A stretch of 64,000 nucleotides of DNA. Source: a virus. Each line of letters begins with the position of its first letter. Position 1 is the first letter of the stretch. The stretch lies in the IMG/VR virus record IMGVR_UViG_3300014720_000003, positions 1 to 64,000 of that record; one strand, given 5' to 3'. The notes beneath the pieces are model-generated. The model was not told the origin of the DNA and did not search any database. It saw nothing but the letters and a program-made list of their open reading frames with translations. Shown here one piece after another: positions 1 to 64,000 of the stretch. The position numbers were made by a program, and so were the translations under genes.

Positions 1-173
1 ACATTATACTGCCAAGACGGATGATAAGTATATCGTAGAATATTCTTGGTAAAATTTGCTGATGCTGTGTTATGATTGCAATAATCCTCAATAATACCTA
101 CCTTATCAATAGTGCTACTAGTATCCCTAAGATCACGAACCATTCCCCAAACATAATTAAAATCGTGAGTCAT
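1..173 (-). CDS. Probable ATP-dependent DNA ligase, N-terminus (runs off the window)
   Basis: Partial leftward gene. The ATG at 173 has an AGGAG about 7 nt upstream and lies below a strong promoter at 200-228. The visible 57 residues include IIEDYCNH, a NFTKNILRYTYHP stretch and WQYN. T4-type phage ligases begin with a similar arrangement: a short helix, ...ILxxN..., then xxxYTYxxxLQY. That resemblance is the only basis for the call. The catalytic KxDG motif would lie outside the window. If the call is right, the protein seals nicks during phage replication. Confidence 0.45.
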   Translation of the reverse strand, partial: MTHDFNYVWGMVRDLRDTSSTIDKVGIIEDYCNHNTASANFTKNILRYTYHPSWQYN

Positions 174-199
174 ACAAATAGTCTCCTGTGTTGCTACCC

Positions 200-228
200 A
201 TTCTACACTACTGTTATCGGCTTGTCAA
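200..228 (-). promoter_or_regulatory. Early promoter, leftward
   Basis: TTGACA, 17-nt spacer containing CCGATA, then TAGAAT. Drives the putative ligase gene at 1-173. Confidence 0.75.
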
Positions 229-229
229 G

Positions 230-580
230 TCACCGTTCTTGAATTTTTCTTTTTGAAAGTAGATAATTCATAGCGTTGGTTATTCCTTCTAAACTATCGT
301 CGAATTTTCCTAATCCCGTGTTGCAGCGGTCGCACAACCATCCTCTAAAAGTATCATCACTATGATCGTGATCCATTGTCCATTTACGAGGAATCTTTTT
401 GCAACATTCACAAACTTCTGGTTTTGGTGGAGCCTTTTTATGTAGTTTGTTTCTTATCTTGGTTTGCTTTTTAATACAACTTCTACATCTACTATCCAGA
501 TTATCTTTATGAGAAATATGTTTGGGAAAACTTTTTAAGTTCTTCCTTTGTTTACAATAAAGACAAATTTTTCTGGGCAT
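230..580 (-). CDS. Endonuclease VII family HNH endonuclease
   Basis: 116 aa. An N-terminal zinc-finger-like part (CLYC, CRSC) precedes a typical endonuclease VII core with CECCKK, the TMDHDHSDDTFRGWLCDRCN block and NTGLGKFDDS. His-His-Asn and paired Cys residues are all present. T4 gp49 of this family resolves branched DNA, while many short phage versions are free-standing homing-like nucleases. The small size and extra zinc finger make a homing-type role as likely as a resolvase. It sits between the ligase promoter and an unknown gene. Confidence 0.85.
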   Translation of the reverse strand: MPRKICLYCKQRKNLKSFPKHISHKDNLDSRCRSCIKKQTKIRNKLHKKAPPKPEVCECCKKIPRKWTMDHDHSDDTFRGWLCDRCNTGLGKFDDSLEGITNAMNYLLSKRKIQER

Positions 581-582
581 AT

Positions 583-1284
583 TTAAGTGATAGAATCTTT
601 ATCTATCTTATTATAAGCATCTGATCTTTCTTGATTAGATTCTCCAGAGGACAAATCGGTATGATCATAATCCATAATATCTGTGTCTGGAGTTACCCAT
701 CTCATGTTTCTTTCAGCGGTCCATAGTGTGCTGTTGTATTTGCGATGAATCACAAGATCTTTTTTAATTGTGAACGATGGATCGTGCATAACCAATCTAT
801 TGTTTGGTTGAATAGCAAAATTACCATTATCCATCATGATAAAATGACCACACTTGTGTTGTGATGGAAATTCGCTCAGAGTAAAATCTGTATCCCCACT
901 ATCAGTAGAACTTGCCCAATCAAGAGTGAACAAATATCGTCCAGTATATTCTACTCGTCGGCGTGAAATAAATTTGCAAGTATGATTTCGTAGTATAGGA
1001 TACGAAGTTACCGAAACATGATAACTAAAAGAATCCCACAAGACTAACTCATCTAACTCTTGTTGTTCACTATCTTCTTTCCAACAAAAAGCATGAATGG
1101 GCATCCTCCACCACAATCCACCATCCTCCATAATAAAATGGAATAATGGTGCTTGTGCTGGTATAGAAGTCATACCAAAAATATAACACGGAAACTTTTT
1201 GTCAAAAGAATCTTCTTGATTGCGTAGAAAATTTCCACGCACATAACCACTAACAACAGGAATTGGAATGTTTAAGTATGCCAT
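583..1284 (-). CDS. Unknown protein
   Basis: About 233 aa starting at MAYLNIPIP. An upstream in-frame extension would run into the tmRNA gene, so the ATG at 1284 is preferred. It is rich in Trp, His and aromatic residues and shows no signal peptide or recognisable motif; the C-terminus is acidic. No clear ribosome site is visible. It lies immediately downstream of the tmRNA and could be co-transcribed from the promoter at 1846-1874. I do not recognise the family. Confidence 0.6.
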   Translation of the reverse strand: MAYLNIPIPVVSGYVRGNFLRNQEDSFDKKFPCYIFGMTSIPAQAPLFHFIMEDGGLWWRMPIHAFCWKEDSEQQELDELVLWDSFSYHVSVTSYPILRNHTCKFISRRRVEYTGRYLFTLDWASSTDSGDTDFTLSEFPSQHKCGHFIMMDNGNFAIQPNNRLVMHDPSFTIKKDLVIHRKYNSTLWTAERNMRWVTPDTDIMDYDHTDLSSGESNQERSDAYNKIDKDSIT

Positions 1285-1291
1285 ATTATTT

Positions 1292-1649
1292 TGGTGGATG
1301 CGGCGGGAATCGAACCCGCGTCCTAGCATAAATCAAATTACATCTTCTACAAGTTTATTTTGTTCATGAGTTAAATAGGAATACAGAACAAACAAGATTC
1401 ATCCTATCTTACCAACTGCTCTTAACCTACAACCCGTTGGATATTGTAAGTGCAGAGGGATTTAACATCAGACTTTTGATCGCTACCCTCATTCGCAATC
1501 GCAGTCTGTTACTGCCCTTTTTTGTCAGGCAGCAAGTGCTAACTGATTATTGCCAGTTAAAGCATTTAGTAGACTTTTATAGTGGCCTGTCTACCAACCA
1601 CTACTTGCTAACATAACTCTCCGTATGTAGTCGAAACCTTTACGCACCC
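1292..1649 (-). ncRNA. ssrA: tmRNA (transfer-messenger RNA)
   Basis: The 3' end has a T-arm and acceptor with an encoded CCA. The 5' GGGTGCG pairs over seven positions (one G-U) with CGCATCC near the 3' end. The 5' part has AAAGGTTTCGACTAC-like tmRNA sequence. An internal frame reads ALTGNNQLALAA then TGA, a plausible tag ending in the LALAA type of proteolysis signal. It releases stalled ribosomes and tags the products. tRNA-Ile and a consensus promoter lie just upstream. tmRNA genes are known in a few phages but are uncommon. Confidence 0.93.
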
Positions 1650-1741
1650 GTATTGTTTGTCCTAACTGTGATTGTCAATTACCAACGTACAAAGCCAAAA
1701 ATAAAGGTAATAGCACCAGACAATATTTTATAGTTCAGAAA

Positions 1742-1814
1742 TAGGGCCGGGTAGAATCGAACCACCTTGACGAATTTATAAGATTCGCATCTTAGACCAT
1801 TAGATGACGGCCCC
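1742..1814 (-). tRNA. tRNA-Ile (UAU anticodon)
   Basis: The cloverleaf closes with a GGGGCCG/CGGCCCT acceptor (first pair G-U), the anticodon arm CGAAT-CTTATAA-ATTCG gives TAT, the T-arm is intact and A73 is present. CCA is not encoded. It would read AUA codons, which this AT-rich phage probably uses often. It is first in the transcript that continues into the tmRNA. Confidence 0.93.
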
Positions 1815-1845
1815 ATATTGTAAAAGATCAACCACCGACCAATAC

Positions 1846-1874
1846 ATTATACACTATCGACCAACCACTGTCAA
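1846..1874 (-). promoter_or_regulatory. Early promoter for tRNA-Ile and tmRNA
   Basis: Perfect TTGACA and TATAAT with a 17-nt spacer; CGATAG sits next to the -10 box. The -35 box overlaps the end of the gene at 1871-2212. Confidence 0.85.
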
Positions 1875-2212
1875 CCCTTGAGTCTAAAATCCCAAATTTT
1901 CAAGTTGTATTCTTTGGCTAAATCAAACATCATCTGAGTTCCTTTTCCTCCAGTGAATAAAACGCAACCATCAGCATATTCTGCCATTTGTTTGTTTCGT
2001 AAGTATCCTGCTTTTTTGCCATAGGTTTTCCAATCAGCAGGAAAAATTTTAATTGGAATATTATTTTTTCTAGCCCATAATTCTCCACAAGAGTCAACCC
2101 CTCTTGCTGCTCCACTAACTACTTGAGAAATGTTGCTTGATAGTTCATCTAACTTTAGTATATCCTCATCGTTCAAATAGTAATCTCTCCCTCCAGCAAT
2201 AATAGTTTTCAT
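1871..2212 (-). CDS. DUF2493-type SLOG-fold protein
   Basis: 113 aa. The glycine-rich TIIAGGRDY start and VVSGAARGVDSCGELWARKN are the nucleotide-binding signatures of the YspA/DUF2493 branch of the SLOG superfamily. FPADWKTYGKKAGYLRNKQM follows, as is usual for this family. SLOG proteins bind nucleotides or nucleotide-derived ligands; DUF2493 members are common in phages but their role is unknown. Its start overlaps the upstream methyltransferase gene by four bases, so translation is probably coupled. Confidence 0.85.
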   Translation of the reverse strand: MKTIIAGGRDYYLNDEDILKLDELSSNISQVVSGAARGVDSCGELWARKNNIPIKIFPADWKTYGKKAGYLRNKQMAEYADGCVLFTGGKGTQMMFDLAKEYNLKIWDFRLKG

Positions 2213-2742
2213 TTTGTAGACTCTATAAAATTTCTATACATAGCCATAACGATTCCACTAGTAGTTCCCACATTTAATGAACGAACACTACCATAATTGG
2301 GTATGGTAAGAATAACATTCGCACGATCTAGAATTAGATTACTCAGTCCTTTGTTTTCCTCTCCAAAAATAAATATTGGCTCAAGAGTATTGATAAATCT
2401 GTAGTGAAAAAGATTGATTGTTTTATCTTCATATTCTGGAATATTATTCTCTATTGCAATAAGAGTTCTTCCAGAACACTGGAGTAAGAAATATTCTTCA
2501 TCCTTATGATGGTAAATGGGAGTATAGTGGTGAGTTCCAACACTACCTCTTTTGTCCCACTTCTTTTTACCAACATAATGAACACTACGAAATCCAAAAA
2601 AGTTTGCATTACGAATCATTGTACTAAGATTAAAGTCTCCATTAATATTAATCATAGCAACACTAGCAGGAATACTAGTGCTATGACAATAGTTTTGAAT
2701 ATCTGGAATAGTGTAATCTTTAAGACTATCTATCACGTTCAT
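2209..2742 (-). CDS. SpoU-family RNA 2'-O-methyltransferase
   Basis: 177 aa, close to the minimal SPOUT methyltransferase length. Motif 1 (NLSTMIRNANFFG), motif 2 (IFIFGEENKGLS) and motif 3 (IPNYGSVRSLNVGTTSG) are all present, including the Arg, Glu and Ser/Asn residues expected for SAM binding and catalysis in the trefoil knot. TrmH-like members methylate tRNA G18 or rRNA. In a phage that carries tRNAs and a tmRNA, a tRNA substrate is a reasonable inference. Confidence 0.88.
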   Translation of the reverse strand: MNVIDSLKDYTIPDIQNYCHSTSIPASVAMININGDFNLSTMIRNANFFGFRSVHYVGKKKWDKRGSVGTHHYTPIYHHKDEEYFLLQCSGRTLIAIENNIPEYEDKTINLFHYRFINTLEPIFIFGEENKGLSNLILDRANVILTIPNYGSVRSLNVGTTSGIVMAMYRNFIESTK

Positions 2743-2902
2743 TTTCCAAATCTCTTAGTTGTTGTTCCAAAGTTTCCAGTTGATTATACATAGAGATACA
2801 GTTGGTACAGAAGTCTGAACTAATATATTCTCTGGTATCAGCAATCCTGTTCTTTATTGCCCATATCTTTTCGTCTAGACTTAGGTTTGGATCGTTTAGC
2901 AT
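2726..2902 (-). CDS. Small coiled-coil protein with CxxC
   Basis: 58 aa, not in frame with either neighbour. It starts at MLNDPNLSLD inside the end of the upstream gene and ends 17 nt inside the methyltransferase gene. Contents: a helical segment, FCTNC, then a charged heptad-like tail (QLETLEQQLRDLENER). It fills a gap that would otherwise be non-coding, which supports it. The ribosome site is weak and the function unknown. Confidence 0.45.
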   Translation of the reverse strand: MLNDPNLSLDEKIWAIKNRIADTREYISSDFCTNCISMYNQLETLEQQLRDLENERDR

Positions 2903-3260
2903 TTGGCTTTTTCTCTTTCTTAGTCTGGTTGTCTTTTGCCCAAAACACCATCTCGTTCAGATCATTATCCCAGGCACATTCAATAAGGTCTTGACTAGCC
3001 AATTTTGCCAAACCAATATTATGAATCCAAACAGCAACATCTTCGTAAATACTTTCGTTGATAGTTTCATCAAGCATTGGTCGATCCATATCATCATATC
3101 CAATGCACTTTTGCTTGACCAAATTAATAATTTGACCAACTGAAATATAATTATCAAGATCATCCGATGGAGCATCAGAGAATGTTTTTGCTGCTGCACT
3201 TCTGATTTCTTGAGAATATCCATCCAAATTAGTGATAGCATAAACTTCTGGTTCTGACAT
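2838..3260 (-). CDS. Unknown acidic protein with basic C-terminal tail
   Basis: About 140 aa starting at MSEPEVYAI, with GGAG 6 nt upstream (better than the ATG four codons earlier). The first hundred residues look helical and acidic; the last thirty are Lys/Arg-rich (KKEKKPNAKRSKPKSRRK), which may bind nucleic acid. No family is recognised. It is the distal partner of the 3273-3955 gene pair. Confidence 0.7.
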   Translation of the reverse strand: MSEPEVYAITNLDGYSQEIRSAAAKTFSDAPSDDLDNYISVGQIINLVKQKCIGYDDMDRPMLDETINESIYEDVAVWIHNIGLAKLASQDLIECAWDNDLNEMVFWAKDNQTKKEKKPNAKRSKPKSRRKDMGNKEQDC

Positions 3261-3272
3261 TGTATTCTCCAA

Positions 3273-3533
3273 TTATTGAATAAACTTAGATACACCACCG
3301 CCACTATGATCTTTGTCTCTAATTCGGTCAATAGTGTTTTGTAAAGTTAATTGTCCTCTAGGAAGCCACTTGGTATCATTATACAGGGCAGTCAATATCT
3401 GAGGAATCCAATGTTGATAAGCATCAGAATATTCTTTGGGAAAATTCTCTTTCAACAGAGTTTGCATAGCCCGAATATCTTTACTAATATTCTCTCGTAA
3501 ATCAAGCAGAATATTGATATGATCGGTATTCAT
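3273..3533 (-). CDS. Unknown small protein
   Basis: About 86 aa starting at MNTDHINILL. The start overlaps the stop codon of the upstream zinc-ribbon gene (TAATG), which decides the start and implies translational coupling. It is helical, with a short FPKEYSDAYQHWIPQIL segment. No recognised domain. Confidence 0.65.
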   Translation of the reverse strand: MNTDHINILLDLRENISKDIRAMQTLLKENFPKEYSDAYQHWIPQILTALYNDTKWLPRGQLTLQNTIDRIRDKDHSGGGVSKFIQ

Positions 3534-3955
3534 TATGCAAATTCTCGGTTGGACACAACATCTTTCCTCTTGAGTTTCAGAATCTTGTGGCGAGTTTTCC
3601 ATACTCCAGTTTCGGGATTTTGATGATCTGGACCCATATAGATATGGGCGAATCCAGTATTCTTATCAATACCCCAGGCTTGAATACCCTTGCTATCAAT
3701 TTTCTCCACAATAAACTTACCCCTATAACCCATAGGAATAAGTTCGCCATTATGGATATAGTATGGACCGCCACCAACCTTAATCCTATCTCCTTTAGCA
3801 AGGTCTGTCCAAGTAAAATCCTTAATAACCTTCATAGTTTTCTTTTCGGTATTAGTTACCTTGAAAGAAAAGATATGATTACAATTCTTGCAAACATAGG
3901 CTCGCGGACCAGTAAGATTTCCGCAATCTGGACAAGTTTTTTTGCCTTTTGGCAT
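3533..3955 (-). CDS. Zinc-ribbon protein
   Basis: 140 aa. The N-terminal zinc ribbon has CPDC and CKNC pairs within the first 25 residues. After it comes a beta-rich region with GDRIKVGGGPYY and IPMGYRGKF, which looks like a small SH3-like barrel. Nucleic-acid or protein binding is likely. The exact role is unknown. There is a GGAG-like site upstream, and the gene leads an overlapping three-gene set. Confidence 0.65.
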   Translation of the reverse strand: MPKGKKTCPDCGNLTGPRAYVCKNCNHIFSFKVTNTEKKTMKVIKDFTWTDLAKGDRIKVGGGPYYIHNGELIPMGYRGKFIVEKIDSKGIQAWGIDKNTGFAHIYMGPDHQNPETGVWKTRHKILKLKRKDVVSNREFA

Positions 3956-3984
3956 CGTGTTTCTCCGTTGTTAGTGATAACCCA

Positions 3985-4012
3985 AGTATACCACAGTTAT
4001 CGGCGTTGTCAA
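3985..4012 (-). promoter_or_regulatory. Early promoter, leftward
   Basis: TTGACA, 16-nt spacer with CCGATA, extended TGG-TATACT. Drives the 3955-to-2209 gene series. Confidence 0.8.
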
Positions 4013-4230
4013 GATGGATTCTTTAGCCCATCTACCAGTGTGAGTTTGCCAGGAATATAATGAGCAAAATAACTACTATGAATTTTTCGTTTGATTAAAT
4101 TGTCCTGATAAGTCTCAATATAAATATTAATTCGATATCTATTATCCCACACATTAATAATCTTGGTCATTAGATGATTCTTGGGCTTTTCAACTTGCTT
4201 AAAAAGCAAACTTTCAATTTCAAGATCCAT
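4009..4230 (-). CDS. Unknown small protein
   Basis: 73 aa, last gene of the unit that begins at the 4663-4690 promoter. Its stop codon overlaps the -35 box of the next promoter, and its start abuts the previous stop. Mixed alpha/beta with several Lys and Tyr. No recognised motif. Confidence 0.6.
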   Translation of the reverse strand: MDLEIESLLFKQVEKPKNHLMTKIINVWDNRYRINIYIETYQDNLIKRKIHSSYFAHYIPGKLTLVDGLKNPS

Positions 4231-4427
4231 TAGTCGTTTTCTCCAATTCTATCGGTATCAATAGACAAACTAATTTTTCCGTCTGGCATTTCAATAAAAT
4301 CAGTATCAGAATACTGTAATGTTGCAAAATCGAAGACTTTTACTTCTTCTTGCCAGGGAAATTGCCCAAGATTTTTTAGATCGTTGGCTCTTTCATTTAG
4401 GAATTTAAAAAGATCAACCCATTTCAT
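4230..4427 (-). CDS. Unknown small protein
   Basis: 65 aa starting MKWVDLFKFL, overlapping the upstream gene by four bases. It contains FIEMPDGKISLSI, a beta-hairpin-like segment. No recognised family; gene order and overlaps support it as real. Confidence 0.6.
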   Translation of the reverse strand: MKWVDLFKFLNERANDLKNLGQFPWQEEVKVFDFATLQYSDTDFIEMPDGKISLSIDTDRIGEND

Positions 4428-4642
4428 CTTGCTCTCCTATTCGCTCTATGAAGTTTACGAATAGTTTCAGTGGCATTAGATGGAACCATAACAAGACTAG
4501 GAGCAGTTTTGTGTCCCCAATCCATAAAGCCAATCGCTCTAGTTTCTCTAGAACAACTAATGCAAACCAGGGTTCTCCCCGTGTCATTAAGAAACTCTAA
4601 TCTCGACTCTGGAATCGCACTATCACAATAAATACAATTCAT
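4424..4642 (-). CDS. TraR/DksA-like C4 zinc-finger protein
   Basis: 72 aa. CIYC then CISC separated by about 25 residues (with ESRLEF between) form a C4 finger like that at the C-terminus of DksA/TraR proteins, which enter the secondary channel of RNA polymerase. The acidic coiled-coil part of DksA is missing, so this is a small relative or just a similar finger. First gene of its unit, directly below a strong promoter. AGGATACC upstream may be the ribosome site. Confidence 0.55.
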   Translation of the reverse strand: MNCIYCDSAIPESRLEFLNDTGRTLVCISCSRETRAIGFMDWGHKTAPSLVMVPSNATETIRKLHRANRRAR

Positions 4643-4662
4643 AGGTATCCTCCGTTGGATGG

Positions 4663-4690
4663 ATTATACCATAGTATCGTCCGTTGTCAA
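4663..4690 (-). promoter_or_regulatory. Early promoter, leftward
   Basis: TTGACA, 16-nt spacer with ACGATAC, extended TGG-TATAAT. Drives genes 4642 to 4009. Confidence 0.82.
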
Positions 4691-4710
4691 GCGAACCTTT
4701 AAGGAAAGCA

Positions 4711-5259
4711 TCACTGTAAACTATTATAGACAGATAAAAATTTATCTATAAATACTGTGTGCATAGATTGTTTATAACACTGTTCAGCAAATATACCATC
4801 AGCATCTCTCATTGGTAATTTCCATTCCAAATTTTTGCAAATCTCATAAGATACTAAAAAATTATGAGTATCAATATAATTAAGTTTAATTTGTTTTGAT
4901 AATAACCTTACAGTACCGTCTTTCCATAATTGTTTAAACCATATGAAATCATATTTTTCTAAATCATAAATATTTTCCCATAGTTTTGGATGAATAATTG
5001 TGTCGTCATCATTAAAATAAACGTGTCCATATTCAACTTTTGACAATCCATAATTTCTTTGAGCATTACCATAAACACTATTTTTATTTGTTGTGTAAAA
5101 AATATCAGTATTTTTTGATATTTTTGATATTTTTGTATGTATCTTACTTGTATCTACAATAATAATCCAACGATAGTTCTTGGATGGAATATTAATACTA
5201 TCAGCAATTTTAGATAGATTATCTGGTCTAGAACAAGGAGTTATGATATTAAGAAACAT
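4711..5259 (-). CDS. GT-A fold glycosyltransferase-like protein
   Basis: 182 aa. It begins FLNIITPCSRPDNLSKIADSI, the usual start of family 2/GT-A glycosyltransferases, and has a metal-binding-like NDDDT about residue 84 and a WK...MRDADG segment. Such enzymes transfer sugars from nucleotide-sugars. Phage versions may glycosylate phage DNA bases or virion or host-surface structures. No acceptor is suggested by the context. It is shorter than most family members, so the acceptor-binding part is reduced. Confidence 0.75.
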   Translation of the reverse strand: MFLNIITPCSRPDNLSKIADSINIPSKNYRWIIIVDTSKIHTKISKISKNTDIFYTTNKNSVYGNAQRNYGLSKVEYGHVYFNDDDTIIHPKLWENIYDLEKYDFIWFKQLWKDGTVRLLSKQIKLNYIDTHNFLVSYEICKNLEWKLPMRDADGIFAEQCYKQSMHTVFIDKFLSVYNSLQ

Positions 5260-5261
5260 GA

Positions 5262-5669
5262 TTATAATCTAGTAAAAGAACCATCATCATTACTGTGATA
5301 GCAAGAATTTAAACCTACAGCATTTAATAGTTTATTACAATTTTCGCACGGTTTACTTCCGAGAATTAATCCTTTCCTGTTGATACGCAATACCACAATA
5401 TTCCAATTAGGATCAATGGTATTATAGTTATCCAGCAAGTTGCTAATAAGATGACTTTCAGCGTGAACAAAAGGATATTCGATATACTTGGGCAAATTAA
5501 ATTGTTCACCAATTCTGTGTGCCTTGGCATTGGTTTTGATGGGATTATTCTGAGCAAAACAAATCATCTTATTGCCATCAAATGCGGCAGCATAATGATA
5601 GCATCTAATCAGTTTGCTCGGTTTCCAATTTTTGTATGCTTTCCGAATTGTTTTCCAAATTATTTTCAT
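5262..5669 (-). CDS. Cytidine/dCMP deaminase-like zinc enzyme
   Basis: About 135 aa starting MKIIWKTI (an upstream TTG would add two residues). The zinc ligands and catalytic Glu are present as VHAES (residues about 68-72) and PCENC near residue 106. Spacing fits the cytidine/deoxycytidylate deaminase fold. Phage deaminases usually make dUMP for thymidylate synthesis, and thyX is encoded 3 kb upstream. Substrate (free nucleotide or RNA) cannot be told from sequence alone. Confidence 0.8.
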   Translation of the reverse strand: MKIIWKTIRKAYKNWKPSKLIRCYHYAAAFDGNKMICFAQNNPIKTNAKAHRIGEQFNLPKYIEYPFVHAESHLISNLLDNYNTIDPNWNIVVLRINRKGLILGSKPCENCNKLLNAVGLNSCYHSNDDGSFTRL

Positions 5670-5784
5670 GATCAATATCTTTATGCCAAATATCTTCAGT
5701 TATTTCTTCAGGATATAATCTAATTTTTGTTGGTTCTTTGGTTCTTGGATTATTTGTAAGAGGAAATTTTGTAGGTTCTTTCAT
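5605..5784 (-). CDS. Small hydrophilic protein
   Basis: 59 aa. The ATG overlaps the stop of the S-adenosylmethionine decarboxylase gene by the common ATGA arrangement, and the 3' end overlaps the deaminase start by about 65 nt. It starts MKEPTKFPLTNNPRTKEPTK and has an acidic C-terminal half. No recognised domain. The overlap and the otherwise empty gap argue that it is translated. Confidence 0.55.
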   Translation of the reverse strand: MKEPTKFPLTNNPRTKEPTKIRLYPEEITEDIWHKDIDHENNLENNSESIQKLETEQTD

Positions 5785-6191
5785 AAGTCACCAACAATAT
5801 GATATTTCATTCCTCTTGGAATAAAATGTTCTTCGTATTGATCAAAATCAAAATATTTACGAGCAAAATCAAACACAGTTTTAGGATCAAACTGAGAACA
5901 CGAATAAACATCTAAACTAATAAATCGTTTGGGTTCTATAGCATGAATTTGTATACCACTCTCAATTAAACCAACCCAACCACTAACACCATACTTATCT
6001 GGATATATCTCACGACCATTATCTGTGGGACCATGAACAACTACCGGCGGAGTCATTCGTGTCATTTTGATTTCATCAACAAGTTTTTCTAAAAAACGAT
6101 AGATTAACTCTAGATCATCCGCACTACCAACCTTGGTATTATACATATCTAGAAAATAACTATATCCGAAAGGTTTGTTTTCTTGACTCAT
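5781..6191 (-). CDS. S-adenosylmethionine decarboxylase (SpeD-like)
   Basis: 136 aa, near the length of the bacterial single-chain proenzyme. VGLIESGIQIHAIEP holds the Glu-Ser site that would self-cleave to give the pyruvoyl group and the nearby His; LDVYSCSQFDP holds the conserved Cys. The usual ESH is ESG here. The enzyme makes decarboxylated SAM for spermidine synthesis. speD genes are known auxiliary genes of cyanophages. Polyamines could serve DNA packaging or host metabolism. Confidence 0.8.
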   Translation of the reverse strand: MSQENKPFGYSYFLDMYNTKVGSADDLELIYRFLEKLVDEIKMTRMTPPVVVHGPTDNGREIYPDKYGVSGWVGLIESGIQIHAIEPKRFISLDVYSCSQFDPKTVFDFARKYFDFDQYEEHFIPRGMKYHIVGDL

Positions 6192-6201
6192 TTGAATATC
6201 C

Positions 6202-6345
6202 TCAGTGTGCTAAAATATATAGTCCGATATTAGAAAAAGCATAACCACAATAAGCATAAAACATACCAATATTACCCTTATAGGCTTGTTCTAGAGCAAC
6301 ATAAAGATAAATCACACCAGTAAATGCTATTAACCAAGCACTCAT
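6202..6345 (-). CDS. Small membrane protein
   Basis: About 47 aa starting MSAWLIAFTGVIYLYVALEQ, with two hydrophobic segments separated by a short KGN loop. A longer reading frame would start inside the probable promoter region, so the internal ATG is preferred. An AGAGAGAAAG stretch upstream may serve as ribosome site. Probably an inner-membrane two-span protein; unknown role. Confidence 0.55.
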   Translation of the reverse strand: MSAWLIAFTGVIYLYVALEQAYKGNIGMFYAYCGYAFSNIGLYILAH

Positions 6346-6421
6346 AAATTTGTTTCTTTCTCTCTGCGGTGTATTATAATTGTGGTATGTGCGAGATACC
6401 AACCTATAGTATAATAATCAG

Positions 6422-6473
6422 AAAACGCTCTCTCGGCAATTACTCGCACTAATTGTTGTTTGAGCGTTTTTTG
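6422..6473. terminator. Nested hairpin, possible bidirectional terminator
   Basis: AAAACGCTC pairs with GAGCGTTTT, and GCAATTA with TAATTGT inside it, followed on the plus strand by T residues. It lies between the leftward early genes and the rightward HNH gene at 6489, so it may end leftward antisense transcription or sit in the HNH leader. Confidence 0.45.
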
Positions 6474-6488
6474 TTATAAGGTCTGACA

Positions 6489-7070
6489 ATGAATTATACC
6501 AAAGTTTGCAAAGCGTGTCAAGAGGAATTTCCTGCGACTAGCGAATATTTTCACAAATCAAAAGGAAGTAAGTTTGGTTGTAGAAACAAGTGCAAAAAAT
6601 GTGTTGCTAATACAACTGATAGAGAAGCAAGGAAAAAGTATTATAAGCAATATTATGAAAAAAATAAAATTAAAGTAATAAAGTCTCAATTAGAATATAT
6701 TAAAAATAATAGAGATAAAGTTAATCAAAGACATAATAATAAATATTACTCTGATATTAACTATAAAATGAAACACAATCTAAAAAGACGAATGAATAAT
6801 GCTATCAAAGGACACTTCAAGGATTGTTCAACTTTAAAATTATTAGGTTGTGATTTAGAAACAGTAAGAAAACATTTAGAATCTAAATTTACCAAAGGTA
6901 TGAGTTGGCATAATTATGGAAAGTGGCATATAGATCATATTATGCCTTGTGCTAGTTTTGATCTAAGCGATCCAGAACAACAGAGAAAATGTTTTCATTA
7001 TTCTAATTTGCAGCCATTGTGGGAGGCAGACAATATCCGAAAAGGGGATAAAGTTCCCGATATTGTTTAA
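6489..7070 (+). CDS. HNH endonuclease with N-terminal zinc finger
   Basis: 193 aa on the plus strand among leftward genes. The N-terminal CKAC...CRNKCKKC is a zinc finger. A Lys/Tyr-rich linker follows, then the HNH core WHIDHIMPCASFDL and NLQPLWEADNIRKGDK. This is the architecture of free-standing phage homing-type endonucleases. Its 3' end overlaps the 3' end of the UV endonuclease gene by about 68 nt on the opposite strand, so the insertion displaced little sequence. Confidence 0.88.
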   Translation: MNYTKVCKACQEEFPATSEYFHKSKGSKFGCRNKCKKCVANTTDREARKKYYKQYYEKNKIKVIKSQLEYIKNNRDKVNQRHNNKYYSDINYKMKHNLKRRMNNAIKGHFKDCSTLKLLGCDLETVRKHLESKFTKGMSWHNYGKWHIDHIMPCASFDLSDPEQQRKCFHYSNLQPLWEADNIRKGDKVPDIV

Positions 7071-7956
7071 TAGCATAATCCTTCATTTTAACTTCATAGT
7101 CTAGATCAAACTCAAGACCGTAAGTATTAATTGGTTCAACAGCATAGTCTGAATGTTTGCGAGGATTATTTCCCGGTGCTGATTCACTATAATGAAATAG
7201 TGGCAAATTACATCCTGCGGTTAACCATGTTTCGTGACAACGATGAATAGCCATTTCTTCACTCAAATTATCTGGATGACATTTGTGGTGAAGATAGTCG
7301 AAACAGATAGGGATACCTGTAATACGATGAAAAATATCTGTTAGTTGTTTTACGCTCCAACAATTAAGTTTATCATCACATTCTATCGTAATGCGTTTTT
7401 GACAATTTTCATCTAACTTTTTGAAATTATTATAAAACCTATGAGATATTTCTTCTCTAGTTCCATTGTTGTTATGCACATGAAGATTCATCGGGTTGTT
7501 ATAATTTGCTTCAAGACCAATTCTGTCGAAGAAACTGCTGTAGAAATTGAGTTCTGTGATTGTTTTATCCACGGCTTTCTGGTTAGTGGAAGCGAGGACA
7601 TTAAATTCACTAGGATGAGCAGAAACACGAACCCCAGTGCGGGAAATAGTTTGTGCAATATTATCAAACTCGTCTTGAATAGCATCATGATTAGGTAAAT
7701 CTTCTAGGCTAACATTAGCCTCGTCAAAAGTAATTAGAGGAAAAATATCGCTACTAACTCGGTAAACATAATTATTTTCAGCACAAAATTCAATAGTCTT
7801 ATCTGTTACCATAAGATTGTTTTGAATTCTGCTACCAAGAATTTCTAGTGCTTCTTCTCTTGGTAAACTAGAAAAACGCTTATAGGTCATAGTCTGATGA
7901 CTAAAACCATCCTCTTTAAGTTTGAGACTAATACAGCAAAGGCCGAGTCTGTTCAT
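7003..7956 (-). CDS. UV damage endonuclease (UVDE/UvsE)
   Basis: About 317 aa starting MNRLGLCC; an earlier ATG at 7968 falls inside the -10 box. The TIM-barrel family signatures are present: RLGLCC at the start, RVSAHPSEFNVL, MNLHVHNN, ITIECDD and IPICFDYLHHKCH supply the metal-binding His, Glu and Asp residues. UVDE nicks DNA 5' of UV photoproducts and many other lesions. Transcription probably starts at or next to the ATG, so the message may be leaderless. Confidence 0.92.
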   Translation of the reverse strand: MNRLGLCCISLKLKEDGFSHQTMTYKRFSSLPREEALEILGSRIQNNLMVTDKTIEFCAENNYVYRVSSDIFPLITFDEANVSLEDLPNHDAIQDEFDNIAQTISRTGVRVSAHPSEFNVLASTNQKAVDKTITELNFYSSFFDRIGLEANYNNPMNLHVHNNNGTREEISHRFYNNFKKLDENCQKRITIECDDKLNCWSVKQLTDIFHRITGIPICFDYLHHKCHPDNLSEEMAIHRCHETWLTAGCNLPLFHYSESAPGNNPRKHSDYAVEPINTYGLEFDLDYEVKMKDYAIKQYRELYPLFGYCLPPTMAAN

Positions 7957-7963
7957 GGGTGAA

Positions 7964-7991
7964 ATCATACCACAGTATCGTCAAAAGTCAA
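7964..7991 (-). promoter_or_regulatory. Early promoter for the UV endonuclease
   Basis: TTGACT, 16-nt spacer with ACGATAC, TGG-TATGAT. The ATG of the gene is only 7 nt below the -10 box. Confidence 0.72.
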
Positions 7992-8179
7992 GCAGCGTCT
8001 TGAGAAATTTCTTCCGCACTATAAATTTTAAGCACAGCATATTCTGCATCTAAGCCTAGTTTGAATACCAGTTCTGCTAAGTTTGCATCGTCAGCATGAA
8101 CCAATTCATTTACTAAAATTGTTTGTCTATATTGATCAGATTTTTTATATATTTGTGCTGTTACATTAAACTGTTTCAT
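7988..8179 (-). CDS. Unknown small protein
   Basis: 63 aa starting [10 protein letters not shown], which overlaps the end of thyX. Alternating beta pattern followed by a helix ([14 protein letters not shown]). Last gene of the thyX unit. No recognised family. Confidence 0.6.
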
Positions 8180-8816
8180 TTTTCCACCCCAAAGCCTCAC
8201 TAGTAATAGGAAATTGTTCAGTAAAAATACGTTTACATTCTTTGGCTATGATTTGATGTTCTTTTTGAGTACCATTACTAGATCGTAGTTCAATATAGTG
8301 GAGCCATGAGCGAATTGATCCACTCATATAAAGTCGAGTGGGAGTTGCTAGTGGTAATATGAATCTGGCACACTCTTTTGCTATTCCATCACCTATCATA
8401 CCATCATATAACGCTTTTGATCTAGCAAAATGCTCACGAATTTTAGTATTCCATTTTACTTTGGTTTCAACTTGTATATCATCTATGCTGTTTTGTCGAT
8501 TTTTATTATCTTGACGACGAAGTTCAAACAATGGTATTTCTTCTGATAATAATGTTGTATCAGCATATCGCTGAGAAAATTCTTGATAAGTAAAACTTCT
8601 GTGTCGTAGAATTTGAGCAGCAAGTCCTCTTGTGGTATTAATTTCCACAGTCATAAATGCCATCTCAAAAATACTCCAGTGTTGATGGTCTATGCAGTAT
8701 TTTAATAGTTTGGATATATTATCATTATTCTGATTGTTAGGATTGCTTACTCTAGCACAGTATGCTATGTGTTTTTCTGCATCTGGAGTAACGCTTACTA
8801 GTTTCACATTATCCAT
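8166..8816 (-). CDS. thyX: Flavin-dependent thymidylate synthase
   Basis: About 216 aa starting MDNVKLVSV. The ThyX signature RHRxxSxQExSxRY is seen as [15 protein letters not shown], and the C-terminal half has [14 protein letters not shown] and an [12 protein letters not shown] segment. It methylates dUMP to dTMP with FAD and methylene-tetrahydrofolate and forms a homotetramer. Together with the deaminase 3 kb downstream it suggests phage control of thymidylate supply. Overlaps with both neighbours show an operon. Confidence 0.95.
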
Positions 8817-9066
8817 AATTACTATCACTAATATGAGCGTCTGTTTTTTCTAGATTGTTTTGATATTCTTTTTGGTATTCAACCCACTTATTATCTGTTA
8901 TATGATTGAAAATCGCTCTAGCAAGTTTACTAACACTTGGAGCAACACCATTAGCATTAGGATCATTAGAATCCAATTTTGCCCAATAATACTGATTATC
9001 GTCCTTATCTTTAATAGTCTCATAGCCTTTATTCTTTGCCCAACTTTTAGTTTCTTTCCAAAGCAT
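8809..9066 (-). CDS. Unknown protein
   Basis: 85 aa, starting [15 protein letters not shown], upstream of and overlapping thyX. It contains two helical charged segments around a [11 protein letters not shown] centre. No recognised domain. The gene is close-packed with its neighbours, which supports translation. Confidence 0.6.
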
Positions 9067-9067
9067 A

Positions 9068-9679
9068 TTATGTTCCGTGCTTGTATTTTTGATAGAGTGA
9101 GTTTATTTTTCTAAAAACTTCTGGTGGGGTATTATCTACGATAAATTTATCTTCATTATCTGTTATGTATGCTTGAAGTTCATCGTTTAATACATCGTTA
9201 TTATAACCTTTGTCTAAGATAAACTGTCTTACCTTTTTCATTTTTTTCTTGTTGTTGTCTAATATAGAGTTAACTGTTCGTGCATATTGATCATTTGTGG
9301 AATACAAAGCATGACTTAATTCGTGTCTTAAAGTTGCATAATCTTGAGCGCCAATAATATAGAAGTTATCGTGTCTGTATCTAAAAAATTCTAGCAGATT
9401 AGTCTCGTATTCTGTTAGTGGATCAAATAAACCTTTTTTAAATAGGTCTAATACTTTACTTGGAAAATTAAAACCAATCCAATCTTTGTGATAAGTATCT
9501 CCACCATAAGTTAGAGAATACCATGCTCGTAATTGTCCAACTGTGAAAATTTTATCTCTAAAATCTGGATTAACACTCTCGTAATGCTCTTGAAAACGCA
9601 TAAAGGATAGAGACAATTCTTCCTGAGAATCTGCTTTTATCCACACGCTATTATGCGGTTGTTTTTGGATAGTGAGCAT
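9068..9679 (-). CDS. Putative HExxH zinc metallopeptidase-like protein
   Basis: 203 aa. RHELSHALYSTND near residue 119 is an HExxH zinc-binding motif, and DELQAYI about fifty residues on could supply the third ligand. The first hundred residues include a WYSLTYGG segment of unknown role. Zincins of this size in phages may act on host proteins, but some keep the motif only as a structural relic. Target unknown. Confidence 0.65.
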   Translation of the reverse strand: MLTIQKQPHNSVWIKADSQEELSLSFMRFQEHYESVNPDFRDKIFTVGQLRAWYSLTYGGDTYHKDWIGFNFPSKVLDLFKKGLFDPLTEYETNLLEFFRYRHDNFYIIGAQDYATLRHELSHALYSTNDQYARTVNSILDNNKKKMKKVRQFILDKGYNNDVLNDELQAYITDNEDKFIVDNTPPEVFRKINSLYQKYKHGT

Positions 9680-9870
9680 TAGTTATTGTCTTTACCAAGC
9701 CATTGAGGAAAATTGCTAATATCTAATGATCCTAACAAAAGCATAGATGGTTTTTCTGCTAGATTACGAATAGCATAACACTTATTGTGATTAGAATCAT
9801 AACCACAATCAATAATATCATACTCTGTTACACTATGCAACATTTGTATGAGAGTTTCAATATCGTTCAT
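9679..9870 (-). CDS. Unknown small protein
   Basis: 63 aa starting MNDIETLIQM. The stop overlaps the next start. Short helix, then a Cys/Tyr-containing strand region. No recognised family. Confidence 0.55.
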   Translation of the reverse strand: MNDIETLIQMLHSVTEYDIIDCGYDSNHNKCYAIRNLAEKPSMLLLGSLDISNFPQWLGKDNN

Positions 9871-9872
9871 AA

Positions 9873-10100
9873 TCAAGATGGAATTTGTTTATTCTCTGTG
9901 TTAGATAGGACATATTTGTTTAGTGTTGCTAGTTTACTATCGGCACTATCTAACAAATCAACATATTTCTTCAACTCTAACAACAGATCAGAATGTTCAC
10001 CAATTCCAACGGGTGAATTTAGGTATACTGATAATGTAGCAACCGCTTCGCTAATTTGAGCATTGTAATGATCCACAAGCGCTTTTGTAAAAGGATTCAT
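9873..10100 (-). CDS. Unknown helical protein
   Basis: 75 aa, mostly predicted helix (ISEAVATLSVYL and LLLELKKYVDLLDSADSKLATL), looks like a short helical bundle. A GAAAG-type ribosome site precedes it. Function unknown. Confidence 0.58.
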   Translation of the reverse strand: MNPFTKALVDHYNAQISEAVATLSVYLNSPVGIGEHSDLLLELKKYVDLLDSADSKLATLNKYVLSNTENKQIPS

Positions 10101-10109
10101 ATTTTCTTT

Positions 10110-10334
10110 CTAGGTTTTAGGTTCGTAATAATTATTTTTGATGAGTTCCACAACATATCGTGAAGTGTCTGGCACGTTGTTACCACCCATATAATAACTA
10201 GCAACGAAATCAAACAAACGTAGTAATTTTTGTTTCTCAACATACTCAGCATGATATGATTCGTATTCTAATCCAATATATTCTCCAATACTGTTAGAGA
10301 ATTTGATGATATTATCATATAATTGTTTGTTCAT
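10110..10334 (-). CDS. Unknown small protein
   Basis: 74 aa, helical, with YYMGGNNVPDTSRYV near the C-terminal half. The start overlaps the upstream stop by four bases. No recognised family. Confidence 0.58.
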   Translation of the reverse strand: MNKQLYDNIIKFSNSIGEYIGLEYESYHAEYVEKQKLLRLFDFVASYYMGGNNVPDTSRYVVELIKNNYYEPKT

Positions 10335-10549
10335 ATATTCTCGTAGTTGCTCCAGTTTTTCTCTAGATACTCCAGCGTTAGTCTAGTTGTACCATCGTCG
10401 TAGAAACAGTCAAGGTCTGTCTGAGTAATTTTTTTATATTCTATGGGCCAAGTGTGCCACAAAACATTCATAACTGATTGACCATATCTCATATCTTCGT
10501 GTGAACCATATGTTTCATCAACAAGATCAAGAAATTTATCGAATGTCAT
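10331..10549 (-). CDS. Unknown small protein
   Basis: 72 aa starting MTFDKFLDLVDE. The ATG overlaps the TGA of the upstream zinc protein (ATGA), which decides the start. Contains a Trp-rich VLWHTWPIEYKK segment. No recognised family. Confidence 0.58.
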   Translation of the reverse strand: MTFDKFLDLVDETYGSHEDMRYGQSVMNVLWHTWPIEYKKITQTDLDCFYDDGTTRLTLEYLEKNWSNYENI

Positions 10550-10839
10550 GACGGAAAATAACAACTCCCCTCTAGTGGATCGTTATCGTGAGGATATTTA
10601 AATGGACCCAATATTTTTTGTCGCTGATTCTTTATGAACGATAAAGTATCATTAAAACAGTTTTCGCACAGATGAATATTGAATTGCTGTCCATCTTGAT
10701 CTGAGAAATAACCCCATGTAGCAATTAATTCAGCATACTCATGCTCTATTACTGGTTCAGTAATGCTACAAGATTCTCCACAACAATCACAGAGAATTGC
10801 ATCAATTACTTTTTTAAGTTCTGTTTTATAAGTTCTCAT
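10546..10839 (-). CDS. Small zinc-binding protein
   Basis: 97 aa. CDCCGESC near residue 18 and CENC near residue 66 look like two halves of a zinc site; GYFSDQDGQQF lies between them. Fits a treble-clef-like or zinc-ribbon fold. Function unknown. It heads the short overlapping series that runs down to 9068. Confidence 0.6.
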   Translation of the reverse strand: MRTYKTELKKVIDAILCDCCGESCSITEPVIEHEYAELIATWGYFSDQDGQQFNIHLCENCFNDTLSFIKNQRQKILGPFKYPHDNDPLEGSCYFPS

Positions 10840-10840
10840 G

Positions 10841-11032
10841 TTACCAATGGAAAATAATGTTTGTTACTATAAATCCACACGTTATAAAATTAACTAGAAT
10901 AATACTAATCTTGATCCAAAATGCTGTCCATGCTTCTGCTTGTGTGAGAATAGGAATATCTGGTTTATCATAATCATCTTTACCAACTCTGTGATCTATT
11001 GCTCTTGCTAAAATAAGCAAATACCTATTCAT
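10841..11032 (-). CDS. Small membrane protein
   Basis: 63 aa with a polar N-terminal half and one hydrophobic helix at the C-terminus (FWIKISIILVNFITCGFIVT). Probably anchored in the inner membrane. Starts within the end of the upstream gene. Unknown role. Confidence 0.58.
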   Translation of the reverse strand: MNRYLLILARAIDHRVGKDDYDKPDIPILTQAEAWTAFWIKISIILVNFITCGFIVTNIIFHW

Positions 11033-11247
11033 AGAACGCTAATGCTTGTTGTGGGTTTCTGATTATTTTTATAGTTTTCTAGTTCTAGTTTGAGTCTCAC
11101 ACTAAACCTAATCCAAAATTCTATTTCTTCTTGCATATTTAATAATTCGCACTGAACATCCATTAATAATTCTGGTTGAACGGAACCATATTCATTGACC
11201 CAACTATCAAATTTCGACCAAATGTTTTGTCGTCTTTGATTATCCAT
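11029..11247 (-). CDS. Unknown helical protein
   Basis: 72 aa, amphipathic helices around EIEFWIRFSVRLKLELENYK. No recognised family. Tightly linked to neighbours on both sides. Confidence 0.55.
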   Translation of the reverse strand: MDNQRRQNIWSKFDSWVNEYGSVQPELLMDVQCELLNMQEEIEFWIRFSVRLKLELENYKNNQKPTTSISVL

Positions 11248-11251
11248 GAAT

Positions 11252-11965
11252 TTATGTCCATAAGTGATGTCGGATTTTGATCAATTCGATCAACATCTTT
11301 GTATCTTCCTCGTCGTATTCTTCTTCTAGTTCATAAACTTTCTTATATAACTTCTGTTTACTTTTAACTTGTTTTGTGTCTGTTATATCCTCAATACCCA
11401 ATTCTGGATTATCAAAAGGATCTTTTCTTAGAGTACGTTTATATTTCCACCACTCATACAATTCTTTGATCTTGCGAGAACCTTTAGCCTGCTCTGTTAA
11501 TCGACCTTGGTGCTTTAGGTGATTCGCCCACTGAAAATAATCGTCCTGTGCTTGTTGGCAACGACCTTTTACAAACTTGTATTTTTTACCACCACTAGAG
11601 GCTGAAAGTTCCAACTCTACAAAATCCACCAACTCATTAAATAAACCATGAATTATACGATGATCAAGATCATAATACTCGCCGGGTTTTAGTCGAGTAT
11701 GAAGATACTGAATCTTATCAATGTATCTGTTACGAATATAGATTTTTACTGTTCTATAAACATCTAGTGGAAAATAGATGATATCTTGTAGTTTGTTAAG
11801 AAACTTTTCACTCAACCAATATCTAAATGGATGAAGTTTTTTCTGATCATCATGCCATTTGTCCCATTCGTTCCATTGTAGAGCAAGCGGTTTTTTATCG
11901 CCTCTAATCCAGTTGGCTAATCTTGAACTACTCCAGTAATGTATTCTACTTCTTATCAGTCTCAT
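11252..11965 (-). CDS. Unknown phage protein, Trp/Lys rich
   Basis: 237 aa. Basic, with many Trp and Tyr. FPLDVYRTVKIYIRNRYID and PGEYYDLDHRIIHGLFNEL are distinct blocks, and the end is an acidic helix (ELEEEYDEEDTKML). I recall similar proteins in environmental phages but no function. The start overlaps the upstream stop. Confidence 0.65.
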   Translation of the reverse strand: MRLIRSRIHYWSSSRLANWIRGDKKPLALQWNEWDKWHDDQKKLHPFRYWLSEKFLNKLQDIIYFPLDVYRTVKIYIRNRYIDKIQYLHTRLKPGEYYDLDHRIIHGLFNELVDFVELELSASSGGKKYKFVKGRCQQAQDDYFQWANHLKHQGRLTEQAKGSRKIKELYEWWKYKRTLRKDPFDNPELGIEDITDTKQVKSKQKLYKKVYELEEEYDEEDTKMLIELIKIRHHLWT

Positions 11966-12303
11966 AAATCACCATTTATTCTGGGTTCGTATGGTTTCAC
12001 GATCCATCCTAATCTTATAAGATCAAGACGAACCTCATCTGTAACAACACTTTCTGGCACATATCCATTTTTTTTACTATATATGCCAGAACAATAGTAA
12101 TCCATATAATCACCCTTGTTATCAACTAACTCTGCGACTAATCCTCCAGCGTAACGCCAAGAGCAAGTCCATTCATTGTCTCCGTAAAAAAATCTGTTAT
12201 TACACAATGCAGCATATAAGTTTTGAGCATAAATGTTACTATTTTTGCATTTTGCTACAATTGTTTCACTAGAAAGTAGATCGTGTTCTAGGTCTGGTTT
12301 CAT
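11962..12303 (-). CDS. Unknown protein
   Basis: 113 aa with WTCSWRYAGGLVAEL and a YYCSGIYS segment; looks alpha/beta. Four-base overlaps with both neighbours. No recognised family. Confidence 0.6.
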   Translation of the reverse strand: MKPDLEHDLLSSETIVAKCKNSNIYAQNLYAALCNNRFFYGDNEWTCSWRYAGGLVAELVDNKGDYMDYYCSGIYSKKNGYVPESVVTDEVRLDLIRLGWIVKPYEPRINGDL

Positions 12304-12743
12304 GATTTTTCTCTACAACTTTCACACAGGGTTGTTATCCATCCGCCTTTATTTGCTTTTCCTTTATTTCCACAAACTTCGCAAACTTTGTACGAAAATG
12401 CTTCGGCCATGCTCACAAGACCCTCCACATAATCATCGCCCCCACTAAAATATAGTCGGAGTCCACCATACTTTTCTTTAACTTGATCGAATTTTACGGG
12501 AAAATACTCTGGTTCAGAGGCTAGTCTTTCTGGTTCATTCTTTTCTAAGTATTCTTTTCTCCATCTTTTATTATCTTCGTGTTGTTGTATCATCCAACAA
12601 ACACTACTGATAATTTCATACCAGCCAAAATTACACTCTATGCCAAAACTCATACAACTTTGCATAGGAGTTTTATTTCTATTCTGGAATAGATTTGGAT
12701 ATTTCTCGTAAAGAGAGTTCCAGTTTTTTGTTTCGTCACTCAT
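12300..12743 (-). CDS. Phage protein with C-terminal zinc finger
   Basis: 147 aa. A conserved-looking core FDQVKEKYGGLRLYFSGGDD precedes a C-terminal treble-clef candidate CEVCGNKG...TLCESC. I recall this pairing in many tailed phages, always as an uncharacterised protein. Likely binds nucleic acid or a protein through the finger. Part of a long overlapping operon. Confidence 0.7.
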   Translation of the reverse strand: MSDETKNWNSLYEKYPNLFQNRNKTPMQSCMSFGIECNFGWYEIISSVCWMIQQHEDNKRWRKEYLEKNEPERLASEPEYFPVKFDQVKEKYGGLRLYFSGGDDYVEGLVSMAEAFSYKVCEVCGNKGKANKGGWITTLCESCREKS

Positions 12744-13045
12744 TGTGAGTCTCCATAATTTTTATCTAATGGTTGAGATACTATCTTTTGAATTGAGTTT
12801 GTTATAGTTTTATCTATTTCAAGTCTGTTATTATGAAGTTTCACAATATATTCTGCTGTTTCTTGATCCAATGATCCAGCATCCACAATAGAGTATTCAT
12901 GTTTAACATCTGGACTTTCTGGATGGTTATAATAGATTGGCTCTACAGGAACTATGATTCTGCACCAACAGTCTGGCCCGCTAAAACATTCCATAGTTTT
13001 CCACTTAACTAAAAAAGAAAGTTCTCTTGATTGTTCAAAGTTCAT
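12740..13045 (-). CDS. Unknown protein
   Basis: 101 aa. The middle has GPDCWCRIIVPVEPIYY; the rest is helical. ATGA-type overlap with the gene downstream. No recognised family. Confidence 0.58.
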   Translation of the reverse strand: MNFEQSRELSFLVKWKTMECFSGPDCWCRIIVPVEPIYYNHPESPDVKHEYSIVDAGSLDQETAEYIVKLHNNRLEIDKTITNSIQKIVSQPLDKNYGDSQ

Positions 13046-13448
13046 GGCGATTCTCGTAAAGTTTAGGCATCCAAATTTTTAACCACTCACTATTACCACT
13101 TCGCCTTCCCAAGTCTAGATCAATGCTCTTTCGCTCATCATAACTCAACGCCCAATATCTGTCAATAGCGAATTTTTCCCACTCTCTAGCATCATAGTCA
13201 CTAACAGCGTCTAAAAACTGAGAATCGTTTCTGGCTCGGTAGTTATCATATAAATATTCAAATACGTCACGAACCGCAACAAATTTAGTATTACTATCAA
13301 GGTCATCCCAATAGGTTTTAATCCAATCTTGAACTGCTCCTGGCACATAAGTCATACGCCCAAGAGAGTATCTCAAAGCACAAGTAACCATAACGCCACC
13401 ATTAACATCACAATTGAATGATGGTTTGTTATTTTTCTTGGTTTTCAT
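13035..13448 (-). CDS. Unknown protein
   Basis: 137 aa. It contains MVTCALRYSLGRMTYVPG near residue 20, a Trp-rich centre and YDAREWEKFAIDRYW. The first block, with its conserved-looking Cys, Arg and Tyr residues, is typical of small phage proteins of unknown role. Overlaps its neighbours at both ends. Confidence 0.62.
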   Translation of the reverse strand: MKTKKNNKPSFNCDVNGGVMVTCALRYSLGRMTYVPGAVQDWIKTYWDDLDSNTKFVAVRDVFEYLYDNYRARNDSQFLDAVSDYDAREWEKFAIDRYWALSYDERKSIDLDLGRRSGNSEWLKIWMPKLYENRHEL

Positions 13449-13654
13449 TCTAGCCCCAATTCTTGATCTAGTTCGCTTAGTTTTTCCAGAGCCTTATATC
13501 TTTGATAGTTCAACCCTGCCACAAAACCACATTCAAAATAGTAGTAATCGTTCTTATCTCCCTCATTATCCATAGTTATCCAAATTTCTTTGGCTAATTG
13601 TCTGGCTTCGCTATAATGCTGTCTCATTTTATTTAGTAGTTCTTCGCTAGCCAT
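13445..13654 (-). CDS. Unknown small protein
   Basis: 69 aa starting MASEELLNKMRQHY; the longer open frame would sit inside the neighbouring gene. An FECGFVAGLNYQRY block is in the middle, with helices on each side. No recognised family. Confidence 0.6.
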   Translation of the reverse strand: MASEELLNKMRQHYSEARQLAKEIWITMDNEGDKNDYYYFECGFVAGLNYQRYKALEKLSELDQELGLE

Positions 13655-14066
13655 TATCGTTACCCGTACTAAAATTAACCATCTTACCATCCCTAACAGT
13701 AAATACCTTAACTTGTCCAGATGATCTGATATAATCTCGCCCACCATCAATCATATTACCATTATCAAAACTCTTATAATCGTGGCGACTCTGACTATAC
13801 TCAAGACTTCCATCATCATTCTCTACCATACCAAAAGTAAAGTTCTCAATCTGGTCAGCATTACCAATATACGGAGTATCACCACGAAAAAAAATAGCAA
13901 AATATCTGTTACCAAAATCTGGATGCGGAGTTTCCCTATAAAAAACATCTGCCACAAAATCTCTAAACTCTGTGGTACAAACGTGTTTTACTGGAGTACC
14001 ATCCTTTTCTGAATAGAGTTCCTCAACTTTTTTCGTATTGGTAAGTGGATAGTGTTTAATATTCAT
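13647..14066 (-). CDS. Unknown protein
   Basis: 139 aa, beta-rich (HVCTTEFRDFVADVFY, RYFAIFFRGDTPYIG, KVFTVRDGKMV). Overlaps both neighbours. Looks like a small globular beta protein. No family recognised. Confidence 0.6.
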   Translation of the reverse strand: MNIKHYPLTNTKKVEELYSEKDGTPVKHVCTTEFRDFVADVFYRETPHPDFGNRYFAIFFRGDTPYIGNADQIENFTFGMVENDDGSLEYSQSRHDYKSFDNGNMIDGGRDYIRSSGQVKVFTVRDGKMVNFSTGNDNG

Positions 14067-14269
14067 ACAACCAATCGTCCCAGTAGATTCTTAATAGTCT
14101 CACTAATATTCACACCATTCACAATCAAGTCAAGATCATATCTACTACCGGGAAAATGCGGATCGGTTGGACTATGCTTTTCCACATAATCCATAGCCCT
14201 ATTGTAACACCAGTAAATAGCGTATCGTTCATCCTCATTTAATACTGTAACAATCTTATCATCGCTCAT
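14063..14269 (-). CDS. Unknown small protein
   Basis: 68 aa with an RYAIYWCYNRAMDYVEKH helix, then a short PGSRYDLDLIVNGV strand region. Its start abuts the stop of the next gene upstream. No recognised family. Confidence 0.58.
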   Translation of the reverse strand: MSDDKIVTVLNEDERYAIYWCYNRAMDYVEKHSPTDPHFPGSRYDLDLIVNGVNISETIKNLLGRLVV

Positions 14270-14481
14270 CAGAACATTCTTTCGATCTTATGGGGTTTAT
14301 TTTCCACAATCTCTATTATAACATCAACACAGCCTTTAATTTCATTCAGAGCATCAACAATAGTTTTATAATTATCGTTGCTAATCCTATTATCTTTGAT
14401 CTTTACTTCACCAATAGTATGGGCAGAAGTTTTAATTATTTGTGCCAGTTCTAGCAAATCTTTTTTATCTAGTTCGTTCAT
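14269..14481 (-). CDS. Unknown small protein, paralogue of 19239-19427
   Basis: 70 aa. The start (MNxLDKKDLLELA) and end (VIIEIVENKPHKIE) are nearly identical to those of the 62-aa protein at 19239-19427, while the middle differs. Both are small helical proteins. The pair shows local gene duplication within the early region. Function unknown. Confidence 0.65.
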   Translation of the reverse strand: MNELDKKDLLELAQIIKTSAHTIGEVKIKDNRISNDNYKTIVDALNEIKGCVDVIIEIVENKPHKIERMF

Positions 14482-14623
14482 AATTTTTCTTTTGTATTGA
14501 AATCGCCCCCATTATTGAGCGTAATTCATCGGTGCGGGAAATCCCGACTAATAGATGAACCAGAGGCTCAGGACGATACCATTAGCGATCAACCTAATGG
14601 TGGTTGTTGATTCAACTCTTGTT
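14482..14623 (-). ncRNA. Structured intercistronic stretch, possible RNA element
   Basis: 142 bases without a reading frame. On the leftward transcript I see GTTG/CAAC, CCATTAG/CTAATGG (8-nt loop), CGGG-ATTT-CCCG, and an outer TTCATC/GATGAA pairing around the last. No promoter or U-tract is visible. It could be an RNA processing or regulatory element of the operon. It does not match a riboswitch or ribozyme I know. Confidence 0.35.
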
Positions 14624-14839
14624 TTATTGTATTTCCTTTCCTATCTCATAGCCATCTTCGTATCCATCAGAATATCCATTATCAATACCTTTATCATATG
14701 CTGCTTGTAGCCAAACCTTAATTTGCTGCCAGTTATCAACAGAGTCTTTAGGATTCACTACAAGGTCATCATAAATTCTCTCCATTCGTAAAGAGAATCC
14801 TTCAGTCTCATTTAACCACTCATCAAAAGTATCACTCAT
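14624..14839 (-). CDS. Unknown acidic small protein
   Basis: 71 aa, acidic, with a repetitive GYSDGYEDGYEIGKE C-terminus. That pattern of Gly-Tyr-acidic triplets is seen in short amphipathic phage proteins. No recognised family. Four-base overlap with the upstream gene. Confidence 0.58.
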   Translation of the reverse strand: MSDTFDEWLNETEGFSLRMERIYDDLVVNPKDSVDNWQQIKVWLQAAYDKGIDNGYSDGYEDGYEIGKEIQ

Positions 14840-15264
14840 AGAGCCTCGTAATTCTTCTCGATAATATTTGCAATAGTCTTAAACTTTCGCCCAGTATCAT
14901 TCAAGTCTGCTAGAGAATATTCACCCTCATTAAAAAAATCATTATTATTAGTAATTTTAAGAGGAAACATACCAATACTATCCTGTATTCCAGACCACTT
15001 CATAACTTCTCTAGGAAGATCGTCCCTTTTTCCACCAAATCTACAATACCCATGAGAAAAGTCCATATCGTTATCATAAACCTTTTCGGATAGAGTCTTT
15101 TTCTTACTCTTTCTCATACTATCATTATACAGTTCGCAAAGAACCCCAAGACAACAATGTTGGGTATTTCCCTTGCTATTGTATTGCTTGAGAGTCCCAT
15201 GACCCTGTTTAAACTTACCAGATCGAAGGGCTTGTACCCACTTTTTCATTACATCTTTACGCAT
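14836..15264 (-). CDS. Widespread phage protein of unknown function
   Basis: About 142 aa. WVQALRSGKFKQGHGTLKQ, then HCCLGVLCELYND, and a C-terminal SLADLNDTGRKFKTIANIIE are hallmarks of a family found in many phages and prophages. AAGGAG sits 6 nt before the ATG at 15264. The family has no assigned function; the conserved Cys-Cys and Asp/Asn residues hint at an active or binding site. Confidence 0.78.
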   Translation of the reverse strand: MRKDVMKKWVQALRSGKFKQGHGTLKQYNSKGNTQHCCLGVLCELYNDSMRKSKKKTLSEKVYDNDMDFSHGYCRFGGKRDDLPREVMKWSGIQDSIGMFPLKITNNNDFFNEGEYSLADLNDTGRKFKTIANIIEKNYEAL

Positions 15265-15274
15265 CACTTACTCC

Positions 15275-15520
15275 TTATTCCGATCCCAATGTTTCGTCTA
15301 GTTTATTTAAAAGATCTATTGCTTTTAGCCTTTTGTGATTGTTAATCATAAATAACAAAGATTCGCACAAAGATTCTAGTTCGTACAAATCTAATCTCAT
15401 ATCATACTTTTCATTACTATAATTACTCAAGCGAATAAGAAACGGCTTGGATGATACCACATCATTGTATAGTACCTCCACAATATCTTCGCTCAAACCC
15501 AATAGTTTTTTAGTGTTCAT
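15275..15520 (-). CDS. Unknown helical protein
   Basis: 81 aa, with LDLYELESLCESLLFMINNH and a Lys/Leu-rich C-terminus. Alpha-helical. No recognised family. Confidence 0.55.
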   Translation of the reverse strand: MNTKKLLGLSEDIVEVLYNDVVSSKPFLIRLSNYSNEKYDMRLDLYELESLCESLLFMINNHKRLKAIDLLNKLDETLGSE

Positions 15521-15521
15521 A

Positions 15522-15713
15522 TCAACTATTCATCTTGATTTTCTTCTGCTTGGACAGTCTATTAAGAATATCAATATACTTCATAGCATCATCTTTGGTA
15601 TCAAATTCAGTCACAATACTCTGACCATCACTCTTGGGCAGATTAAGTGGTTCGCCATTCTTGGTAACAACAAACTTGCCGCTCTTAATAATCACATCCA
15701 AAATATTACTCAT
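15522..15713 (-). CDS. Unknown small protein
   Basis: 63 aa starting MSNILDVIIK. Contains a beta-hairpin-like GKFVVTKNGEPLNLP and a helix ending in RLSKQKKIK. The start overlaps the previous gene's stop by a few bases. No recognised family. Confidence 0.57.
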   Translation of the reverse strand: MSNILDVIIKSGKFVVTKNGEPLNLPKSDGQSIVTEFDTKDDAMKYIDILNRLSKQKKIKMNS

Positions 15714-16014
15714 CACCATCACTCTCCTCTTTGTTAAAAAAATCAATAATCTTATCAAACTCTTTTTGGATTTGTTTCTGCTGTTTCAAACTACAGGTAG
15801 TTGTGTCTTTGTTTGAGACTTTCAATTTTACCACACCATCAATAATTGGAGGCTCATAATCAGAGCATATCCACTTGAGATTTTCATGACTCTCAAAAAA
15901 ATCGTTATCAATTTCGTCAAGACCTTCATAAACATCATCTTCATTATCCGCCTCTATAACGAAAGATGCTCGTTTAGCCTCTACATAATTCATTGTGACC
16001 AGAAATTTAGGCAT
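15706..16014 (-). CDS. Unknown small protein
   Basis: 102 aa. N-terminal FLVTMNYVEAKRASFVIEAD then DDVYEGLDEIDNDFFE, a strand-strand-helix pattern. The C-terminus is a charged helix. First gene below the promoter at 16040-16067. No recognised family. Confidence 0.6.
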   Translation of the reverse strand: MPKFLVTMNYVEAKRASFVIEADNEDDVYEGLDEIDNDFFESHENLKWICSDYEPPIIDGVVKLKVSNKDTTTCSLKQQKQIQKEFDKIIDFFNKEESDGDE

Positions 16015-16039
16015 TAGTTGTCTCCAAAAGGGTAGAGGT

Positions 16040-16067
16040 AGTATACAACACCTATCGGCATTGTCAA
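16040..16067 (-). promoter_or_regulatory. Early promoter, leftward
   Basis: TTGACA, 16-nt spacer with CCGATAG, TTG-TATACT. Drives genes from 16014 leftwards. Confidence 0.8.
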
Positions 16068-16249
16068 TGGTCAGACTTCACAAAATCCTTTATAAAGTCT
16101 GCTAATTTTAGCAGTTCATCTTTGGTTGTTGGTGGAGAGACTCTTGTGCTGGAGAAAATAATATCATAATCAATAATGTCTGACTGTTCATATTTTGCCA
16201 ACCAAAACGTAAAGTGTTCTGTCTGGTATTTTTCTTTTCTTTTAATCAT
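16064..16249 (-). CDS. Unknown small protein
   Basis: 61 aa. The last part, TKDELLKLADFIKDFV, resembles TKNELMGLADFINNMV in the protein at 17977-18186, so the two may be distant paralogues. Its end overlaps the -35 box of the promoter at 16040-16067. Confidence 0.55.
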   Translation of the reverse strand: MIKRKEKYQTEHFTFWLAKYEQSDIIDYDIIFSSTRVSPPTTKDELLKLADFIKDFVKSDH

Positions 16250-16488
16250 GGGTCAAAATCCAGCATTTCTTGTCCATCTTCACTCTCATAACCATAAGTG
16301 GTATCTTCAACAATTTGTTTTACTTCATCCCGATAATCTTCATCAGAATGAGCATACAACCATTCGTCAAGTAATTTATCGGCTAATCCAATATTAACAT
16401 ATAGACAAAATTCTTCGGGCCACTCGTTTGTGGGCTTCCTAAAAATTTCTCTCAATTCATACGGTTGGTAAGTGTCAAAAATATTCAT
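16246..16488 (-). CDS. Unknown acidic small protein
   Basis: 80 aa, acidic, with CLYVNIGLADKLLDEWLY in the middle and a Glu/Asp-rich C-terminus. ATGA overlap with the downstream gene. No recognised family. Confidence 0.57.
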   Translation of the reverse strand: MNIFDTYQPYELREIFRKPTNEWPEEFCLYVNIGLADKLLDEWLYAHSDEDYRDEVKQIVEDTTYGYESEDGQEMLDFDP

Positions 16489-16715
16489 GATAAGTTTTTA
16501 TCCTTCCATTTCCTATTAGTTCTCAAATAATCAATAATATTAGTAGCCACATTACTAGCAGCATTATCATAATGATAACTAGCCTCAATCATGCTGCGAA
16601 TAGTCCACTTTTCATCATCTGTTAGTCGAGTAAATTCATCTGGATCATATTCTTGCTCAATATAGTCTGCTACATAGCCCACATAATCGCCCCAGGAAGA
16701 ATTGTTATTATCCAT
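16485..16715 (-). CDS. Unknown acidic small protein
   Basis: 76 aa. DYVGYVADYIEQEYDPDEF is strongly acidic; the second half, with NVATNIIDYLRTNRK, is helical. Four-base overlap with the downstream gene and a short one with the upstream gene. Unknown. Confidence 0.57.
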   Translation of the reverse strand: MDNNNSSWGDYVGYVADYIEQEYDPDEFTRLTDDEKWTIRSMIEASYHYDNAASNVATNIIDYLRTNRKWKDKNLS

Positions 16716-16920
16716 TATAAAGTCCCACTGTCAGACCACCTTTGTTATAATACTCGCCCCTATTGTACGCTGGAAACGGCCTGGATGATGTTCCATCGGC
16801 AAAGTCTGGATCAATCTTCTTGATAAAGTTATCAGTATATTCGCAACCAATCCAAAAGTCACTAAAACTCTTAGTTTGTTCAACACTATTATCACGAACC
16901 ACAACAAAAGTCCAGTTCAT
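16708..16920 (-). CDS. Unknown small protein
   Basis: 70 aa starting MNWTFVVVRDNS. Aromatic-rich, with a RPFPAYNRGEYYNKGG segment. Its ATG overlaps the TGA of the small gene at 16917-17075. Confidence 0.57.
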   Translation of the reverse strand: MNWTFVVVRDNSVEQTKSFSDFWIGCEYTDNFIKKIDPDFADGTSSRPFPAYNRGEYYNKGGLTVGLYNG

Positions 16921-17075
16921 TTGTACCTCATGCTATTAAGAAGTTGCTTTTGAATAATTTGTTCAAACACATCACCAAGACAATTTCCAGTTCCAGTATA
17001 ATGATCTATACCATCTGGCCCATCATACATACTCCAATGATACTCACCATTTCTGTACCAGATTTCTATACTCAT
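16917..17075 (-). CDS. Very small unknown protein
   Basis: 52 aa, starting MSIEIWYRNGEYHWSMYDG. ATGA overlaps at both ends with 16708-16920 and 17072-17341 make it very probably a real gene even though it is short. It contains GPDGIDHYTGTGNC and a helical C-terminus. No recognised family. Confidence 0.65.
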   Translation of the reverse strand: MSIEIWYRNGEYHWSMYDGPDGIDHYTGTGNCLGDVFEQIIQKQLLNSMRYK

Positions 17076-17341
17076 TGAATCGCCCACTTTAAATCTCTAG
17101 GGTGAGTTTCGCTTGCTTCTCTGATGCTAGGAAGATAATAAAAATCGTAAATCTGTTGCCATGTTGGGAACTCATAAAATGGTTCACCTTCATTTACGCA
17201 CAATCCACTGTTATCATAAACATCATAAAAATCTACTTTGCGATTATCATAGTCCTCAATACTGTTGTAACAAGCAAATACGTTGTAGATTCCGTATGGA
17301 ACAGTTTTGTCATAAATATAAGATGCTACCTGTTCTGTCAT
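17072..17341 (-). CDS. Unknown small protein
   Basis: 89 aa with many Tyr (YDKTVPYGIYNVFACYN, YDNRKVDFYDVYD). First gene below the promoter at 17367-17394. No recognised family. Confidence 0.6.
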   Translation of the reverse strand: MTEQVASYIYDKTVPYGIYNVFACYNSIEDYDNRKVDFYDVYDNSGLCVNEGEPFYEFPTWQQIYDFYYLPSIREASETHPRDLKWAIQ

Positions 17342-17366
17342 AGTTGTTCTCCAATGGGTTGCTCAG

Positions 17367-17394
17367 AGTATACCACAGTATCGGCAGTTGTCAA
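17367..17394 (-). promoter_or_regulatory. Early promoter, leftward
   Basis: TTGACA, 16-nt spacer with CCGATAC, extended TGG-TATACT. A clean example of the family consensus. Confidence 0.85.
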
Positions 17395-17410
17395 GCCGAA
17401 TCTTTAGAGA

Positions 17411-17956
17411 TTATTTGGAACTTCGTGGATGACCCTTTGGAAGAAGATCGTTATCCTGAACATAGTTTGGATTTGAGGGCCGACCATTTCTTAGCAAATA
17501 TAAAAATGCGTTAACTCTTGCTATTGCCCATCCATCCCTACTCATTTTAGGAGCATGACTAGTGCTAAATGCTCCTGCTCCTCTTCTATAAACAGCCTTT
17601 AACATACCAAGAGTAGCCTTACTACCCTTATCTTTTTTATTATGTTCAGTAACTAATGCTTGTAATCTTTTAATTACTAATTCATCAAGAGTTATTTTAC
17701 CCTTGTCATCTTTTGCACTATCTGGTTTGTTTTTCTTTGATCCTTTTTTCTGGTCTTTTTTAGGGGCTGGAGTTTTGCGTGGATCATTTGGTCCGGGTTT
17801 TCCATATTGTAAAGCATTTGCTTCGTCGCCTTTACCATACTTACAATGCTGGCGACAACTAAAGCCTGGAACTTGATTTTTACCACAATTACAATAACTC
17901 ATATCCTTAGATGATACATAGTCTTGAATTGCTTGTAAATATTTATTGGTACGCAT
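17411..17956 (-). CDS. Phage protein, DUF5824-like
   Basis: 181 aa. N-terminal Cys-rich patch (CNCGKNQ, CRQHCKYGKGDEA), a Lys/Pro-rich linker, then a C-terminal block LKAVYRRGAGAFSTSH, SRDGWAIARVNAFLYLL and NDLLPKGHPR. I recall the C-terminal block from many phage proteins annotated only as DUF5824-like. The role is unknown. It could sit on the virion or bind DNA through the basic linker. Confidence 0.72.
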   Translation of the reverse strand: MRTNKYLQAIQDYVSSKDMSYCNCGKNQVPGFSCRQHCKYGKGDEANALQYGKPGPNDPRKTPAPKKDQKKGSKKNKPDSAKDDKGKITLDELVIKRLQALVTEHNKKDKGSKATLGMLKAVYRRGAGAFSTSHAPKMSRDGWAIARVNAFLYLLRNGRPSNPNYVQDNDLLPKGHPRSSK

Positions 17957-17976
17957 ACACAGCCTCCTACCGTATA

Positions 17977-18186
17977 TTACACCATATTAATGGGTTTTTC
18001 CACCATGTTATTAATAAAATCGGCCAACCCCATTAATTCATTCTTTGTAACAAAATTAAAAGTGGTAATGTCCCAACTAATAGTATTACTAATAGTAACT
18101 TGGTACAAATCATCCACAAGATGTTCAACATCAAATCTGTAAACATCAAGTTTGTGAAAATCTTTTTTGATTAGTGGACTGCTCAT
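17977..18186 (-). CDS. Unknown small protein
   Basis: 69 aa. YRFDVEHLVDDLYQVTIS is beta-like, then TKNELMGLADFINNMV is helical and resembles the end of the 16064-16249 protein. Start abuts the stop of 18186-18599. Confidence 0.57.
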   Translation of the reverse strand: MSSPLIKKDFHKLDVYRFDVEHLVDDLYQVTISNTISWDITTFNFVTKNELMGLADFINNMVEKPINMV

Positions 18187-18599
18187 TAAACACCCTCTTT
18201 AATACATCTGGTTATATTCCTAATATTAACACCCACAATACGATCAGTATCAAACTCCTTAATAAGTTCAATACTAAGATTGTCTAATAGTGGCTCAACA
18301 TAAAAATCTGTGTTACAATCCCAAAAAACATGGAGAGTATCACCACCCACATTGTAATCAACATATGGTTTACACGATTCAGTAATAGGATTATCCTCGA
18401 TATATTGATCCACCATAGTTTTCCATTCTTCCGCACTAACTGAGCGAGTGGTATACTTTAGTGGATTTTTATAATCACCCCAACCCATTTTGCTATACAA
18501 AACCCCCATACTATCATCCAAATCATTTATACTATCATCTAGTGTTTTTGGAAGCATCCAATCAAATAGACTAAAAAATCCCTTTAGAAAACCGTTCAT
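18186..18599 (-). CDS. Unknown protein
   Basis: 137 aa. It begins FLKGFFSLFDWMLPKTLDD, then acidic-helical and beta parts including CKPYVDYNVGGDTLHVFWD. No recognised family. Its ATG overlaps the stop of a 29-aa gene. Confidence 0.6.
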   Translation of the reverse strand: MNGFLKGFFSLFDWMLPKTLDDSINDLDDSMGVLYSKMGWGDYKNPLKYTTRSVSAEEWKTMVDQYIEDNPITESCKPYVDYNVGGDTLHVFWDCNTDFYVEPLLDNLSIELIKEFDTDRIVGVNIRNITRCIKEGV

Positions 18600-18685
18600 T
18601 CTTCTATTCCTCTTATCGTTTGGTACAACTCTATAGCAATATTTTCTAGTTGGTCGATAATAGTGGTAACTTCATATTGACCCAT
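18596..18685 (-). CDS. Micro-protein, 29 aa
   Basis: Starts MGQYEVTTIIDQLE and ends with a TGA that overlaps the next ATG. The leader GGAGAATAAATAATG gives a good ribosome site and is shared with the next gene upstream. One amphipathic helix. Confidence 0.5.
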   Translation of the reverse strand: MGQYEVTTIIDQLENIAIELYQTIRGIEE

Positions 18686-18688
18686 TAT

Positions 18689-18841
18689 TTATTCTCCAGT
18701 AGCATCATCAATATACCAATCATATTCACCCTCTCTTGCAAAACCCTTCAAATCTTCACTAAGACTATCAATAGCAAAAGTAGCATCCTCACTATTAGCA
18801 TCTTCGATTTCTGGAAAGTCAAATACTACAAAAACTTTCAT
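18689..18841 (-). CDS. Micro-protein, 50 aa, acidic
   Basis: Starts MKVFVVFDFPEIED and ends EYDWYIDDATGE. Strongly acidic. It has the same GGAGAATAAATAATG leader as the next gene, which suggests either recent copying or strong selection on the ribosome site. No recognised family. Confidence 0.55.
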   Translation of the reverse strand: MKVFVVFDFPEIEDANSEDATFAIDSLSEDLKGFAREGEYDWYIDDATGE

Positions 18842-18981
18842 TATTTATTCTCCAAATACTTATTAAGTAAGTTATATAATCCTATATATAGAGCCGGGAA
18901 TAAAAGCAACAAATCTTGTAAATCAAAATGGGAATGTGAACATGGACACAGCCCAATCATGTGAAGAATGTAATTGATCAT
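18841..18981 (-). CDS. Micro-protein, 46 aa, membrane
   Basis: Starts MINYILHMIGLCPCSHSH; the second half is a hydrophobic helix (LLLLFPALYIGLYNLL). The Cys/His cluster CPCSHSH could bind a metal. Stop and next start overlap as TAATG. First gene below the promoter at 19018-19045. Confidence 0.5.
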   Translation of the reverse strand: MINYILHMIGLCPCSHSHFDLQDLLLLFPALYIGLYNLLNKYLENK

Positions 18982-19017
18982 TATTTATTCCCAAATAGGG
19001 ATCAACGGAATCAACCA

Positions 19018-19045
19018 AGTATACCACACTATCGACACTTGTCAA
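19018..19045 (-). promoter_or_regulatory. Early promoter, leftward
   Basis: TTGACA, 16-nt spacer with TCGATAG, extended TGG-TATACT. Confidence 0.8.
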
Positions 19046-19239
19046 GAGTCTATTGAATCAAAATCCAACAGGTCTGGATTAATTAGGTCAATCATATAAT
19101 CTTTCATCATAGCACATAGCATCTCATAATCTTCCGATGACAACCAAATATCTTCTACTATACGATCCACAAGATCACAAACTTGGTCAAAGTTATTTTT
19201 ATCTAGAGTTTGGTATTCTTTTTTAAGAAAAACTTGCAT
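19042..19239 (-). CDS. Unknown small acidic protein
   Basis: 65 aa, helical, acidic (CDLVDRIVEDIWLSSEDYEM). Last gene before the promoter at 19018; start abuts the stop of 19239-19427. Confidence 0.57.
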   Translation of the reverse strand: MQVFLKKEYQTLDKNNFDQVCDLVDRIVEDIWLSSEDYEMLCAMMKDYMIDLINPDLLDFDSIDS

Positions 19240-19427
19240 TAAAAGATCTTTTCAATTTTATGGGGTTTATTTTCCACAATCTCAATTATAACATCAGCAC
19301 ATCCAGTAATATCCTCAAGAATTAATGGAGTATCTGCTTCTAAGTCTTGAATAGCCTCAATTTGAACAACACAGTCTTTGATTAAGTTGGCTAATTCCAA
19401 CAAGTCTTTTTTATCAAGATCGTTCAT
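19239..19427 (-). CDS. Unknown small protein, paralogue of 14269-14481
   Basis: 62 aa. Shares MNxLDKKDLLELA at the start and DVIIEIVENKPHKIE at the end with the protein at 14269-14481; the nucleotide sequences around both ends are also alike. Function unknown. Confidence 0.65.
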   Translation of the reverse strand: MNDLDKKDLLELANLIKDCVVQIEAIQDLEADTPLILEDITGCADVIIEIVENKPHKIEKIF

Positions 19428-19591
19428 TCTTTATCCTTATGCACGATAGTTAACAGTCCCAAAATAATTATCCATCCCATATTAGGAGGAAAACTATATT
19501 GTGATTTTTCCATAAAGTTCATTAGTGTTCCCAATAAAACACTAAAATAGAAACTAACATGAAGAATATTATAAGTTGAAAATTTACCCAT
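19424..19591 (-). CDS. Small two-span membrane protein
   Basis: 55 aa. Hydrophobic stretches at about residues 7-22 (ILHVSFYFSVLLGTL) and 39-50 (MGWIIILGLLTIV). TGA overlaps the next ATG; its own start overlaps the upstream gene by 8 nt. Unknown role. Confidence 0.55.
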   Translation of the reverse strand: MGKFSTYNILHVSFYFSVLLGTLMNFMEKSQYSFPPNMGWIIILGLLTIVHKDKE

Positions 19592-20051
19592 ATTGAGTCC
19601 ATCGTCGCTCAGTAATAATATTTTTATACTTTTCGCCCGCAGGAGTTAGTTGAACCATGCCACCCACACAAAAAATGCACCCATCCTTATCATTAGGATT
19701 ATCATACCTATCACCACCATCAATATCATAGTGGTCAAAATAAAGAGTTAGGCCAGTTTTCTCATAAAAAGCATTTTTAAGGTCTGCGACAAGATGATTA
19801 TATTTCTCACTAATTTCTTCTGCTACCTTTTGATTGTATTCATCGTCACGACTATCATCATAACAATTATCCAAAATAGCATCTTCTACATAGGAAATAT
19901 CGTCCCAACCTAACCATTGGCCCATAACGCCCCAGCCAATATGCTTGAAAAACTTCTCGTTCTCAATAGACTCAATTTGTTCTGGACAGATTTTCTTCAA
20001 ATCATCGTACCCAACAACAAAACTACTTACTGCAAAACTTCCACTTCCCAT
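19584..20051 (-). CDS. Unknown protein
   Basis: 155 aa. Begins MGSGSFAVSSFVVGY, has an acidic middle (ILDNCYDDSRDDEYN) and FDHYDIDGGDRYDNP followed by CIFCVGGMVQLTPAG. Beta-rich C-terminal half. No recognised family. Confidence 0.62.
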   Translation of the reverse strand: MGSGSFAVSSFVVGYDDLKKICPEQIESIENEKFFKHIGWGVMGQWLGWDDISYVEDAILDNCYDDSRDDEYNQKVAEEISEKYNHLVADLKNAFYEKTGLTLYFDHYDIDGGDRYDNPNDKDGCIFCVGGMVQLTPAGEKYKNIITERRWTQYG

Positions 20052-20134
20052 TAGTTATTCTCCTAAATTTGTGGGTTGTTTACCCAATAGTTATTGATTC
20101 TTTTGATTCTTGTGGGATTTGTTTCCCATTTACT

Positions 20135-20302
20135 TTAATTGATGCTTTGATTGTACGTTTTGGTGGGCTTGATTTCCCTAAGACGATTAAGAATAATGGT
20201 CAAATTTTTGGCTTCTGGCACAATTTTTTCGTGCAAAGTTTGATTAATAACGGTCTTTAAAATACAAATTTCCTTGTCAGTGAGAAGCACGTTTCGATAC
20301 AT
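20135..20302 (-). CDS. Small helical protein
   Basis: 55 aa, MYRNVLLTDKEICILKTVIN start, basic C-terminus. Downstream of the promoter at 20359-20386. Two small hairpins with GGG/CCC stems follow its stop, between 20,065 and 20,135. No recognised family. Confidence 0.5.
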   Translation of the reverse strand: MYRNVLLTDKEICILKTVINQTLHEKIVPEAKNLTIILNRLREIKPTKTYNQSIN

Positions 20303-20358
20303 AAATATTCATTTTCCTCGACAAATATTAAGAAAAATACCACTAGTCCTAGTAGTAG

Positions 20359-20386
20359 AGTATACCACAGGAGCGAGGGTTGTCAA
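20359..20386 (-). promoter_or_regulatory. Early promoter, leftward, variant spacer
   Basis: TTGACA, 16-nt spacer, extended TGG-TATACT. The usual CGATA is replaced by CGCTC, making this a natural variant of the spacer element. Confidence 0.75.
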
Positions 20387-20468
20387 GGTGGTTTATCGGC
20401 CATTTCTCTAAGTGGCCTTTAACCATTTTTTACCACCGGCAAATTCAATAAGTAAAAATACGCCGATT

Positions 20469-20672
20469 TTATTGAGAAACAGATGATATCCCCTCATTTT
20501 CTGGCGCTTTTGGCTCAGAGTAGGATTCAGAAGATGTATAAATGGGGGTTTTATAAGATAGATTAATATAATATTCAACAATATAGCGACTAGAAATCAC
20601 AGCAAACAGTGTTACTAGACCCACAACAATTAAACTTTTGATAAAAGGCTTGTGAAATTCTTCAGTTATCAT
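20469..20672 (-). CDS. Single-span membrane protein
   Basis: 67 aa. Hydrophobic helix at residues 11-30 (IKSLIVVGLVTLFAVIS), then a Ser/Pro/Glu-rich tail. AGGAGC lies about 5 nt before the ATG. Last of four overlapping membrane micro-protein genes. Confidence 0.6.
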   Translation of the reverse strand: MITEEFHKPFIKSLIVVGLVTLFAVISSRYIVEYYINLSYKTPIYTSSESYSEPKAPENEGISSVSQ

Positions 20673-20757
20673 TTTTGCTCCTATTTATATAAATGGTGGA
20701 AATTATGCAGAAAAGAAGTGTGAGTGATAAAAATATCCAACAAACAGTTTCATTCAT
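20662..20757 (-). CDS. Membrane micro-protein, 31 aa
   Basis: MNETVCWIFLSLTLLFCIIS, then a polar tail. It overlaps the neighbouring genes by a few bases on both sides. Single hydrophobic helix. Unknown function. Confidence 0.45.
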   Translation of the reverse strand: MNETVCWIFLSLTLLFCIISTIYINRSKNDN

Positions 20758-20881
20758 GGTCGTCAGTCTTTTTGGAGTATGAGTAGTCTAAGTAGGAATA
20801 GAGGGAACCCCAAAGTATTAGACAAATTGAAATTATAATGGGGCCGTAATCTCTCATGTGACCCAGGGGATTATCTTTCAT
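20750..20881 (-). CDS. Membrane micro-protein, 43 aa
   Basis: Starts MKDNPLGHMRDYGPIII with a central hydrophobic helix (IIISICLILWGSLYSYL) and a charged tail. Overlaps the upstream gene by 11 nt and the next by 8 nt. Confidence 0.5.
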   Translation of the reverse strand: MKDNPLGHMRDYGPIIISICLILWGSLYSYLDYSYSKKTDDHE

Positions 20882-21026
20882 ACTTTCTTTTCTTATCTGG
20901 AAAATTCTTGATAAAATCTGGATACTCGTTGGTTACTGTGGGACTAGTGGCACTTGGTTTCAATAGAAGATAAAGAATCCAAATATAAATACTAGTAGTA
21001 AGAACCAATCCCAAAAATGAAATCAT
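20871..21026 (-). CDS. Membrane micro-protein, 51 aa
   Basis: MISFLGLVLTTSIYIWILYL start: one hydrophobic helix, then a polar tail ending in DKKRKYER. AAGGAG 6 nt before the ATG decides this start over the longer open frame. Confidence 0.58.
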   Translation of the reverse strand: MISFLGLVLTTSIYIWILYLLLKPSATSPTVTNEYPDFIKNFPDKKRKYER

Positions 21027-21043
21027 CTTAATCTCCTTTTTTT

Positions 21044-21091
21044 CGCTGACTATGAGCAACTCGGGCAAACTTATTAGTTAAGGTAAAACAA
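21044..21091 (+). repeat. TGACTA repeat, copy 1
   Basis: Member of a dispersed repeat of about 48 bp: CGCTGACTA, a variable GC part, then a short hairpin and AAAACAA. Hairpin here is AACT-TATT-AGTT. Confidence 0.6.
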
Positions 21092-21105
21092 CTGACTACC
21101 AAACT

Positions 21106-21154
21106 TGACTGACTGCGACCATTTCGACCAAATCTATTAGATTGAGTGAGACAA
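21106..21154 (+). repeat. TGACTA repeat, copy 2
   Basis: TGACTGCGACC start, hairpin AATC-TATTA-GATT, ending GAGACAA. Directly next to copy 1 and to the stop codon of the gene at 21155. Confidence 0.6.
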
Positions 21155-21337
21155 TTATGCCTCATGGTTCTGATATTCTAGTTTTGGAATCAGACTACTA
21201 TCATCGGTGGTGATAGTTTTAATATCTATGATTAGTAATTTATTTTGTATATTCTCCTTATTGATCTGAATGAGTTTATTAATCTCTCCAATAATTTTTT
21301 CTGCCGAGATGGATTTATCTAATTTATATGCTCTCAT
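21155..21337 (-). CDS. Unknown small helical protein
   Basis: 60 aa, MRAYKLDKSISAEKIIGEIN, Ile/Lys-rich. Flanked on both sides by TGACTA repeats. No clear promoter of its own nearer than 21730-21757. No recognised family. Confidence 0.5.
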   Translation of the reverse strand: MRAYKLDKSISAEKIIGEINKLIQINKENIQNKLLIIDIKTITTDDSSLIPKLEYQNHEA

Positions 21338-21340
21338 GTT

Positions 21341-21390
21341 TCGCTGACTACGACCAAAAAAACCAAACCTAAAAGGTTGGCTGGGACAGG
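21341..21390 (+). repeat. TGACTA repeat, copy 3
   Basis: CGCTGACTACGACCA start; the hairpin is AACCT-AAA-AGGTT, ending GGGACAGG. Confidence 0.6.
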
Positions 21391-21729
21391 TGGGACTTCC
21401 TGCTAAGAATATGATAGATCAAATGATCTCTCTCTGGAGCGTGAAAAATTTTATGCTGCTCACTATGATTTTAAGTTTTAAGTATTAAAATACATTTGAA
21501 TGATCGTGGAAACTCTTATCATAAGAACACACATAAAAAGTTTTTTCACTTGACAGATTCTTGGCGATCTGATATATATTATGCAGAGGGGAGCAGTAAT
21601 ACTCTACTAACTACTCTTAATAACACTCACCCCCTGCACAACACCAAGAACGATAGACAAACAAATAACAGCGGTAATAATTAATCTCCTTAACAAAAGG
21701 TAAAGTTGACAAACCGCGCGCACCCTCCC

Positions 21730-21757
21730 ATTATACAGTATCGGCCTGTGAACGCAA
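21730..21757 (-). promoter_or_regulatory. Early promoter, leftward, weak -35
   Basis: TTGCGT, 16-nt spacer with CCGATACTG, TATAAT. The spacer element is moved next to the -10 box. Confidence 0.6.
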
Positions 21758-21833
21758 ACCCTTGTGGGACCAGGGGTTAGATAACTGGCTGGATTTGGGC
21801 CAATTTACGAAAGTTTTTGAGATGATAATAAGT

Positions 21834-21841
21834 GGTGTATA
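21834..21841 (+). promoter_or_regulatory. Candidate late promoter
   Basis: GGTGTATA, 38 nt before the start of the rightward gene at 21879. The same octamer precedes 30600 and 47099. Confidence 0.4.
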
Positions 21842-21878
21842 GTATCCATAGAGATACCCTACATTCGGAGAATCATTC

Positions 21879-22202
21879 ATGGCATTTAATCCCAGCCCCA
21901 CAGGATATTTTAACGGAATAGTAACATTAGCATCAGGTGCCCCGACTCCTAGTAGCGGAGTATTCTTTCCATATTCTGCATTTGAAAGTTATAATGCTAG
22001 TACTAGTGGTGATATTAGACAGTTAGTATATTCATTTATTGAGAATATCTATGATGAATATGATTCTCTAGCATCAGCAGATAAACCATCAAAATTATCC
22101 ATATCAAGAACATCCACAGTTCCAGAAGATAATATTATTCGTAATACTTATAATCTGGTTATTAATCTAGGATATAGTGGACTACTGGTTGTTGATGAGT
22201 AA
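21879..22202 (+). CDS. Probable virion-associated protein
   Basis: 107 aa, rightward although all neighbours are leftward. It begins MAFNPSPTGYFNGIVTLASG, with a GVFFPYSAFESYN block and a beta-rich end. Composition (Ser/Thr/Ala-rich, no Cys) fits a small structural protein. CGGAGAAT gives a ribosome site, and a GGTGTATA late-promoter candidate lies upstream. Strand and signals suggest late expression; family not recognised. Confidence 0.6.
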   Translation: MAFNPSPTGYFNGIVTLASGAPTPSSGVFFPYSAFESYNASTSGDIRQLVYSFIENIYDEYDSLASADKPSKLSISRTSTVPEDNIIRNTYNLVINLGYSGLLVVDE

Positions 22203-22219
22203 TATTACTCCTTTTTCTT

Positions 22220-22408
22220 TTATGAATTTGGCGACCATTCGGGATAGATCATTTTATACAACCCAGGAAAAGTATCCATTAAATCTCTTCTCTGCTTAAT
22301 ATCCATAGTACTAAGCAAACGCTCAAGTACAACCCTAATCTGATAGGGACTCATATTATCCAGACTAGGTTTGTGATCCTTTCCCACTAGACTATAATCA
22401 GTTCTCAT
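22220..22408 (-). CDS. Unknown small protein
   Basis: 62 aa starting MRTDYSLVGKDH, AAAGGAAAG just upstream. Contains YQIRVVLERLLSTMDIKQRR, a helical basic stretch that might bind nucleic acid. Convergent with 21879-22202. Confidence 0.58.
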   Translation of the reverse strand: MRTDYSLVGKDHKPSLDNMSPYQIRVVLERLLSTMDIKQRRDLMDTFPGLYKMIYPEWSPNS

Positions 22409-22442
22409 TTTCTTTCCTTTCTGCATAAATAGAAACATACTT

Positions 22443-22492
22443 TTGGCTGACTACCAGCAACGGCAGCAAATCCGTAGGATTGGGCAAGACAA
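22443..22492 (+). repeat. TGACTA repeat, copy 4
   Basis: TTGGCTGACTACCAGCAA start; hairpin AATCC-GTA-GGATT; ends GCAAGACAA. Confidence 0.65.
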
Positions 22493-22677
22493 ATAAGGGT
22501 GGCAGGGCGGCCGATGCAACTACTAATCGTGCGGGAGTTAGTAGATGGCTAGTAGGTGGCATAACTAGGAAGATCATAAGTGTGATTTAGAAATAACAGA
22601 ATTTTATACAAACTCTTTCACTCTTTTATCCATCCTAATAGTAGTCATAAACCCTTACAGGATAGGCACTTACATCC

Positions 22678-22706
22678 ATTGTATCGTCCACGCTCCAGGG
22701 TTGCAA
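22678..22706 (-). promoter_or_regulatory. Weak promoter-like sequence
   Basis: TTGCAA, 17 nt, TACAAT, with ACGATACAAT overlapping the -10 box. Related to the early family but poor at -35. Confidence 0.35.
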
Positions 22707-22768
22707 CCAGCATATTTAAGATTCTTTCGCAAAGTTTCCCCAATCGCAACCTTAAGAAATTGTAATTT

Positions 22769-22810
22769 GACATTTTGGCAGGCCGGGCGGCCGATCTGCC
22801 ATTTTGGCAG
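22769..22810. repeat. GC dyad repeat, copy 1
   Basis: Two TGCCATTTTGGCAG-type palindromes (first one GACATTTTGGCAG) around a GC core with GGGCGGCCGA. Confidence 0.75.
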
Positions 22811-22888
22811 TCAACATATGAACGCAGAAAAGCCGCCGCAGGATTTCTCCCACGGCGGCTCTCACCGCGACACCCCACGAAAGGAAGG

Positions 22889-23833
22889 TCAAATAGCGTT
22901 GGCAAACTCCAGGGCACTTTCCAACGCCTTATTATTATCGTTAGCGTTCTGGCCGAACCAGAGGCTATCGAGACGATTATCAGTAGTGCGACCCTTACCA
23001 TAGTTCAGGTACTCGTTGAAGCCATTATAAGCGGCCCACCAAGTACCAGCCACACCAACCGCACTCTGCTTCGGACCCTCGATACGGGCCAGAATATCGT
23101 CCATAATATTACGGGTACGAGTCTTAATATCCTCGTCAGCACCCTTAATATTCAGCACAATCTTAACATACTTCTCAATATCCTTCTGGTTGAACTGCTT
23201 GGTAGCCAGGAAACGATACTGTTCCGCAGTAGCCTCAAATCCAGCGTTAATATTGTCCATAACATCACGCACCGTTTCCAGATTCTTCTGGCTGGAGCGG
23301 GTATGACGAATACGGATCAGTTTACTATCATTATGCTTGTGGGCATAAGACAGTGTATTAACACACACAACACGAATCGGGGTATAACCCACGCGAATAG
23401 CAGTCGAGCCGTCGTGACTATTACTCAGCAGGATAAACTTGCTGACCTCATCACCGCGAACAATCTCGCTGTTATCACGATTCAACTGAGCAAGCACCCA
23501 AACCTTCTGACCGCTATGAAGCGATCCGGCAGTATGAATAGCACACTCATTAGCATCCAGAAACGGCTGGAACCAATCAAAAGCATCCTTATTCTGGAGA
23601 GGGGTATAACGCGGACCCACAACGCCCAGGATACTACCATCGGTCTTACGATAGGTTGCACGATGGTTAACGGGTGTACCGTCAACAGTCTGCAAATCCT
23701 TCAGGCCGACTTCCCAATCTAGACCAGCCTCAACAATAGCGTCGTTAATCGTGACGCCCTCATCAACCTTGTTCCCCAGGCCGTGCCAGGGAGTCTCACC
23801 GACAAACATCATCTTCTCAACAGCAGCAGGCAT
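22889..23833 (-). CDS. DUF932 phage/plasmid-like protein
   Basis: About 314 aa starting MPAAVEKMMFVGETPWHGLG. AAGGAG 7 nt before this ATG settles the start over a longer frame that would cross a promoter. FVGETPWHGLG, VGPRYTPLQN and RVVCVNTLSYA are family features. DUF932 proteins are widespread in phages and plasmids; the role is unknown. More GC-rich and regular in codon use than genes left of 21 kb. Confidence 0.87.
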   Translation of the reverse strand: MPAAVEKMMFVGETPWHGLGNKVDEGVTINDAIVEAGLDWEVGLKDLQTVDGTPVNHRATYRKTDGSILGVVGPRYTPLQNKDAFDWFQPFLDANECAIHTAGSLHSGQKVWVLAQLNRDNSEIVRGDEVSKFILLSNSHDGSTAIRVGYTPIRVVCVNTLSYAHKHNDSKLIRIRHTRSSQKNLETVRDVMDNINAGFEATAEQYRFLATKQFNQKDIEKYVKIVLNIKGADEDIKTRTRNIMDDILARIEGPKQSAVGVAGTWWAAYNGFNEYLNYGKGRTTDNRLDSLWFGQNANDNNKALESALEFANAI

Positions 23834-23876
23834 AATCAACTCCTTCGTGGTTAGTGTCACTCGCTTCGATGCACTG

Positions 23877-23904
23877 ATTCTACCATAGGTTATCGGCAAG
23901 TCAA
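23877..23904 (-). promoter_or_regulatory. Early promoter for DUF932 gene
   Basis: TTGACT, 16-nt spacer with CCGATAAC, extended TGG-TAGAAT. Confidence 0.78.
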
Positions 23905-23928
23905 CAGGGCGGCTTGAAAGTTTTTTGT

Positions 23929-23972
23929 CTGCCATTTTGGCAGCCGGGCCGGCCGCTCTGCCATTATGGCAG
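23929..23972. repeat. GC dyad repeat, copy 2
   Basis: CTGCCATTTTGGCAG, core CCGGGCCGGCCGCT, then CTGCCATTATGGCAG. Begins one base after the stop codon of the phosphoribosyltransferase gene. Confidence 0.8.
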
Positions 23973-24470
23973 TTAGGTAATATTCAGGAGAGGAACTCCC
24001 AAATCACGTTGGCACAATTTAGAACCATCAATGTTAGAGTGATAAGCACACTCATCCGGCATATAGCAATAAACTCCAATGCATTTTGCCATTGGGATTT
24101 CTTCTTTGATAAGATTTTTAATACGACGAACTGTGCTTCCACTACAGATGAGATCATCAATAATGATATAACGATAGGGAGATACTCCCTCAATTTTAAA
24201 AGAACTATAAGATCGTTCATTTTTTCTAACCACAACAATATGTTTATCAAGCAACTCTGCGATTTGTGGAACCACCATCAATCCGCTAGTACCACAGCAC
24301 GCGATACTATCAAAATCATTGATAATTTTTCTAAGATTACAAACAGCACGAATAATAATCTTGTTTCGTGTTTTATGATTCAGAATAAAAGAGGTATGAT
24401 TAGAACCTTGAATATATCTACCATCATTCATTTGACGATGAGCATCAATATCAGAGTCAAGAATATTCAT
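23973..24470 (-). CDS. Phosphoribosyltransferase
   Basis: 165 aa. YIIIDDLICSGSTVRRI is the PRPP-binding signature of type I phosphoribosyltransferases, preceded by an ACCGTSGLMVVPQIAE segment that fits the PPi-binding loop region. The hood domain residues that fix the substrate are not recognisable, so purine or pyrimidine use is unknown. Could salvage bases in infection or supply a modified nucleotide. Confidence 0.8.
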   Translation of the reverse strand: MNILDSDIDAHRQMNDGRYIQGSNHTSFILNHKTRNKIIIRAVCNLRKIINDFDSIACCGTSGLMVVPQIAELLDKHIVVVRKNERSYSSFKIEGVSPYRYIIIDDLICSGSTVRRIKNLIKEEIPMAKCIGVYCYMPDECAYHSNIDGSKLCQRDLGVPLLNIT

Positions 24471-24475
24471 AAAAA

Positions 24476-24565
24476 GCGGATGGTACGATTTGAACGTACT
24501 AAGAAAGGAAGATAAAGCGTATTATGGCTTATAATAGAATACTTGTCCCACCAAGTTGCATCCGC
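24476..24565 (-). tRNA. tRNA-like sequence, uncertain
   Basis: Acceptor GCGGATG/CATCCGC (7 bp) and a good T-arm (GTACG-TTCAAAT-CGTAC) are clear, and ACTTG/CAAGT could be a D-arm. The anticodon hairpin TATTA-TAAGCCA-TAATA has no U33 and its position leaves extra bases. Either a degenerate tRNA or a tRNA mimic. Confidence 0.4.
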
Positions 24566-24575
24566 CGAGAAAAGG

Positions 24576-24752
24576 TTATTCGTCCGAAAGTTCATCCATT
24601 ACATCGTGATAATAACAGTCAAATTCCCGTTCATTAGAATAGTCATAATCATACTCATCATCAGAGTAGATATCTTCGTCATCGTCCTCATAGAGAGCAT
24701 CACTGTCCTCTACAATACGATCATAATCATACTCATATTCATCATCAAACAT
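24576..24752 (-). CDS. Extremely acidic small protein, possible DNA mimic
   Basis: 58 aa starting MFDDEYEYDYDRIVED. About half of all residues are Asp or Glu (28 by hand count), with two Arg and no Lys. AAAGGAG lies upstream of the ATG, and a consensus promoter lies at 24774-24802. Such compositions are typical of phage DNA mimics that block restriction enzymes or other DNA-binding proteins, for example Ocr of T7. That role is an inference from composition only. Confidence 0.65.
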   Translation of the reverse strand: MFDDEYEYDYDRIVEDSDALYEDDDEDIYSDDEYDYDYSNEREFDCYYHDVMDELSDE

Positions 24753-24773
24753 AAGCCTTTTCTCCTTTATCCT

Positions 24774-24802
24774 ATTCTACACCAAACGGGCCAAACTGTC
24801 AA
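24774..24802 (-). promoter_or_regulatory. Early promoter for acidic protein
   Basis: TTGACA, 17-nt spacer lacking CGATA, GTG-TAGAAT. The -35 box abuts the 3' end of tRNA-Lys. Confidence 0.75.
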
Positions 24803-24803
24803 G

Positions 24804-24876
24804 TGGAGGAGGTGGGACTCGAACCCACGATATTCTGATTAAAAGTCAGACTCTTTAGCCGCTAAGTTACTCCTCC
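24804..24876 (-). tRNA. tRNA-Lys (UUU anticodon)
   Basis: GGAGGAG/CTCCTCC acceptor, anticodon arm TCTGA-CTTTTAA-TCAGA, intact T-arm and A73. CCA not encoded. Below the promoter at 24888-24915. Confidence 0.95.
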
Positions 24877-24887
24877 GAACAGTAGTG

Positions 24888-24915
24888 ATTCTACCAGTTA
24901 GTATCGGCTTGTCAA
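24888..24915 (-). promoter_or_regulatory. Early promoter for tRNA-Lys
   Basis: TTGACA, 16-nt spacer with CCGATAC, extended TGG-TAGAAT. Confidence 0.82.
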
Positions 24916-24938
24916 TCACGCTACTTCAAAGAAAATTT

Positions 24939-24995
24939 CTGCCATTTTGGCTGACTAAAGCCACCCTAGCCAAATCCGTAGGATTAGGTAAAACG
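24939..24995 (+). repeat. Half GC dyad fused to TGACTA repeat, copy 5
   Basis: CTGCCATTTTGGC runs directly into CTGACTAAAGCCACC; hairpin AATCC-GTA-GGATT. Shows that the two repeat families can be joined at TTTTGGC. Confidence 0.65.
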
Positions 24996-25080
24996 GAATC
25001 TGAGGGATTCGAACCCCCGGAGGATTTTAACCCTCGGCGGTTTAGTAAACCGCTGCCTTAAACCACTCGGCCAAGATTCC
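24994..25080 (-). tRNA. tRNA-Ser (ACU anticodon)
   Basis: GGAATCT/AGATTCC acceptor, G73, long variable arm (GAGGG...CCTC) as expected for serine, anticodon arm GCGGT-TTACTAA-ACCGC. Position 34 is A where bacteria normally have GCU. Confidence 0.9.
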
Positions 25081-25083
25081 AAA

Positions 25084-25168
25084 CTGCCCCGGTAGGACTC
25101 GAACCTACAATGTCTATCAAGGACGGTGGATTAACAATCCACTGCGTTTACCATTCCGCCACAGGGCA
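25084..25168 (-). tRNA. tRNA-Asn (GUU anticodon) with a long variable arm
   Basis: TGCCCTG/CGGGGCA acceptor (one G-U), G73, anticodon arm GTGGA-TTGTTAA-TCCAC. The D-arm (TGGCGGAATGGTAAACGC) and a 17-nt variable arm look like leucine tRNA, but GUU and G73 are asparagine identity bases. Confidence 0.85.
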
Positions 25169-25170
25169 TC

Positions 25171-25242
25171 ATGCTCGGGGTGGACTCGAACCACCAACAA
25201 CAACATCCAAAGTGTTGCGTTCTACCTTTGAACTACCGAGCA
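25171..25242 (-). tRNA. tRNA-Gln (UUG anticodon)
   Basis: TGCTCGG/CCGAGCA acceptor with the U1-A72 pair usual in glutamine tRNA, anticodon arm CAACA-CTTTGGA-TGTTG, intact T-arm. Discriminator reads U. Confidence 0.92.
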
Positions 25243-25314
25243 AGCCCACAGAGGGAATCGAACCCCCATCCGATGATTACAAATCAACTGTAATAGCCAT
25301 TATACTATGCGGGC
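25243..25314 (-). tRNA. tRNA-Thr (UGU anticodon)
   Basis: GCCCGCA/TGTGGGC acceptor (one G-U), anticodon loop TTTGTAA in a stem with one mismatch, good T-arm. First in the four-tRNA transcript. Confidence 0.9.
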
Positions 25315-25325
25315 GTGGACTACAT

Positions 25326-25354
25326 ATCATACTCATTCCGCCAAGTTTTGTCAA
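25326..25354 (-). promoter_or_regulatory. Early promoter for the four-tRNA cluster
   Basis: TTGACA, 17-nt spacer without CGATA, TATGAT. Transcribes Thr, Gln, Asn and Ser tRNAs. Confidence 0.78.
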
Positions 25355-25689
25355 CGGCGGATCGTGTGCGTTGACGCTTGGGCCGATTGTCCATAACCGT
25401 GTGCCGATACTCCTTGTGGCCCGTGGGCACCTCCCAGTGCTTCTTGACCTTGATCTGGATATTCTCGTATTTGCGGCGGGAAGTCATACCATTGTCCGTT
25501 TTCGTGAAGGTAAAAAATTCTTTTAATATTAGGATCGTAAGCCATCAGACAGTATTGTACCGGATAGGTTGGTTTTGTCAATACGGGTTTTTGAGGCAAA
25601 GGGATTTTAATATCACCCTTTTGATAATCTTTCAATCCCGTATATGCTAATCCCAACAATGCTACCAATACACCTATCCATTGTATCAT
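25351..25689 (-). CDS. Membrane-anchored unknown protein
   Basis: About 112 aa starting MIQWIGVLVALLGLAYTGL, with GAGG upstream; an N-terminal anchor. A linker and YDPNIKRIFYLHENGQWYDF follow, then a Gly/Gln/His-rich low-complexity tail (GQEALGGAHGPQGVSAHG). A second promoter-like site lies inside the gene (25554-25581), just before an internal MAYDPNIK start, so a shorter soluble form is possible. Confidence 0.55.
   Translation of the reverse strand: MIQWIGVLVALLGLAYTGLKDYQKGDIKIPLPQKPVLTKPTYPVQYCLMAYDPNIKRIFYLHENGQWYDFPPQIREYPDQGQEALGGAHGPQGVSAHGYGQSAQASTHTIRR
25554..25581 (-). promoter_or_regulatory. Intragenic promoter-like site
   Basis: TTGACA, 16 nt, TGG-less TACAAT. No CGATA. It sits 20 nt before an internal in-frame ATG. 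Confidence 0.4.
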
Positions 25690-25760
25690 ACCCGATCCTC
25701 TTTGCAAGCGCCCTCTGGAAACCATACCATTTTATCGGCAAACCAGCAGCAAAACTTTAA

Positions 25761-25805
25761 CTGCCATTTTGGCAGCTCGGCCGCGCCGCCTGCCGTTTTG
25801 ACAGC
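25761..25805. repeat. GC dyad repeat, copy 4
   Basis: CTGCCATTTTGGCAG, core CTCGGCCGCGCCGC, then CTGCCGTTTTGACAG. The HNH gene end overlaps its right edge. Confidence 0.78.
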
Positions 25806-26173
25806 TATGGCTTTAGTATGCCAGCGTGGATTTCGCCGTGGCAGTTTCTACATACCAGAATACATTTATCTAGTTCTTGTTTTATTTTAACTTCATTCTT
25901 TTTAAAAGAAGTATTTCTAAAATGGCTAATCTCAAAATCTTTTTTATTTGGATCCAAGTGATGAAAATCTAAAGATCCTATATATTTATTGTAACCACAA
26001 CATACACACTTATTGCCTTTATATTCAGCACATTTCTTTTTAAAGTCTCGCTGTCTATCTAAGGTATTTTGATGATTACATTTTCTACAATAACTTTGTA
26101 TCTTACCTTTTCTAATACCTGATTTTACTTTGTATGGATTTTTTTCTATTTGACCACATTTTACACATTTCAT
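25805..26173 (-). CDS. HNH endonuclease
   Basis: About 122 aa starting MKCVKCGQIE. CVKC and CRKC zinc pairs, then KCVCCGYNKYIGSLDFHHLDP and CILVCRNCHGEIH, the usual HNH core with Cys-supported zinc. AT-rich compared with the flanking genes, consistent with insertion. Similar domain layout to the HNH at 30600. Confidence 0.87.
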   Translation of the reverse strand: MKCVKCGQIEKNPYKVKSGIRKGKIQSYCRKCNHQNTLDRQRDFKKKCAEYKGNKCVCCGYNKYIGSLDFHHLDPNKKDFEISHFRNTSFKKNEVKIKQELDKCILVCRNCHGEIHAGILKP

Positions 26174-26225
26174 AATGAACCTCATGGACAGAACATAAAT
26201 ATCTATCCATATTATACACTATAAG

Positions 26226-26298
26226 TACTGCCGGAAGGATTTGCACCCTCGTAAATCAACTTAGAAGGTTGATGCCTAATCTACTCGGCCACGGCAGC
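26226..26298 (-). tRNA. tRNA-Arg (UCU anticodon)
   Basis: GCTGCCG/CGGCAGT acceptor (G-U first pair), D-arm GCC/GGC, anticodon arm TCAAC-CTTCTAA-GTTGA, A73. The T-loop reads TGCAAAT rather than TTCAAAT, so position 55 is unusual. Reads AGA codons. Confidence 0.9.
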
Positions 26299-26301
26299 AT
26301 A

Positions 26302-26340
26302 AAAGCCGATAGCCGCTAGTATCACTACCAGCGGTCTATC
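26302..26340 (-). terminator. Hairpin terminator
   Basis: On the leftward strand CCGATAGACCGCT pairs with AGCGGCTATCGG (small bulge) and is followed by CTTTTATG. It ends the 26618-26364 gene just before tRNA-Arg. Confidence 0.65.
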
Positions 26341-26363
26341 GGTATTATAACATATTGTTATAC

Positions 26364-26618
26364 TCAGGCAACAGCCTCCGCATCCGCTTCGACCTTGCTG
26401 TTGTGGGCATCGCCAGCCTGCTTGGCTGTGACACCCGTGACGCGGGCACGCCACACCTTATCACCCTGCTCGCTGAACGCCTTGACCTCACCGGCCTTGA
26501 CGTTAGCGTGAACGTCACCCGGAAGTGCATCACTCAGGCAGGACGAAATCGAATCCACAACAGTATCACGGTCCAGTTCATCAGCAACAATATCGACAAT
26601 AAAAGAAAACTTCTTCAT
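26364..26618 (-). CDS. Unknown small protein
   Basis: 84 aa starting MKKFSFIVDIVADELDRD. GGAGGTT lies 6 nt before the ATG. Strand-helix pattern, C-terminus Ala/Val/Asp-rich (KVEADAEAVA). Regular, GC-richer codon use than the left-hand genes. Family not recognised. Confidence 0.65.
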   Translation of the reverse strand: MKKFSFIVDIVADELDRDTVVDSISSCLSDALPGDVHANVKAGEVKAFSEQGDKVWRARVTGVTAKQAGDAHNSKVEADAEAVA

Positions 26619-26660
26619 GGCAAACCTCCAAGTTAGTGTTAGTTCCAAACCAGTAAATGA

Positions 26661-26689
26661 ATCATATCACGAACCATATCACTTGTCAA
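26661..26689 (-). promoter_or_regulatory. Promoter, leftward
   Basis: TTGACA, 17-nt spacer without CGATA, TATGAT. First of two tandem promoters before 26618. Confidence 0.72.
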
Positions 26690-26750
26690 GGGGCCAATCT
26701 GAACTTTCGTAGAGTTGAGATCAGTTGGCTTCTTGTCGTGTGATGCTATC

Positions 26751-26778
26751 ATTCTACCATAGGTATCGGCACTGTCAA
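26751..26778 (-). promoter_or_regulatory. Early promoter, leftward
   Basis: TTGACA, 16-nt spacer with CCGATAC, extended TGG-TAGAAT. Second of the tandem pair. Confidence 0.8.
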
Positions 26779-26803
26779 CCGCCCTACATGAATATTTTTT
26801 GGG

Positions 26804-26845
26804 TGCCATTTTGGCAGCTCGGCCGCGCCGCCTGCCGTTTTGGCA
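26804..26845. repeat. GC dyad repeat, copy 5
   Basis: TGCCATTTTGGCAG, core CTCGGCCGCGCCGC identical to copy 4, then CTGCCGTTTTGGCA. Confidence 0.8.
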
Positions 26846-26857
26846 TTTGGCTTTATG

Positions 26858-27214
26858 CTAGGCGTTCAGTACCCAACATTCACAACCACAAGCGGTCAAC
26901 TCGGCACTCAGTTTCTCAGCCACTTCCTGAGACAGTGGCGGCGTGAAATTGGCCTTTGAGTCGTACTGGCAACTCTCCACCCATTCCTTACTTTCCTTGA
27001 GTCCCCAGCCAGTAGCAAGCCTGAGAGCCTTGATGGCGGGAATCTTGTGATCCCAAAACTGACCATCAAAACGCACACCCCTGCAACCCACAAGTCGCTT
27101 CACATTACCCGTTGCCTCTTCCAGAGCCTTGATGATTCTCTCGTACAGATCGGGGCTATCGGTGTTAGAAGCCATACTCACCATCTCACGAATCGTCATA
27201 CCAATACTAATCAT
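26858..27214 (-). CDS. Protein with ribosomal L7/L12 C-terminal-like domain
   Basis: 118 aa. KIPAIKALRLATGWGLKESKEWVE matches the helix-turn pattern of the bL12 C-terminal domain (K-x-x-V-I-K-x-V-R-x-x-T-G-L-G-L-K-E-A-K). In bL12 this surface recruits translation factors. The N-terminal bL12 dimerisation domain is not evident; an unrelated helical start and a short Cys-containing tail surround it. Phage bL12-like proteins have been reported, so modulation of host translation is possible. Confidence 0.75.
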   Translation of the reverse strand: MISIGMTIREMVSMASNTDSPDLYERIIKALEEATGNVKRLVGCRGVRFDGQFWDHKIPAIKALRLATGWGLKESKEWVESCQYDSKANFTPPLSQEVAEKLSAELTACGCECWVLNA

Positions 27215-27618
27215 GTTCTTTCCTCCAAAACGTAAACTTGTTTGCCTTGTGTAATCAGAGAGTCATATTGGGAATCGTCCCATGCGAACTCGCCACAATC
27301 TGATTCTCTACGCCACCTAATATCTTTGATGGGATTGTAATACAACTTCTCAAGGTCGTCAACACCAATCTCATTATTTATGATAACCGTATCACACTTT
27401 ACCCAACCAGCCACATCCTTCACACCAGCCTCATGAACTTTCTTAGCCTTATTCACTTTATTTACCAGTTTGCAACTCAACATCTCTAACTGATAAAGAG
27501 CCGGATCATAATAAAACTCTTGAAGTTTCTTTCTGCCACACATGGCCTTGACTTGCCAGTGCATATAGTTTGGCCCACGAGCCAGATGAAATCGTACTTC
27601 GTAGTGTGTTCGTGTCAT
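27211..27618 (-). CDS. Unknown basic protein
   Basis: 135 aa, starting MTRTHYEVRFHLARG. Basic first half, KVNKAKKVHEAGVKDVAGW in the middle. ATGA overlap with the L7/L12-like gene. The -10 box ends only 6 nt before the ATG, so the message may be leaderless. No recognised family. Confidence 0.62.
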   Translation of the reverse strand: MTRTHYEVRFHLARGPNYMHWQVKAMCGRKKLQEFYYDPALYQLEMLSCKLVNKVNKAKKVHEAGVKDVAGWVKCDTVIINNEIGVDDLEKLYYNPIKDIRWRRESDCGEFAWDDSQYDSLITQGKQVYVLEERT

Positions 27619-27624
27619 GCGACT

Positions 27625-27653
27625 AGTATACCTTATCGGTTATTGGTTGTCAA
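27625..27653 (-). promoter_or_regulatory. Early promoter abutting a start codon
   Basis: TTGACA, 17-nt spacer with CCGATAAGG, TATACT, then six bases and the ATG at 27618. Confidence 0.8.
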
Positions 27654-27665
27654 GACTATACACTT

Positions 27666-27712
27666 TCGCTGACTATCGCCAAGACCGCAAATCCGTAGGA
27701 TTAGGAAAAACA
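27666..27712 (+). repeat. TGACTA repeat, copy 6
   Basis: CGCTGACTATCGCCAAG, hairpin AATCC-GTA-GGATT, end GGAAAAACAGG. Its end forms the 3' arm and U-tract of the structured RNA at 27704-27831. Confidence 0.65.
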
Positions 27713-27831
27713 GGATGGGCGGCACCTATTCCTACCCCTGCTTTCGCAGTCTCGGAGGCCACATGGAAGTTGCCTTCGCTCTGTTGTGCTTTGCCTCGTC
27801 ATACGGTAAACCGTCGCCCATTCCTGTTCTA
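27704..27831 (-). ncRNA. Structured non-coding RNA with own promoter and terminator
   Basis: No reading frame. Transcription would begin near 27831, just below a TTGACA/TATACT promoter. GAACAGGAATGGGCG at the 5' end pairs with CGCCCATCCTGTT at the 3' end (one bulge), followed by UUUUU. Inside: ACGG-TTTA-CCGT, GAGGC/GCCTC, GAAG-GCAA-CTTC and CTGC-GAAA-GCAG, the last two with GNRA loops. Looks like a compact folded RNA. CAACAGAG and the GNRA hairpins recall parts of RNase P RNA, but I cannot find its catalytic core. Confidence 0.65.
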
Positions 27832-27837
27832 TTGAGA

Positions 27838-27866
27838 AGTATATCCTTATAGATCGGCATTGTCAA
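27838..27866 (-). promoter_or_regulatory. Promoter for the structured RNA
   Basis: TTGACA, 17-nt spacer with CCGATC, TATACT. Confidence 0.78.
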
Positions 27867-27879
27867 TAGGATTCTTTAG

Positions 27880-27922
27880 TGCCATTTTGGCAGGCGGCGC
27901 GGCCCATCTGCCGTTTTGGCAG
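27880..27922. repeat. GC dyad repeat, copy 6
   Basis: TGCCATTTTGGCAG, core GCGGCGCGGCCCAT, then CTGCCGTTTTGGCAG. Confidence 0.78.
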
Positions 27923-27935
27923 CGTGGGTTTTGTT

Positions 27936-28400
27936 TTATGCTTCTACTTCATCAGTAAAAAACTCGTCAAGGTTGTAATCTTCCCACACTCTAACAGGAA
28001 TCACACCCTTATTATTTCCATATTCCGTACACAGATCTTCACCATCATGCCAGATACCACAATAGCCTATTCCAGGCTCAAAATAACTAGCATCAACCAT
28101 AAAGCCCAACCTATCCAACTCCTCATACAATCCAATGGGAGGACTCCACGCACTATCAAAACTCATGGTAGCCTCATTATCCACAACCGTAGGATTCAAC
28201 CCGTGAACTTCACCATTATCACTACCAATATCCCACTTGGTTCCCCAGTTCTCGATATTCCAGTCGTACCAATCTTCACCCTCTGGCATCGGCAAATAAT
28301 GTTCACAAGCCTTACCCTCCTTGAAGGCATGAACAAACTCCATAACCTTAGACCGATCCTCATGGCTAATCTTCAACTTGTTCAAGCACCAGTTTGGCAT
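27936..28400 (-). CDS. DUF1281-like protein
   Basis: About 154 aa starting MPNWCLNKLKISH. YLPMPEGEDWYDWNIENWGTK and a FDSAWSPPIGL block match what I recall of the DUF1281/YubB family, which has a ferredoxin-like fold and occurs on plasmids and phages. Function unknown. A longer frame upstream would reach into the promoter, so the internal ATG is taken. Confidence 0.78.
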   Translation of the reverse strand: MPNWCLNKLKISHEDRSKVMEFVHAFKEGKACEHYLPMPEGEDWYDWNIENWGTKWDIGSDNGEVHGLNPTVVDNEATMSFDSAWSPPIGLYEELDRLGFMVDASYFEPGIGYCGIWHDGEDLCTEYGNNKGVIPVRVWEDYNLDEFFTDEVEA

Positions 28401-28450
28401 TGTATCCTCAGTTGTTGCAAGGAATAGACTTTTCCACACACTTTTCAACT

Positions 28451-28479
28451 ATTCTACTACCCGTACTATCGGTTGTCAA
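28451..28479 (-). promoter_or_regulatory. Early promoter for the DUF1281-like gene
   Basis: TTGACA, 17-nt spacer with CCGATAG, TAGAAT. Confidence 0.8.
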
Positions 28480-28952
28480 GCGACCAAAACTTTGCCAAAA
28501 ATCTTTTTTCCCACATGCAAATCTCTGTGGCTATATTTAGAACCAACATATTTAGCAACAGTTCTAGTATCCATAACCCTAGCGGTCAAACCCTCTGGAC
28601 TAACAAACACCATAACCAGTTTGTGAAAGTTATTGGGGCAAATATGCTGAAACTTATAAGTATACTTGATTATTCCACCAACAATGGTCATTCTGGCTAG
28701 ACTAGACTTGACCTCAATCTTGCGACCATTCACAAGCATATCAAAAGAGTGAGTACCACCAATATAAGAAACAGTGTGACCAGCATCCTTATAATAATCC
28801 CTAATCATCCGTTCAATCACACCACCCCTATACTGACTACTCATCCTAGACAATCTATAGGCTAACAGATTCTTTTTCGGGCAAAAAATACTTTTCTTGT
28901 GGAATCCACGAACTTCGCCCAAAACCTTATCCAAATGAGTTGTAGTAAACAC
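28476..28952 (-). CDS. PD-(D/E)XK nuclease-like protein
   Basis: 158 aa with a GTG start preceded by AAGGAG. GGTHSFDMLVNGRKIEVKSS gives Asp, then Glu-x-Lys spaced as in restriction-endonuclease-like folds (residues about 71-83); an upstream helix (GGVIERMIRDYYKD) has the usual Glu. Such proteins cut DNA or repair branched DNA. No partner methyltransferase is nearby, so a host-DNA or recombination role is more likely than restriction. Confidence 0.72.
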   Translation of the reverse strand: MFTTTHLDKVLGEVRGFHKKSIFCPKKNLLAYRLSRMSSQYRGGVIERMIRDYYKDAGHTVSYIGGTHSFDMLVNGRKIEVKSSLARMTIVGGIIKYTYKFQHICPNNFHKLVMVFVSPEGLTARVMDTRTVAKYVGSKYSHRDLHVGKKIFGKVLVA

Positions 28953-28971
28953 AGCGATCTCCTTTGGGCGT

Positions 28972-28999
28972 ATTCTAATACTAAATATCGTCTTGTCAA
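28972..28999 (-). promoter_or_regulatory. Early promoter for the nuclease-like gene
   Basis: TTGACA, 16-nt spacer with ACGATAT, TAGAAT. Confidence 0.78.
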
Positions 29000-29014
29000 C
29001 AGATAAAACCTTAT

Positions 29015-29057
29015 TGCCATTTTGGCAGTTGCCGCGGCCGGCCTGCCATTATGGCAG
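29015..29057. repeat. GC dyad repeat, copy 7
   Basis: TGCCATTTTGGCAG, core TTGCCGCGGCCGGC, then CTGCCATTATGGCAG. The stop codon and last residues of the 29049-29294 gene lie within it. Confidence 0.8.
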
Positions 29058-29294
29058 GGGATCATTGTCGGACATTTTCCAGCCCGCGGCCCTTACAATA
29101 CTTTTAGTGGCTATTACATTCGTGGACGGATCAGCACTAACATAATCTCTATACCCTCTTTCATCAACATAAAAATATTCGTCGATAGTATCAAACTTAT
29201 TACAATCTGCTAATCCACAAATAGCGGCCTCTAGAGCATCTTTGCGACTAATAATAATACGCAAAGTACCTGATGCTACATAAAACTTGGACAT
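29049..29294 (-). CDS. Unknown small protein ending inside a repeat
   Basis: 81 aa, MSKFYVASGTLRIIISRKDA start, alternating strands and helices, DERGYRDYVSADPSTNVI in the middle. The stop codon TAA is supplied by the right palindrome of the GC dyad repeat, so the repeat determines the C-terminus. No recognised family. Confidence 0.6.
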   Translation of the reverse strand: MSKFYVASGTLRIIISRKDALEAAICGLADCNKFDTIDEYFYVDERGYRDYVSADPSTNVIATKSIVRAAGWKMSDNDPLP

Positions 29295-29305
29295 TGTAAT
29301 ATCCT

Positions 29306-30010
29306 TTAGTGAGCAGGAAATAACACGTTAGCCAGACCACGCACGCACAAGTCACAAGATATACTATCTTTAGTACCAGTGCAAGTAATAGTAGCACGAC
29401 CACGACGAATCTCGGGACATGTCACAAACTTAGCACCATTCAGCACTACAAGTTTGGGCAGACTAGACCGCCAAGCATCCGCCTTTTTCTTGCCTCGCGG
29501 ACGCTTTGGAGCAATCTTTTCATCACTGTCGCACCACGCGAACAACTTGAACCCTTGGGACAGAGCCTCGCCCATATCGTTATCGTCGTGAACACTAGCA
29601 TAGACCGCCATATACTTTTCCAGACTAACAAGCCGACTATCATAAATATGGGTATAAAACCACATATTGGGCAGACTATCACCATCAGCAAGAATACTCT
29701 CACACGCCCATGTCACATTAGCAACATACTCTACGTCAAGTTCGCCATTGAGAAACCAATCACCACGCTCATGCCAGCGAATACTCTTTTCACGACGCTT
29801 CGCGTCCAGAATCATAGCACGGATTTTGTTTTTCTCCGTGACTATGTTAGCAAACCCTGCTGTACGGGCATTTTTATACTGATTCTCGGTAGCCTCGGCA
29901 TAGCAGCCGTTGCCGAGATAGTCACAATCGGGCGGACAAGTATCGCCAACGGGACGCGACACCACAATGCAACCCTTGCCCAACTTGTCATTACCGTCTG
30001 CGGTTTTCAT
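29306..30010 (-). CDS. Cys-rich phage protein, family unknown
   Basis: About 234 aa starting MKTADGNDKLGKGC, which is below the promoter at 30033-30060. CPPDCDYLGNGCYAEATENQ near residue 24 resembles the Cys-rich start of phage proteins that look distantly like radical-SAM or DUF5131 families. CDLC and other Cys are at the C-terminus. A metal or Fe-S site is likely. Regular GC-richer codons. I cannot name the family with certainty. Confidence 0.65.
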   Translation of the reverse strand: MKTADGNDKLGKGCIVVSRPVGDTCPPDCDYLGNGCYAEATENQYKNARTAGFANIVTEKNKIRAMILDAKRREKSIRWHERGDWFLNGELDVEYVANVTWACESILADGDSLPNMWFYTHIYDSRLVSLEKYMAVYASVHDDNDMGEALSQGFKLFAWCDSDEKIAPKRPRGKKKADAWRSSLPKLVVLNGAKFVTCPEIRRGRATITCTGTKDSISCDLCVRGLANVLFPAH

Positions 30011-30032
30011 ATTTGTTTCTCCGTGTCTCTCG

Positions 30033-30060
30033 ATTCTACAGTGTGGTATCGGCTTGTCAA
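30033..30060 (-). promoter_or_regulatory. Early promoter, leftward
   Basis: TTGACA, 16-nt spacer with CCGATAC, CTG-TAGAAT. Confidence 0.82.
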
Positions 30061-30092
30061 CACACAAACTTGAGCATAAAAAAGATTTTGTT

Positions 30093-30108
30093 TGGCACAA
30101 GGTTTGCT
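30093..30108 (+). promoter_or_regulatory. Sigma-54-like motif
   Basis: TGGCAC-N5-TTGC-T, which fits the -24/-12 consensus spacing. No ORF follows on this strand; see findings. Confidence 0.3.
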
Positions 30109-30111
30109 CGT

Positions 30112-30196
30112 TGCCATTTTGGCAGGCCGGCCGGCCGAGCTGCCATTTTGGCTGACTATCGCCACGACTGCCAAATCCGTAGGATTAGGAAAGACA
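30112..30196 (+). repeat. GC dyad repeat copy 8 fused to TGACTA repeat copy 7
   Basis: TGCCATTTTGGCAG, core GCCGGCCGGCCGAG, CTGCCATTTTGGC, running into CTGACTATCGCCACG with hairpin AATCC-GTA-GGATT and end GAAAGACAA. Confidence 0.78.
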
Positions 30197-30199
30197 AAT

Positions 30200-30270
30200 A
30201 GCCCCACGGAGGATCGAACTCCGATCTCCGGGATGAAAGCCCGGTATACTAAACCATTATACTATGGGGC
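30200..30270 (-). tRNA. tRNA-Glu (UUC anticodon)
   Basis: GCCCCAT/GTGGGGC acceptor, anticodon arm CCGGG-CTTTCAT-CCCGG, T-arm CGGAG-TTCGATC-CTCCG. Co-transcribed with the 56-aa gene upstream. Confidence 0.94.
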
Positions 30271-30274
30271 CAGA

Positions 30275-30445
30275 CTACTTATTATACTGTGGATCAACAA
30301 TCCTCTCAATCCAAATATTCTTACCAAACTTATCTTGTGCTTTTCTCATAGCATCAAACTCGCTCAATGCAACAACATAACCAGCAAACCGATTGTTGCT
30401 GAAAACACGCCAAGTATAGCCAGCATAGCAGAAAGTAGTATTCAT
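30275..30445 (-). CDS. Small protein, 56 aa, probable leaderless message
   Basis: Starts MNTTFCYAGYTWRVFSNNRF; FDAMRKAQDKFGKNIWIERI follows. The -10 box of the promoter at 30452-30479 ends six bases before the ATG, so the transcript probably begins at the start codon. Ends immediately before tRNA-Glu. No recognised family. Confidence 0.62.
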   Translation of the reverse strand: MNTTFCYAGYTWRVFSNNRFAGYVVALSEFDAMRKAQDKFGKNIWIERIVDPQYNK

Positions 30446-30451
30446 GAGCGT

Positions 30452-30479
30452 ATTCTACTATAGAGTATCGGTCTGTCAA
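30452..30479 (-). promoter_or_regulatory. Early promoter abutting a start codon
   Basis: TTGACA, 16-nt spacer with CCGATAC, TAGAAT. Confidence 0.82.
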
Positions 30480-30493
30480 CAGAGATTCTTTAC

Positions 30494-30535
30494 TGTCATT
30501 TTGGCAGATATCGCGGCCGGCCTGCCATTTTGGCA
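30494..30535. repeat. GC dyad repeat, copy 9
   Basis: TGTCATTTTGGCAG, core ATATCGCGGCCGGC, then CTGCCATTTTGGCA. Confidence 0.78.
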
Positions 30536-30550
30536 TATTTGTTACTTATT

Positions 30551-30558
30551 GGTGTATA
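30551..30558 (+). promoter_or_regulatory. Candidate late promoter for HNH
   Basis: GGTGTATA followed by TATAG, 42 nt before the HNH start at 30600. Confidence 0.4.
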
Positions 30559-30599
30559 TATAGTTATATCAGTAACAACTATACAAAAGGAATGCTAAA

Positions 30600-31046
30600 A
30601 TGTCTACCAAAAAAAGTTCTCGTTATGAATATCATAAACAGTGGAGAGAAAAGAATAAAGAAAAGAAAAAACTTAATGATAAAGTTTGGTATGAAGCTAA
30701 CAAAGAAAAATGTATTTTAAATAGAAAAAAATACAATGAAGCCAATAAAGAAAAAATAAAACTATATAATGAGACTAGAAGAAAAAATAACTATAACCAA
30801 TATTATTTGTTTATGAAAGATAAAAAATGTAATAGGTGTGGTTATTCTGATTATAGAGCCTTGGTTTGGCATCATATTGATCCAACTACAAAAAAATCAG
30901 ATATATCTGATATTGTGAGAGCGGGTAGGCAGTGGGAAGTTATCTTAGAAGAAATATCTAAATGTGAATGTTTATGTCAAAACTGTCACCATATAGAGCA
31001 CCATCCACACAAAAAACCCATCCGAGTTTCCTCAGATGGGTCTTAG
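30600..31046 (+). CDS. HNH endonuclease
   Basis: 148 aa, rightward. A highly charged Lys/Glu/Asn/Tyr N-terminal half precedes CNRCGYSDYRALVWHHIDPT and CECLCQNCHHIEHH, the HNH core. AAAGGAATG upstream is a ribosome site. AT-rich, unlike the GC-richer genes either side. The last codons form one arm of the terminator of the opposite gene. Confidence 0.88.
   Translation: MSTKKSSRYEYHKQWREKNKEKKKLNDKVWYEANKEKCILNRKKYNEANKEKIKLYNETRRKNNYNQYYLFMKDKKCNRCGYSDYRALVWHHIDPTTKKSDISDIVRAGRQWEVILEEISKCECLCQNCHHIEHHPHKKPIRVSSDGS
31013..31042 (-). terminator. Intrinsic terminator
   Basis: On the leftward strand GACCCATCTGAG-GAAA-CTCGGATGGGTT with T residues following. Ends the 31073-31477 gene and overlaps the 3' end of the HNH gene. 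Confidence 0.8.
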
Positions 31047-31072
31047 TAGGATAGTATTTTACTATATTTGAT

Positions 31073-31477
31073 TTACAGAAACATTCTCGCCAATCCGGTA
31101 TTGAACATAAAACTTCCAAGAAGAGGACGCCGCACATTACGGGTACGCTCCGCATAGAAGTTCCGAATCTTCCCGTCAAAAGTCTGAGCCGTAACAAGAT
31201 GCTTGCTACGCTGAAACTCAGGATCATTGCGACGATACCGACTAGTACGGTTCAGTCGAGCAATCCAATCATCAGAGAATACGCTTACGTCCAGAACCTT
31301 GGCCATAAACCGCTCACGATCACCCGTGACAGGCTGCACATACTCAAAGTTATACACACCACCAACCTTGGCGTTGGTCAGACTATCGTGAAGACCAGAA
31401 AAAAGATGAAAGCACACAAAAGCCACAACACCAGCAACCAACCCACAACCAATCGCAATCATAGTCATCGTATCCAT
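31073..31477 (-). CDS. Membrane-anchored unknown protein
   Basis: 134 aa. Hydrophobic N-terminus (MIAIGCGLVAGVVAFVCFHL) acts as an anchor or uncleaved signal. The rest is basic: VYNFEYVQPVTGDRERFMAKV, then many Arg (RLNRTSRYRRNDPEF, RTRNVRRP). The middle resembles a small SH3-like barrel. One gene, one promoter, one terminator. Confidence 0.65.
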   Translation of the reverse strand: MDTMTMIAIGCGLVAGVVAFVCFHLFSGLHDSLTNAKVGGVYNFEYVQPVTGDRERFMAKVLDVSVFSDDWIARLNRTSRYRRNDPEFQRSKHLVTAQTFDGKIRNFYAERTRNVRRPLLGSFMFNTGLARMFL

Positions 31478-31523
31478 AGCATTAGCCTTTCGTTTAGGAA
31501 TCTTACCTTCTTACCATACGCCG

Positions 31524-31551
31524 ATTCTACAGTATGTTATCGGCTTGTCAA
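31524..31551 (-). promoter_or_regulatory. Early promoter, leftward
   Basis: TTGACA, 16-nt spacer with CCGATAAC, CTG-TAGAAT. Confidence 0.82.
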
Positions 31552-31577
31552 GCGGCTATCCTTGAGAAAATCTTTCT

Positions 31578-31618
31578 TGCCATTTTGGCAGATCGGCCGG
31601 CCCGCCTGCCATTTTGGC
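31578..31618. repeat. GC dyad repeat, copy 10
   Basis: TGCCATTTTGGCAG, core ATCGGCCGGCCCGC, then CTGCCATTTTGGC. Confidence 0.78.
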
Positions 31619-31629
31619 GGTTGTATTGT

Positions 31630-31731
31630 ATGAGGCGGGAGAATCACTCCGCTTAGACCTTTATTTCAGTAAAGATGATGAGTCTTTACCTAGTCTACGT
31701 ATTCCACGGTTTTACCCGTATAGAACCTCAT
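31630..31731 (-). ncRNA. Cloverleaf-like structured RNA, 3' member of a pair
   Basis: ATGAGGT pairs with GCCTCAT, like a 7-bp acceptor. Within it: TCTA..CGG/CCG..TAGA; a long arm AGAC/GTCT containing GTAAAGA-CTCATCA-TCTTTAC, whose 7-nt loop reads like an anticodon loop with CAU; and GCGGAG/CTCCCGC with a 5-nt loop where a T-arm would be. No reading frame. Too long in the D-arm region and without a TTCRA loop, so not a normal tRNA. Confidence 0.55.
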
Positions 31732-31740
31732 ATTGTATTG

Positions 31741-31852
31741 GTCGTGGTGGGGACGCGATCCCCCATAGATTAGGCATTGGCTCCTAGTGCATAAGCGGCA
31801 CAGCCGTCACCAATGGCTTATCCCAATCTAGTCCCGAGCCATGAACCCACGA
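31741..31852 (-). ncRNA. Structured RNA, 5' member of a pair
   Basis: TCGTGG near the 5' end can pair with CCACGA at the 3' end. Inside: TAGATT/AATCTA, CATTGG/CCAATG and CGGC-TGT-GCCG nested in one long arm; a hairpin TGGGG/CCCCA; and ATAAGC/GCTTAT, which would make a pseudoknot with the long arm. No ORF. It begins about 20 nt below the promoter at 31877-31904. Confidence 0.55.
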
Positions 31853-31876
31853 ATTTTTGTTTTGTCTTACTCCATC

Positions 31877-31904
31877 ATTCTACACTCTAGTATCGGCTTG
31901 TCAA
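31877..31904 (-). promoter_or_regulatory. Promoter for the RNA pair
   Basis: TTGACA, 16-nt spacer with CCGATAC, GTG-TAGAAT. No protein gene lies between it and the next promoter. Confidence 0.82.
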
Positions 31905-31915
31905 CCCCCGAAACT

Positions 31916-32173
31916 TTACTTTTGCAAGTATTCGATTTCCTGGCCGTTAGCGATCATGGAAGCATACAGTTCGATGCGACGATCCTTTTCCCGCTTTTCG
32001 ATTTGATGATCCGTTTCGATTCTGTCGCGTCGGTCACACTTAGCATCCAATTCGGCCAGCGTCACACCATCGGTGCGATTATCGCGGAAGTCCTCGGGCA
32101 GCCAACTATTCGGCACCACGATGCAATCTTTGATAATCCGCTCAAACTCCGCCATCAGTTCGTAGCCGTTCAT
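31916..32173 (-). CDS. Unknown small helical protein
   Basis: 85 aa starting MNGYELMAEFERIIKDC. Followed by a very charged helix (ELDAKCDRRDRIETDHQIEK). GGAGGAAACC lies just upstream. No recognised family. Regular GC-richer codon use. Confidence 0.65.
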   Translation of the reverse strand: MNGYELMAEFERIIKDCIVVPNSWLPEDFRDNRTDGVTLAELDAKCDRRDRIETDHQIEKREKDRRIELYASMIANGQEIEYLQK

Positions 32174-32195
32174 GGTTTCCTCCGTTGTTGTATGG

Positions 32196-32223
32196 ATTAT
32201 ACAGATGGAAAAGGGCTTGTCAA
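32196..32223 (-). promoter_or_regulatory. Early promoter, leftward
   Basis: TTGACA, 16-nt spacer with no CGATA (AGCCCTTTT), CTG-TATAAT. Confidence 0.78.
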
Positions 32224-32239
32224 CTCGACAAAAATCAGT

Positions 32240-32255
32240 AGCAAATACTGTGCCA
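32240..32255 (-). promoter_or_regulatory. Sigma-54-like motif
   Basis: TGGCAC-N5-TTGC on the leftward strand, overlapping the left palindrome of the adjoining dyad repeat. Confidence 0.3.
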
Positions 32256-32293
32256 AAGTGGCAGGCCGGGCGCGCCACCCGCCATTATGGCAG
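32251..32293. repeat. GC dyad repeat, copy 11
   Basis: TGCCAAAGTGGCAG, core GCCGGGCGCGCCACC, then CGCCATTATGGCAG. The left arm has changed on both sides (AAA/AGT) yet stays a palindrome. Confidence 0.76.
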
Positions 32294-32304
32294 ATGGTCT
32301 TTTT

Positions 32305-32382
32305 TTAGATTAGGGATAGAAAGTAGGTCATAACAATAAAACCCACCAGGAATCCCACAAATCTTACAATATTTTCAATCAT
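32305..32382 (-). CDS. Membrane micro-protein, 25 aa
   Basis: MIENIVRFVGFLVGFIVMTY, almost entirely one hydrophobic helix. Start overlaps the stop of the next gene upstream. Third of a tandem trio. Confidence 0.42.
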   Translation of the reverse strand: MIENIVRFVGFLVGFIVMTYFLSLI

Positions 32383-32482
32383 TATTTTCCCTCATTGGAA
32401 AAACCAAATCAGAAACAAACCAACAACCAACAACACCAGCAACAAATCCCACACCTATTTGTACCCAGTTTATATCGGCCAT
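32375..32482 (-). CDS. Membrane micro-protein, 35 aa
   Basis: MADINWVQIGVGFVAGVVGC start with one hydrophobic helix and a charged tail. AGGGGCTAGGG precedes the ATG. Second of a tandem trio. Confidence 0.48.
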   Translation of the reverse strand: MADINWVQIGVGFVAGVVGCWFVSDLVFPMRENND

Positions 32483-32497
32483 CCCTAGCCCCTTTCT

Positions 32498-32590
32498 TTA
32501 GTCTAAGATGTTTTCCACAAAGAATAATACGGTTTTGACCATAATAACCAGTATTAGAAAACCCACAACTCCAAATAATAGACCTATCAT
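32498..32590 (-). CDS. Membrane micro-protein, 30 aa
   Basis: MIGLLFGVVGFLILVIMVKT then a short acidic tail. ATGA overlap with the upstream 32587-32898 gene strongly suggests translation. First of a tandem trio. Confidence 0.5.
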   Translation of the reverse strand: MIGLLFGVVGFLILVIMVKTVLFFVENILD

Positions 32591-32898
32591 CCTTGCACCA
32601 CCATATTTTCCATAAAAGGATATTCCTTGCCGTTGATTCTCACAAACCATTCGTACTTCCGCTGGTACACTCTCACCGGGCTATACTGGTTGATTCTATC
32701 CTTAGTTGTGACCGTTTGCCATCCCCCCGTTTGCAGGGTATAGGTATTGTCGGGATGAATCTTCACAACATAGGTACTGTGCAGCATAATACCAACGCTA
32801 TTATCATGCAGGATTTCAGCGTATGTATTATTACCAATCTTCCGCCGGCTCTTATTACGCTTGCCGCGAACCATGCTAACCGCTTCGTTGTAATTCAT
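32587..32898 (-). CDS. Conserved phage/plasmid protein of unknown function
   Basis: 103 aa. RRKIGNNTYAEIL, VVKIHPDNTYTLQTGGWQTV and TTKDRINQYSPVRVYQRKYE are features I recall from a small protein family common in phages and mobile elements. All-beta, with repeated short strands. No assigned function. Confidence 0.75.
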   Translation of the reverse strand: MNYNEAVSMVRGKRNKSRRKIGNNTYAEILHDNSVGIMLHSTYVVKIHPDNTYTLQTGGWQTVTTKDRINQYSPVRVYQRKYEWFVRINGKEYPFMENMVVQG

Positions 32899-32987
32899 CA
32901 GAAAAGTTCCCCGTATCCGTGAAGGTAATCGTACACCCTAACACTCACACAATAACCTATCAAACCGAAAAACGCAAGAGCAATCAT
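32898..32987 (-). CDS. Membrane micro-protein, 29 aa
   Basis: MIALAFFGLIGYCVSVRVYD start: one hydrophobic helix and a polar tail. The stop overlaps the next start (TGATG). The promoter at 33013-33040 is just upstream. Confidence 0.5.
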   Translation of the reverse strand: MIALAFFGLIGYCVSVRVYDYLHGYGELF

Positions 32988-33012
32988 GCTTCGTTCCCTT
33001 GTTGTATATCGG

Positions 33013-33040
33013 TATTCTACAGCCCAAAGTTTAGTTGTCA
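33013..33040 (-). promoter_or_regulatory. Early promoter, leftward
   Basis: TTGACA, 16-nt spacer without CGATA, CTG-TAGAAT. Heads the five-gene unit 32987-32305. Confidence 0.78.
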
Positions 33041-33058
33041 AACGGAGAAAATATTTTT

Positions 33059-33100
33059 GCCATTTTGGCAGATCGGGCGCGCCGCCTGCCATTTTGGCAG
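33059..33100. repeat. GC dyad repeat, copy 12
   Basis: TGCCATTTTGGCAG, core ATCGGGCGCGCCGC, then CTGCCATTTTGGCAG. Followed at 33,101-33,180 by several C-run/G-run hairpins. Confidence 0.8.
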
Positions 33101-33147
33101 AGACCCCTCATTGGTGGGGGAGCGGCACCATACCCCTTAGTGGGGGG

Positions 33148-33522
33148 TTATTCCCCATCCCACCCAAAGGGGGAGACTTCCTCTCCACTGGCGAGAATCG
33201 CACCATACTGTTCGGCCAAGGCCGCTTTCCGCTCATCGCAACCGGGCTTGCCCACCTTGATAATCATCGTATCATCACCCCCCTTGTAGCGGGGGTCAAC
33301 CCTCTCAACCTTACGCTTGCCCACGCGACGTAACGCCTTGCGATTGAACTTGAGAACCTTTTCGGTCATCACCTTACGCTGTCGATCACCGACCCCGTAA
33401 ACATAGTCTACGCCGTCGATCACCCGATCATCGGAAACGTCGATAGCGTCGGGGATAGCGATTCCATAGAGCCAGTTGATGATAGCACGCTGAAAATCAC
33501 GCAGAATCGGACTAGTTGACAT
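33148..33522 (-). CDS. Unknown basic protein
   Basis: About 124 aa starting MSTSPILRDFQRAIINWLYG. IDGVDYVYGVGDRQRKVMTE precedes a basic segment (KALRRVGKRKVERVDPRYK), then an Ala-rich C-terminal helix. Might bind nucleic acid. Family not recognised. Confidence 0.6.
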   Translation of the reverse strand: MSTSPILRDFQRAIINWLYGIAIPDAIDVSDDRVIDGVDYVYGVGDRQRKVMTEKVLKFNRKALRRVGKRKVERVDPRYKGGDDTMIIKVGKPGCDERKAALAEQYGAILASGEEVSPFGWDGE

Positions 33523-33592
33523 GATGCTTTGCTCCAAAGGATTACTGACTGTACCAAAAAACTTTTTTGACCACAACCCCCATTCTGGGGGA

Positions 33593-33802
33593 CTACCATC
33601 CATTCTGTCGACAAGTCTCATCCCACGAATCCTGTTCACGACGCTGGCGGTCACTCATCGGCTCGTCACCCGGGCACCATTCATCTTTAGCAGCATCGTA
33701 GGCATCGTCGGAATAATCGTACGATCCAACTTCACAATGTTCGCCACAACGCGAGCAAATATCCTGAAACCGAACTTCCGCACCACAGCAATCACTCAGC
33801 AT
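33593..33802 (-). CDS. Small zinc-ribbon protein
   Basis: 69 aa. DCCGAEV and CSRCGEHCEVG give a compact zinc ribbon in the first 25 residues; the rest is acidic and Trp/Arg-rich. Phage proteins starting MLSDCCGAEV are common and of unknown role. Confidence 0.7.
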   Translation of the reverse strand: MLSDCCGAEVRFQDICSRCGEHCEVGSYDYSDDAYDAAKDEWCPGDEPMSDRQRREQDSWDETCRQNGW

Positions 33803-33839
33803 TTTTCACTCTCCGTTTCTTTCTTTCTTTCTATATCGG

Positions 33840-33867
33840 ATTATACGGTCTGAAACTTGAAAAGCAA
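33840..33867 (-). promoter_or_regulatory. Early promoter, TTGCTT type
   Basis: TTGCTT, 16-nt spacer, CCG-TATAAT. No CGATA. The upstream 40 bp match those of the next three promoters. Confidence 0.65.
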
Positions 33868-33899
33868 ACCGAAAAAAATCGGGAGAGAAAAATATTTTG

Positions 33900-33915
33900 T
33901 GGCACAATATTTGCT
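33900..33915 (+). promoter_or_regulatory. Sigma-54-like motif
   Basis: TGGCAC-N5-TTGC-T. A weaker copy, TGGTAC-N5-TTGC-T, follows at 33926-33941. Confidence 0.3.
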
Positions 33916-33945
33916 GGCGCGATTTTGGTACAAGATTTGCTAGCC

Positions 33946-34036
33946 TGCCATTTTGGCAGTTCGCGCGGCCGATCTGCCATTTTGGCAGTCTGGCTGACTG
34001 TCATTATGGCAGCCAGCCGATAGGATCGGCTAGAAC
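33946..34036 (+). repeat. GC dyad repeat copy 13 with TGACTA repeat copy 8
   Basis: CTGCCATTTTGGCAG pair around TTCGCGCGGCCGAT, then CTGGCTGACTGTCATTATGG, and hairpin AGCCGAT-AGG-ATCGGCT ending AGAACA. Confidence 0.75.
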
Positions 34037-34103
34037 ACCCCCCTAGAGGGGTAGAGCCCCACCCCCCCCTATTGGTGGGGATACCCCCACGTACATTTGT
34101 TCA

Positions 34104-34301
34104 CTACTTAGCGTGAATGAACACCCGTTCACTCACCGTACGAGCGGTCAACGTAATGATCCAGTTATTACCGCTACCATCCTCCCGCACGATTCCGTTC
34201 ACCAATCCACAGTGAGCCTTACCCTTGGGATCAATCACTCCAACATACTTACCAGTTCGCATAGCGGAAAAAATCTTATCAAGGTTATTTGTGTTCATCA
34301 T
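34104..34301 (-). CDS. Unknown small beta-barrel-like protein
   Basis: 65 aa. YVGVIDPKGKAHCGLVNGIV and NNWIITLTAR suggest a small SH3-like barrel. It is the second gene of cassette 1 (promoter 34667, paralogue gene 34366, hairpin, this gene). Function unknown. Confidence 0.6.
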   Translation of the reverse strand: MMNTNNLDKIFSAMRTGKYVGVIDPKGKAHCGLVNGIVREDGSGNNWIITLTARTVSERVFIHAK

Positions 34302-34323
34302 TCTTTATTCCTTCACGGGTAGT

Positions 34324-34338
34324 CCCCCAACGGGGGGA
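34324..34338 (-). repeat. C-run/G-run intercistronic hairpin
   Basis: CCCCC-GTTG-GGGGG type hairpin between the two genes of cassette 1; the same hairpin lies at 35159-35174. Confidence 0.6.
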
Positions 34339-34365
34339 GGGTTGGTCCTTCCATCCATCGGGGGG

Positions 34366-34623
34366 TCAACCCGCCCCGACACTCTCCAGCATATCGCGGC
34401 GGGTCTTACCCTCGGGCCAGTATTCGGTGACGATGCACGTGTAGTGGTGCATGTTCTCCATGTAGAACGTCTTATACTCGGTCGTGCCGTTGGGGCCGAC
34501 ACTGTGGAGAACAACCCGACGACCCTTGGGGCCGTCGACCACACTCTCCACCACGCCGACGAACAGCCGATCATCACTCTTGCGAAAGCCACAGAACGCA
34601 CGACCAACAACCACGTTATCCAT
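34366..34623 (-). CDS. Cassette paralogue A
   Basis: 85 aa starting MDNVVVGRAF. The pattern VGxAFxGFR, FVGxVESV, PKGxxxVLH, YKxFYxExM, C..T..WPxGxTR is shared with the protein at 35750-36028, so they are paralogues; the first half looks like a beta barrel. AAGGA lies 8 nt upstream of the chosen ATG. No family recognised. Confidence 0.68.
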   Translation of the reverse strand: MDNVVVGRAFCGFRKSDDRLFVGVVESVVDGPKGRRVVLHSVGPNGTTEYKTFYMENMHHYTCIVTEYWPEGKTRRDMLESVGAG

Positions 34624-34666
34624 TTTCATCATCCTTCAACTAGGGGTTATCTTCAACTCTGCCACG

Positions 34667-34694
34667 ATTATACAGTAGAGTATCGGTAAAGCAA
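34667..34694 (-). promoter_or_regulatory. Early promoter, TTGCTT type
   Basis: TTGCTT, 16-nt spacer with CCGATAC, CTG-TATAAT. Confidence 0.72.
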
Positions 34695-34727
34695 ACGGAA
34701 AAAAATAGAGGAAATATTTTTGCGATT

Positions 34728-34743
34728 TGGCACAGGATTTGCT
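34728..34743 (+). promoter_or_regulatory. Sigma-54-like motif
   Basis: TGGCAC-N5-TTGC-T; second copy TGGCAT-N5-TTGC-T at 34766-34781. Confidence 0.3.
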
Positions 34744-34744
34744 G

Positions 34745-34876
34745 TTGCCAATTTGGCAGGGATTTTGGCATGATATTTGCTGCATCTGCCATTTTGGCAG
34801 TTCGCGCGGCCGATCTGCCATTTTGGCAGCTTGGCTGACTGTCATTATGGCAGCCGATAGGATCGGCTGATACACC
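34745..34876 (+). repeat. GC dyad repeat copy 14 with TGACTA repeat copy 9
   Basis: An extra TTGCCAATTTGGCAG, then the pair CTGCCATTTTGGCAG around TTCGCGCGGCCGAT, then TTGGCTGACTGTCATTATGG and hairpin AGCCGAT-AGG-ATCGGCT. Confidence 0.75.
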
Positions 34877-34939
34877 CCCCCTGAGAGGGGTAGAGCCCCA
34901 CCCCCCTATTGGTGGGGATACCCCCCTCGGTGGGGGCCA

Positions 34940-35137
34940 CTATTTGGTGGGGGTAGTTCCTATCCTCAACCCCTCCCCCCTTTCCAGTCTCCTGACTAGA
35001 TAATCGTAGTCGTCCGTTCTGAACAATTGAACACCATCGGTATTTTTCACGAGCCATTCCCGACAATGCCCGGTCCAACGGCTGTCGATTTGCAGATTGT
35101 GACGATTTGCGAGGATTTGTAGCGTAGCGTTGGTCAT
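34940..35137 (-). CDS. Unknown small protein
   Basis: 65 aa starting MTNATLQILANRHNLQID. RTDDYDYLVRRLERGEGL at the end. AAGGAAAAAATC precedes the ATG. Second gene of cassette 2. G-run/C-run hairpins lie on both sides. No recognised family. Confidence 0.62.
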   Translation of the reverse strand: MTNATLQILANRHNLQIDSRWTGHCREWLVKNTDGVQLFRTDDYDYLVRRLERGEGLRIGTTPTK

Positions 35138-35158
35138 GATTTTTTCCTTAGGGGTTAG

Positions 35159-35174
35159 TCCCCCAACGGGGGGA
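35159..35174 (-). repeat. C-run/G-run intercistronic hairpin
   Basis: CTCCCCCC-GTT-GGGGGAC between the two genes of cassette 2, matching 34324-34338. Confidence 0.6.
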
Positions 35175-35204
35175 GAGTATGATTGTTCCCGCCGTTGTCC
35201 AGAA

Positions 35205-35426
35205 TCACGAGATATCGACATTCCAGTATTCTACGTTGTCGCACTCGTCGAGATAGAGCGTAGCATACTTAGTCTGCTTCCACTCCCGATCCCAGTTTGC
35301 GACCACGATCATGATGCCACGATCACCCATGTCGCGGACCTTTTCGATCCATCCGTCGAAATACTTGCCGTCGCGGCGACGAGTGGCGAAAAACTGCTGG
35401 AGGGGCTTCGGGGTATCGGCAATCAT
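35205..35426 (-). CDS. Cassette paralogue B (diverged)
   Basis: 73 aa starting MIADTPKPLQQFFATRRRDG. RRDGKYFDGWIEKVRDMG and KYATLYLDECDNVEYWNVD occupy the same positions as the barrel and YKxFYxExM parts of the A-type proteins. The leader, promoter and following hairpin are clearly homologous to cassette 1, which also decides the start. Confidence 0.6.
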   Translation of the reverse strand: MIADTPKPLQQFFATRRRDGKYFDGWIEKVRDMGDRGIMIVVANWDREWKQTKYATLYLDECDNVEYWNVDIS

Positions 35427-35472
35427 GTTTCTATCTTTCTCTGCTAGGGGTTTCATTCTCAACTCTGCCATT

Positions 35473-35500
35473 GTTATATCATCTAGTATCGGCAAATCAA
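35473..35500 (-). promoter_or_regulatory. Early promoter, TTGATT type
   Basis: TTGATT, 16-nt spacer with CCGATAC, TATAAC. Confidence 0.65.
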
Positions 35501-35533
35501 ACGGAAAAAAACAGCGGAAATATTTTTGCGATT

Positions 35534-35549
35534 TGGCATGATATTTGCT
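35534..35549 (+). promoter_or_regulatory. Sigma-54-like motif
   Basis: TGGCAT-N5-TTGC-T. Further copies at 35585-35600 (TGGCAT) and 35668-35683 (TGGCAC). Confidence 0.3.
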
Positions 35550-35605
35550 AGGGCAAAAACTGTGCCGAAAAAATTTTTGCGATTTGGCATGATATTTGCT
35601 GCATC

Positions 35606-35722
35606 TGCCATTTTGGCAGTTCGCGCGGCCGATCTGCCATTTTGGCATGTGTCTGCCATTTGTTGTATGGCACAACATTTGCTACTGCCGTTATGGCAGT
35701 TTTCTAGCCTGCCAGTTTGGCA
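35606..35722. repeat. GC dyad repeat, copy 15, with extra palindromes
   Basis: Pair around TTCGCGCGGCCGAT, then single palindromes CTGCCGTTATGGCAG (35685) and CTGCCAGTTTGGCAG (35709). Their loops differ while arms stay paired. Confidence 0.76.
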
Positions 35723-35733
35723 GATACAATATC

Positions 35734-35748
35734 TCCCCCGATGGGGGG
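35734..35748 (-). terminator. Hairpin after cassette paralogue
   Basis: CCCCCCATCGGGGG directly after the stop of the 35750 gene. Strong GC stem but no U-tract, so termination is uncertain. Confidence 0.45.
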
Positions 35749-35749
35749 T

Positions 35750-36028
35750 TCAAGCCCCCGCGGTTTCCGCGAGCAACCGGGCAACATACTGATCCCGCGT
35801 CAAGCCCGCGGGCCAATGCTTCGTTTCATTGCATGAATAGATATCCATCGTTTCAAGATAGAATGATTTGTAGATCGTCTTGACCTCTCCGTTGACCACA
35901 CTCTCGGCCGTATGCAGCACTATCAGCGTACCCTTGGGGGTAGACTTTACACTCTCCACGATTCCGACGAAATATCGACCATCGTTCCGAAAGCCCGAAA
36001 AAGCGTATCCAACCTTTACTGTATCCAT
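35750..36028 (-). CDS. Cassette paralogue A2
   Basis: 92 aa starting MDTVKVGYAFSGFRNDG. Shares VGxAFxGFR, YFVGIVESV, PKGTLIVLH, YKSFYLETM and WPAGLTR with the protein at 34366-34623. GGAG lies 8 nt before the ATG. Only gene of cassette 3. Unknown function; the repeated copying suggests it is useful to the phage. Confidence 0.68.
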   Translation of the reverse strand: MDTVKVGYAFSGFRNDGRYFVGIVESVKSTPKGTLIVLHTAESVVNGEVKTIYKSFYLETMDIYSCNETKHWPAGLTRDQYVARLLAETAGA

Positions 36029-36067
36029 CATTCATTCTCCGTTGAGATATCTTCCGAACTACACCCT

Positions 36068-36095
36068 ATTCTACAGCATAGTATCGGCAAAGCAA
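36068..36095 (-). promoter_or_regulatory. Early promoter, TTGCTT type
   Basis: TTGCTT, 16-nt spacer with CCGATAC, CTG-TAGAAT. Rightmost leftward promoter of the early region. Confidence 0.72.
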
Positions 36096-36148
36096 ACGGA
36101 AAAAAACAGCCGAAATATAGGTGGGGAAAACTTCATCATTCGATTATT

Positions 36149-36164
36149 TGGTATGATATTTGCA
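36149..36164 (+). promoter_or_regulatory. Weak sigma-54-like motif
   Basis: TGGTAT-N5-TTGC-A. The only copy with a rightward gene (36363) downstream. Confidence 0.25.
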
Positions 36165-36184
36165 TGGTGGGGGTTTGCACTGAT

Positions 36185-36239
36185 CCCCCCGATAGGGGGG
36201 TGGGGGCATGGCAGGGGGTACGCTCCCCCGATAGGGGGG
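36185..36239. repeat. Two C6-GATA-G6 hairpins
   Basis: CCCCCC-GATA-GGGGGG at 36185 and a near copy at 36224, with further G-runs between. Lies in the 330-base gap between the early and late regions; no gene is seen in that gap. Confidence 0.6.
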
Positions 36240-36362
36240 TTTTTCTGTTTTCTAAAGGACTGTGCGTTTTTTGCGACAAAATCGCCGGGTGGTCCAAACA
36301 CAATTCGACCACCATAAAAAAATTAGCCAGTTTCTTTTTTATCTGCTTGGCTACTATAAGAT

Positions 36363-37187
36363 ATGAGAACCTACCAGACTCGATGTTTCAATCTTCTACG
36401 ATCACAAGAAAGATCGTATCGTCAAAATGTGTTGCTTGATACTATAGAATCTTTTCAAGCTAATTATAACCATTATAAAGCTCAAGCCTCACACAATTTA
36501 AACACATGGTTATCACTATACCAACCACAACCCCCCATAGTTGATGTTGTATCTATGGATTGGGGTGATGCTACATTATTATTTACTAAAAAATATGCTC
36601 ACACATTCTGCGTACTTAATATGGCCAACCCCACCTATCCTGGCGGTGGTTACTTATACAATTGTGTTGCTCAAGAAGAAAATATGTTTCGACGATCAGA
36701 TTGTTTTTTTAGTATCACAGACAATCTACTAGATTCTGAATTATACTCATATAATACTAATTTTAGCAATTTATTACAAGCTCACAATAATCTTGTTTAT
36801 CTAGACACCAACCCCCGACTCTGCATAAAAAGTGGTGAACAATCTCAATACAAACTATTGGATAATAGTAATATATTCTCTTTCTTGGAATTACGAGCAT
36901 CCGCCCAAGATTTGAGAAATGGAAACTCTTTGAATATCGATAACGCTGTTCACAGAATAGAAGCTCAATTTGATACTCTTTTACAACACAATATACAACA
37001 CGTAATATTTAGCGCTTTTGGTTGTGGTGCTTTTAATAATCCCCCAAAAACTATTGCTAATATATATAAACAACAAATACTCAACTATAAAAAATACTTT
37101 AAAGCTATAGTATTCGCTATATACTATCCTGGCTATGGTCCCGACAATTATACCACATTTAGCAAAGTGTTACTCGCTAATAGCTGA
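36363..37187 (+). CDS. PARG-type poly/mono(ADP-ribose) glycohydrolase
   Basis: 274 aa, first rightward gene of the late block. MANPTYPGGGYLYNCVAQEE shows the microbial PARG signature GGG-x(7)-QEE near residue 97-110. FSAFGCGAFNNPPKTIAN near residue 221 is the typical C-terminal loop (TIGR02452-like macrodomain fold). These enzymes hydrolyse ADP-ribose links. In a phage they could reverse host ADP-ribosylation defences or protect phage parts. Confidence 0.88.
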   Translation: MRTYQTRCFNLLRSQERSYRQNVLLDTIESFQANYNHYKAQASHNLNTWLSLYQPQPPIVDVVSMDWGDATLLFTKKYAHTFCVLNMANPTYPGGGYLYNCVAQEENMFRRSDCFFSITDNLLDSELYSYNTNFSNLLQAHNNLVYLDTNPRLCIKSGEQSQYKLLDNSNIFSFLELRASAQDLRNGNSLNIDNAVHRIEAQFDTLLQHNIQHVIFSAFGCGAFNNPPKTIANIYKQQILNYKKYFKAIVFAIYYPGYGPDNYTTFSKVLLANS

Positions 37188-37379
37188 AGAATTCTTTTTT
37201 CTACGACCTCTTGGTTTGCTAACACCAATCTTACGACGCTGACGACGAACCATACCATAAGTCACAGTTTCGCTAGTCATTTCGCTTAATTTAGCGGCTA
37301 ATTCAACATCGCTAAAAGATCCTAGATTATTACGAATAAAATCGATTTCAGCATCTGTCCATTTTTTATATGTGGCCAT
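37170..37379 (-). CDS. Small HTH/Myb-like DNA-binding protein
   Basis: 69 aa starting MATYKKWTDAEIDFIRNNLG, with AGGAAAGG upstream. W-T-D-A-E then a second helix and a turn (SFSDVELAAKLSEMTSETV) resemble a SANT/Myb-type or similar trihelical domain; the C-terminus is very basic (RRQRRKIG, RGRRKKN). Convergent overlap with the PARG gene. Leftward, so perhaps an early regulator next to the late sigma gene. Confidence 0.65.
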   Translation of the reverse strand: MATYKKWTDAEIDFIRNNLGSFSDVELAAKLSEMTSETVTYGMVRRQRRKIGVSKPRGRRKKNSSAISE

Positions 37380-37394
37380 AAAACCTTTCCTTTT

Positions 37395-37422
37395 TTGACA
37401 AAAAGTGTACGAATCATAATAT
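37395..37422 (+). promoter_or_regulatory. Rightward promoter for the sigma-factor operon
   Basis: TTGACA, 16-nt spacer, TAATAT. Precedes the 53-aa gene and the sigma gene. No CGATA in the spacer. Confidence 0.5.
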
Positions 37423-37460
37423 ATACTAGGTTTTGTGTCTTTTAACGCAAGAGGATTTTT

Positions 37461-37622
37461 ATGCATATTGACAATATTACCCCACTAATCTTACACGTAA
37501 CCGCTAAAGATAATGTTTCAGTGGACCAAGACCTTAATAGTATTCAAAATAAATCACTAGTGGAACTAATAAATGACGAAGAAAAAAAGAACCAAGAAAA
37601 CGAAGACAATATCGGTGGATGA
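37461..37622 (+). CDS. Small acidic protein before sigma gene
   Basis: 53 aa starting MHIDNITPLILHVTAKDNVS, acidic C-terminus (NDEEKKNQENEDNIGG). GAGG lies 6 nt upstream. Its end overlaps the sigma gene by 50 nt in another frame. Unknown; could be a regulator of the sigma factor. Confidence 0.58.
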   Translation: MHIDNITPLILHVTAKDNVSVDQDLNSIQNKSLVELINDEEKKNQENEDNIGG

Positions 37623-38211
37623 AAATGAGTTTCTTAAAATTGTTGATATTATATCAAAGAAATTAGCGTATAAATTTAAATTTGGATACCATGACTACAA
37701 CGATATGAAACAGCAAATCAGCATATTTGCACTAGAAGGACTAAAAAATTATGATCACAAAAGACCCCTAGAAAACTTTCTATGGACCCACGTTAGAAAT
37801 CGATTGTTTAATTACAAACGAGACAACTATCAACGCCCAGACAAACCCTGCTTAACATGTCCACTATATGACAAAGGATGCAAACAAAGTGCTAGTGGTT
37901 GTTTAGAATATTCCAATAAAAATGATTGCGAACTATATAGTAGTTGGTTGGATCGTAATAGTACCAAAAAAAACCTTATGTATCTTAATACTATAGACGA
38001 GGTTAAAAATTATGGATCAGCATTTGTAAGTAATGATGATTCTTTTATGAATCAAATTAGCACATCAGAAATTATAAAACTCATAGATCAACATTTGGTG
38101 GGCGAAGAACGAACCATTTACCTAAAGTTAAAAGCCGGATCCAAAATACCCAAAGCTGATATGACTAAACTTAGCATCAAACTTAAAGAGATTATTAAAA
38201 ATCATGGCTAA
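37573..38211 (+). CDS. Late-transcription sigma factor (T4 gp55-like)
   Basis: 212 aa. FGYHDYNDMKQQISIFALEG, LKNYDHKRPLENFLWTHVRN and RLFNYKRDN match sigma region 2 (core binding and -10 recognition). A Cys-rich insertion CLTCPLYDKGCKQSASGC...DCELY follows, probably a zinc site. A C-terminal helix may contact the clamp. No region 4 is seen, so it resembles gp55-type factors that direct late genes. Confidence 0.82.
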   Translation: MTKKKRTKKTKTISVDENEFLKIVDIISKKLAYKFKFGYHDYNDMKQQISIFALEGLKNYDHKRPLENFLWTHVRNRLFNYKRDNYQRPDKPCLTCPLYDKGCKQSASGCLEYSNKNDCELYSSWLDRNSTKKNLMYLNTIDEVKNYGSAFVSNDDSFMNQISTSEIIKLIDQHLVGEERTIYLKLKAGSKIPKADMTKLSIKLKEIIKNHG

Positions 38212-39013
38212 AAAACGCGGACAATTGAGTTTAGATGAGGAAAAATTTATCACCGATAACATATCCTCATTAAGTATAGATCAAATAGCTTATCAACTTA
38301 ATCGTAATACTGATCCTATCAAAAGATATGTGGACGAAAATCAACTATACAATCTAGAAAACAAAAGTGAAAACGAGATCCTAAAAAGAAAACTCAGAAG
38401 CAAAACATTCTGGAACGAAATTGTTAGACAGTTTGATGAGAATAGTGGCGAATTAGAATACTTTGAGAATACGTGGGTTGGCCTAATTAAACAATTCAAA
38501 GAGGATGTGTTGCCCGCAGAAGAATTACAAATCAAACAATTTATTACTATAGATATTTTGATTAATCGTAGCATGAAAGAGCGTAAGCGTCATATTGCAG
38601 AAACTGAGAAACTACAAAAATTAGTAGATAAAGAATATGAAAAAACTGAAGATCAAAGAGATATTCCACGACTAGCTAATCTTGAAACTCAGCTCAGTTT
38701 TGCTCGTAATAGTATTGCTAGTTACACTAATGAATATACTAAGCTTTTAAATGAACAGCAAAAGATAAGTAAAGATTTAAAAGCCACCCGTGAGCAACGC
38801 ATCAAAAGAATAGAAGACGGTAAGAGTAGTTGGGTCGGTTTGATTCGTATGCTAGAAGACGAATTAATAAGAGAGAAAGAAGGACGAGAAATGGAAATAC
38901 TAGCTATGGCCACAGAAAAGGCTAAACAACAATTATACGATTATCATAGTTATAGTGATAACTCTGTTGATTCACCCATATTATGTCCAGAAACCCATGA
39001 TCACCATGAATAG
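38204..39013 (+). CDS. Putative terminase small subunit
   Basis: 269 aa. N-terminal helix-turn-helix (FITDNISSLSIDQIAYQLNR), then long helical, coiled-coil-like segments (residues about 90-240). Position two genes before the large terminase, HTH plus coiled coil, all fit a small terminase that recognises the packaging site. No specific family signature is visible. Confidence 0.55.
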   Translation: MAKKRGQLSLDEEKFITDNISSLSIDQIAYQLNRNTDPIKRYVDENQLYNLENKSENEILKRKLRSKTFWNEIVRQFDENSGELEYFENTWVGLIKQFKEDVLPAEELQIKQFITIDILINRSMKERKRHIAETEKLQKLVDKEYEKTEDQRDIPRLANLETQLSFARNSIASYTNEYTKLLNEQQKISKDLKATREQRIKRIEDGKSSWVGLIRMLEDELIREKEGREMEILAMATEKAKQQLYDYHSYSDNSVDSPILCPETHDHHE

Positions 39014-39278
39014 AAATTACAAAGATCCTCTCTATAAAAAATGGAGACAAATTATTCACACCAGAGATAATAATACATGTCAGTGGCCCCACTGTAATAG
39101 CACAAAGAAAATTCATGCTCACCACATTAATAAATGGGCCGATTTCCCCGGTTTAAGATACCACCCAAACAACGGAATTCTTCTCTGCAAAATTCATCAT
39201 GACCAAATTAAAAATAACGAAGAAAATTATGCTAGTTTTTTCCAGACCATAGTTCTTAACAAACTAAAAAAACAATGA
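39006..39278 (+). CDS. HNH endonuclease
   Basis: 90 aa starting MNRNYKDPLYKKWRQIIHTR (an ATG three codons earlier is possible). CQWPHCNSTKKIHAHHINKW and NGILLCKIHHDQ form the HNH core. HNH proteins next to large terminases are needed for packaging in some phages, so this may be part of the packaging machine rather than a homing enzyme. Confidence 0.87.
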   Translation: MNRNYKDPLYKKWRQIIHTRDNNTCQWPHCNSTKKIHAHHINKWADFPGLRYHPNNGILLCKIHHDQIKNNEENYASFFQTIVLNKLKKQ

Positions 39279-39748
39279 CTAAAGATCCTTTTACCATAAT
39301 AATTGATACGCGCGAACAAACTCCGTGGGAATTTGGTTTGCACGTTACTAGTCGTGAGAAACTAGATACTGGTGATTATAGTATCAAAGGATACGAACAT
39401 TTGTTAGCTATAGAACGCAAAAGTAGCGTTAGCGAAATAGCCACAAATATTACAGAAAATAGATTTTCTGATGTTATTCAAAGATTAAGCAGTATTCCTC
39501 ATAGTTTTATTTTGTGTGAGTTTGATATTATGGACATATACAACTACCCTGTGGGTAGTGATATTCCTAAAAAAATGTGGGACAAACTTAAAATAAGTGG
39601 TAATTATATTATGAAAATAATGGTAGAACTACAATTAAATCATAATATTCACATATTATACTGTGGATCTCCATCAACCGCAGAACGAGTCGCAGTAGGC
39701 ATAATGAAACGAATATATGAAAAATATGGAAACAATATCAACATTTGA
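39275..39748 (+). CDS. ERCC4-domain nuclease
   Basis: 157 aa. IIIDTREQTPWEF, LDTGDYSIKGYEHLLAIERK and ENRFSDVIQRL are the classic ERCC4 motifs: Asp of GDY, then ERK of the V/IERK signature. Such XPF-like nucleases cut branched or flap DNA. No HhH domain is present. Next to packaging genes it may resolve DNA branches before encapsidation. Confidence 0.92.
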   Translation: MTKDPFTIIIDTREQTPWEFGLHVTSREKLDTGDYSIKGYEHLLAIERKSSVSEIATNITENRFSDVIQRLSSIPHSFILCEFDIMDIYNYPVGSDIPKKMWDKLKISGNYIMKIMVELQLNHNIHILYCGSPSTAERVAVGIMKRIYEKYGNNINI

Positions 39749-41747
39749 TGATGCGTGGCTAGGTCTTGGTGATCTTGCCTCTTTGCAAATAGCTAAAAAT
39801 CCTATGATAGGACGAAGCAAAGAAGATATAGAAAATCCTGATCTTCATTTGCTGCGTCTTCTTCGAGATCCTAAATATTTTGGATCATCGTGCAAGTTAT
39901 TATTTGGTATAGAGCTTCATCCTATTCAGGTAGCGATATTACAAGAATTTTGGATTCGTCCTTTTCCAATGTTTGTTGCTAGTCGTGGTTTTGGTAAAAG
40001 TTTTCTATTAGCATTGTACTGTATTTTACGCATGGTATTTTGTCCTGGTACTAAAATTGTGATAGTGGGCGCTGCTTTCCGACAAAGTAAAATCATTTTT
40101 GAATATATGGAAACTATATGGCGCAGCAGCCAGATTCTGAGAAACCTATTTAATGGAAACGATGATGGTCCGCGTCGAGATGTTGATAGATGCACTATAA
40201 GATTAGGAGATAGTTGGGCAGTGGCTATTCCTATGGGTGATGGTAGTAAAATTAGAGGCTTAAGAGCGCATATTATCATCGCGGACGAGTTCGCATCAAT
40301 ATCTCCAGATATCTATGAAACCGTTGTTTCAGGGTTCGCTGCTGTGTCGGCTAGTCCTATCCAAAATGTTAAAGAAGAAGCTAAAAAAGCTGCTATGAAA
40401 CAAGCAGGATTATGGAACGATGAGCTAGAAGCTATACAAATTAAAAAAGGTAACCAAGCTATAATATCTGGTACAGCAGATTATAGTTTTAAACATTTTG
40501 CTAGTTATTGGAAACGATATAAACAAATTATCAATAGTCGCGGAGATAAAAAAAAGCTTGAAGAAATTTTTAAAGGAGAAGTGCCAGAAAGCTTTAATTG
40601 GAAAGACTATAGTATAGTTAGAATCCCATATGAACTCATTCCTAAAGGATTTATGGATGATAAGCAAGTTAGTAGAGCTAAAGCCACAATTCATACTGGT
40701 ATTTACAATATGGAATACGCCGCATGTTTTACAGAAGATAGTGATGGATTCTTCAGAAGAAGTCTCATAGAAAGTTGTGTAGTTAATGAAACAAAACCCA
40801 TATCTATTAATGAGCAAAATATTCTTTTCGATGTTAGACTAAAAGGAGATCCAAACCTCAAATACGTCTACGGTGTCGATCCTGCATCAGAAAAAGATAA
40901 TTTTAGTATAGTAGTTTTAGAATTACATCCAACCCATAGTCGCATAATATATACTTGGACTACAAATCGTAATAATTTTAAAGATAGACAACAGACCGGA
41001 TTAATTAATGAGTTTGATTTTTATAGTTTTTGTGCTCGTAAAATACGTAATTTGATGAAAGTTTTTCCGTGTCACAGAATAGGTATGGATGCTCAAGGTG
41101 GGGGCGTAGCGATAGAAGAGGCTTTACACGACCCAGGAAAACTAGAAGATGGAGAAATATTAATTTGGCCCGCTATAGATTTATCTAAACCTAAAGACAC
41201 AGATGATCAAGCCGGATTACATATTCTTGAACTTATACAATTCGCTAGAGCAGACTGGACAGCGCAAGCAAATCATGGCCTACGAAAAGATCTAGAAGAT
41301 AAAGTATTATTATTTCCACGATTTGATCAGGTGAGTTTGGCCCTAGCTCTTGACAGAGAAGGAAAGGATATTATGAAAGAAGGATTGGACAATCTATATG
41401 ACTGCGAAAGTGAATGTATTTTAGAAATAGAAGAATTAAAAAATGAACTCACAACGATAGTGATGAGTCAGACTAGCACCGGACCAAATGCTAGAGATAG
41501 ATGGGATACTCCAGAAGTTAAACTTCCTAATGGGAAAAAGGGTAAATTGAGAAAAGACCGATATAGCGCGCTATTAATAGCAAATATGTTAGCAAGACAA
41601 ATTAGTAGAACTTTAGATATGGTCAATTATGATATTATAGGAAATGATTTACGCTTCATGGAGAAAAAAGAAGGTCAAATGTATAAAGGACCAAATTGGT
41701 TTACAGACGGAGCTAATACTAATATATATACAGGGATTTATCGTTAA
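39726..41747 (+). CDS. Terminase large subunit
   Basis: About 673 aa starting METISTFDDAW (an ATG nine bases earlier is possible). Walker A ASRGFGKSFLLA at residue about 83; Walker B HIIIADEFASI near 180; a C-terminal RNase H-like nuclease with YGVDPASEKDNFS and MDAQGGGVAIEEAL supplying Asp residues. It cuts concatemers and drives DNA into the capsid by ATP hydrolysis. Overlaps the ERCC4 gene. Confidence 0.95.
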   Translation: METISTFDDAWLGLGDLASLQIAKNPMIGRSKEDIENPDLHLLRLLRDPKYFGSSCKLLFGIELHPIQVAILQEFWIRPFPMFVASRGFGKSFLLALYCILRMVFCPGTKIVIVGAAFRQSKIIFEYMETIWRSSQILRNLFNGNDDGPRRDVDRCTIRLGDSWAVAIPMGDGSKIRGLRAHIIIADEFASISPDIYETVVSGFAAVSASPIQNVKEEAKKAAMKQAGLWNDELEAIQIKKGNQAIISGTADYSFKHFASYWKRYKQIINSRGDKKKLEEIFKGEVPESFNWKDYSIVRIPYELIPKGFMDDKQVSRAKATIHTGIYNMEYAACFTEDSDGFFRRSLIESCVVNETKPISINEQNILFDVRLKGDPNLKYVYGVDPASEKDNFSIVVLELHPTHSRIIYTWTTNRNNFKDRQQTGLINEFDFYSFCARKIRNLMKVFPCHRIGMDAQGGGVAIEEALHDPGKLEDGEILIWPAIDLSKPKDTDDQAGLHILELIQFARADWTAQANHGLRKDLEDKVLLFPRFDQVSLALALDREGKDIMKEGLDNLYDCESECILEIEELKNELTTIVMSQTSTGPNARDRWDTPEVKLPNGKKGKLRKDRYSALLIANMLARQISRTLDMVNYDIIGNDLRFMEKKEGQMYKGPNWFTDGANTNIYTGIYR

Positions 41748-41795
41748 ACAGTGTAATTAATATTAATCCTATAACAATACTATTGTAATTCTATT

Positions 41796-43988
41796 ATGCC
41801 TAGAAAAAAATATCCTAAAAGCGAAGCAATGGAACAATCTTCCCCAATTATTCCTGATAATGCTTATGTTACATGGTCAGACGATAATTTAGCCGATAAA
41901 AGAGAAGCACTAAGGGAAGCTAGCAAAGGATTAGACGAATTCGGAATAGCTGATAAAGCTACTGCTGCTACCACTAGTAGATTTCGTAGTTTTATCAATC
42001 TAGATGGTAATACCTCTGGTCGTCCAGGATTTAATAGAGCAGATTATGATTATTTCAGACCCGATGAGGCTGTACCGACTAGACTAAAAGAAATTTTTGC
42101 TAATTGTGATGCTGTTTACAATAGAGTTGGCTTAGTAAAAAATGTTATTGATCTTATGGGAGATTTTGCTAGTCAAGGTATTAGATTAGTTCATCCTAAC
42201 AAAAGAATAGAAAGATTTTATCGTAATTGGTTTGATAAAATCAAAGGAGAGGAACGAAGCGAAAGATTTTTAAATAATCTGTATCGCATAGGGAATGTTG
42301 TAATTAATCGTCAAACAGCTAAAATTAGTATTAAAGTTGCTGATGAAATGTATAGAGCTAAAGCTTCTCCAGATTTTATGATTAATAATGATGATGTACA
42401 AATAGAAAAAAGAGAAATTCCTTGGAGATATACATTTATAGATCCTCAATATGTTGATGTTATTGGTGCTTCTTTATCTTCTTTTGTAAGTGATAAGTCA
42501 TATTCAATCACTATGCCAGCAGGATTGCGCAAATTGATCAATGCTCCGAAAGACGATGCTGAAAGAGCAATTATCAATCAGTTACCACCGGCTCTAGTTG
42601 AAGCAGCAAAAAGTAAAAAACCATTCCCATTAGATCCCGAAAAAACATCTGTTTTCCACTATAAGAAAGACGATTGGAAAACTTGGGCATATCCTATGAT
42701 ATATGCTATATTAGATGATATTAATATTGTAGAAAAATTAAAGTTAGCTGACCTTGCTGCTCTGGATGGTGCTATTAGCAATATTCGTATTTTTAAATTA
42801 GGTAGTTTAGAACATAGAATAGCTCCAACTCAAGCTGCTGCTAGTAAACTTAGTAGTATACTACAAAATAATATGGGTGGTGGCACAATGGACCTAGTAT
42901 GGGGTCCAGATATTGAACTACTGGAAAGCAAGACAAGTGTTCATCAATTTTTAGGCGAGGGTAAATATACTCCTCATTTAAATGCTATATATGCTGGGCT
43001 AGGTATTCCACCCACTCTCACAGGAACATATGGTGCCGCTGGAACTACAAACAATTTTATCAGTTTAAAAACCCTAACGCAAAGATTACAATATGGACGC
43101 AAAGTATTAATGAGTTTTTGGAAAAAAGAAATAGCAATCGTACAGAAGGCGATGGGATTCAGATTTCCTGCTAAAATAGAATTTGATAGAATGGACCTGA
43201 GCAATGAAGATGCTGAAAAAGCATTACTAATTCAATTAGCAGATAGAAATATTATTAGTGATGAATTATTACAAAGAATATTTGGTTTTGATCCAGATAT
43301 GGAGAAGAGTAGAATTAATAGAGAAGATAGAGATAGAACTAATAATAGAATGACAGAAAAAGCTGGTCCATATTTTAATCCGCAACTAGAAGATAATCTT
43401 AAAAAGATTGCTTTGCAAACTGGTATAGTCACACCTAGCCAAGTTGGTCTAGAATTATTAAAAAAGAAACCTAGTGAGCAGACCAGTATGGAAATGAAAA
43501 TTCCTAAAATTCCACCTCAAGGTGGTAATACTAATATAGATAGTAAACCAGCAGGAGTTTCTGGTCAGGGTCGTCCTAGGAATAGTAAAGACTCAGAAAA
43601 AAGAAAAACGAAAAAGTTTGCTCCTCAAACAGGGGCATCATTACAACTCTGGGCTATAGAAGCTCAAGATAAAATTTCTGAGATTTTGAATCCTCTTTTA
43701 CTAGAATTCTATCAGAAGAAAAATATGAGAAGTTTATCAAAATCAGAATATGATGAGGCAGAAGATACTAAAACAAAAATTTTTCTATCATTAGATGCGC
43801 TAGAAAATATTCAAACAGATAATATTATAGCAAAACTTAACACTATTAATAATACAGAAACTCTTAATATTAGTAAGGCCTATAAAAACTTGTTAAATAA
43901 TGTTGCGTCACAAATGAATAGGCCCTTAACCACTGATGAATTAAAGTATACAAAAGCATATTTTTATCAAACGGTGTATGATTCTTAA
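41796..43988 (+). CDS. Portal protein
   Basis: 730 aa, directly after the large terminase and before the protease. The N-terminal part has NCDAVYNRVGLVKNVIDLMG and FRNWF-like segments, the middle TGTYGAAGTTNNFISLKTL and a long helix, and the C-terminus a basic linker (PRNSKDSEKRKTKKF). Order and general layout fit a portal; the sequence family was not identified precisely. Confidence 0.82.
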   Translation: MPRKKYPKSEAMEQSSPIIPDNAYVTWSDDNLADKREALREASKGLDEFGIADKATAATTSRFRSFINLDGNTSGRPGFNRADYDYFRPDEAVPTRLKEIFANCDAVYNRVGLVKNVIDLMGDFASQGIRLVHPNKRIERFYRNWFDKIKGEERSERFLNNLYRIGNVVINRQTAKISIKVADEMYRAKASPDFMINNDDVQIEKREIPWRYTFIDPQYVDVIGASLSSFVSDKSYSITMPAGLRKLINAPKDDAERAIINQLPPALVEAAKSKKPFPLDPEKTSVFHYKKDDWKTWAYPMIYAILDDINIVEKLKLADLAALDGAISNIRIFKLGSLEHRIAPTQAAASKLSSILQNNMGGGTMDLVWGPDIELLESKTSVHQFLGEGKYTPHLNAIYAGLGIPPTLTGTYGAAGTTNNFISLKTLTQRLQYGRKVLMSFWKKEIAIVQKAMGFRFPAKIEFDRMDLSNEDAEKALLIQLADRNIISDELLQRIFGFDPDMEKSRINREDRDRTNNRMTEKAGPYFNPQLEDNLKKIALQTGIVTPSQVGLELLKKKPSEQTSMEMKIPKIPPQGGNTNIDSKPAGVSGQGRPRNSKDSEKRKTKKFAPQTGASLQLWAIEAQDKISEILNPLLLEFYQKKNMRSLSKSEYDEAEDTKTKIFLSLDALENIQTDNIIAKLNTINNTETLNISKAYKNLLNNVASQMNRPLTTDELKYTKAYFYQTVYDS

Positions 43989-44006
43989 TGCAAAACCCTT
44001 TATTTA

Positions 44007-45491
44007 ATGCGTATTATGAATATATATCAACATGAAATTGATGCGGGTCTATCTGATCAATTATCAGCCAGGGCCTCAATAGTATATGCATCACAAGTAG
44101 AAAAATCAAATTCATCTTGTAATACTAAAATTAAACAAGAAGTAGAAAAAATCATTAAAACATCCGCTGGACTACAAGATAGTGATCTATACTACACTCA
44201 GTCAATTCTTGTAACAACATCATGGAATAAAAATGATGATATTTTTGATCCTAGAGAAGTATGGATGGCTAAGGATACACCAACACATAAACCAACAAAT
44301 TTAGAGCATGACGAAGGCACTATTGTTGGTCATATCACTTCTAACTGGCCCATAGGGGAAGATGGTCAAATTATAGATGAAAATATAGATATAAATAATT
44401 TACCAGAAAAATTTCATATATTAACTGGTTCTGTTATTTATGCTGGATTTACTGAACCATCTCTCAAAGAAAGATCATATAAATTAATATCAGAAATCGA
44501 AAGTGGCGATAAATATGTTAGTATGGAATGTTTTTTTAAGGGCTTTGATTATGGCCTAATAGATAAAAGCACTGGTAAATATTATGTTTTACCAAGAAAT
44601 GCTGAAACCGCATTCTTAACCCAGCATCTTAGAGCATATGGGGGTGTTGGTGAACACCAAAACTATAAACTAGGTAGAGTATTAAGATCTATAACCTTCT
44701 CTGGTAAAGGATTTGTTAGTAGACCAGCAAATCCAGAAAGTATTATTTTTACAGTTGATGACTTAAAATTAGAGAAAGAAAAAGCAGAACTACAAATTAA
44801 TAATCAAAAAAATGACAATTCTTCGAATATAGGTGTATTTTCAATTCAAGCCAATTTAAAGGAGATGACTATGAGTGTTGAAACACAACCCGCAGAAACT
44901 GAAGTAACAGAAAATCCAGTAGCAGAGGCCACAACAGTTGTTGAGGCACCAGTTTCTGATACTCAAATAGTTGCTGAACTAGAAGCTCTAAAAGTACTTC
45001 ATGAAGAAGCAGCTAAAAAGATGGCCGAAGACATGAAAAATAAAGAAGACGAAATGGAAAAAATGAAAGCAGAGATCGTCGCTGCTCAAGAGGTCATTGC
45101 TGCTTATAAAACAAAAGAAGCAGAAATGATGAAAAAGACCAAAAATATGAAACGTATGGCTGCTCTAGTTGAAAAAGGTATTGACTCTGATTTAGCAAGC
45201 GCAACAGTCGATAAATTAGAAAATATTGATGACGAAGCATTTGAGAGCATGACCTCTCTTATTGCTGGTAAAATGCCAGATTGGCTAATGAAGAAAAAAG
45301 AGCAAGATAAACCAAAAGCATCAGAAGTAGCTCCGGAAGAATCAATTCTTGAAACAGCTGAAGCTTCTGAAGATGTGGTTTTAAGTGTTGGTACAGATAT
45401 CAATCTAGTAAATGAAATTCAGAATACAAGAGCAGCTTTAGTTGATTTTGTTTGTAATAGATTAGGCACAAAACTTAATAAGGGAGAGTGA
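44007..45491 (+). CDS. Capsid maturation protease with C-terminal scaffold
   Basis: 494 aa. Residues 1-260: a protease-like part with LEHDEGTIVGHITSNWP and LISEIESGDKYVSMEC. From about residue 289 a Glu/Lys/Ala-rich coiled-coil region typical of scaffolding protein. An internal ATG at 44871 with a strong ribosome site would give the scaffold alone, as in lambda C/Nu3. Between portal and capsid genes. Confidence 0.8.
   Translation: MRIMNIYQHEIDAGLSDQLSARASIVYASQVEKSNSSCNTKIKQEVEKIIKTSAGLQDSDLYYTQSILVTTSWNKNDDIFDPREVWMAKDTPTHKPTNLEHDEGTIVGHITSNWPIGEDGQIIDENIDINNLPEKFHILTGSVIYAGFTEPSLKERSYKLISEIESGDKYVSMECFFKGFDYGLIDKSTGKYYVLPRNAETAFLTQHLRAYGGVGEHQNYKLGRVLRSITFSGKGFVSRPANPESIIFTVDDLKLEKEKAELQINNQKNDNSSNIGVFSIQANLKEMTMSVETQPAETEVTENPVAEATTVVEAPVSDTQIVAELEALKVLHEEAAKKMAEDMKNKEDEMEKMKAEIVAAQEVIAAYKTKEAEMMKKTKNMKRMAALVEKGIDSDLASATVDKLENIDDEAFESMTSLIAGKMPDWLMKKKEQDKPKASEVAPEESILETAEASEDVVLSVGTDINLVNEIQNTRAALVDFVCNRLGTKLNKGE
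44871..45491 (+). CDS. Scaffold protein from internal in-frame start
   Basis: 206 aa, in frame with the protease. AAAGGAG lies 6 nt before ATG at MSVETQPAETEV, a better site than most genes here have. The product is acidic and helical (KKMAEDMKNKEDEMEKMK). A likely separate scaffold; not proven. Confidence 0.65.
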   Translation: MSVETQPAETEVTENPVAEATTVVEAPVSDTQIVAELEALKVLHEEAAKKMAEDMKNKEDEMEKMKAEIVAAQEVIAAYKTKEAEMMKKTKNMKRMAALVEKGIDSDLASATVDKLENIDDEAFESMTSLIAGKMPDWLMKKKEQDKPKASEVAPEESILETAEASEDVVLSVGTDINLVNEIQNTRAALVDFVCNRLGTKLNKGE

Positions 45492-45493
45492 AC

Positions 45494-45958
45494 ATGGCTT
45501 TAAAATCAGATCGCGTTGAAGCATACACTGATATATCATTTTTTTGCAACGACACCACAGCAGAACGTGGCGGTATTATGGTACACGCTACAGGTGTTGC
45601 CGGTTCGGGCGTTGCTATGGATCATCCTGATGCTGTTGTAACCTATGCTGCTACCGCCTCTGGCAGAGTTCCAGCTGGTTTACTACTAAACGATGTTGTT
45701 AATCTTGATCTAACAAGACAACACATTAACTGGCATAAAGATGAAGTCCAAACAGGTAGTAAAGTAACACTATTACGTCAGGGTCAAGTTACAACCAATA
45801 GTATCGTATCGGGTGTAACAGTCGGTCCTGGTTCTGGTGCTTATGTTGGCGCTAATGGCAACCTAACCACTGTATCAACAAACAGTGTACAAGTAGGTAG
45901 ATTCTTAAGTGCCAAAGATGCAGATGGTTATGCAAAAGTTGACATTAATCTAACATGA
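45494..45958 (+). CDS. Head decoration or fibre-like protein
   Basis: 154 aa starting MALKSDRVEAYTDISFF. Gly/Ala/Val/Thr-rich and all beta, with MVHATGVAGSGVAM and VGPGSGAYVGANGNL. Small all-beta proteins just before the major capsid gene commonly decorate capsids. AGGGAG precedes the start. Confidence 0.65.
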   Translation: MALKSDRVEAYTDISFFCNDTTAERGGIMVHATGVAGSGVAMDHPDAVVTYAATASGRVPAGLLLNDVVNLDLTRQHINWHKDEVQTGSKVTLLRQGQVTTNSIVSGVTVGPGSGAYVGANGNLTTVSTNSVQVGRFLSAKDADGYAKVDINLT

Positions 45959-45972
45959 TAAGGGAGAAAAAT

Positions 45973-47001
45973 ATGGCCAATAAAAAGTTTGAACCAACAT
46001 CAGAACTAACTGATCTTCTAGTTCGTTCTGGTTCTTTTCAGAAAGAAGAGGCTTTAGCAGCAAATCATGAATTTGCAAAAGCTCTCGAACTTCCTCTGCG
46101 TCAAGGTGTTCTTAGTGGTAATATCCTAGATAACATTTTTGAGCCAATCCAACTAGCTCAAAGTGCTACTCCAGAATTTCCACTAGATTTCTTAGCTCCT
46201 GGCACAGAAAAAGATTTTGTGGCTTATACCATCCCAAATCATGGTTATATTCCACAAAAGCATGTTGAGGGCGATTATGTCATGGTTCCAACCTATGACA
46301 TTGGTGCTAGTATCGATTATCTTCTAAAGTATGCTCGTGACGCCCGCTGGGACGTTGTTGGTCGTGCTATGGAAGTTCTCGAAGCTCAATTTGTTAAGAA
46401 AATGAATGATGATGGTTGGCACACTCTACTAGCTGCTGGTGTTGATCGTAACATCATAGTTTATGATGCCGATTCTGATCCAGGCGTTTTCAGCAAGAGA
46501 CTAGTTTCTCTAATGAAGACCGTTATGCGTCGTAACGGTGGTGGTAATAGTGCTAGTAATAATCGTGGTATGTTAACAGATCTTTATGTTAGTCCAGAAG
46601 CTATGGAAGACATTCGTAATTGGGGTCTAGATCAAATTGACGAAGTAACTCGTCGTGAGATCTATACTGCTACTGATGGTGCTATCAATCGCGTTTTTGG
46701 TGTTAATCTCCATGATCGTGATGAACTAGGTGAAGGTCAACAGTACCAATTATTCTATAGTAATGTGCTTAGTGGCACACTACCACAGAATGCTGGTGGT
46801 GATAGTAATAATGACAAGGTTGAACTTGTTGTTGGCCTTGATCTTCGTAAGAGAGATAGCTTTATTATGCCAGTTCGTCAAGAAGTACAAATCTTCGAAG
46901 ACGATACACTACATCGTCAAAAACGAGCTGGTTTCTATGGTTGGGCTGAACAAGGTTTTGCTGTTCTCGATAATCGTAGAGTTCTACTTGGCGCTCTCTG
47001 A
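45973..47001 (+). CDS. Major capsid protein (HK97 fold expected)
   Basis: 342 aa starting MANKKFEPTSELTDLL, AAGGGAG upstream. FPLDFLAPGTEKDFVAYTIP, a long helix with LLKYARDARWDVVGRAMEVL, and a C-terminal FYGWAEQGFAVLDNRRVLLG are typical of phage capsid proteins. More conserved-looking codon use than neighbours, as in highly expressed genes. A strong terminator follows. Confidence 0.9.
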   Translation: MANKKFEPTSELTDLLVRSGSFQKEEALAANHEFAKALELPLRQGVLSGNILDNIFEPIQLAQSATPEFPLDFLAPGTEKDFVAYTIPNHGYIPQKHVEGDYVMVPTYDIGASIDYLLKYARDARWDVVGRAMEVLEAQFVKKMNDDGWHTLLAAGVDRNIIVYDADSDPGVFSKRLVSLMKTVMRRNGGGNSASNNRGMLTDLYVSPEAMEDIRNWGLDQIDEVTRREIYTATDGAINRVFGVNLHDRDELGEGQQYQLFYSNVLSGTLPQNAGGDSNNDKVELVVGLDLRKRDSFIMPVRQEVQIFEDDTLHRQKRAGFYGWAEQGFAVLDNRRVLLGAL

Positions 47002-47021
47002 TCATTATTAATGTTGTTTCT

Positions 47022-47056
47022 AAAAAAAGGCTGGCCTTGTGCCGGCCTTTTTTTTT
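47022..47056 (+). terminator. Strong terminator after major capsid gene
   Basis: AAAAAAAGGC-TGGCC..GCCGGCCTTTTTTTT hairpin, with A-runs and T-runs that would work in both directions. Confidence 0.88.
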
Positions 47057-47057
47057 A

Positions 47058-47065
47058 GGTGTATA
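47058..47065 (+). promoter_or_regulatory. Candidate late promoter
   Basis: GGTGTATA followed by TACAAG directly after the terminator and 34 nt before the gene at 47099. Confidence 0.45.
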
Positions 47066-47098
47066 TACAAGTATCATCTTTTTTAAAAAGGACATTTT

Positions 47099-47623
47099 AT
47101 GGCATGGCAACCAACTCTTACGTTAATTGTTAGAAATCTAATTAATGATGTTAATACTCCGTATGAATTTAGCGATAGTAGAATAGAACAAGTATTAGTA
47201 GTTGCTGGTCAATATGTTCAATTTGATGTTAATTTAGCAATACGTTATGAAATAGATGTTATTAATAAAACATTTACTCCAGATCCAGTAGTTGGTAAAG
47301 ATGATATATTTAATAGTATTGTTTGTTTAAAGGCTGCTTGTATTATTGATCAAGGAACATTTAGAACTAAAGCAGCACTTGAAGGTATTAGTACTAAGTT
47401 GGGTCCAGCAGTACTAAATCTATCTGGCACACTGCAAGGATGGAAATCTATTATAGAGCACGGAGCTTGTGCTCTATATGATCAATTAACAGAACATTGG
47501 GATGTACAAAATGCCACAGCATGGGCAGCTGTACTATCCCCATTTGTCGGTAACAGATTTGATCCTCGATACTTACATAGTGGACCATTCAGAAGTTTAG
47601 GTAATAACGACTTTTATTCATGA
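47099..47623 (+). CDS. Head-tail connector (neck) protein
   Basis: 174 aa. LTLIVRNLINDVNTPYEFSD and SRIEQVLVVAGQYVQFDV are common at the start of gp6-like connector proteins, which add to the portal. Helical, and right after the capsid gene. AAAAAGG upstream. Confidence 0.65.
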   Translation: MAWQPTLTLIVRNLINDVNTPYEFSDSRIEQVLVVAGQYVQFDVNLAIRYEIDVINKTFTPDPVVGKDDIFNSIVCLKAACIIDQGTFRTKAALEGISTKLGPAVLNLSGTLQGWKSIIEHGACALYDQLTEHWDVQNATAWAAVLSPFVGNRFDPRYLHSGPFRSLGNNDFYS

Positions 47624-47639
47624 TTAGGATCAATTATCG

Positions 47640-48185
47640 ATGGTTGTTAATTTTAACCAACTAAAAGCAATATATAACCAACAAATTAATTTATTGTTGA
47701 GTTCTACTGGTTTAACAACCCAATGTGTTTTTAGTTTTGGAACAACAAAGACCAATATCTGCCCAAATTGTATATATGATCCTAACTTAAAAAAATCAGC
47801 TAATAAATATAAATCTGGAGGTCCAGTACCATTTGCTGTTGGTAGAATATGTCCTTATTGTAATGGTATTGGTTTTTATGGAGACACTAAAACTGAGTGT
47901 GGATATTTAGCAATATTATGGGATTATAAAACCTGGATTAATCCTCCTACTAATATTAGCAATCCAGAAGGATATATTCAAACAATATGTGATAAAACAT
48001 ATCTGAGTACTATACGTAATTGCAAGGATATTACTGTATTATATCACAACAGTAAGTCTAATCCTGTTTTTGAATTACATGAAGAACCAAATCCAGCTGG
48101 TTTAGGAGATAATAATTATTTAATTTGTACATGGAAGAAAGTTGGTGTTAGTGATAGAGTATATGTTTGTCCATCAGTTATATGA
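47640..48185 (+). CDS. Neck protein with zinc site
   Basis: 181 aa. CPNCIYDPNLKKSANKYKSG then CPYCNGIGFYGDT gives a four-Cys zinc site, as seen in some head-closure proteins. The rest is beta-rich. Position suggests head completion. The Cys pattern is also DnaJ-like, but the repeats of DnaJ are absent. Confidence 0.6.
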   Translation: MVVNFNQLKAIYNQQINLLLSSTGLTTQCVFSFGTTKTNICPNCIYDPNLKKSANKYKSGGPVPFAVGRICPYCNGIGFYGDTKTECGYLAILWDYKTWINPPTNISNPEGYIQTICDKTYLSTIRNCKDITVLYHNSKSNPVFELHEEPNPAGLGDNNYLICTWKKVGVSDRVYVCPSVI

Positions 48186-48212
48186 GCAATGTCAAATTAT
48201 TCTTAATAAATT

Positions 48213-48851
48213 ATGAGATACTCTATAAAAATTTTAGAATCTAATCAGGACATTACTAGCGCTATCAATAAGGCTTTACTGTCTCAAGTATCGACTTTTA
48301 TGAATGATGCTTTTAATGAATTAAAACAATATTTACCAAACATTATTACCACAGCTATAACTAGTGCTCCAGAATATAACTCTTTAATTCGAGGTACGCT
48401 TAGATATCATTTAGGTTTAGTTGATGCTGGCTCTAAAATAGATGGATTAATTAATATATGGATAAATAATATAGAATATAATTATAGTCCGCCGTTTATT
48501 AGTAATAATAAAATTAGTAGTAAATTTAGTGCTAATTTAATTAGAGCAGACCTATCCGATGTATTATATTCAGAATATGCTCATATGATTGATACTTATA
48601 GGGGCTATAGTTTACCCTGGTTAGAATGGTTACTATTAGATGGTACTCAAAATTTAGTAAACAACTATGAAATAGTTATTGGTCCTAATAAATATTCTAG
48701 AACGGGGTATGCTATAATGAAACCAGCTTCGGGTAGCTGGTCTGTTCCATCAGAATTTGCTGGTACTATAACAGATAACTGGATAACAAGAGCCATACAA
48801 ACATCAGAAACAGATATTAACAACTTATTAAGAAAGATTTTTTCACTATGA
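48213..48851 (+). CDS. Neck or tail-terminator protein
   Basis: 212 aa. Helical N-terminus (AINKALLSQVSTFMNDAF), YRGYSLPWLEWLLLDGTQN in the middle, and SRTGYAIMKPASGSWSVP, which many neck proteins share. Four-base overlap with the next gene. Confidence 0.62.
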   Translation: MRYSIKILESNQDITSAINKALLSQVSTFMNDAFNELKQYLPNIITTAITSAPEYNSLIRGTLRYHLGLVDAGSKIDGLINIWINNIEYNYSPPFISNNKISSKFSANLIRADLSDVLYSEYAHMIDTYRGYSLPWLEWLLLDGTQNLVNNYEIVIGPNKYSRTGYAIMKPASGSWSVPSEFAGTITDNWITRAIQTSETDINNLLRKIFSL

Positions 48852-49807
48852 GTTATCCTTGTGAATTTAATAGTCAATTTAAAAGTATTTCTAATATCAC
48901 AGAAGATTTACTACTAAATATTATAGAAACTAACTTTAAAAGTTTCTTAGATTGGTCTTTTTTACGAATTGGTGCATGGATGGATGTCTCACAGGGAAAT
49001 GGTAGTTTATATGGTGGTTGGCCCCCATATCAATTAATGAGCGTTGAGGACCCTTCTTATACGGATGGTCAGGTATGGCAAGCATTTAAAAAAGACTGGG
49101 TCTACGAGCATTGGGTAACTCATAACAGCCTGTCTCCCACTAGGATAACAGCAGTTTATATCAATGGTTCATGGATACCTTATTCTTTGGGTGATTTTAT
49201 TATTAATTATCCTCTTGGAAGAATCATCTTCAATTCACCCATTGCAACAACATCTGTAGTATATTTAGACTATAGTTATAGAACAGTACAAGTATATAGG
49301 GCTAATGATGCTCCGTGGTTCCAAATTCTACAATATATGAGTTATGATACTAATAATCCAGATTTACAACAAATTTCGGATGGAGAATGGGCTATTGGAG
49401 GTAATCATAGGGTACAAATGCCATGTATTATTATAGAATCATTATCTAGGTCTCGTTCTCGACCAAGAGAAATTGGTAGTCAAGGCTTAATATTAGAGCA
49501 AGATGTTTTATTTCATATAGTTTCTGATAATAAAAATGATAGAAATAAACTATTAGATATTTTACGCCTACAACAAGATTTGAATCATTGGCTTTATAAT
49601 ACTAATAAACTAGCTGAAGACGATAAATATCCACTAGATTATAATGGTGATTTAAAAGCTAATCCATTAACTTATCCACAAATTCTAGAACAATATAAAT
49701 GGAGAAAATGTTGGTGGAAAAATGTGGTTTTAATGGAGGTAGCATCTCCTCATCATAGATTACATCAAGGTTCGGTTAGAGCTACAATAGAAATTATTTA
49801 TGAATAA
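48848..49807 (+). CDS. Tail-completion or neck protein
   Basis: 319 aa. Trp/Tyr-rich beta protein with AVYINGSWIPYSLGDFIINY and VLFHIVSDNKNDRNKLLDIL. Between the neck and tail tube genes. The role is inferred from order only. Confidence 0.58.
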   Translation: MSYPCEFNSQFKSISNITEDLLLNIIETNFKSFLDWSFLRIGAWMDVSQGNGSLYGGWPPYQLMSVEDPSYTDGQVWQAFKKDWVYEHWVTHNSLSPTRITAVYINGSWIPYSLGDFIINYPLGRIIFNSPIATTSVVYLDYSYRTVQVYRANDAPWFQILQYMSYDTNNPDLQQISDGEWAIGGNHRVQMPCIIIESLSRSRSRPREIGSQGLILEQDVLFHIVSDNKNDRNKLLDILRLQQDLNHWLYNTNKLAEDDKYPLDYNGDLKANPLTYPQILEQYKWRKCWWKNVVLMEVASPHHRLHQGSVRATIEIIYE

Positions 49808-49850
49808 TTTAGCCATTTTTATCAAAAAATACATATACTTTTTATTCTTT

Positions 49851-49858
49851 GTGTGTAT
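49851..49858 (+). promoter_or_regulatory. Candidate late promoter (weak)
   Basis: GTGTGTAT followed by CTTATAG, in a 105-base gap and 55 nt before the tail tube gene. Confidence 0.33.
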
Positions 49859-49912
49859 CTTATAGTAAGGTCAAAACTACTGCAATTTTCCTAATAACGT
49901 GTGGAGATAATT

Positions 49913-51016
49913 ATGGCCAATAATCGTATTTACTATGCAATTCAACAAGTTGAACTAGGCCCAGCTGCTGGTTCCCCAACCCATATTCACGGTTTACAAA
50001 CTGTTGGTATAACAACCAACTTTAATCTCGAACAAGTTTTCGAGATGGGCCAATTAGCCATCTACCAAAACGTAGAAGAAGTACCAGATATTGAAGTTAC
50101 ACTCAATAAAGTACTAGATGGTTATCCTCTTATTTATACTCTAGCAACAGAAACAGGGTCGAGTGTTGCTGCGGGTTTGACGGCCGTTAACCCCACTATC
50201 CCTGGTCGTCAGAATGCTCGTACAGATATGAGACTATCTATATATCCTGATACTAGTGTTTGCGCTAGTGGTAATTCGATTAATGCAGTAGTATGCTCTG
50301 GTATGTATGTTAGTAGTGTTAGTTATACCTTCCCCGTTGATGGTAATTTCACAGAAGATGTGACTCTAGTAGGAAATAATAAGGTTTGGTCAACAACTGT
50401 AGTCACCGGAGATTTTAGTGGCAATAATGATGCTCCACTATCAACAACTGGTGTGGGTCGTAGACAATATCTTAATATGGAAGCTTGCAGATTTCCAAGC
50501 CAAATCCCAGGAATTAGTGCTGGTGGCGTGAATAGTCTAATTGGTAATGGTAGCGGTTATGGCGCGCATTTTCAAAATATCACTGTGAGTTGCGATTTTG
50601 GTCGTGAAGCTATTCAAGAACTAGGTACATTTGCTCCTTATCATCGTTTCGTTACATTCCCAGTAGAAGTAACAAGTGAGTTCGAAGTTGTTGCTATCAG
50701 TGGTGACTGGATCCAAGCTAGTGAAAGTGGTTACTATGCTGGTCTAACTGGAACTACAGTTGCCACAGCAAGTGACACTGGTTGCACAGCTCGTCATAAT
50801 CTACTAGATCAAACGATCTTCCTAGAAACTTGCGAAGGCACCAGAATCTATCTTGGCACCAAGAATAAACTTACTAGTGTTAACTATACTGGTGGTGATA
50901 CTGGTGGTGGTAATGTTAGTGTATCATATAGTTACTCTACATTCAATGATTTCGTAGTTGCTCATTCCGGAGGTAGTTTCTATATTCAATTAGCTAATAG
51001 TACCTATACTCCTTGA
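49913..51016 (+). CDS. Major tail tube protein
   Basis: 367 aa starting MANNRIYYAIQQVELGP, GGAG upstream. Starts with VGITTNFNLEQVFEMGQ and DIEVTLNKVLDG, features of tail tube proteins; strands rich in Thr/Ser/Gly follow. Regular codons like the capsid gene, consistent with high expression. No sheath gene follows, so the tail is probably non-contractile. Confidence 0.82.
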   Translation: MANNRIYYAIQQVELGPAAGSPTHIHGLQTVGITTNFNLEQVFEMGQLAIYQNVEEVPDIEVTLNKVLDGYPLIYTLATETGSSVAAGLTAVNPTIPGRQNARTDMRLSIYPDTSVCASGNSINAVVCSGMYVSSVSYTFPVDGNFTEDVTLVGNNKVWSTTVVTGDFSGNNDAPLSTTGVGRRQYLNMEACRFPSQIPGISAGGVNSLIGNGSGYGAHFQNITVSCDFGREAIQELGTFAPYHRFVTFPVEVTSEFEVVAISGDWIQASESGYYAGLTGTTVATASDTGCTARHNLLDQTIFLETCEGTRIYLGTKNKLTSVNYTGGDTGGGNVSVSYSYSTFNDFVVAHSGGSFYIQLANSTYTP

Positions 51017-51055
51017 GCAGATTAGTATAAAGATACTGGATTAATTTTTCGGATT

Positions 51056-52105
51056 ATGGATCAAAGAACAACTGGAATATATTTGTCTCGTATTCTATCT
51101 GGTTTCTATATATTTGTATGTGGAAACCAGAAATATAAGTTAGTATATCCAGATATTAGCATTAAATATGAAGCTGAATTATATGCTGATCAAGCATACG
51201 AAGAAAATAAATTTAATGATTGGTTAAAAGATGAGGATATTATCTATTCTTTGATTGATATGGGGGTTTGGACACATAATGGTGATGAAAACTTAAAGAG
51301 TCTAGAAAATCAAATAGAAGATAAAAAGGTTGAATTATATAATAATTTTCTTAATCCTAATTCTTTAAAAAGTATACGTAAAACACTATCTAATATTAAA
51401 TTAGCATACAATAGACAATATGAGATTAGGCATTCGCTAGATCATATAACAGCACAAGGATATAGTCAGGTACTTAAACATCAGTATATCTTAATACATA
51501 GTTTATATAATCATAATAATGATTTAATTTTTGATAATATTAACAATGTAGACTATGGACTTCTTACCCGTCTCTCATCCGCTATATCAGAAAATTCTAT
51601 AGATATTCCCACATACAGATCATTAGCAAAAAGTGATGTGTGGAAAAATTATTGGTCAGCAAATAACGATAGATTATTTGATAAACCAACCATTAATTGG
51701 ACAGATGAGCAAAAAACACTAGTTGTTATGAGTAAAATGTATGATGGTGCTTATCAGCATCCAGAATGTCCCCCTGATAATGTAATTGAAGATGATGATA
51801 TGTTCGATGGATGGATGATCTATCAACGACGAGAAAACGATAAAATTAAGAATAAAAATCGTACAGAAAAACTACTTGAAGGTAAAAAATTAGGTAAAGC
51901 TGGAGAGATATTCGTTAAAGCTAATTCTCAAGAAGAAGCATATAATATTTATGGCTTGAACAATGCTAATTCTCGACATATTATTAAAGAAAGAGAAAAT
52001 GCTCTTAAAAGATCAGGAAGTGAAATTAGTGATGCGGATCTTCCGGACGTTCAAAGAAACTTGACAGTACAAAGAAATCAATTACTAGTTAATAGTAGGA
52101 AATAA
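51056..52105 (+). CDS. Tail assembly-associated protein
   Basis: 349 aa, helical, very charged. MGVWTHNGDENLKSLENQI and a C-terminal KLGKAGEIFVKANSQEEAYN. Placement between tail tube and tape measure fits a chaperone-like role, but the family is unknown. Confidence 0.55.
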   Translation: MDQRTTGIYLSRILSGFYIFVCGNQKYKLVYPDISIKYEAELYADQAYEENKFNDWLKDEDIIYSLIDMGVWTHNGDENLKSLENQIEDKKVELYNNFLNPNSLKSIRKTLSNIKLAYNRQYEIRHSLDHITAQGYSQVLKHQYILIHSLYNHNNDLIFDNINNVDYGLLTRLSSAISENSIDIPTYRSLAKSDVWKNYWSANNDRLFDKPTINWTDEQKTLVVMSKMYDGAYQHPECPPDNVIEDDDMFDGWMIYQRRENDKIKNKNRTEKLLEGKKLGKAGEIFVKANSQEEAYNIYGLNNANSRHIIKERENALKRSGSEISDADLPDVQRNLTVQRNQLLVNSRK

Positions 52106-52107
52106 TA

Positions 52108-52404
52108 ATGGATGAAAATGTAAAAAAAATACTCACTAAAAGATTCCAGACCACCATGATCGGCGCATTATTTGAATTTGAAAAAACTTTTGGATACTTG
52201 TGGGGACAATTTAAAACGGAAGATGAAGATCTTACAGAACAAGAAGCTTATTTTCAAGACAAATGGGATCAGGTTAGAAATCAAATCCTAAATAACGGAA
52301 ACGGACAACTGCGTAAAGCACTAGCTGATTTGGAAAAAACAAAAACATCATACAAATATACATATTATTTTAATAATAGGAAAGGCTCAACAGATGAAAA
52401 CTAG
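52108..52404 (+). CDS. Small tail assembly protein
   Basis: 98 aa, helical (RFQTTMIGALFEFEKTFGYL, QDKWDQVRNQILNNGNGQL). Overlaps the next gene by 11 nt in the +1 frame. It could be the first part of a tail-chaperone pair; I see no classic slippery heptamer at the junction. Confidence 0.55.
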   Translation: MDENVKKILTKRFQTTMIGALFEFEKTFGYLWGQFKTEDEDLTEQEAYFQDKWDQVRNQILNNGNGQLRKALADLEKTKTSYKYTYYFNNRKGSTDEN

Positions 52405-53278
52405 AAATTTTAATGTTACCATAGATGGCAAGGATACCTCTTTCTTAATCAGATCTCCATCACTACAAGATCAAAGAGAGGCTACAAAAGTATACAACTT
52501 AAGTTTTAGTGAAGCATTAAAGGCTAAAGCTGTTGTTAGAGCTAAACTAGATGATCTATTAGTTGATCAAGGATTGTGGGATGCTATTAAACAGGCTAAA
52601 TTTACAGAATTACAATCTCAAATTCTAGAGGGTGAAAGAAAATTGGCTAAAGGTGGTATATCACTATCAGAAGCTAAAACTGTGGCTTTAGCCATGAAAA
52701 AACATAGAGAAGAGCTTAGGGATCTGATCGCTGTAAAAACTAATTTAGATACTCATACAGCAGAAGGTCAAGCTGATAATGCCAGATTTAATTATTTAGT
52801 TTCAGCTTGTACGGTGTATAAAGAGAATAATAAACCTTATTTTAATAACTACGAAGATTATACAAATAAGGCATCTGACCCTGTTGCTATAGCAGCAGCT
52901 CAGAATTTGGCTGGTATGTTATATGGCTTAGATAATGATTATGAAGAAAAACTACCAGAAAATAAATTTTTACGCCAGTACAAGTTTGTGGACGATAAAC
53001 TAAGACTGATTAATAAAGAAGGTAAATTAGTTGATACTGATGGTAGATTGGTTGATGAAAATGGTAGATTTATTAATGAAAAGGGTGAGTTTGTTGATAA
53101 AGATGGAAATTTAGTAAATGCAGATGGAGATTATATTGTTGAATTTAAGCCGTTTTTGGACGATGATGGAAAACCCATTATTGTGGAAACATCTTCTGAG
53201 GAAAAAAATGATAACCAATCAACAAAAGATAATCCATCCGAATCAGCTTCGTCATCTTCGGTTGTTAGTCCAGAATAA
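52394..53278 (+). CDS. Tail assembly protein with a tandem heptad-like repeat
   Basis: 294 aa. Helical core, then seven-residue repeats at about residues 205-240 (GKLVDTD, GRLVDEN, GRFINEK, GEFVDKD, GNLVNAD). Ser/Asn-rich tail. Sits directly before the tape measure, where tail chaperones normally lie. The repeats resemble short DxDG loops, which may bind calcium. Confidence 0.6.
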   Translation: MKTRNFNVTIDGKDTSFLIRSPSLQDQREATKVYNLSFSEALKAKAVVRAKLDDLLVDQGLWDAIKQAKFTELQSQILEGERKLAKGGISLSEAKTVALAMKKHREELRDLIAVKTNLDTHTAEGQADNARFNYLVSACTVYKENNKPYFNNYEDYTNKASDPVAIAAAQNLAGMLYGLDNDYEEKLPENKFLRQYKFVDDKLRLINKEGKLVDTDGRLVDENGRFINEKGEFVDKDGNLVNADGDYIVEFKPFLDDDGKPIIVETSSEEKNDNQSTKDNPSESASSSSVVSPE

Positions 53279-53313
53279 TATCGTATCATTACTCCGTTTA
53301 GAAGGAGTGTGAT

Positions 53314-56300
53314 ATGGCTCAAGCTTTTAATCTAACAGCTCAGATCAATTTACAGGGGCCGTCAGCGGCTGCTATTAAGCCAATTGTGGCTGATATTAAA
53401 AGGCAGCTTGGTTCGGCTACTGTAGATGTTAAGATCAAAATACCACCCAAAGCAGCAGCATCCATAGATGTTGTTACTAAAAAATTGCAAGCAATGAATG
53501 GGGTGCTTTCAGAAGCACAACTTAATGCTAACAATCTTAGCTCAGCACTATCTTCATTATCTAGTAGTTTTCAAAATCTTAATTCTAATGCTAGTAAAAC
53601 TCAAAGTTCAGTAGCAAATACTGCTAGCAGTGTAAAAGCAACCTCTAACACTATTAAAGTTGCTAGCTCTAGAATGGAAGAGTTTGGTAAACAATCATCT
53701 TTAGCAGTAAAACGATTTGCTGCATTTAGTCTAGCTGCTGGACCAATATATGCACTTATTAATGCTGTTAATAGTGCGTTTAAAGCATTTATTAGTTTCG
53801 ATAAACAACTAGTAAAGCTTCAACAAGTTACTGGTCAGGGCGCTATCGGTATTAAAGATCTTGAAAAAACAATTACTAATTTATCTATCAATCTTGGTAT
53901 TAGTAGTGAGGGCTTGATCGAGGTCGCTAGTACTCTAGCTCAGGCAGGATTAACAGCTGATGACACAAGAATAGCCCTAGCTGCTCTTGCTAAAACAGAT
54001 TTGGCTCCTTCATTCGACGATATTACCGAAACCACAGAAGGCGCTATTGCTGCTATGAGACAGTTTGGTTTAGAGGCTAGTGATCTTGAGGCAGTATTGG
54101 GTAGTATTAATGCTGTTGCGGCTGCTTTTGCTGTGGAATCTAGAGATATTATTACTGCTATTCAGCGTACTGGTGGTGTTTTTGCTAGTGCTAGTAAAGG
54201 AGTTTCAGAAGGGGCGGATGCTCTTAATGAATTTATTGCTGTGTTTACCAGTGTTCGTGCTACTACTCGTGAAAGCGCTGAAACTATTGCTACTGGTTTG
54301 CGTACTATTTTTACTCGTATTCAACGAGGTAGTACTATTAAGCAACTCAAACAATTTGGTATAGAATTAACTGATTTAGAAGGTAAATTCGTTGGACCAT
54401 ACGAAGCTATTAAAAGATTAAGTGAAGGACTTAAAAGCTTAGATCCTAGAGATTTGAGATTTAGTCAAATAGTAGAAGAGCTTGGTGGTTTTCGACAGAT
54501 TGGTAAAGTTATTCCATTAATTCAGCAATTTGGAGAAGCTCAAAAAGCTTTGGGTGTTGCTCAAAGAGGTCAGGGTAGTTTAACAGAGGCTCAGATCAAA
54601 GCTCAACAAAGTTTAGCAAATCAATTAGCTAGAGTTAGAGAGCAATTTTTAGCTTTGATTAGAGATATTGGTCAAAGTAGCGTATTTCAAGGACTATTTA
54701 AAATAGTAACTTCATTGACTAGTGGTTTCATTAGTTTAGCTGGTGCATTCAAACCCATTCTACCAATTTTGGGTTTGATGGGCGTTGTTAAGGGTGCTAG
54801 TGCTTTGACCCAGTTTGCTAGTGGATTTTTTGGTGGTGTTAGTAAGGGTGGTGGCGCAAAACAAGTTGGTCAAAGCTATGGTGAAAGTATTAGCGGTGCT
54901 AAAGAAAAAGAAAGAACAGAAGCAACATCTAAAGCCGCTGATGCAATAAGATCAAATACAGATGCTATTAAAAGCTTAACTAGTGCTATAGAGAGTTTGG
55001 AATTCTCTATACTAGACATTTATACTGCTCCACCAACCACTAAAAATAGTGGAGGTAAAATATTGGCATTTGCTCGTGGTGGTGTGGTTCCTGGCCAGGG
55101 TAATAGAGATACCGTACCCGCTATGCTTCAACCAGGAGAATTTGTTATACGCAAAAAAGCAGTAGAAACTATTGGTGCCAATAGACTACATAAAATGAAT
55201 AAATACGCTAAAGGAGGACCAGTTAAATTAAAAGAATTAGCAAGAGAAGATAGTTCTATAGAATCAGGATATAATAATAAGATACAATCAAATGATCAAG
55301 TCAGTGCTTCTATCAATAGAAAACAATTTGATTTTGATGCTAATCAAACCTCACCCATTAACTGGAAAACTCTAGCTAAAAGAATTGAAGAAAGATATCA
55401 AGGTGGTGAAAGTTATTTTAAAGCTCAAGGACACGCATTTGAAGAAAGTATAGTTAATCTATTAGGTAGAGAAGCTAAAAGAACAGCTGATATAGCAAAT
55501 TATGGCGCTGACTATCCTATAGATATTATTAGTGGTAATAAAGTTGCAGAAGTAAAATTTACAAAAAAAATTCATGATGATAATACCTATTTAAGTAAAT
55601 TAGTTAGACATCATATTCAACAACAATCTTTAAGTAAATATCCATTTACATCAAAATTTGATCCGGATGTTGGTATTGGTTCTATAGATGTTTTTGAAAT
55701 GGCATCCAATGCTAAGGATCAATTTCAAAAATGGTATAATACAACATGGTCACAAAAGAAAAACATTGGTGGCTTAATTCAAAAATTTGCAGAGGGTTCT
55801 CCTGGTGGAATTAGGTTACCTAGTGGTAAAGGTCGTGGTAGAAAAGGTAAGCTAGGACGTAGAGATAGATTTATTTCTCCAACTGAAGGAGGGCTTCCAG
55901 GAATAGAAAAATATCTAGATTGGGCAAAACAAATATATGCTGAATATGATGCTGATCCATCTTTAGTTAAAGCATCATATATGGGTGTTAGCATGCCACC
56001 AGAAATAGCTTTAGCAGATTATTTATTAGCACAATATGCTTTAGAAACAGGTGGAGCAGGACTGAGGGTTGGCAAAGAGTTTGTTAGGGTTCCAGCAGAT
56101 AAAATTACCGACGAACTTAAAAAAGATTTGATTCCAGATCCAACAGATCCTACTCAAATGGGTTTTTATAAAGATAAAATTGCTAGATTTCTACTCAAAG
56201 AGAAAAAAACTAAGTCATCACAACAATCTACTACCAGAGGATTAAAAAAAACAGAAGGAGCACTAACATTTAGTGCTGCTGGATTACAAAGAGGTCCTAG

Positions 56301-59300
56301 GGCGCCAGCTGGACAAGCTGCCCTAAAATTAGCTGAATATGAGCAAGACCCAGAATATCGTAAAGAAATGGGCTTAGATGCTGCGAAAATACCATTTTTA
56401 CAGCAATTTGAAAAAGCAGCAAAAACTGAACAATTCCTAAGCCCTAAAGCACTTCTTGAGAAATTTCCACAAGCAAAATCTCAATTAGAACAACTACAAT
56501 CATCAATACAAACAGAACTATCCAGAACAACAGACGCAAAAATACAAAAAAGTTTAACTGATCAACTAAGAAAAGTTACAACGGCATTAAGTGATTTTGA
56601 TAATTATATTGGTGGAGCATTACCTAAAAATGCTGGTAGAGCTTCTCATTTTGCCTGGGCAATGAGACAAGCCGTCCCAGGCTCTGCTGAATTTGCCAAT
56701 GGAGGATTAGTACAAAAATTTGTGGACGGAGGAGAACCCGAGCCTATTAGCACACCGCGATCTATAACAGAAATTATTAAGCTTGTTCAAGAGTTGGGTA
56801 CATCTTCAAGAATCAAGTCTCTCATAGGTACTGGAAAAATAATTCAAGAAGCTAGTGCTGTGGGAGTCAGAGGTGTCCTACCCAAACGTATTCTAGATTT
56901 AGATTTTCTCAAATCTGATAAAGTAACACCATTTATACCAACAATTGATAAACTATTAGATCTAGCATTAATAGAAGATGCAAAAGTTAAGAGAGAGGAC
57001 GATTTCAGACTCTCTCCGGAAGAAATAGCATCAGCCAGACCAGTTGGTATAGTTGGATTTAGGTCAAATCTTAAAGATCTGATGCCGTATTATAGAAAAC
57101 GTAAAGGTAAAAATCCGATTAGGGTTTATACAGGAATTTTACAACCAACCGATTATGCTGATGTTGAGCAACTGTGGAGAGAATATTATGAATCACAAAT
57201 GAAAGCAGCAGGAAATATAGCTTCTAGAAGAGGACAATCAGCAATGTCTATTTCTGAAGTAGACCGTAAAACCTTTGGCATTGCTAATGCTCAAGGATAT
57301 GATGTTGAAATGATATTAGCAGCGCTTGGATCCACCGGAGGTAAACGATCATCACAAGATGCTATAGACTTTGCTTCTGGATTAAGCCCATTAGCTGCTG
57401 ATGTTTTTGGAATTCCTGCTGGAATACCCACTCAAGCTAAACTCACTGTTACTAGTGATAGTATAACAGATGCTATTGATGGTATTGTTAAAACTTTCTT
57501 TTTTGGTGGTAAAGTTAATCCTCTAGCTAAAAAATATGGATTAAGTCAAAAAGAATTCGAGCAAGTACAAAAGTTAGCTAGCGCAATGGGATTAGATCAA
57601 GCTGGACTAGAGCAACAAGTTCAAAGAGCCGCTGCTCGTAAACAAAAAGGTAAGGATATTAAATTTGGATTATTAGATACCCAAGCAGAATTAATGGCAT
57701 CAGATACCATACGAACACAAGAGGAGGCTGCTCTACAAGAATTCATGAAAGCTCAAGGATTTGCTGTGGGAGGAGCGGTAAAACTCTATCATGGTACAAC
57801 TACAGGAACAAATGATTCTATTCTTAAAAGTTTTCAAGAGCAGGGCGGCATGTCAGGTATTGCACAAGGCTATGGTCAAGGTGCTGGCCTATTTTTGTAC
57901 ACAGATAGAGACAGAGCAGTTAAACAAGCACAAATGAGAGTATCTGGAGGTGGATTCGGTACTGTTACTAGCGGAGACACCTCTGGTCGTCCAATGGTAG
58001 TTACTTTTTCAGAAATATTAGATCCAAAAAACTTTGATCTAGACTATGAATTAGAAAAGGGTTTAATTATAAAATGGTTAACTAGTAATTATGATCAGAT
58101 TAAGGATAAACTTAATCCCACCAAAGATTTAGGTGGTATAGTCGATATTATAACTGAAAATAGATCTCAAGGTATAATGTCATCTGGTATAGTTACTAAA
58201 ACCGCATCACAAGGACTCAAAGAAATATATGCCGGTTCCCCATCTAATATTACAGAAGGAGCTATTATTAGTCAGATAATCAGTAGGCTTCGAACCGCAG
58301 ACCCAGAATTAGTAGATGCTTTTGAAAGCAAATTATTTGAAAAGCCAATGGGTCTGGTATTAAAATATATTGGTGAGTCAGCTTTACGACCAATAAGTTT
58401 AGAGCCGTTTGCCAAAGGGGGCTCGGCAAAAGATACCGTACCAGCACTCCTAACCCCAGGTGAGTTTGTTATTAACAAACAAGCTGCTCAAAAAATTGGA
58501 TACTCTAAATTAAATAAGATGAATAAGGCGGATAAAATACAAGGATTTAATAAGGGTGGTGCTGTTGGTAATATTCGTAGATTTTTTGAAGGTGGAAAAG
58601 CAGAAAAAGATGTGGAAAGAGCGCAGGGAGAAGTAATAAAAGATGTTAGTCACGCTCTGGAAACTGTGTCTGAAATCATCTCATCACTACCAGCACATAT
58701 ACAGCAAGCTTTGAAGAATACTCAAATAGAAAGTTTAAGACCAGGACAAAGATTATCTTTACAAGGAGGAAGTGGTCCAGAATTTAGAGAAGGCCAGAGA
58801 GGAGTAGCTGTCACCTCAGAGGCTGGTAGTACTGCTATAGGACTAAAAATAGGGAAGGGAATATTGTCTTCTATCAAGGGTCTTTTTGGTATTAAAACAA
58901 AGGATGCTGCTACTACGGAAACTGTGGCTCATGAAACTGGACATTTAGCTGATGCCGCCGTTTCTAGTCAAGCCGGAATGAATACTTTTGCTAGTGAAAC
59001 CAAAGGTACATTTCAATTTGATGTTGTAGAAAAAGTTAAACCAGTAATGGAAAAAGCTTTTTTAAATGCTGGTTATAGCGCAGAATGGATAGCTAAATAT
59101 TTAGCTAGTAATAAAGAATTGTTTGCAGAGTTTTTTGCTAAAGCTAGTCCAGCAGTAAGAAATATTTTAACGTCCACTATTGATAGTGAACAAGGCATGA
59201 AAATGCTAGCAGAAGAGTTAGCAAGAACAGGATCAACATATGCTGGATTACAAGCATCAGATATTGTTCCACAAGTGGGTCCTGGAACACCAATACCACA

Positions 59301-62300
59301 AGTTGGCGCTCCTGGTGGTACTGGTGGTGCTCCTCCTCCTTTACCCCCTAGGGGTGGTGGCGGTCCTCCTCCTTTACCCCCTAGGGGTGGTGGCGGTCCT
59401 CCTCCAGTGCCCCCCGGGTCGTCGTCCTCGTCCTCGTCGTCCCCAGCGCCTCCAGTTGATGGCATAGAGCAACAAAGAACAAGAGCAGAGAGAAGAGCTA
59501 AGCGTAGAAATATATCTTATGAAGATTTTATAGCAGAAAGTGAAGCTGCTGCTTTAAGTGGTGTTGCTAGTGGATCAGCCAGAGCAAAAGAAGATAGATT
59601 TGAAGAATTTTTAGGTGCTGGTTTATCTAATGAACAAGAATATAGAACAATGGCTCGTAGTGGAGATAAATCACAAGAGAAAAAATTAACATCAACACTC
59701 AAACAAGATATAGGAGCGGCTACTGGCTTAGAAGGAGCCGCATTAGACCAAGCAGTTAAAGATGTTATTGATAAGTTAAAAAATACATCTCAATCATTTG
59801 ATACTATCATCGAAAATAACGCCTCTATTATAGAAGCATCAAAAGAAGTTGAATCTGCAAAATCAAGAGCAGCCAAAGAATATGATAAATTAGTAGAAAC
59901 TCTTGGTAAAGAATTAACAGAAGAACAATTTGGTTCTAAAAAAGACTTTACTCGCAAGGCAGCTAGAGCAGAAAACAGAGATATTGTTAGCAGACAGATC
60001 GGGGAAAGATTTGGTAAGGGTGGAGCTGAAATAGCTAAATTTTTCCCCGGCATGGCGAGAAAATTCAATGAAAGTGGTACTGCTAATCGTTTAGCTGAAT
60101 TTGGTAAAATGTTTGAAACTGCTAATGTACAGAAAAAATTAGAGGGTGGATTAACATCCTTATTTAATAAAGTTGGTGGTGGTAAATTATTAGATAAAAT
60201 AGGGTTTGCAGGAGGCACTAAAGGCTTAGCTGGTATTGTAGGTAAACAGTTTGGCGGATTGGTTAATAAATTAGGTGGTCCAGCCACTGCTGCTGGTATG
60301 GCATTAAGTTTAGTTGGAGATAAATTACCAGATTTATATAATAGTTTAGATAGTACTTTTGGTACAAAACTAGGAAAGAGTACCGCTGCTGCTGGGGTGG
60401 CTGGAGCTATAGGAGGAGCCGGTCAAGGATTGGCTACTGGTGCAACTATTGGATCCATTTTTGGTCCTCCGGGAGCGGCCGTAGGTGCTGCTCTAGGAGC
60501 ACTTGTAGGCGCTATTAATGGAGCCAGAGACTCTATAGCAAATAAACGATTAGAAAATACATTAGATGCTCTCAAAACAACATCTGGTGATTTAGAAAAA
60601 GCATTCCAAAAACTAGAAGGTAGTTTTACTAAAGCAGATTTTGATAAAGTTAGCCAAGAATTTGGGAAAAGCTTAAAAGTGACCAGTGATTTAGAAGGCA
60701 TGGCAACAGCCAATACTTCATGGTTTAATCCTTTATCCTATTTACCAGGAGCCACAGGCTCAAAACAAAAAGCTGAAGCTCAAGAAGCACTCAGAGGTAA
60801 AACCCAAGCAGATGTAGCTAATATTGGTAGAATGGCATCAGCACAATATAGAACTATGTCTGATGCTGATTTTAATAAAATATATGAGCAAGGGATCAGG
60901 GGTGGAGAAACAGGTGCTAGTCAAGCTGATATAGCAGCAGCTGCTGAGTCTTCATTTATGGTAGAAGAATACAAAAAACAGGGTAGAGATGCATCAGAGG
61001 CATATTTAACATCTTATAGGGCAGAACAAGCTAGACTAGGTAAAAGTAGTTCTGAGATAGAAAAAGAAATCAGTGGAAATAGAGCCAAAGCTATCGAAGA
61101 AGGTAAAAAACTTGTTGCGGAACAACAGGCACAAATTCTTAAACAAATAGCATTAGCAAGAGCTACTAAAGCAGTACAAATAGCAGCAGAAGCCTTGACA
61201 CAAACTTTCAGAAAAATTAATGCAGCACTACAAAGATTTAGCGATGATATGCAAAATATGGATAATGTATTGCAAACAGAAATAGGAGATTTGACTGGTA
61301 ATGTTAGTATGGGTAAAGTTAACAGAACCCAAGAACAGGTATTAGGTAACATTAGTGGCTATTCCACACAAGAAGTACAAGCAGCTGCTGCAACAGCAGC
61401 AAGATTAGCTGGGGGTGGAGAGGCGGGTAAACGAGTAGAGCAGAGCGCTGTTGCGGCTAAAGTTCTACAAGATGAGTTACCAGATATTTTAAGGAGTACC
61501 GCTTCTGGCGCTGGAGCTGAGGATATAATCTCACGAGTAGAAGATACATTTAGTAAAATGAATATTAGTGGTGACACAGCCAAGCCAATTATTGATGAGT
61601 TAAGAAAGAAATTAGAAAGTGAAGCTGAGAGTGGAACTAGTTTCGCAGAAATTTCTAGTATGGATGCTTTAAGGATAGCAGGAGACTCAGCAGCACAGGG
61701 TTTAGAGACAGCTAAAAATATTCTTAAACAATTTAATGATACTTTACAAAAGAGTATTGATTATATTGATCAACAAAATAATTTAATACAACAAAGTTTA
61801 GATTATCAAAGAAAAGCCAATGATATTAGATTAAATGGTGAGTTACAATTAGCTAGAACTCTAGGTAAAGAATTATCATTAGATCAAATGAATGCGCCAG
61901 AAAATCAAACTATTCGCAGTATGACATCTGGTATTATTCCCGGTGGCACACTTGATCCAAGACAACTAGGTGAAGCTATTAGAAGCAATCAAGCTACTAT
62001 GGCTGCTGATGAAGCTAGATTAGCATCTCTGATGGCTCAAGGACCAGAATCAGGAGAACAAGCTGATATAGATAAATATCTTAGACAAGTTAATGATAGC
62101 ACTGCTAGTTTACAAAAAAATAAATTAGCACAAGCAGAAGCAACTAAAGCATTAAAACTGATGGCTGATAGTGGCCAAGCAGCATCTAATGCTCTAGAAG
62201 TAATGAATCGTAGAGCAGTAGCAACCACAGCTGGTGCTAATATGCTAGAAAAAATACTTACATCTGATCCAGAACAACTATTTGATATGCAGGGTCAATT

Positions 62301-64000
62301 TGCAGCAGCTCAAAAATTAGCAGCTGGCACCGCTACTCAAGAAGAATTACAAAGTACACAATTTAGACAACAAGGATTTGCTGGTCTTAATGAACTAACT
62401 GGTTTATTACCAGAAAGTATAAGAGGTAAAGTTAAAGCTAGCGCAATGAGACAATCTTTACAAGCAGGAGGTACTGATCTTAATCAAACTTTAGCAAGTT
62501 ATACAGATGAAAATGGTAAATTAGTTAAATTAAGTATTGAAGATGTTTTAAGAAAAATGGAAAAACCAGAAGAAGATCCAACAGTAAAAGCGTATAGAGA
62601 AGCTGTGGATAAACAAGCAGCAGCTAATGAAGAAATGGGTAAACTATTTGGTGCTGCTGCTGATAGACTTACACAAGCTCTTAATGATAATACAGCAGCT
62701 TTATCTGGCGATTTTCAAAGAAGAATTCAGGAAGCTGGACCTAAACAATTAGAAGCAGAGAAGAAAACAGCAGAAGCAACTAAGCCCACCACTAGTACAT
62801 CCGATAGTCCTGTTGGTGGAGCAGTTAAGAGTGCTGTTGATACTACCAGTCAAGCTAGTACTGTTTATGGTTTGGGCACACTACCACGAGATATTCGAGC
62901 GGGCGCAGCAGCTGGAAGTAGAGGAGATGCTTTTGTTTCGGGCGTGCTAAATAAAGGTAAAAAAGTGTCTGGAGCGGTTCGAGGAGCAGCATCAGGAACA
63001 GTATCTAAATATGCAGGAATAGCTAAAGATATGTTGTCCACAGCAAGAGGAAGTTATGCTGCTGAAATGTCTCCTTTTGCGGATGAAGCTTCGGCCGCTT
63101 TTGGTAAAACTGGTAAAGTAGCATCAAAAGGAGGAGAATATGCGGCAAAAACAGTTAAAACAGTTAAAGGTTTGTTTGGTGGCTTAAAAGATGTGGGGTT
63201 AGGTGCTGTTAGAGGAGCGGCTCAAACACCAGCAGCTCAACAAGCTCTTAAATTCGGATCAGATGTGGTACAAACAGCTAAATCTAGCACCGTTGGTAAA
63301 GCAGCAACCGGTTTATATGATGTTGCTAAGGGTGGACTCACAGGAGCAGTAGATGCGGCTAAAAAAACAGGAGCAGGCAAATATGTTGCTGGATTAGTAG
63401 GCAAAGCAAAAGATGCTGGTGGATTAGGCGGACTCTTATCTGGAACTTCTAAACAAGGAGGTAAATTATTAGGAAGTGCTGGATCTATGCTCTCTGGTGT
63501 GGCCAAAAATCCTCTGGTTGGTACCGCATTAAAAGGCGCTAGTAAAATATTGGGTCCTCTTGGCCTAGTATTAGGTGCAGGAAGCGCTATGGCAGAAAAA
63601 GGAGAAGTTAAAAAAGATGGTAAGCAACGAGGAATGATCGAAAAGGGCTTATTGGGTATGTTCACGGGGGGACAAGATTCTTCTCAACAAAGTATGATTG
63701 GTCGTATGTTAGGAGCGAAACAAGGAAGCACTCTGGATAAAGCTGGTGCTATTGGTGGAGCCGCATTATCAGGAGCCGCTACAGGGGCCACGATTGGTTC
63801 GTTCATTCCCGTTATAGGTACCGCTATAGGAGCTGGTGTGGGTGGTTTAATAGGAGCTGGTTTGGAGGGATACAAACAATATACTGGTGGTGGTAAACAA
63901 AAACCATCAACCACAGCTCGTTCCAAAGCCGTAGAAAAACAAGTAAAAACAGCAGCAGTAATGGGTACTACCCCAACAGAACCAACAACCGCCTCTGCCG
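53314..64000 (+). CDS. Giant tape-measure protein with embedded enzyme-like segments (open at window end)
   Basis: More than 3,560 codons without a stop. AAGGAG precedes ATG at 53314. N-terminal coiled-coil and FDKQLVKLQQVTGQ tape-measure motifs (residues 1-450); a GGVVPGQGNRDTVPAML...PGEFV block near 590 and again near 1,700. Between them: a PD-(D/E)XK-like segment (D737, E746, K748) and an ART-like segment (YHGTT with H1493, GLFLYTDRDRAVKQA with Y1529). After the second block: a zincin (H1873-E-x-x-H1877, E1939). Ala/Gly-rich hydrophobic stretches near 2,370 and 3,490 could insert in membranes. Confidence 0.85.
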   Translation, partial: MAQAFNLTAQINLQGPSAAAIKPIVADIKRQLGSATVDVKIKIPPKAAASIDVVTKKLQAMNGVLSEAQLNANNLSSALSSLSSSFQNLNSNASKTQSSVANTASSVKATSNTIKVASSRMEEFGKQSSLAVKRFAAFSLAAGPIYALINAVNSAFKAFISFDKQLVKLQQVTGQGAIGIKDLEKTITNLSINLGISSEGLIEVASTLAQAGLTADDTRIALAALAKTDLAPSFDDITETTEGAIAAMRQFGLEASDLEAVLGSINAVAAAFAVESRDIITAIQRTGGVFASASKGVSEGADALNEFIAVFTSVRATTRESAETIATGLRTIFTRIQRGSTIKQLKQFGIELTDLEGKFVGPYEAIKRLSEGLKSLDPRDLRFSQIVEELGGFRQIGKVIPLIQQFGEAQKALGVAQRGQGSLTEAQIKAQQSLANQLARVREQFLALIRDIGQSSVFQGLFKIVTSLTSGFISLAGAFKPILPILGLMGVVKGASALTQFASGFFGGVSKGGGAKQVGQSYGESISGAKEKERTEATSKAADAIRSNTDAIKSLTSAIESLEFSILDIYTAPPTTKNSGGKILAFARGGVVPGQGNRDTVPAMLQPGEFVIRKKAVETIGANRLHKMNKYAKGGPVKLKELAREDSSIESGYNNKIQSNDQVSASINRKQFDFDANQTSPINWKTLAKRIEERYQGGESYFKAQGHAFEESIVNLLGREAKRTADIANYGADYPIDIISGNKVAEVKFTKKIHDDNTYLSKLVRHHIQQQSLSKYPFTSKFDPDVGIGSIDVFEMASNAKDQFQKWYNTTWSQKKNIGGLIQKFAEGSPGGIRLPSGKGRGRKGKLGRRDRFISPTEGGLPGIEKYLDWAKQIYAEYDADPSLVKASYMGVSMPPEIALADYLLAQYALETGGAGLRVGKEFVRVPADKITDELKKDLIPDPTDPTQMGFYKDKIARFLLKEKKTKSSQQSTTRGLKKTEGALTFSAAGLQRGPRAPAGQAALKLAEYEQDPEYRKEMGLDAAKIPFLQQFEKAAKTEQFLSPKALLEKFPQAKSQLEQLQSSIQTELSRTTDAKIQKSLTDQLRKVTTALSDFDNYIGGALPKNAGRASHFAWAMRQAVPGSAEFANGGLVQKFVDGGEPEPISTPRSITEIIKLVQELGTSSRIKSLIGTGKIIQEASAVGVRGVLPKRILDLDFLKSDKVTPFIPTIDKLLDLALIEDAKVKREDDFRLSPEEIASARPVGIVGFRSNLKDLMPYYRKRKGKNPIRVYTGILQPTDYADVEQLWREYYESQMKAAGNIASRRGQSAMSISEVDRKTFGIANAQGYDVEMILAALGSTGGKRSSQDAIDFASGLSPLAADVFGIPAGIPTQAKLTVTSDSITDAIDGIVKTFFFGGKVNPLAKKYGLSQKEFEQVQKLASAMGLDQAGLEQQVQRAAARKQKGKDIKFGLLDTQAELMASDTIRTQEEAALQEFMKAQGFAVGGAVKLYHGTTTGTNDSILKSFQEQGGMSGIAQGYGQGAGLFLYTDRDRAVKQAQMRVSGGGFGTVTSGDTSGRPMVVTFSEILDPKNFDLDYELEKGLIIKWLTSNYDQIKDKLNPTKDLGGIVDIITENRSQGIMSSGIVTKTASQGLKEIYAGSPSNITEGAIISQIISRLRTADPELVDAFESKLFEKPMGLVLKYIGESALRPISLEPFAKGGSAKDTVPALLTPGEFVINKQAAQKIGYSKLNKMNKADKIQGFNKGGAVGNIRRFFEGGKAEKDVERAQGEVIKDVSHALETVSEIISSLPAHIQQALKNTQIESLRPGQRLSLQGGSGPEFREGQRGVAVTSEAGSTAIGLKIGKGILSSIKGLFGIKTKDAATTETVAHETGHLADAAVSSQAGMNTFASETKGTFQFDVVEKVKPVMEKAFLNAGYSAEWIAKYLASNKELFAEFFAKASPAVRNILTSTIDSEQGMKMLAEELARTGSTYAGLQASDIVPQVGPGTPIPQVGAPGGTGGAPPPLPPRGGGGPPPLPPRGGGGPPPVPPGSSSSSSSSPAPPVDGIEQQRTRAERRAKRRNISYEDFIAESEAAALSGVASGSARAKEDRFEEFLGAGLSNEQEYRTMARSGDKSQEKKLTSTLKQDIGAATGLEGAALDQAVKDVIDKLKNTSQSFDTIIENNASIIEASKEVESAKSRAAKEYDKLVETLGKELTEEQFGSKKDFTRKAARAENRDIVSRQIGERFGKGGAEIAKFFPGMARKFNESGTANRLAEFGKMFETANVQKKLEGGLTSLFNKVGGGKLLDKIGFAGGTKGLAGIVGKQFGGLVNKLGGPATAAGMALSLVGDKLPDLYNSLDSTFGTKLGKSTAAAGVAGAIGGAGQGLATGATIGSIFGPPGAAVGAALGALVGAINGARDSIANKRLENTLDALKTTSGDLEKAFQKLEGSFTKADFDKVSQEFGKSLKVTSDLEGMATANTSWFNPLSYLPGATGSKQKAEAQEALRGKTQADVANIGRMASAQYRTMSDADFNKIYEQGIRGGETGASQADIAAAAESSFMVEEYKKQGRDASEAYLTSYRAEQARLGKSSSEIEKEISGNRAKAIEEGKKLVAEQQAQILKQIALARATKAVQIAAEALTQTFRKINAALQRFSDDMQNMDNVLQTEIGDLTGNVSMGKVNRTQEQVLGNISGYSTQEVQAAAATAARLAGGGEAGKRVEQSAVAAKVLQDELPDILRSTASGAGAEDIISRVEDTFSKMNISGDTAKPIIDELRKKLESEAESGTSFAEISSMDALRIAGDSAAQGLETAKNILKQFNDTLQKSIDYIDQQNNLIQQSLDYQRKANDIRLNGELQLARTLGKELSLDQMNAPENQTIRSMTSGIIPGGTLDPRQLGEAIRSNQATMAADEARLASLMAQGPESGEQADIDKYLRQVNDSTASLQKNKLAQAEATKALKLMADSGQAASNALEVMNRRAVATTAGANMLEKILTSDPEQLFDMQGQFAAAQKLAAGTATQEELQSTQFRQQGFAGLNELTGLLPESIRGKVKASAMRQSLQAGGTDLNQTLASYTDENGKLVKLSIEDVLRKMEKPEEDPTVKAYREAVDKQAAANEEMGKLFGAAADRLTQALNDNTAALSGDFQRRIQEAGPKQLEAEKKTAEATKPTTSTSDSPVGGAVKSAVDTTSQASTVYGLGTLPRDIRAGAAAGSRGDAFVSGVLNKGKKVSGAVRGAASGTVSKYAGIAKDMLSTARGSYAAEMSPFADEASAAFGKTGKVASKGGEYAAKTVKTVKGLFGGLKDVGLGAVRGAAQTPAAQQALKFGSDVVQTAKSSTVGKAATGLYDVAKGGLTGAVDAAKKTGAGKYVAGLVGKAKDAGGLGGLLSGTSKQGGKLLGSAGSMLSGVAKNPLVGTALKGASKILGPLGLVLGAGSAMAEKGEVKKDGKQRGMIEKGLLGMFTGGQDSSQQSMIGRMLGAKQGSTLDKAGAIGGAALSGAATGATIGSFIPVIGTAIGAGVGGLIGAGLEGYKQYTGGGKQKPSTTARSKAVEKQVKTAAVMGTTPTEPTTASA
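59308..59460 (+). repeat. Proline-rich tandem repeat in the tape measure
   Basis: Two nearly identical 45-bp units encode PPPLPPRGGGG-type repeats, followed by PPPVPPGSSSSSSSSPAPP. A flexible linker after the zincin segment. Confidence 0.8.

What the first reader, a model, noticed from the sequence alone, without database searches (positions are those of the whole stretch)
31630..31852. Two adjacent structured RNAs, one cloverleaf-like, in place of a gene
The promoter at 31877-31904 transcribes no protein. Two compact RNAs follow. The first in the transcript (31741-31852) has nested arms and a possible ATAAGC/GCTTAT pseudoknot. The second (31630-31731) has a 7-bp acceptor-like stem, three internal arms and a CAU-containing 7-nt loop, but no T-loop. 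These are not standard tRNAs. They might mimic tRNA, act as anticodon-nuclease bait, or be unknown ncRNAs.
Basis: partly seen in the sequence, partly recalled or inferred. Interest (0 to 1): 0.72.

Follow-up and report, generated by a model that had tools for sequence, protein, structure and literature searches.

The report
Phage RNAs built on tRNA-like scaffolds
A freshwater-type phage makes, from a strong promoter with no protein behind it, an RNA whose outer arms are arranged like a tRNA but whose anticodon arm is replaced by a knotted domain; related phages carry dozens of copies of it alongside many other undescribed structured RNAs, which points to an unexplored set of RNA tools in phages.

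Summary
The first RNA (RNA1, 31742-31852, minus strand) is real. It belongs to a conserved RNA family found in at least 40 uncultured phage contigs (45 copies aligned). The family has no Rfam, tRNA or INPHARED match and gave none in two GTDB pattern scans. Covariation supports a four-way cloverleaf: acceptor-like P1, D-arm-like P2, T-arm-like P4. In the anticodon position sits a pseudoknotted three-way-junction domain. Natural chimeras show that outer shell and inner domain are exchanged as separate modules. Copies lie in arrays of many further unnamed structured RNAs joined by CAATACAA linkers, including a true tRNA body with swapped anticodon arms.

The second RNA (RNA2, 31630-31731) follows the same linker and folds as a closed four-way junction, but no relative was found, so its structure is unproven.

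Neither is an ordinary tRNA, intron-bearing tRNA or coding gene.

Best guess at function: a stable trans-acting RNA. The tRNA-like shell would give processing and stability, and the inserted domain would bind a host protein as inhibitor or decoy. The scaffold is shown by comparison; the target and any anticodon-nuclease link are inference.

The parts
31877..31904 (-). promoter TTGACA-16-TAGAAT driving the RNA unit
   Evidence: 11 of 12 consensus positions; same spacing as most promoters of this region
31742..31852 (-). RNA1 (family F1): four-way cloverleaf-type RNA with a pseudoknotted domain where a tRNA has its anticodon arm; this copy lacks the variable P6 hairpin
   Evidence: profile without window E=2e-15; CM 84 bits; covariation over 45 copies
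31847..31852 (-). P1 5' strand (acceptor-like), UCGUGG
   Evidence: pairs with 31742-31747; helix 1 100% paired with both-sided changes
31742..31747 (-). P1 3' strand, CCACGA
31831..31846 (-). P2 hairpin (D-arm-like): GUUC(31843-31846)/GGAC(31831-31834)
   Evidence: first three pairs kept in all copies, one of them with a single wobble
31824..31829 (-). P3 5' strand; pairs with 31767-31772; sits where the anticodon stem would be
   Evidence: one pair G-C<->A-U with 12 both-sided cells
31767..31772 (-). P3 3' strand
31816..31821 (-). pseudoknot 5' strand AUAAGC
   Evidence: pairs with the P7 loop; C-G in 25 and G-C in 17 copies at the variable pair
31791..31796 (-). pseudoknot 3' strand GCUUAU in the P7 loop
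31810..31815 (-). P5 5' strand CAUUGG; pairs with 31775-31780
   Evidence: five of six pairs of this helix have compensatory changes; closest relative has UAUCGG/CCGAUA
31775..31780 (-). P5 3' strand CCAAUG
31787..31801 (-). P7 hairpin GUGC-loop-GCAC carrying the pseudoknot loop
   Evidence: all five family pairs have compensatory changes; closest relative has GAGC/GCUC
31749..31764 (-). P4 hairpin (T-arm-like)
   Evidence: helix 7, 91% of cells paired, two pairs with both-sided changes
31732..31741 (-). linker CCAATACAAT between RNA1 and RNA2
   Evidence: ATACA present just downstream in 30 of 43 F1 copies
31630..31731 (-). RNA2: predicted closed four-way junction, no relative found
   Evidence: fold z=-2.5; no homologue
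31676..31682 (-). RNA2 7-nt loop CUCAUCA on an 8-bp stem
   Evidence: fold, coordinates
31621..31629 (-). second linker ACAATACAA after RNA2
   Evidence: sequence
27712..27838 (-). further structured RNA of the same phage (family F9) behind its own promoter at 27866
   Evidence: profile hit and relatives in L024, L040, L049; single-sequence fold z=-3.45

Best explanation
RNA1 is a stable, trans-acting phage RNA. Its outer part (P1, P2, P4) is a tRNA-like shell: a compact four-way junction whose P1/P4 stack resembles the acceptor/T-arm half of a tRNA. In place of the anticodon arm it carries a pseudoknotted three-way-junction domain with invariant unpaired bases. The shell most likely lets the RNA be cut out of a longer transcript and protected like a tRNA. 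The inserted domain most likely binds a specific host protein, acting as inhibitor or decoy, probably early in infection. RNA2 is probably a second unit of the same array, cut at the same linkers. Shown by comparison: noncoding transcript unit, cloverleaf pairing, pseudoknot, modular exchange of insert and shell, array context. Inferred: processing, stability, protein target and counter-defence role.
For: Covariation: 39 pairs, 96.9% of cells paired (shuffles 86.5%), 164 both-sided changes (shuffles 51, slid controls at most 40). Modular exchange: L013 and L032b share 93 of 95 inner positions but only 25 of 48 outer ones, and the 5' and 3' outer halves, including D-type and T-type loops, swap together. 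In class A the T-type hairpin has a 7-nt UGCGAWU loop on a 6-bp stem which, with 6-bp P1, gives 12 bp, the tRNA figure (read from the alignment). The same arrays hold F11, a clear tRNA body (D- and T-arm conserved) with exchanged or expanded anticodon arm. Copies lie in multi-RNA arrays with recurrent linkers; many of the records also carry real tRNAs.
Against: No expression or processing data. CCA after P1 is not conserved (19 of 44 copies, my tally). No tRNA covariance match even at E = 10. No protein partner or defence link was found: T4-type RNA ligase gave no hit (but the control genomes gave none either), and PF09414 ligase is above cut-off in 4 of 18 records and absent from this phage by that search. 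Some copies sit just ahead of small ORFs, so a cis role is not excluded. D-loop/T-loop coupling could partly reflect shared descent.
Confidence: 0.4

Rival explanations
1. RNA1 is a pseudoknot inhibitor or decoy of a host toxin or defence nuclease in the manner of type III antitoxin RNAs or RNA anti-CRISPRs, and the tRNA-like outside is only for stability. It differs from the main reading in that no tRNA-handling protein need be involved.
For: Conserved pseudoknot with invariant unpaired bases; accessory, highly variable arrays; RNA anti-CRISPRs show that phages use solitary RNAs this way (PMC10651486, abstract).
Against: No host partner known; no copy found in GTDB genomes with the two patterns used, where a mimicked host RNA might have been expected; arrays mix it with tRNA bodies.
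Confidence: 0.25
2. RNA1 works in translation, e.g. as a charged or ribosome-bound tRNA/tmRNA-like molecule.
For: tRNA-like arm order; tmRNA also replaces the anticodon arm by a helix and has pseudoknots (established knowledge); many of the same phages carry tRNAs and this one also a tmRNA.
Against: No anticodon, no conserved CCA, usual D- and T-loop sequences absent in class B; no conserved tag ORF.
Confidence: 0.12
3. RNA1 and similar units are cis-acting leaders or riboswitches of downstream genes.
For: In several relatives an ORF with a ribosome-binding site follows the array directly.
Against: Here a separate promoter (31551-31524) precedes the next gene; downstream units differ among relatives; P1 is closed and no conserved expression platform was seen.
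Confidence: 0.1
4. They are inert spacers or processing/terminator elements of the transcript.
For: Linkers and arrays look like processed polycistrons.
Against: Strongly conserved unpaired bases and pseudoknot inside RNA1 exceed what a spacer needs.
Confidence: 0.06
5. An ordinary tRNA interrupted by an intron, or a chance fold.
For: Arm order resembles tRNA.
Against: ARAGORN and Rfam negative, so no group I intron match either; covariation far above controls rules out chance for RNA1. Chance remains possible for the drawn structure of RNA2.
Confidence: 0.02

Closest known systems
GOLLD and ROOL RNAs
   Same: Phage- or prophage-encoded structured RNAs of unknown function, often near tRNA islands (PMC12286853)
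   Different: RNA1 family members are 109-157 nt, closed by an acceptor-like stem, no Rfam match; many GOLLD members exceed 800 nt and both GOLLD and ROOL assemble into cages
T4 stable RNAs C and D (species 1 and 2)
   Same: Small stable RNAs made from a phage tRNA cluster, function unknown (from my own knowledge; rnaD listed as an auxiliary stable RNA in PMC5931544)
   Different: Sequence not compared here beyond an INPHARED search with an F1 copy that gave only chance-level matches; no large families or arrays of this kind known to me
tRNA and tmRNA
   Same: Order of arms (acceptor, D, inserted domain, T); class A T-type loop of 7 nt on a 12-bp stack; tmRNA likewise lacks an anticodon arm and has pseudoknots (established knowledge)
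   Different: No anticodon, no conserved CCA, no tag ORF, no Rfam tRNA/tmRNA match even at E = 10
Type III antitoxin RNAs and RNA anti-CRISPRs
   Same: Small RNAs that inhibit a protein by structure or mimicry (PMC10651486 for Racrs; ToxI from my own knowledge)
   Different: No repeat mimicry or toxin gene seen; a works-like comparison only

Membership tests
tRNA | match to the tRNA covariance model or ARAGORN | tested here: not met
   no hit for either RNA, none at E<=10
tRNA | 7-nt anticodon loop on the third arm | tested here: not met
   RNA1: pseudoknotted domain instead. RNA2 has a CUCAUCA loop but on a long irregular arm
tRNA | T-arm with 7-nt T-loop and 12-bp acceptor/T stack | tested here: inconclusive
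   class A copies fit (UGCGAWU, 6+6 bp); class B, including the window, has AUNGCRU and a less regular stem
tRNA | CCA end | tested here: inconclusive
   encoded CCA follows P1 in 19 of 44 copies only (tally); enzymatic addition not testable
tmRNA | tag reading frame and tmRNA model match | tested here: not met
   only 1292-1649 matches tmRNA
any Rfam 15 family | score above gathering or E<=10 | tested here: not met
   RNA1 and RNA2 none at E<=10; in ten array loci only tRNA and Pistol ribozyme at gathering threshold
GOLLD/ROOL | sequence/structure model match | tested here: not met
   both are Rfam families (PMC12286853 took their profiles from Rfam); no match
T4 RNA C/D | sequence similarity | tested here: inconclusive
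   blastn of an F1 copy against INPHARED gave only chance matches; the T4 genes were not compared one by one
riboswitch or leader | constant position before one gene type with an expression platform | tested here: not met
   downstream units vary among relatives and here a separate promoter follows
type III antitoxin / RNA anti-CRISPR | binding and inhibition of a toxin or Cas protein | not testable with these tools
   needs experiment

The most novel reading that the evidence does not exclude
A phage lineage carries a bank of many exchangeable RNA effectors, several of them tRNA shells whose anticodon arm is replaced by a functional insert, co-transcribed and cut apart like tRNAs, and used in trans against host defences. 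It would be an RNA counterpart of anti-defence protein islands.
Probability: 0.3. Interest if true: 0.9.

Novelty: new variant of a known kind. Interest (0 to 1): 0.66.

Why it matters
Phage genomes are usually read for proteins and standard tRNAs. Here a whole class of compact, conserved RNAs fills gene-sized slots and has no entry in Rfam. The natural chimeras make a clear, testable prediction: shell and insert are separate modules, and the tRNA-like shell is a general carrier for RNA effectors. That would bear on why phages keep tRNA arrays and on how they counter tRNA-directed defences.

Tried and rejected
ARAGORN and Rfam on the window and on RNA1/RNA2 alone, down to E=10: nothing. BLAST against INPHARED phages with the window, with an F1 copy and with a rich array: only chance matches. 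Two pattern scans of GTDB genomes: none, so no host copy or prophage was found with those patterns (they would miss copies as divergent as the window's own). RNA2 homologues: two IMG/VR pattern scans gave only unrelated contexts and a search of 48 related records gave only matches of 14-19 nt. Hidden peptide: a 21-codon frame at 31777-31712 has AGGAG before it, but the start is absent in the other copies. RNA repair as a partner: PF09511 no hit, uninformative because the controls were silent too; PF09414 above cut-off in 4 of 18 records, no hit here. Host: terminase and helicase relatives are only about 25% identical and spread over many hosts, so no host is named.

Full report
What is in the window. 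The window is part of a 138,480-base IMG/VR phage record. The region 24-34 kb is made of small minus-strand genes, most preceded by a TTGACA-16/17-TANNNT promoter. The promoter at 31904-31877 is followed by no ORF of 40 aa or more on its strand before the next promoter at 31551. Its transcript would hold RNA1 (31852-31742), the linker CCAATACAAT, RNA2 (31731-31630), a second linker and a palindromic intergenic repeat.

RNA1 by itself. Single-sequence folding is only mildly significant (z = -2.0) and cannot show the pseudoknot. ARAGORN and Rfam find nothing in either RNA, and INPHARED has no similar DNA.

Relatives. The neighbouring 134-aa gene led to six related loci. In several of them a piece of RNA1 is found at another place. 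A 16-base core (GACTAGATTRGGATAA) scanned over IMG/VR gave 69 stretches; most of them show the whole RNA, the rest look like chance. A covariance model was then run over loci and over 42 whole records, 41 of which carry one or two copies (most of these records were picked because they carry the core, so this is not a frequency). The record most like the window by neighbouring genes, G001, has a copy at 76525-76633 that was not used in building the model; it also lacks the P6 hairpin, like the window. A sequence profile built without either of these two finds the window copy at E = 2e-15.

Structure. In 45 aligned copies (43 distinct), 39 pairs in seven helices were counted. 96.9% of cells pair, against 86.5% in shuffles; both-sided changes number 164 against 51; sliding one strand gives at most 40. 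The alignment was fitted to a model of the nested helices, but not of the pseudoknot. The pseudoknot pair 37/114 is C-G in 25 and G-C in 17 copies. P5 has five and P7 five compensating pairs. Between the window and G001 alone P5, P7 and the pseudoknot all change in a compensating way. The variable P6 hairpin ranges from absent to tens of nucleotides. The layout is P1, P2, then a P3/P5 helix with the pseudoknot strand between, a three-way junction with P6 and P7, then P4 and back to P1. This is the arm order of a tRNA, with the anticodon arm replaced by a larger domain.

Shell and insert. Two kinds of shell exist. In class A a short P2 loop (UAGC) always goes with a P4 loop UGCGAWU; in class B, P2 loops such as AUGC go with AUNGCRU, where AUGC could pair with GCRU (the pairing is an inference). 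L013 (class A) and L032b or L005 (class B) have inner domains 97-98% identical, yet their shells match at only 25 of 48 and 28 of 44 positions, and both shell halves differ together. So shell and insert are exchanged as modules, and the two shell halves belong together.

Array context. Around the copies lie about fifteen other recurrent or single units, many closed by a terminal stem and separated by CAATACAA-type linkers. The commonest, F2 (53 hits), has compensating changes in a hairpin near its 3' end. F11 is plainly a tRNA body with conserved D- and T-arms, but the stretch where the anticodon arm should be varies from about 28 to 55 nt. Apart from tRNA-like matches and Pistol ribozymes, nothing in ten such loci matches Rfam at gathering threshold. 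The window itself also holds F9 (27712-27838) behind its own promoter.

RNA2. Closed junctions of at least 6 bp with three or more arms occur in 71 of 31,950 same-length stretches of the window. No relative was found. It is probably another array unit because it has the same linkers on both sides, but its structure is unproven.

Function. Steps shown: noncoding unit with promoter, conserved cloverleaf and pseudoknot, exchange of modules, array context. Steps inferred: release from the transcript, tRNA-like stability, and binding of a host protein by the insert. Phages are known to use tRNAs and small RNAs against host defences: tRNAs insensitive to anticodon nucleases (PMC10264068), the T5 tRNA-Lys that neutralises PARIS (PMC11455837), and RNA anti-CRISPRs (PMC10651486). 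This makes a decoy or inhibitor role the most likely one, but no partner has been identified. The absence of an anticodon loop in RNA1 speaks against plain anticodon-nuclease bait.

Verdict. RNA1 is a member of a new, well-supported RNA family with an unusual tRNA-like shell; RNA2 is plausible but unproven. The mechanism stays open.

Noticed in passing
window 27712-27838 (-): A further structured RNA (F9) with its own promoter at 27866; relatives stand next to F1 in L024, L040 and L049.
   Followed up: partly
window 25745-35648, about 12 places: Intergenic repeat: two copies of the palindrome TGCCAAAATGGCA around a GC-rich palindromic stretch (GGCCGGCC, GCGCGCC and similar) after many genes. 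Role unknown.
   Followed up: no
window 24939-24999, 27661-27716, 30140-30200: Repeat with TCCTAATCCTACGGATTTG and GTCAGC found behind RNA genes, also in relatives; may be a 3' element.
   Followed up: no
L044:3889-3951, L013:5102-5164: Pistol self-cleaving ribozymes a little upstream of the phage tRNA-Arg gene.
   Followed up: no
L038:5309-5408, L018:7019-7116, L023:8013-8114, L013:1055-1129: tRNA body with exchanged or expanded anticodon arm (F11) in the same arrays.
   Followed up: partly
L009:6894-6968, L034:8633-8710, L046:6648-6725: ARAGORN reports tRNA-like genes with 4-nt or 2-nt anticodons inside RNA arrays.
   Followed up: no
window 30600-31046 (+) and 25805-26185 (-): Two small proteins that look by eye like HNH homing endonucleases (CxxC and HH motifs), one on the strand opposite to its neighbours.
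   Followed up: no
window 1292-1649 (-): Phage-encoded tmRNA with tag GNNQLALAA.
   Followed up: no
L103:11515-14895 (-): Ribonucleotide reductase interrupted by an intein with a LAGLIDADG domain.
   Followed up: no
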